Assembly (NCBI GenBank): GCA_003833135.1
Contig: QZLH01001059.1
Location: 24,525-45,783 of the forward strand
From: Oehlia diaphana
Taxonomy: Eukaryota > Glomeromycota > Glomeromycetes > Glomerales > Glomeraceae
DNA: 21,259 nt
Direction of reading: 5' to 3'
Shown: positions 1-21,259 of the stretch, in pieces
Layout of the letters: each line of letters opens with the position of its first letter
Position numbering within the stretch: the first letter of the stretch is position 1
The notes under the pieces: generated by a model
Told to the model about the DNA's origin: nothing
Database searches by the model: none
Seen by the model: the letters and a program-made list of their open reading frames with translations, nothing else
Position numbers and translations under genes: made by a program

Positions 1-282
1 CTAAGGCAAATGTTACACAAAAAACATCCAATAAATTTTATGGCTGATAATTTCAATTTTAAACCAATCATATTTAAGGAAAAGGGGTACAGGTTAAGGA
101 TCCCCGCCAATAAAATTACGTCCTGATCACGTGATAAACTTTTTACATATAAACTTTTTTTGTTGAAATTTGAAAAAGTGACCCTGCCGGGTGAAGTGAA
201 CCGAAAAATCGAATTTGTGTGGCCTTACCTTAAGTCTGGTTTGTTCGGGCCAGTGCTTTACAAAAAAAAAAAAAATAATGAA
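1..282. other. left edge, no gene supported
   Basis: AT-rich sequence with a moderately GC-richer patch around 180-255. On the minus strand a consensus donor (GTAAGG following CTTAAG) lies at about 228-235, which could close a short exon covering roughly 230-257, but no start, frame or partner exon can be established. A perfect palindrome containing CACGTG sits at 126-135. Nothing recognisable is encoded. Confidence 0.4.
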
Positions 283-304
283 AAGAAACGTTAAAACGTT
301 TCTT
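283..304. repeat. AACGTT palindrome (10-bp arms, 2-nt centre)
   Basis: The arms aagaaacgtt (283-292) and aacgtttctt (295-304) are exact reverse complements separated by AA. A weaker relative with the same aaacgtt...aacgttt core lies at about 391-412. The same AACGTTTT word recurs in the small inverted-repeat element at 10587-10721. The function is unknown; these may be ends of small non-autonomous elements or simple palindromes. Confidence 0.5.
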
Positions 305-309
305 AAATT

Positions 310-671
310 AAAAAAAAAAAGATAAAAAAGGTTTCAGCTCTTTCTCATCTTGAAGTCCAGTTCGTTCTGGCTGGCAATTCCTACAAATGAAATAAACGTT
401 AGTAAAACGTTTCTACAAAGTTAATTTTAAAAAAAAGCCCTTACCTTCCAAAGCCGAAAAGGAGCTTATCTATGTACTTGCAGACTGAAGCTAAAACAAA
501 TAAATGCCCTTCATGGAATTTTTTTTTTAAAAAAAATAAAATTATATATTTGTTCCAAATTATGGTGTAGTAGAACGAAAAATAATTAGCCACCGCAACA
601 TGATCTGAACCCGGCTCAGGCGTAGATCGTTGTGGAATGCCATGATTAAACCAGGTTCGGATGATCGGCAA
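310..671 (-). pseudogene. exon-like fragments of an unrecognised gene
   Basis: Two minus-strand pieces could form exons. The first is open from a Met codon at 671 to 445, ends in the motif KLLFGFGR and is followed by a good donor (GTAAGG). The second starts at 380 after a GTAG acceptor and stays open through residues such as PERTGLQDEKELKPF to about 310. The implied intron (381-444) would be 64 nt, matching the intron sizes of the secure genes in this window, and the phases agree (AG plus G gives Arg). Much of the first piece is low-complexity (poly-Phe/Lys), there is no recognisable domain, and no clear downstream donor follows the second piece. It may be a decayed gene, a transposon remnant or chance. 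Confidence 0.2.
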
Positions 672-700
672 TCAGGAAGTTTTTTGGCTAACTACACCAT
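562..700. mobile_element. possible 139-bp element with 10-bp terminal inverted repeats
   Basis: atggtgtagt (562-571) and its exact reverse complement actacaccat (691-700) bracket a short segment that is visibly GC-richer than its surroundings (around 590-665). The size and terminal repeats fit a MITE-like element. No clear target-site duplication is seen, and one copy alone cannot prove mobility. Confidence 0.25.
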
Positions 701-1204
701 TATGTCGAAAAGATCCTAAAAAGTCTAAAAAAAGGGTTAAATATTAACTTTTTTGACTATCTTTCGCCGAAAGAATGGCCGACGATAAATTGAAAATTAA
801 GTTTGTGGCGATTTACAGTATTTGCTAGAATTTCGGATGTTTGGAATAAATTTTATTAAAAATGAATTTGTTCTCCTCATCTGAATTTCAACGTCTCTGT
901 TTGTAGCAATCATTTCATTTAAACTATTTTTGGTTTAGTCATTTAAGATATTACACAGACAGTTATTATTTTATTGGTTAGTTAATTTATTCTACATTTC
1001 ATTAATTAATTGCAAAAACAATAGTAGATTACCGTTATTTTTTTCTTGTTTAAATTTCGATAGGATACTTTTTCTGGTCATCACATGTTTAATGGCTTCG
1101 TTTCTTAAGTTTGATCGTAATCTGAGGGTAATGGAAGGAAATTTATTATTTATAACCATAGTTATTTGGCCCTTTGAGTTTAATTAACCATTAAACCATA
1201 ATAT
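701..1204. other. intergenic, no feature seen
   Basis: AT-rich unique-looking sequence with no open frame of note, no splice-bounded exon pair and no repeat shared with the rest of the window that I could detect. Confidence 0.5.
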
Positions 1205-1232
1205 TAACCCTAATCCTAACTTTAACCCTAAT
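1205..1232. repeat. short degenerate telomere-like stretch (CCCTAA type)
   Basis: Two exact taaccctaat words flank degenerate units (tcctaac, tttaac). This resembles about four units of the C-rich strand of the TTAGGG telomere repeat. It is short and interstitial. A G-strand counterpart lies at 20877-20890. Confidence 0.4.
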
Positions 1233-1784
1233 ACAAATCTAAACGTATTATAATGACGTTAATTAATATTGATTTTTTTGACGCAGGGGGTATTAACGTA
1301 ATTAATTTAGAAATGATCAGCATCAAAATCACGTGAACGTAACATTTTTCTGCGGTGATGTTGTACGAGAATTTGTGATACTTTGAGGCTGAAACCATAT
1401 TTGACATTTGAAAAAACTTCTGCATAAACATATGTAAAAAAAATACCAGATTTTTTTTAAAAAAAGGAAAAGAAACCAATCTTTTAATTATTCTGTTTTT
1501 ATTTCTTTTATTTCGCGATTTTTTCTTGTTCATCAAACGAAAGATTTTTCGAATGTATCATTATCATCATTGTTACAAATAACGATAAACGTTTTACTTT
1601 CGAGCTCCGATAAGGCGATAATTGATTTTTTTTTTTTAATATTTATCTTGATCATTAACTACTGATTATCATTTCATTGAAAATTTCTTAATACAGCAGG
1701 ATTTTTTTTTCCTTTTTTTTCGTGTCGATCATATCCAAATTTGATTTTTTCAAAGAAAAAAAAAATTATAGCCTACCCCTTTTT

Positions 1785-1969
1785 TTGGATAATGCCAGGC
1801 GGCACTGGCCCTAAAGAGATGTGTCGAGCCAATAGTAAATTAGTGCCGATCTCTCGTTACATTTGCTTGGGTCCTGTGTTACTACAGATATTTAAATAAA
1901 TTGAGTACTTTTCCGGATTTTACTTTTTTCATCTCTTCTTGAGCTAAAAATACAGTTATATTTTTATTA
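1785..1969 (+). promoter_or_regulatory. promoter of channel gene copy 1
   Basis: A 42-bp block at 1826-1867 is identical to 13274-13315 upstream of the second copy and contains a CCAAT box (1829-1833), about 165 bp before the start codon. A TATA-like tttaaataaa follows at 1891-1900, about 100 bp before the ATG. The block is clearly GC-richer than its surroundings. Conservation between diverged paralogues suggests that it is functional; the promoter role is inferred from position and motifs. Confidence 0.55.
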
Positions 1970-1988
1970 GCTAAAAAACTTTTTTAGC
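1970..1988 (+). promoter_or_regulatory. palindrome just before the start codon of copy 1
   Basis: gctaaaaaa (1970-1978) and ttttttagc (1980-1988) are perfect reverse complements around a single C, ending 7 nt before the ATG at 1996. The same palindrome stands in the same place before copy 2 (13424-13442). In the mRNA it would form an A-U-rich hairpin with a minimal loop at the initiation site, or it may be a protein site in DNA. Confidence 0.6.
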
Positions 1989-1995
1989 AAAAAAC

Positions 1996-4900
1996 ATGGA
2001 AGTCAGACAACGAAATACATTTACTAGTGTTGTAAACTATTTTAATAAGCATAAAGATGAAATAGACGAAATAAACATAAATTATGAAAAAGACGATATC
2101 ACTACGAATAAGGAAGTTTATCAAATTGAACTTTGTCTAGATGGAAGATTTGTTTCTACATTCGATACAGGTAAAAAAACACATGTATTTTGTTAGTAGT
2201 AAACAATTATGTGACTTAAACATATATGATAAATTTTTTACCTTTTTTTTTTCTTTCAAAAAAAATTAAATAGCAAACCTTCGGATCAAAATATTGCAGA
2301 ATACTGATTATCGTCCATTTATGTTCAATAAGAAAAAGAATTTCAGAAATGAAAATGAATTTGAAAAACCCGTCGACATCGATAAAACAATCGCTTATTT
2401 TAAAATAAAAGATGATTTTAGTATTGACAAGCTTTACGACCATGACCCTCCTTCATTTGATGACAACAACGCTGGCTTTTCAGACAATGATGAAAATGGA
2501 ACAAAAAAACCTAATTATGGATGGTCTTTTGATATATCAAATATGCACAAGAATAATGACAAATATTTTATTTTTGTCGCCGTATCCCGCATAAACATTG
2601 ATGAGGATATGAAAGGAAATGATAAGCAGAAAAAGGATGATAATGGAAAATCTGATTATGAAAGAGAACAATTTAGCAAAAAGATATTTAAATGTCCTAC
2701 ACCACCTAAAAAACATGAAAATACAGTAAATTTATCACCTGATGATGAAAGTAGAATAAATATATCACCAACTAACGAAAATATTACTGCAACTAGTAAT
2801 ATAACAGATGAAAGTAAAAAAGGAGTCGCTATTTACCGTATTGAATTAAATAAACGTCAAAATGAAAAGAATGAAAATGGAGAGGATGTAAATAAAGAGA
2901 AGGAAAATGAGGAGAAAGAAAAAGAAAATTATGTTCTTAGCGCTGTGACTTGTTATTCTTATAACAAAATTTCAGGAATATGTAAATTCATTGAAGCTTC
3001 AAATGATGATGATTCAAGTAAAGATGATTCAAGTAAAGATGATTCAAGTGAATACAATTCATATAATCCTGAACTAAGAAGATTTATAATATTGAATTTC
3101 CGTGGAATATATAATATTGAATTTAATGATGATTTTGATTTTTTGAAATTGAATGAAAAATTTGAATACCCACAAAATATTAGATTTGTATTAGATAATT
3201 GGTTTACATTTGCTGAATTTGCTGATTGTACGACTAGAATTCTTTCGTGTATTTACGATAAATATTTTTTGTTTACACGACATAATAATGGCGTGCAATC
3301 ACTTGAAGGTAATTGTTTATTTATCTCGTCATAATTATGTTGAAAATATATTTATTAATTTGACATATTTTTTAGTTTATGATCTGGAAAAAATGGAACA
3401 TAAAGTTAATGCAAGATTTGTTGAAAATATCGTAAATGAATATATTATATATACTTATTCAGTTAGTAGGTTGCAACTTTGCTTTACTCAAGTTAATATT
3501 GTTAAGTAAGTTGTTATGTTAAAAGTTATTAATAATAATCTTTGATTGGTGTATAATTTCATATTATTAATTTTAAATTTATTAGATTTTTTCACATAGA
3601 AAATGGCTTGCAAATCGCATCAAAAGAATTCGAAGAACTAGAAAGAATTTATGTGTTGGAATTTATTGATAGTGATAATAAATTACTTATGATAGGCGAA
3701 GGCCAATGTCTAAAAAAAGGCGGAGATCAAAAAGACGAGGGTCTAGAAGTAGGAAAAGATCTGGAAAAAGGCAAAGATCAAGAAAGTAATAAAGATAAGG
3801 AAGTGAAATTTATAATTTGGGATCTGTACAATACCGGCAAACATGAATTATTAGTGGAGTTAGATGACTTTCCAATTACTAAAACTAACATGGATGATAT
3901 TTACACTCGTTTAGCCATAACTTCGGGAAATATTTTACAAATCAATGATTTTGGAAAAGTTTCGTCGGTTCTTAAAAAAATTGAAAATAAAATCAATAAG
4001 AAAAATCTAGATAAAGCTGCAGGTCCAAATATAATTTTAAAGGTCATGTGTGGAAAGCTAAATGGAAAAGAGGATAAAAATCATAAATTATATTACGATA
4101 AAAATATAAATTTCAGACAAATAGTTAATGACATAGAGCCATGGTTATCGGGTGGTAATAAAAGGACTTCTTATTGTCTTTATTATAATGAAAAAGGAAC
4201 AGAAACAGAAGCTTTACAGCTTATTGTTAGTAGATCAACTGTTCAAATTTGGCATCAAATAAATGATAGTAAAAACAAATTTGAGCTTCCTAACAAAGGG
4301 GAAGCCTTTCTTGAATATATATGGTCAAATCGTATTCCAGTAAAGCAAGAAAGAGAGAAAACGAGATTGAGAATTGAAAAGTTTGAATATGGACCAAATT
4401 ATGGAACAAATAGTAAAACATGTGATTTTTATTTAAAGGTTTATTGGTTTGAAAGAAATGATAGCTCAAAACCGGAAGAACATACAAAAATGACAGAGGA
4501 TGAAATAATAAAGAAAGAAAACAATGAAATAGATGAAATAGAAGATAAGATAAAAAAGAATAATGAAAACAAATACATAGACGAAGCGGAAAAAGAGAAA
4601 ATAAAACAAGAAATAATAAATAATTGTGTAAATGTAAAAATACGAGAAAAAGTGATTCTGGGAAAAGATGTTATTAAAAAATCTCATGTAGCAAGACACG
4701 CTTGCAAAGCATTAGAACATATAAGAAAACGTTATAGAAGTACTAAAAACGATGCGAATAATTATGAAGTAAGTTAAACATGAAAGAATTTAATTAAAGA
4801 TAATTTATTTTTTTTTTTTTGGAAATAATACTATTAACACTCATTAATGCTTCTTATTGATAAAAAGTATGAGAGGTTGACTAACTATATCGAACATATA

Positions 4901-7508
4901 ATCTGGAGATTTGCTAAATATGAACCAGAAAATTTCAGATTATTAGATATTCGATATAATCTTATGAAAAGTTTAATACTTGCTGATTGTGATCGTTTAA
5001 TAAAATTTATATTATTTGGATATGAAGAAACTGCAAAAAATAAAATTGATTACAGACATGTGCCAAGTAATAAATTATGGCCAGGAAAAAAGTTTTTAAA
5101 AGATGATGACCTTGCCTTTTTCAAAAGAGAAGATGAGCTAAAAAAGCCAAAAAATAATATGGAACTAGCAATTTATTATTGTAGAGGTAAATCTAACTTT
5201 ACTGATGTATATAATTAATTACAATAAAAATAACATTATTTTATTTATAGGCCGTGATCCTAAAGATGCGATTATTGTCGCATATCTTTTGGAATATTAC
5301 TCTAGAAATCCAACAAATTGCGTGGGTTGGATGTGTACCGTTTCTAAGGCAATTCCTTTATTATTTGAAAATAAATATGGTTCGTTTTTTATTCTTAATT
5401 TTATTTTCATCCAAAGAGTTTGCGAAATTTATATATTATTACATAAAAACAGACGATTATGCTAGAAAAGTGTTTATTAGATGTTTTGCAGATCAGGATC
5501 ACTCTTCGGGTCAAGATCCTGATGAAATTATTATGGAGGGATACCTAGAATATTACAATTATAGTGACACAAAATTTAGAGCGTTCACACCTATGGTCAG
5601 GCTGATGTCTGATAAACCTAAGTGGTACAATAATTGGATTTGGAACAAACTTAAACATTTCAAAAGTATATTCAAAGAAAATAAAAACTTCGAAAAATCA
5701 TTATTAGCTTTACGAGTGGTTCCCTTTCCTGGTTTTAGTGTAAATAGAATTCCAAAAGAAGAAATAGAATTTACTCCTATAAAATTTATTTTTAATGTTT
5801 TTCTATTCTTATTTATACCACGAAGATACGAGATTAGTCATAATGATATGACTAAGTTAAGCCCTTTTTCTAAGACGATACTATGTAGGAATTTTGATAT
5901 TTATGACAATCCAGCAATTGAAGCAGTTATTGTTCTTTATTGGCGAAAAGCAAGAATTTTTTTTTTTTTCACTTTCTTTCGATTTCTTGTTTTTGCGGCT
6001 TGTTTTGGGTTAATTAGCTGGGCATATTTGGATCATAGCACTATTATAAATCATTATTTTTTATTTGCATTAGTTTTTGTATTCTATTATTTGACAACTT
6101 ATCAACTTATTACTGAAGTGTTACAGTGTCATCATTGTGGATATAAAAAGTATTTGAGTGAAATATTTAATATTCTTGATATAATTTCAATTATGTTTGC
6201 TGTAACAATAATGTCAATAATGCTTAAAAATTTTCAATTTTTTGATGGTTTTGGAAGTGTTAATGAAATTAGCGATAGATTAATTACAGGGATATCATTC
6301 TCAATTTTTTTGCTTTGGATTGAATTGGTAATCTTTGAACTGTATTTGATTATTTAAGTTTTTATATAAGAGTAATTAATTAACTAATTTTAATAATTTT
6401 AGATTTTATATCTACGTCTAATGCCGGGTAAAAAATACAAAATTATTATTAAATTATTATTATTTCATTACATCATTAACCTATTCTTTTCCACTTGCTA
6501 GTTATTGGAATTTATATTTATCATGTCGTAATTATCTTCAAAACTGTATTCCCATTCTTTTTGTTTATTTTAATTGTGATATTCGCATTTGCACACACAA
6601 TGTATAAGGATCTTCTTTTTCTGATTTATTTATTTCATCTTAGGTTTAACTAAGGTTAACTTCTTTTATTTTAATTTATGTAGGTTTGTGCTGCTTGGAA
6701 ATCCCACGAATATTAAGACCAATGATTCTACATATAGTGGAGTTGCTACAAATTCTTTAACCAATGAGTCACTTGTTATTAAACTTAAGTCTGATTTTGA
6801 TCCTATGTCTAGTGATAATCCATTTACATCTTTTACTAAGGCAATGATGGCTACGTATTTTTGGATTAATGGTGATTTGGTTCAAAGAGATGAGTTTGAT
6901 TATTGGGCTGTTGATGTACTTACTTTGATTGCTAGCATATTTCTTGTAATCGTTTTACAAAATATGGTGATTGCTTATATGAGGTAATTTTATTTAACAA
7001 TTTAGCAAATACAACTTATTTGATATTCACTTTAACTGCTTACTATCTTTTTAGTAATGTATATGAAGATGTCATAGCTAAAAGTAGTCAAATTTTATTA
7101 AGGCTCCAAGCAAATTTCATATCAGATTATGAAGCATTACAACATTTTCATTTTTCGAAACCTGGACCTGAACCAAAACATATTTATTACTTTAGTCAAG
7201 CTGACTATTTTGAAAAGTGGTATAATACAATGAGTGATAATGATAAGGGGCCTATCTATAAAAGTTTTGAAATCAACTCTTCACTTACGTTAAGTAGTAT
7301 TATTATAGAAAATGATTATGACAAATATTCACTTTTAACATATAATGATAATATAAAAATTGTGGTTGAAGATTTTATTAAATCAGTGAATGATAATACT
7401 GAGAATTTGATTAAAAGAGCTATAGATAAATATTCAATTGAAAAAATTGATGATATGAAAATTGATATGGATCGTATATTAGAAAGATTGAAGAAACAAT
7501 TTTCGTAA
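1996..7508 (+). CDS. propeller-linked TRP-like ion channel, copy 1 (11 exons, 1574 aa)
   Basis: Exons, all with GT-AG introns: 1996-2170, 2274-3308, 3376-3505, 3586-4768, 4868-5186, 5251-5379, 5453-6327, 6403-6427, 6502-6601, 6684-6983, 7055-7508. Together they give 4725 nt, an exact multiple of three with no internal stop. Residues 1 to about 840 are probably cytosolic, rich in predicted beta strands with WD-like words (FIIWDLY, TVQIWHQI), suggesting a divergent beta-propeller, with acidic low-complexity (DDSSK repeats, about residue 300) and a charged helical stretch (EIDEIEDKIKK). Six hydrophobic segments follow at about 1157-1180, 1191-1213, 1229-1249, 1267-1290, 1292-1323 and 1400-1423. 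A pore loop lies between the last two (ATYFWINGD, the NGD at 1386-1388). This is the Ion_trans/TRP layout, so a membrane cation channel is inferred. The C-terminal tail carries EPKHIYYFS and a charged helix. The propeller reading is the least certain part. The intron 4 acceptor (AAAAAG) is weak but conserved in copy 2. Confidence 0.85.
6403..6427 (+). other. 25-nt microexon 8 of channel copy 1
   Basis: This exon encodes only ILYLRLMP plus one base and carries the end of the fourth membrane segment. It is bounded by ttttag and GTAAAA. It is needed to join the fourth and fifth segments in frame. The same 25-nt exon occurs at 17871-17895 in copy 2 (ILFLRIKT), so two independent sequences support it. 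Confidence 0.8.
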
Positions 7509-7938
7509 AATTTGATTTGTATATTATTTTAAAATTTTCACCATTTTTTATTAATTTTTAAGAATTATTTATTAATCATAAATGTTTAAGTCATTAGTTA
7601 TTTTATTTTATACTTATTTTTTTTGACTTTTGGGTAGTGATATTCACGTGACTTTGAATCACAAAAAAATGAGAATAAAGATAATTGATATAGATAGTAT
7701 TTAGTCATAGAAAATGGAAATAGATTTTTTCTCAGTGGATATTTAAATATATACTAGTATATGATTTTTCTCACTCGAAATAAAATAAATAGCTTATTTT
7801 AAAACTTTTATATAATGTCGCAAAAATAAAGTACCAAAAATAATTTTACATCATTTAAATTTATACGTTTTTTCGGTTTATAAACTTTTTTTTCGCAAAT
7901 ATTGTTTTAAATATAGATTGCTTAAGAATCGAAAACTA
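7509..7938 (+). other. conserved 3' flank of channel copy 1
   Basis: Homologous to 19019-19539. It contains a CACGTG hexamer at 7645-7650 in a shared context (gatattcacgtgact) and AATAAA-like words near 7672 and 7785 that could serve polyadenylation. No open frame. The shared CACGTG may be a bHLH-type site or part of the 3' untranslated region; the sequence alone does not decide. Confidence 0.5.
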
Positions 7939-8008
7939 TTTGAGTACTATTTGCTTCATTAATTTTACTTAAAAAAACCACTCTACTAGGAATGCAAAAT
8001 TAATTCTC

Positions 8009-8037
8009 CTATAAGCCTCTTTAATTTTAGCTCTATT
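8009..8037 (-). pseudogene. duplicated scrap of a J-domain gene
   Basis: These 29 bases nearly match 8250-8279, the helix II part of the Pam18-like relic, and read AKIKEAYRR on the minus strand. Homology stops on both sides and no HPD motif follows. It is a second small fragment of the same gene family lying about 240 bp away. Confidence 0.45.
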
Positions 8038-8146
8038 CAAACAAACCCTATTAAATATAAAAAAATTTTCTTGTTTGTGAGATAAATCATTGTTATATTA
8101 TATATTATTTTGACATAAATTTTTGTTAAAAGACAAATATTTTTTA

Positions 8147-8296
8147 TTATCTTCTTACAACTTTTTCAAGAAAATTCTTGGCTTCAATAATTTTACTAAC
8201 TAAATAAGGAGAACCACCTTTATCAGGATGATTAAGTATCAAAGTTTTTCTATAAGCCTCTTTAATTTTGGACTCTATTAATATCTTTTTCAATAT
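8147..8296 (-). pseudogene. PAM18: relic of the C-terminal exon of a Pam18/Tim14 J-protein
   Basis: The minus strand reads [20 protein letters not shown], then [15 protein letters not shown], then EKVVRR and a stop at 8147-8149. The HPD triad (8222-8230) and the NHPDxGGSPYLxxKIxEAK signature are those of Pam18/Tim14 (DNAJC19 family), the J-protein that stimulates mitochondrial Hsp70 in the PAM import motor at the inner membrane. About 49 codons are open, bounded upstream by a stop at 8297-8299. A possible splice acceptor (taatag) precedes the serine at 8274. No N-terminal exon or membrane segment could be found upstream to about 8700, so the family's usual N-terminal part is missing. The likely state is a truncated pseudogene. 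A last exon of a gene with a distant first exon is the less likely alternative. Confidence 0.65.
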
Positions 8297-8689
8297 TTAT
8301 AAAATTTTTTTGTTAATAAAAAAATATCAAATTAATTTAATAGAATATCTATGGCGTAACCGTACAATTCAAAGCATGTTGTAAAAACAAGAAGTCACTT
8401 GTTAGTATAAAACAACATGGCACTTGTTATAAAACAAACATGTTTCTTGTTATTTATCATGTCGATCATACAATTTTCATTTATGGAAATGGATTCCATA
8501 TATAGCGTCTTATCCGTCTTACCGATATCTGGAGTTTTAAACATATCACGCTTTGATATATCACCTTTTTTAAACACGAAAAAAAATAACAAAAAAGGTA
8601 TTATATTTAATAAAAAAAAATACTTCGTAATATGCAAAAAATCATTTAGAATTTTTTTTTATAGAAAATTCATTGGAGAATTTTTTTAG
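8297..8689. other. intergenic, small direct repeats only
   Basis: Two adjacent copies of cacttgtta...taaaacaacatg lie at 8396-8420 and 8421-8443, and related acaagaag / catgtttcttg words form an imperfect inverted arrangement around them. Open frames exist on both strands across 8395-8689 but are low-complexity, have no domain, and overlap each other. No gene is supported. Confidence 0.45.
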
Positions 8690-9215
8690 AGGGAAGTTCT
8701 TTTTAATAGATAATTTTGTTAGAAAATTTTTTAACAGAGGAGATTTTTTTTTTTTTTTTTGATTAAGAATTTCATTAAAGAATTATTTTTAATAAGAGGA
8801 AGCTTTTATTGATAAAGAATTTCTTTTGAGAATTTTTTTAATAGGTGAAAATATTTTTTGGTGGAGGATTTCGTTAGAGAATTTTTTTTTAATAGGAAAG
8901 TTTTTTTTTTTTTTTGATAGAGAATTTCGGTAAAGAAAATTTTTTTTAATAGGAGAGAAGTTTTTTTGATTGGTAATTCTTTTGAGAATTTTTTTAATAG
9001 GCAAGAATTTTTTTTCAATAGGGAAAATGTTATTTGACGGAGTTTTTTCGTTAGAAATTTTCTTTAATAGGGGATTTTTTTTGATGAGAATTCATTAAAA
9101 ATTTTTTCTTTAATAGAGGAGGTTTTTTTTTGACAATTTCGTTGGTTGAAATGTTTTTTTATAGGTGAGTCTTTTTTTGATGGAGAATAATTTTTTTAAT
9201 ATAGAGTATTGAGAA
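8690..9215. repeat. T-rich minisatellite, period about 50 bp
   Basis: A degenerate unit recurs: gagaatttcgttagagaa, then a T run, then ttaatagg plus a purine-rich patch, then another T run and gatgga/gatag. Copies of the (t)ttaatag word appear near 8703, 8788, 8839, 8890, 8943, 8993, 9063, 9108 and 9195, so about ten units. Long minus-strand frames here (Lys/Asn/Ile-rich) are by-products of the repeat and not genes. Confidence 0.75.
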
Positions 9216-9582
9216 TTATGACTTGAAATTTTTTTTTTTATAAAATTTATTGATTGGAAATTTTAAATCCTATCATGGTTCTTATTAGTGTAATTAATTT
9301 AATTTTTTTTAATTTATTCTTAATATATAGTTTCAGATTTTTTTAATTTTTTTACTATATTTTCTTTGTTTTATCTTTAATTAATATAATTAATATCGAT
9401 ATTCTTTTTTGATCTACTGTATATTAGCATACTTTTTTAATTTATCAATTTTATCTTTATCTTAAGTTTATTATTAGTTTTTAGTTTTCTGTATTTTTAT
9501 AGTATTTCTTTAATTTCATTTTTATTTAAATTTCAAAAATTATATTATACACCACACCTATACTATGTATTAATTATTTTAA
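9216..9582. other. AT-rich intergenic, nothing seen
   Basis: Extremely T-rich low-complexity sequence without a usable open frame or a repeat shared with other parts of the window. Confidence 0.5.
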
Positions 9583-9933
9583 ATTTTGTCAAAAGTTTAT
9601 TATCACACTCTTCAGTAATTAGTTATTGTATTTGTTTTTTATTTTGTAAATTGAAAAAAATTAATTTCGTTTTTTTTATTTATATTTATTTATTTATTTT
9701 ATTTCTAAAAGAATAGTGAACTAAGTCTATTACAATTTTTTTTTTTTTTTTCAAACCTTAAATATTTTTTTTCCAGGTTACAAGGTGGTCCATTAACCGA
9801 CTAATTTTATTTTATTTTATTTTATTTTAAAATTTAGACAGCGACGGGAGTCTAACGAGCATGAGTCGAACGACTACAAAGTCAGCTACCGACTAAAATT
9901 ATTTCCATAAGTAAATTAATAGGTCAATCACGA
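9583..9933 (-). pseudogene. relic of a BTB gene's first codons and upstream region
   Basis: The 23 bases at 9583-9605 equal 12489-12511, which encode residues DNKLLTK at the start of the BTB gene. Further matches follow upstream on the minus strand: the T-rich tract, aaatattttttttcc, acaaggt..ccattaaccg, ctaaaattatttccata and ttaataggtcaatcacga (to 9933, equal to the sequence ending at 12657). No coding sequence remains beyond the first codons. The relic is interrupted by a retroposon at 9805-9887 and by an AT-rich insertion around 9610-9750. It is therefore a truncated copy of the BTB locus in the same orientation as the BTB gene. Confidence 0.65.
9805..9887 (-). mobile_element. 83-bp SINE-like retroposon with (AAAAT)n tail
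   Basis: The segment is flanked by an exact 9-bp duplication, accgactaa, at 9796-9804 and 9888-9896. The related upstream region of the BTB gene has the site only once (accggctaa, 12613-12621), so the empty site is present in the same window. Read on the minus strand the insert starts agctgactttgtag and ends in an (AAAAT)n tail, as expected of target-primed reverse transcription. CGTTCGACTCA (9862-9872) resembles the pol III box B of tRNA-derived SINEs; no box A is visible, so the copy may be 5'-truncated. Confidence 0.6.
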
Positions 9934-10586
9934 TCACGTTGTTCAAACATGTTAATCGTTAACTCGCAATGAGATGTCACATTGGAGGAGATAAATAAAT
10001 ACATACTGTATATATAAGATTTTAATCTCTACGAGAAAATGTGATATAAAATTTTGATTTTTCAATTTTTAATTGATGTAAGCAAATTTATTACCAATAA
10101 TCACATCATTGAAGGGATGTATTGTAAATTTAATGAGATTATATCTTCTAAAAATTCGAAACCCAAAGAAATTCGATAGATTAATCACGAAAATAAATCC
10201 ATATGAAGTTGTTTGTTAATTCTTAAATTAGTAATATTGATTGAATATGGTAAAATGTAATTATTAATGAATCTGGAATGAAATAAATAAATGGCATTTT
10301 AATACGTTAAGTCTATATGTTACAAAATTTTATGACAACCATTGTGGATCCGAGATTTAATTCAAATAATAACGATAATAATTAAATACAAATAAAGAAA
10401 TCCGTTCAATTCATAAGTGGTGAATAAAAATTTACTAGGTATAGCGCGCATTATACATACCTCTTTTATAGATAAATTAAATTAATTTTAATTAAAAAAA
10501 AATTTTATCATCAAATCCATATAAATTTAAAAAGCATGATATAAATTTGAGAGAATTTATTATTCCACGCAACCCGCACCTTTTAC
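9934..10586. other. intergenic, nothing seen
   Basis: AT-rich sequence without open frames, recognisable RNA genes or repeats shared with other regions. Confidence 0.5.
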
Positions 10587-10721
10587 GTTAACATCGGCAA
10601 TTAGTAATGCAACGTTTTTTATTAAAATCGTTAAAAAAACGTCGTGAAACGTTTTTTTTTTTGATAAATTATAAATAAAAACGTTTTGCAACATTTTTTA
10701 TTTAAAATCGTTAATGTTAAC
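10587..10721. repeat. 135-bp segment with short inverted ends and internal repeats
   Basis: gttaacat (10587-10594) and atgttaac (10714-10721) are exact inverse copies. Inside, gcaacgttttttattaaaatcgtta (about 10609) and gcaacattttttatttaaaatcgtta (about 10688) are imperfect direct repeats, and AACGTTTT words occur several times. It could be a tiny MITE or a decayed repeat; no target duplication is evident. Confidence 0.3.
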
Positions 10722-10964
10722 AAATTCAGTATTTTTCTAATATGATTGTTTTATTCAAGCTTAATACTCTCAGCATTAAAAATCTAAATTACGTAACAAG
10801 CGATTTTGCCTTTATTTATAATTTCGTGGTTGTTTCTTACGCCATAGAACGTATAACGACGTTAAAATAATAGAAATAAACAGAAGTTCAATCTATATTA
10901 TATTATTTCTAATCTAATTTTGTAAATAAACTATGAAGACACTAATTAGACTTAGAGGACTTAT
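10722..10964. other. 3' flank of the BTB gene
   Basis: AT-rich, no coding potential seen. It should contain the transcription end of the minus-strand BTB gene, but no specific signal can be singled out. Confidence 0.4.
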
Positions 10965-12516
10965 TTAATCATCAGTCTTGCACAATTGAAATATCTCAAA
11001 AAAATTTAAAATAAACGAATCATCATTGTTAACTTTGATCTGTTTTTCATAATGTTTTTGATAACAATAGATTTTCCTGTAAATATTAAGAAACCAGCGT
11101 AAACACAGATCACGATCACCAAATGATGGACCATAATCAGGATAATTCATTATAGCATTCATCTCATTCTTTACACGACTTAAAATGTAATTCTCATTAT
11201 TAAAAGAAAATATAAAACTATCTTTGGTAATTCCATAACTAAAATCAGATTTCCACTCAATCGGATTATATCCTCCAATAATCTCATTTCTGTCCTTCAC
11301 TTTAAAAATTGTTACAGTTTGAGAATGATTATCACAAACTTCATGAAATTTTTTAATCCTTTCAGATACTAGCTCACCAGAATCTTCGCTATCGCGGTAT
11401 AATAATTTGAATTCATACGAACTTACTAATTTGTCGGTAATTTCTAATATATTAATCCATTTTGAGATTATTTCAACATGTTTAATTGTAATGATATTAG
11501 AATCGATATTTTTTGATTTAATCTCTTTAATAGTACGAGATACTGATTTTTTGTTTGGATCATAATCATTATCTAAAAAATATTCTAACAAATCATCATA
11601 TAATTCCTTCGGTAAGATTTTTTTATATGGTTTTACTTTCTTCAAAAATTCTTTGGAAGTTAAATTATGGAATTTAATCAGAGGAATACATTTTTGTAAC
11701 GTCTTCTTTAAAGTATTAAAATCATCTTTTGATAAGCTTATAATATCAGAAGAAAGTTCAGGATTTTGTGCAAGTCACCATTTAATTACATGATCCCAAA
11801 CTTGAATTTCACTTATTTGATGATTTTGAATAAGCGTGATTAATAATTTTTCTGGAATCGAAGAGAAATTCGGAGAATTAAATATTTTATTTGATTCTTT
11901 AATAATTAAATTAGTACAATATTTTTGAAGTTCTAAGAAAGAATCGTTTCCAAAACTAGTTTTATATATCAAGTCAATATTTTGTTCGATCCAATTTTTT
12001 TTATTTTCAATTAAAAAGGTTTCTAAATAAGGGATTAATTCTTGAAGGCTGAGCTCATTAGCAGCAACTAAAATTTTAATGATATCTGAAATATCATATT
12101 CTTCTAAAGAGAGTTTTCCTCCATAAATATACCTAAAATAATTTATAAATAATTAAAAAGTTAATAAAAATATATAATTATCTCATGATCACATGATGAA
12201 CATATATAATCATCATTATCGCATGATCACTTGATGAACGAGATTTTATTTATCTTACATTAAGATTATTTGAAAAATTTCGGGTAAAATATTTGGTAAT
12301 TTAATGTTTGTTAAAGTTCCATCATTTTTCTTTTTATTTATTGATAAAATTCTTCTTAAATAAGGAGAACGATAATATAAAATAACCATATGAGCACGAA
12401 ATATTTTTACGTAAGGGTCGTTTACCAACTTCAATTGTAATATCATAATATTCTTCATCGTTTAAAATTTCAAGTAAATTTTGTGATAATTTTGTCAAAA
12501 GTTTATTATCAACCAT
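10965..12516 (-). pseudogene. BTB-BACK-TLDc protein gene with a frameshift and a stop
   Basis: Exon 1 runs 12516-12259 and exon 2 runs 12132-10965, joined by a 126-nt GTAAGA...TTTTAG intron (12133-12258). Starting at MVDNKLLTKL, the BTB/POZ domain shows DITIEVG, FRAHMVILYYRSPYLRRIL and IYGGKLSLEEYD. A BACK-like helical region contains NLIIKES and VWDHVIKW. The C-terminal part is a TLDc domain (FKLLYRDSEDSG, IIGGYNPIEW, FIFSFNNE, PSFGDRDLCL). Two lesions are seen. One extra T in the run at 12421-12423 shifts frame inside the BTB domain right after EVG. A TGA (11775-11777) follows VWDHVIKW where relatives usually have glycine. Without them the product would be about 474 residues, normal for this family. 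Such proteins are usually cullin-3 adaptors (BTB) with a TLDc module. Everything after the second lesion stays open, so decay is recent, or one lesion is an assembly error. Confidence 0.75.
12184..12239. repeat. direct repeat inside the BTB intron
   Basis: catgatcacatgatgaac (12184-12201) and catgatcacttgatgaac (12222-12239) match at 17 of 18 positions with a 38-bp period. Both lie inside the intron of the BTB gene and contain the near-palindrome atgatcacatgat. Confidence 0.6.
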
Positions 12517-12656
12517 TATAAAAAATGATGTAAGTTGAAAAAAAATTAATTTCAATTTTTTTTTTTTTATTTTCAAACAAATATTTTTTTTCCGGTCACA
12601 AGGTAACCATTAACCGGCTAAAATTATTTCCATAAAGTAATTAATAGGTCAATCAC
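12517..12656 (-). promoter_or_regulatory. upstream region of the BTB gene
   Basis: About 140 bp between the BTB start and the edge of duplication copy 2. It is largely shared with the relic at 9606-9933 and holds a T-rich tract followed by the conserved words attaaccg, ctaaaattatttccata and attaataggtcaatcacga. The same words recur upstream of both BTB pieces, which fits a promoter, although no TATA box can be assigned. Together with 12657-13449 it forms the 933-bp divergent spacer between the BTB gene and channel copy 2. Confidence 0.4.
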
Positions 12657-13061
12657 GAAAAAAACTTCTGCATTAATTTTTCTAACCTATGTAAAAGAAA
12701 CGGTAAAAAATACCAGATTTTTTTTAAAAAAGGAAAAGAAACCAATCTTTTAATTATTCTGTTTTTATTTCTTTATTTCGCGATTTTTTCTTGTTCATCA
12801 AACAAAAGATTTTCGAATGTATCATTATAATCATTGTTACAAACGTTTATACTTTCGAGCTCCAATAAGGCGATAATTGATTTTTCTTTTTTATATTTAT
12901 CCTGATCTTTATCTATTGATTATAATTACATTGAAAATTTCTTAAAAAAAGAACAATAAAGTATTTTCCTGATTCTTAATACAACAGGATTTTTTTTTTC
13001 GTTTTTTTTTCCTGTGTCGATCATATCCAATTTTGATTTTTTCAAGAAAAAAAAAAATTAT

Positions 13062-13423
13062 AATTTCGTTCTGATGAACATTTTGGTCGTGTATGCATGC
13101 ATGTAGTCTGCATTATGATCACCATCGTGCAAAATATTCATTTATGGTTAAATCCTACTTTCGCTGGTTTACTAATTTAGATTTTTAAATAAAAAAATTA
13201 ATAACGCGTAAATCCTTCTTTTTTGGATAATGCCAGGAGGCATTACATAATTCTGGCCCTGAAGAGATGCGTAGAGCCAATAGTAAATTAGTGCCGATCT
13301 CTCGTTACATTTGCTCGGGTTACTACAGATATTAAAGATTTTTTTAAATAAATTGAGTACTTTCCCGGATTTTGCTTTCTTTTTCTTTTCTTGGATTATC
13401 AAAAATACAAATTATATTTGTTA
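13062..13423 (+). promoter_or_regulatory. promoter of channel gene copy 2
   Basis: It contains the 42-bp block identical to copy 1 (13274-13315, CCAAT box 13277-13281) and a TATA-like tttaaataaatt near 13345, about 100 bp before the start. Upstream, about 13062-13212 has no counterpart in copy 1. It includes tgcatgcatg and other moderately GC-rich words, so the two paralogues may be regulated differently. Confidence 0.5.
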
Positions 13424-13442
13424 GCTAAAAAACTTTTTTAGC
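13424..13442 (+). promoter_or_regulatory. palindrome just before the start codon of copy 2
   Basis: Arms gctaaaaaa (13424-13432) and ttttttagc (13434-13442) flank one C and end 7 nt before the ATG at 13450. Sequence and spacing are identical to 1970-1988. Confidence 0.6.
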
Positions 13443-13449
13443 AAAAAAC

Positions 13450-16400
13450 ATGGAGTCTAGAAGTGTAGTAAATTATTTTAAGCATAAAGACGCCATAAAT
13501 ATATATTATGGAAAAGACGATATCACTACGAACAAGGAAGATTATCAAATTGACCTTTGTCAAGATGGACGGTTTGCTGTTACATTCGATACAGGTAAAA
13601 AAAAAGCACATGAATTTTATTAGTAGTAAACAATTATGCGACTTAAACATATATGGCTAAGTTTTTTTTTGCCTTTTTTTTTAAAAAAAAAAAAATTTAA
13701 ATAGCAAACCTTCGGATCAAAATATTGCAGAATACTGATTATCGTCCATTTATATTCGATAAGAAAAAGAATTTCAGAAATGAAAATGAACTTAGAGCAT
13801 CTGTTAAAAATTGATAAAACAATCGCTTATTTTAAAATAAATAATGATTTTAGTATAGACAAACTCTACGACCATGACCCTCCTCTATTTAATGGCAACA
13901 ACGTTGGCTTTTCAGACAATAATGAAAATGGAACAAAAAAACCTAATTTTAGATGGTCTTTTGATATATCAAATATGCACAAGAATAATGGCAAATATTT
14001 TATTTTTGTCGCCGTATCCCGCATAAACATTGATGAGGATATGAAAGGAAAAATGGATGATATGAAAGGAAACGATAAGCAGAAAAAGAATAATAATGGA
14101 AAATCTGATTATGAAAGAGAACAATTTAGCAAATGGATATTTACACCATCTAAAGAACATGAAAATATACTACCCAACGATGAAAATAGAATAAATATAC
14201 CATCAACTGACGAAAATATTACCGCAACTAGTAACACAACAGATGAAAGTAAAAAAGGAGTCGCTATTTATCGTATTGAATTAAATAAATGTCAAAAAGA
14301 AAAGAATGAAAATGAAGAGAAGGAAAAAGAAAATTATGTTCTTAGCGCTGTGACTTGTTATTATTATAACAAAATTTCAGGAATATGTAAATTCATTGAA
14401 GTTTCAAATGATGATGATTCAAGTAAAGATGATTCAAGTGAATACAATTCACATAATTCTGAACTAAGAAGATTTATAATATTGAATTTCCGTGGAATAT
14501 ATAATATTGAATTTAATGATGATCTTGATTTTTTGAATTTGAATGAAAAATTTGAATATCCACAAAATATTAGATTTGTATTAGATAGTACGAATAGACT
14601 TCTTTCGTGTATTTACGATAAGTATTTTTTGTATTTTTTGTTTACACGATATAATAATGGCGTGCAATCACTTAAAGGTAATTGTTTATATATTTATCTC
14701 GTCTTAATAATGTTAAAAATATATTTATTAATGATATACTTTTTAGTTTATGATCTGGCAAAAATGGAGCATGAAATTGATGCAAGTCTTGTTGAAAATA
14801 TCGTAAATGAATTTGAAGAATATAATGATTATATTTTTTCAGTTAGTAGGTTACAACTTTGCTTTACTCAAGTTAATGTTGTTAAGTAAGTTGTTATGTT
14901 AAAGTTATTAATAATAATCTTTGATTGATGCGTAATTTCACATTATTAATTTTAAATTTATTAGATTATTTCATATAGAAAATGGCTTGGAAATCGCGTC
15001 AAAAAAATTTAAAGAACTAAAAAAAATTTATTTGTTGGAATTTATTGATAGTGATAAAAAATTATTTATAATAGGCGAGGGTCTAAAAGTAGAAAGAGAT
15101 CAAGTCAAAAAAGTGCTGAAGTTTATAATTTGGGATCTGTACAATACCGGCGAACATGAATCAGTGGAGGAGTTATACGATTTTCCAATTACTAAAACTA
15201 ACATGGATGATATTTACACTCGTTTAGCCATAACTTCGGGAAATATTTTACAAATCGATGATCATGGAAAAGTTTCATCAGTTCTTAAAAAAGTTGAAAA
15301 AGAAATCAATAAGAAAAAATTAGATCAAGCTGCAGTTCCAATAGGTCCAAACTTAACAAAAATTTTTGGAAAGTTAAATGAAAAAGATGATAAAAATCAT
15401 ATTATACATTACGATGAAAGAGTAAATTTCAGACAAATAGTTAATGACAGAGAACCATGGTTACCGGATGGTAGTGCAAGGACTTCTTATTGTCTTTATT
15501 ATAATGAAAAAGGAACGGAAACAGAAACTTTACAGCTTCTTGTTGGTAGATCAACTGTTCAAATTTGGCATCAAATAAATGATGATAGTAAAAACAAAGA
15601 TGAACTTCCTAACAAAGGAGAAGCATTTCTTGAATATATATGGTCAAATCGTATTCCGGTAAAACAAGAAGGAAATATAACGAGATTAAGAATTGAAAAG
15701 TTTGAATATGGGCCAAATTATGGATCAGAAAGTAAAATAAATGATTTTTATTTAAAGGTTTGTTGGTTTGAAAGAATTGTTAGTAGTTCAAAACTGGAAG
15801 AACATACAAAAATGACAGAGGACGAAATAATAAAGAAAGAAAACAATGAAATAGATGAAATAGAAGATAAGATAAAAAAGAATAATGAAAACAAAGACAG
15901 AAACGAAGCGGAAAAAGAGAAAATAAAACAAGAAATAATAAATAATTGTGTAAATATAAAAATACGAGAAAAAGTGATTCTAGGAAAAGATGTTATTAAA
16001 AAATCTCATGTAGCAAGACACGCTTGCAAAGCATTAGAACATACAAGAAAACGTTATAAAAGTAAAAGCGATGCGGATAATTATAAAGTAAGTTAAACAC
16101 GAAAGAATTTAATTAAAGTTTATTTATTTATTTATTTATTTTGGAAATAATACTAATAACACTCATTAACGCTTCTTATTAATAAAAAGTATGAGAGGTT
16201 TTCTAACTATATCGAACATATAATCTGGAGATTTGCTAAATATGAACCAGAAAATTTCAGATTATTAGATATTCGATATAATCTTATGAAAAGTTTAATA
16301 CTGGCTGATTGTGATCGTTTAATAAAATTTATATTATTTGGATATGAAGAAACCGCCAAAAATAAAATTGATTACAGACATGTACCAAGCAGTAAATTAT

Positions 16401-19018
16401 GGCCAGGAAAAAAGTTTTTAAAAGATGATGACCTTGATTTTGACGAAAGAGAATATGGTCTAAAAAAGCCAGAAAATAATGATCTTCACGTTAACAAAAA
16501 AAAGCCAGAAAATATGAAACAAGCAATTTATTATTATTGTAAAAATATTTACCTTTACTTTTTCAGAAGTGAACTAAAAAAGCCAGAAAATAATATGGAA
16601 TTAGCAATTTATTATTGTAGAGGTATATCTAACGTTAATTATAATTAATAATACTACAACATAAAGTAACAATATTTTATTTATAGGTCGTGAGCTTAAA
16701 GATGCGATTAAAGTTGCTTATCTTTTGGAATATTACTCCAGAAATCCTACGAATTGTGTGGGTTGGATGTGTACCGTTTCTAAGGCAATTCCTTTATTAT
16801 TTAAATATAATTATGGTTCGTTTTTCTTTTTTAATTTTAATTTTATTTTCATCCAAAATTTGTGAAATTTATATATATATTTTTTTTTTTTTTACATGAA
16901 ACTTAGACGATTTTGCCAGGAAGTTATTTATCAGATGCTTTGCAGAGGGTCATCTCTCAGGTCAAGATCCTGACGAAATTATTCCAAAAGGATACTTAGA
17001 AAATTACAACAGTGACACCAAATTTAGAGCTTTGATACCTTTTGTTAAGTTGAAGTCTGATGAATCTGCTAAACTTAAGTGGTACGATCATAATTGGATT
17101 TGGAACAAATTTAAAGATTTAATAATAAATAAACTCAAAGGATATAGAAACTTCGAAAAATCACCATTAGCTTTACGAATTGTTCCATTTCCTGGTTTTA
17201 CTATAAATAGCATTAAAAAGGACAAAAAAAAGCTTAACTTATTTGAAAAATTTTTAAGTCCCCTTTCGTCTATACTTATACCAAAACCGCGTCAAATCAA
17301 AAAAAATGAAACGAATAAGTTGAGTCCTTTTTCTAGGATGATACTGTATGAGAATAATGGTGATGTTTATGATAATCCAGCAATTGAAGCAGTTATCAAT
17401 TTTCGTTGGCAAAAGACAAAATATTACTTGTATTTTCTCTGCCTTCGTTTTCTGATTTTTGGCTTTTGTTTTATGTTAGTTAGTTTGGCATATTTGGATC
17501 GTAGTTTTATTGTAAATGGAATTTTTTTATTAGTTTTGATTATTGTATTCTATTATTTGGCAATTTATCTATTTATTATTGAAGTGAAACAGATTCGTTA
17601 TCGTGGACCTGAAAAATATATGCTTGATATACTTAACATTGTTGATATGATTTCTATTATACTTCCTGTAACGGTAATGTCGATAATGCTTTTTGAATTT
17701 CAACTCTCTAATGGTTTTAGAAGTAGAAGTATTGAAGAACCTGGTTCTAAATTAGTTGTAGAGATATCATTCTCAATTTTCTTTATTTGGATACAATTTG
17801 TAAGTTTTTATTTATATATGAATACTTTTTTTTCTATATAAAGTTAATTAAACAATTTATTATTTTTTAGATTTTATTTCTCCGTATAAAAACAAGTAAA
17901 AAGAAAACATTTTATTTAATTATTATTTGTATACCTAAATATAATTTCACAACGAATTATTAATTATTATATTATTTTTCCATTATGCATCAGATATTGG
18001 AATTTATATTTATTACGTTGTAATTATTTTCGAAGCCATAATTCCATTTCTTTGGTTTATGTTTTTTGTGATACTTGCATTTGCACACACAATGTATTTA
18101 AAATATTTTTTTATTATTTTCCAAGTTATTGATTTCATTTCCAAATTTCAATACAATTAATTCTTCTTTATTTTATAATATATATAGGTTTATTCTTCTT
18201 AGAGATCCTAAGTATATGAAAATCAAAGAATCCTCATATAGTGGAAATTTTACAAATTTAACAACAAAAGAGACACTTAATATTACGCTTAAATCCGATT
18301 TTAAACCCACATCTAGTGAAGATAATCCATTTTCAACCTTTTATACAGCAATACAAGCTGCGTATTTTTGGATTAGTGGTGATTGGGTTCAAAGAGATGA
18401 TTTTGAATATTGGGCTGTTGACTTCTTTACCTTGATTGCTAGTATATTCCTTGTAATCATTTTACAAAATATATTGATTGCTTTTATGAAGTAAGTATTT
18501 TTTTTTACAAATTTAGTAACTTATTTGTCTTCTTTTATATTTATTTATTTGCTTTATTTAGTGGTGTTTATGTAACGGCAGGAACTAGAGGCAAACAAAA
18601 ATTATTAAGATATCAAGCAAATTATATAGCAACTTTTGAAGCATTAAATGTTCGTTTTTCTGATTCTGAACTTGAATATGAACCAAAACATATATATTAC
18701 TTTAGTCTAGCTAAAAATTTTGAAGAATGGTATGATACAAGAAAAGGTGAACAAGGTGCTATTTATAAAGATTATGAAGAAGAAACATGTATATTTACGA
18801 CAAGCAGTATATTTAGAGAAAGAGATTATGACAAATATTCATCTTTAACATATAATGATAATATTAAAATTATAGTTGAAGATTTTATTAAATCAGTGGA
18901 TGATAATACTAAGAATTTGATTAAAAGAGCTACAGATAAAAATTCAATTAAAGAAATTGATGATGTGAAAGATGATTTAAATCGTATATTAGAAAAATTG
19001 AAGAAAAAATATTTGTAA
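13450..19018 (+). CDS. propeller-linked TRP-like ion channel, copy 2 (one frameshift in exon 2)
   Basis: Exons by homology to copy 1: 13450-13594, 13705-14677, 14747-14885, 14965-16087, 16190-16622, 16687-16815, 16907-17799, 17871-17895, 17994-18093, 18188-18490, 18562-19018. All splice sites and phases agree with copy 1, but the total is 4720 nt, one base too many. The extra base lies between 13789 and 13813, probably in the A run at 13806-13810, and brings stops directly after VKN. If intron 1 instead ends at tttcag (13777) or ttag (13795), the frame is restored, giving about 1548 or 1542 residues and losing roughly 25-30 near residue 50. All later exons are open. The channel part keeps six hydrophobic segments, ILFLRIKT in the microexon, pore YFWISGDW and the tail motif EPKHIYYFS. 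Exon 5 carries a 38-codon insertion built from a tandem copy of its own end. The gene is either functional through alternative splicing, a young pseudogene, or carries an assembly error. Confidence 0.75.
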
Positions 19019-19539
19019 AATTTGATTTGTATTTTTTTTTTATTAATTTTTAATAATTATTTATTAATCGTATAATCGTAATTGTTTAACAGTTAAGTCA
19101 TTAGTTAGTTTATTTTAGACTTTTTTTTGGGACGTGATATTCACGTGACTAAATATTTGCATTTTTTAAAATATTGATAATATATTAGATAATTGATATA
19201 GAAACGAAATTTTAATATTCAGTCATAGGAAATGTAAATAAATTTGCTCAATAATTTAAATTTAATATTTATGTGGACATTTGAAATTGGATATTATAGC
19301 ATTGTATTGTATATAAAAAGTTTCAGTTAAAATAAACTATTTGTTTTATATATATATGAGTTTAGTTTATATGTTTTTCAGTTTTTAAATTTTTTTCATT
19401 ATCACGAACCGTAGTAAACTAAATAATTTGTGAATCTTATTATATTGAAAGACTTGTGAAAAAAAGTTTATATATTAGAATATAACTATCTCGCTTTTTA
19501 ACATTTTCTTTAAGTATATCTATTAAGAATCGAAAACTA
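19019..19539 (+). other. conserved 3' flank of channel copy 2
   Basis: Homologous to 7509-7938, with CACGTG at 19142-19147 in the same gatattcacgtgact context. No open frame. AT-rich, with possible polyadenylation words (e.g. aataaac near 19331). Confidence 0.45.
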
Positions 19540-19780
19540 GTTATCCGACTAAAATAAGAGTAAATTAATAAACTAGTACCGTGTTAGCTGATCAACCTGA
19601 TCAAAAGTTGCGTTGTGGAAAAAAATAAAAATTTTTTTTGCTATTAATTGAAAGAGAATAATAGGGAAATTTTATTGTAAATTTTATCCTTATGAGAAGG
19701 ATATAAAAACTCATCACAAACCTAACCTGCCAAAGAAATAAATTAATTTAGTCCAAAATGTTAGTTCTACGGACGTTCGT
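19540..19780. other. intergenic with short hairpins
   Basis: ccgactaaaat...taaattaata at about 19546-19571 resembles part of the BTB upstream relic (9890-9920). A 7-bp stem, tatcctt/aaggata (19685-19703, 5-nt loop), precedes a TATA-like ataaaa. Another palindrome, cggacg-tt-cgtccg (19770-19783), overlaps the inverted repeat of the next feature. No gene found. Confidence 0.35.
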
Positions 19781-20302
19781 CCGGTGTAATACCTAAGCCC
19801 ATGATAAGTCACGTTGCCACCTTAGATATTAACAAAACATCTCTTTATTAATGATTTAAATAAATACAATAATATGCTTGGTTTAACAAAATAAATAAAA
19901 CATTAGTGTTTGAATTTGTAAATTACATCAACTTGTTAATTCCTTAATAATTTTTGTTCCTCATTTTTCAACTTAATTTTTTGGGGAAGTCATATTTGAC
20001 GTCCTTTTATAATTGTTCACTCTTTCCCTTCCAGTTACACATTACATCAGTGTTAAAATCATACACCTATTGATCTACCGTAACACTTAATATTCTAAGT
20101 CAAATGATTAATTAGTTTAACGTCATCTTGGACACTAATTGGTCCTTATTCATGCCGATAGTTTAGAGTCATTTCGGACTCACGTGATAAAATAAATTAA
20201 ACTAACTAAGTTAAATAAACTAAAATTTATACAGTAAGTTTAAATATAAAACTGCACCACATAATTAATAAATCTACTATGTATACTACGGCATTACACC
20301 GG
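19781..20302. mobile_element. possible 522-bp MITE-like element
   Basis: ccggtgtaatacctaag (19781-19797) and the reverse complement of 20286-20302 match at 14 of 17 positions, including ccggtgtaat exactly. The interior has no open frame. No convincing target duplication is visible, so this rests on the inverted ends alone. Confidence 0.3.
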
Positions 20303-20876
20303 TATGTAGTCGTGACGATAACCTTCGGACTTAATAACGGTTTCCGTTTCCTGATATTACAGTATTTTTGTTACACAATATTACATAAAGCGCAGTAAGA
20401 ACATTAAAATACTCAACTTTATACAATAATTTTAGTATTTTTATTTTATAAAAAATTGGAAGTGTGTGAATTTCTTTTCTTTTTATTTTACTATAACGAT
20501 AATACGAGCATTTCCTAAATAATTATTATATGTCATAATTCATGATTACATACTACAGTAGTATGATCATAGTATGTCTTAAAAAGTAACGTCGTTAATT
20601 GAACTTTACATTTAATGTTAAAATTGCCATCTTTTTTATGGCGGATGAAAAAAGTACTTTGTTTCCGGATTTTTAATTTGAAAAATACGCGCCCAAATAT
20701 TAACAGCCAGTGCATAAGTAAAAATTGTAAACATGAAATTATTTAATATCTTTAATTGATTTATCATAAAAATTTAGTTGCCATTAACATTAAATGAATT
20801 CTACTTTAATTCTTCATTTCTTCATAATTATTATAATTTAAATTTATATTTGAGTTTTCAATTCTTTCAACAAATA
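20303..20876. other. intergenic, one small palindrome
   Basis: No supported gene. catactac and gtagtatg form a perfect 8-bp inverted pair around one A at 20549-20565. A 60-codon minus-strand frame (20533-20715) has no domain, splice context or conservation that would support it. Confidence 0.45.
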
Positions 20877-20890
20877 TTAAGGGTTAGGGT
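20877..20890. repeat. short telomere-like stretch (TTAGGG type)
   Basis: ttaagggttagggt holds two GGGTTA-like units. The orientation is opposite to the stretch at 1205-1232. Very short, so chance is possible. Confidence 0.3.
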
Positions 20891-20914
20891 CAGGTAACTT
20901 AAGTTGCTATCATC

Positions 20915-21167
20915 ATGGTGAATAATGGAAGTGTAAATTCTGTAGGCAATCAAATTGGTGTTGGAAAAGAATCTGGTACAGTAATCTTTTACATACTACC
21001 CATAAAAGTCAAAATTGACTTTGATTTTTGCAGATTACAAATTTTAAAAAAACGAACCCATTAAAAATGTACCACTAGAAAAAGGAAAAGCTAAGCAATT
21101 GGAAGGACTGAGAAATCATATATTTTTTGGTGGCAAGATATTGAATGGGGGAGTAGAAAGTGAGTAA
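20915..21167 (+). pseudogene. unrecognised open-frame fragments near the right edge
   Basis: A 49-codon frame starts at 20915 (MVNNGSVNSVGNQIGVGKES) and ends at 21064. A second frame, open from about 21048 to 21167 (KNVPLEKGKAKQLEGLRN, then HIFFGGKILNGGVESE), has a balanced amino-acid composition unlike the surrounding AT-rich noise but no upstream Met or clear acceptor. They might be pieces of one decayed gene with an intron between (donor after GKESG, acceptor ttttgcag near 21034), but the frames do not join cleanly. No domain is recognised. Confidence 0.2.
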
Positions 21168-21225
21168 CGTAGATTGACTAATTGAGTAACGTAAGATCAC
21201 ATAAATTTCTCAATCTACGTTACTC
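21162..21225. repeat. perfect 16-bp inverted repeat with extra internal copy
   Basis: gagtaacgtagattga (21162-21177) and tcaatctacgttactc (21210-21225) are exact reverse complements with a 32-nt spacer. A third partial copy, gagtaacgtaagat, lies in the spacer (21184-21197), and gaacgtaagatgt ends the window (21247-21259). This could be one end of a repeat or transposon cut off by the window edge. Confidence 0.65.
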
Positions 21226-21259
21226 CCATATACTGTATAAGACACGGAACGTAAGATGT

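Follow-up and report, generated by a model that had tools for sequence, protein, structure and literature searches.

Known channels and propeller proteins

The closest described channels are TRPV1–TRPV6, and the membrane part of the product of the gene presented here (gene A) takes up a TRPV-type fold in the model of a relative, with marginal sequence similarity to the TRPV proteins themselves. Unlike TRPV1–TRPV6, the gene A product gives no Pfam match to ankyrin families at E values up to 1, and instead carries a propeller, a further beta region and a linker ahead of its channel. As ankyrin repeats were not found, we place the protein in the TRP/Ion_trans superfamily, working like a TRPV channel, and do not class it as TRPV. 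Another fungal TRP channel is the yeast vacuolar YVC1/TRPY1. Some relatives of gene A carry a precomputed PF23317 (YVC1_C) label, although the label was not recovered in Pfam scans of relatives and a further PF23317 search was silent, controls included; to our knowledge, YVC1 has no propeller. On the other side of the protein, the top structural matches of the N-terminal part are the PROPPINs (Hsv2 and Atg18), with identities of 7–14% in the PROPPIN rows listed. PROPPINs have an FRRG lipid motif that binds phosphoinositides. An [FL]RRG word occurs in only 1 of 233 relatives, and PROPPIN-like lipid binding through the known motif was rejected on this ground.

Propellers in general serve mostly as platforms for protein interaction. 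Arbuscular mycorrhizal fungi are hard to transform, and little is settled about the way in which they perceive plants and soil. For mycorrhizal sensing, a family of many channel copies bearing a large cytosolic sensor would offer a ready set of candidates.

Work on these fungi has already described the expansion of channels. TRP-CC channels seem to be duplicated in Glomeromycotina, according to the portion of the source considered here (PMC8778642), in which the word WD40 is absent. For Rhizophagus irregularis, the corresponding portion of a second source gives 32 TRPV-like genes with an origin dated to the Mucoromycota level (PMC10234402). Judging by the genus and the TRPV-like description rather than by gene identifiers, these are very probably the same family as gene A, and the published dating is older than the listed matches of this family indicate. 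Neither WD40 nor propeller is mentioned in the main text of PMC10234402, as far as that source was covered, and no mention of a propeller-TRP fusion in fungi was found in the literature searched, which lay mostly outside subscription journals. The propeller-channel architecture is thus undescribed as far as our searches show, while the channel expansion itself is already published.

A single frame of eleven exons

The window analysed is a 21,259-nucleotide stretch of the Oehlia diaphana genome, corresponding to positions 24525–45783 of its source contig (labelled C1023), and the genome searched was the 108.8 Mb assembly. The main features of gene A in the window are as follows:

1996–7508, + strand: gene A, 11 exons and 1574 amino acids, with the ATG at 1996 and the stop ending at 7508; spliced frame from the raw sequence
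1996–2170, 2274–3308, 3376–3505, 3586–4768, 4868–5186 and 5251–5379, + strand: exons 1–6, with GT-AG introns
5453–6327, 6403–6427, 6502–6601, 6684–6983 and 7055–7508, + strand: exons 7–11, with GT-AG introns
6403–6427, + strand: microexon 8, 25 bases; its gene B equivalent at 17871–17895 also has 25 bases
2119–4012, + strand: beta-propeller domain, approximately residues 42–589 (exons 1–4); seven-bladed propellers match best
4037–4456, + strand: further strands including TVQIWHQI, residues 598–737, from predicted structure; mean pairwise identity 0.60 in alignment A1
4679–5481, + strand: helical linker, residues 812–1000, from predicted structure; identity 0.67 in A1; proposed coupling domain
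5911–6420, + strand: S1–S4 helices, residues 1144–1288, from the model of relative P0064 mapped on gene A and from hydropathy
6424–6693, + strand: S5, residues 1290–1327, from the mapped model of P0064
6832–6897, + strand: pore helix and filter, TYFWINGDLVQ, modelled with low confidence (block pLDDT 40–51) and aligned to the TRPV4 filter
6895–7136, + strand: S6 and the helix behind it (LQNMVIAYM), residues 1395–1451, from the mapped model and alignment to TRPV4

A first-pass annotation, made from the sequence by itself, had proposed a gap-free frame of 11 exons and 1574 residues, and independent splicing gives exactly the same result: ten GT-AG introns and a single frame through all of them, open over 1574 codons. 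The deposited protein C1646_812538 (P0001) of Rhizophagus diaphanus, which is Oehlia diaphana in the NCBI listing, has 1515 amino acids. It differs from the gene A product by 6 mismatches and 59 gap columns, all within residues 794–816 and 1283–1324, where the P0001 gene model skips sequence, and is identical elsewhere. Exons 8 and 9 are mostly absent from that model. Since the second differing stretch contains most of S5, the first-pass model looks the better of the two. Among the matches listed, the closest R. irregularis protein is P0002, with 91% identity to the gene A product at 100% query cover, and 96% over the linker and membrane part alike.

Two halves of one protein

A frame read across two adjacent genes, one for a propeller protein and the other for a channel, could in principle merge them wrongly. 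The genome was accordingly searched separately with exon 4, from the sensor, and exon 7, which covers the end of the linker and S1–S4. Exon 4 gave 69 rows that fell into 38 loci, and exon 7 gave 51 rows and 48 loci. At 34 of the 38 sensor loci a channel exon lies downstream on the same strand, 687–2255 bases away, and in 31 of these 34 the gap is 687–985 bases; chance pairing would be expected at about 0.02 loci, by arithmetic that ignores clustering. Two of the four unpaired sensor loci lie at contig ends (C1589 and C488) and the other two are short fragments. In favour of separate genes, 14 of the 48 channel-exon loci have no adjacent sensor match, one of them lying at a contig end (C292) and several others being fragments or containing stops. 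Among the listed relatives, at a coverage of at least 60%, 32 of 120 match over the propeller only and 9 over the channel only, but 75 have both halves. With the frame of gene A continuous through all ten introns, and order and strand kept at 34 of 38 loci, an artefactual fusion was rejected, and we regard two wrongly merged genes as extremely improbable. Judged from sequence, both the reading frame and the family at large show the fusion architecture to be real.

The N-terminal half: a predicted propeller and a further beta region

The structural evidence for a propeller comes from the predicted structure of a relative, P0098, rather than of the window protein, together with Foldseek and structural matches, most of which, among those listed, span P0098 residues 46–555. 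PROPPINs again match best. The first-pass annotation had proposed a beta-propeller-like, WD-like domain from strand patterns, and the propeller fold stands in the model of P0098, but WD40 does not: the profile PF00400 has no match in the gene A product at E values up to 1, and none was found on the window's contig among the 150 of 433 candidates scored. By sequence, then, the gene A product would be a propeller protein and not a WD40 repeat protein. Of the two words that had been cited for the propeller, FIIWDLY (residues 522–528) lies inside the propeller stretch, but TVQIWHQI (residues 665–672) falls outside the part that most rows match. The strands around the latter, at residues 598–737, may be additional blades or a separate beta domain.

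Could the N-terminal part be merely rich in beta strands, and its match to propellers a by-product of many antiparallel strands rather than a sign of a closed ring? The profile self-comparison found no blade repeats, Foldseek TM-scores by query are low (0.08–0.18), and the model predicts about 37 strands, where seven blades would need fewer. Together with the missing WD40 match, these observations speak for such a fold. Neither does sequence point to a propeller elsewhere: Pfam gives no family above its cut-off on the window protein, and the best 60 of 74 rows from the family profile A1 against PDB sequences are TRP channels only, without any propeller protein. Nonetheless, the model of P0098 and its structural matches support a propeller fold in the N-terminal part of gene A, with a tentative blade count and putative ring closure, and we think a non-propeller fold improbable.

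The linker and the membrane half

The channel structure is likewise taken from the model of a relative, P0064, and not from the window protein. Mapped on gene A, it gives six transmembrane helices and, between S5 and S6, a pore helix of low confidence; block pLDDT for the pore helix, filter and S6 is only 40–75. A TRPV-type transmembrane fold was found in this predicted structure, with Foldseek TM-scores by query that are low for the channel part as well (0.20–0.26). Six hydrophobic segments had been counted from the sequence, and S1–S6 do appear in the mapped model, but hydropathy gives seven, the extra one at residues 1095–1113. The estimate of about 840 cytosolic residues ahead of S1 was too short, as S1 begins near residue 1144 by the mapped model, and the figure is nearer 1,100–1,140.

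Sequence matches agree with a channel. At E values up to 1 the window protein matches 19 PDB entries, 18 of them channels of the TRPA1 or TRPV type (E 0.0023–0.52) and the other the coiled-coil protein SYCP1, on residues 751–844. The family profile matches channels down to E 2.1e-5. The first-pass annotation had named Ion_trans and WD40 profile searches as a check, and for Ion_trans the outcome was divided: gene A falls below the cut-off, but 7 of 14 relatives scanned lie above it (P0006, P0036, P0129, P0135, P0141, P0178 and P0179), several of the 14 having been chosen for a precomputed Ion_trans label. The same annotation had called the layout non-standard for a TRP channel, and this holds, given the lack of an ankyrin family mentioned above and an N-terminal part that fits propellers in the model of P0098.

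Mean pairwise identity in alignment A1 is 0.67 for the linker, 0.63 for S5–S6, 0.59 for S1–S4 and 0.50 for the propeller, and none of the eight regions compared is better conserved than the linker (residues 812–1000). The pattern fits a sensor that varies, a coupling part that stays constant and a pore that changes little. At the filter position, which is D in gene A (the column of P0064 residue 762 in alignment A2), 28 of 54 rows have D and 20 have N, with I in three, E in a single row and gaps in the other two. That the acid varies is a point against the channel reading; copies with a different filter residue may represent subtypes of different ion selectivity.

How the protein might work

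In our view the locus probably codes for a cation channel of TRPV-like type, most likely a tetramer, in which a cytosolic N-terminal beta-propeller and beta region are followed by a conserved helical linker and S1–S6. This supports the propeller-channel interpretation of the first-pass annotation; it builds on the observed frame, the pairing of the two halves and the range among the listed matches, and on models of relatives for the propeller fold and the TRPV-type membrane part. The cytosolic side, the tetramer, Ca2+ permeation, the ligand and the gating are what we infer beyond these. A ligand or partner protein in the cytosol would bind to the propeller, and the binding signal would travel through the linker to the helix behind S6, which would open a cation pore that is probably Ca2+-permeable. 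With its many copies, some of them arranged in tandem, the family would supply the fungus with channels tuned in different ways.

The main rival holds that the propeller does not gate the pore and is rather a scaffold or sorting platform, fixing the channel to a partner complex or membrane compartment. The general role of propellers as interaction platforms would suit such a function, as would the scaffold proteins among the structural matches of the N-terminal part and the lower conservation of the propeller relative to the linker (0.50 versus 0.67). On the other hand, the linker is better conserved than any other region compared, which fits mechanical coupling, and the two halves keep a fixed order; both points are compatible with a scaffold too. 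We judge a scaffold without gating to be rather unlikely, although it is the most serious of the alternatives. If the propeller does gate the pore, ankyrin repeats would not be the only sensor fold able to drive a pore of the TRPV type, a point of interest for the evolution of TRP gating.

The tandem paralogue and the history of the two halves

A second copy lies downstream of gene A:

13450–19018, + strand: gene B, tandem paralogue with the 11-exon layout of gene A; frame broken in exon 2, open from an ATG at 13780 (1499 amino acids)

The claim of two tandem copies stands as far as the layout goes, but the frame of gene B is broken in exon 2 (window 13450–14677), the remainder being open. Because a start at 13780 would lose the first propeller strands, gene B could be a damaged copy, encode a shortened protein or reflect an assembly error.

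The two genes are unevenly alike. Over residues 90–841 their products share 83% identity with a dS of 0.14–0.16 by two methods, and over residues 1151–1440 only 54% with a dS of 0.38–0.55, while introns 1–4 are 82–95% alike and introns 5–10 47–82%. The R. irregularis proteins P0002 and P0005 repeat this unevenness, with 84% identity over residues 90–737 and 59% over 1144–1451. Between the species, the membrane part is 96% identical for A and P0002 and 90% for B and P0005. From the uneven similarity and its recurrence in the second species, the sensor and pore halves of A and B have different histories, probably through recombination or conversion between the sensor halves. Gene conversion in the source species alone was rejected as the cause, as the R. 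irregularis counterparts are uneven too.

The broken frame of gene B also raises the question of decay, in which much of the family, and perhaps gene A as well, would be tandem-array material without channel function. Several channel-exon copies have stops, and the overall dN/dS of A versus B is 0.44–0.62 (two methods), that is, below 1 but indicating only moderate constraint. Gene A itself, however, is open over all 1574 codons, and the near-identity of P0002 over the linker and membrane part speaks against decay, which we hold to be improbable, if less so than a non-propeller fold.

Range of the family

The first protein search found 126 relatives (120 listed), a search with alignment A3 found 14 and one with a divergent relative 114. 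This last query, from the same genome, is 24% identical to gene A over the best stretch, and the 7993 candidates sharing most words with it were scored. The A3 search reached Funneliformis and Cetraspora, and the divergent relative added Entrophospora, Acaulospora, Diversispora, Geosiphon, Gigaspora and Ambispora. With Rhizophagus and Glomus, these make up the genera of the named, listed matches, all of which we take to belong to Glomeromycotina. The range holds for these matches; outside it are six unlisted ones from the first search and eight from the search with the divergent relative that lack a species name (P0132, P0139, P0145, P0152, P0173, P0174, P0175 and P0191). The search depends on shared five-letter words, and remoter relatives could escape it. 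A lineage-specific, multi-copy family had been suggested from the two tandem copies, and the named genera, together with the tens of loci in this genome (38 sensor and 48 channel), are in keeping with this.

More tentatively, and with somewhat less than even confidence, we propose that these proteins form a new TRP subfamily, found in Glomeromycotina alone, whose TRPV-type pore has a cytosolic beta-propeller for a sensor in place of ankyrin repeats. It would have expanded, partly in tandem arrays, to some tens of copies with GD, GN and DN filters, and the fungi, as obligate plant symbionts, would use them to turn many chemical or protein cues into cation signals.

Gene models matter in this respect. 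Of 72 listed relatives with BLAST coverage of both S3–S4 and S6, 22 lack coverage of S5. In P0001, one of the 22, the cause is a gene model that skips S5 around microexon 8 (25 bases) and exon 9. Standard annotation can thus conceal pores whose DNA looks intact.

Neighbouring and other loci

Two further loci combine an Ion_trans domain with a different N-terminal part. In the same genome, a 1379-codon frame at L039:1761–5897 (+ strand) carries Ion_trans towards its end (44.3 bits). Its N-terminal part gives no BLAST match to gene A and only a weak WDHD1-type WD40 match (E 0.014); it may represent another family of channels with a propeller-like head. At L042:476–4318 (+ strand) lies a 1281-codon frame with a MYND-like zinc finger at its start (19.3 bits, below the cut-off of 22.7) and Ion_trans at its end (39.6 bits).

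Between genes A and B, window positions 10965–12152 (− strand) encode a TLDc domain (55 bits) preceded by a BACK domain (23.4 bits), which suggests a gene of the BTB-TLDc type; a frame further upstream of it, at 12334–12609, has no Pfam match. Finally, a 49-residue frame at 8147–8296 (− strand) contains HPDKGG and resembles part of a J domain, with DnaJ at 22.5 bits and Pam16 at 20.5 bits, both below cut-off, and is perhaps a gene remnant.
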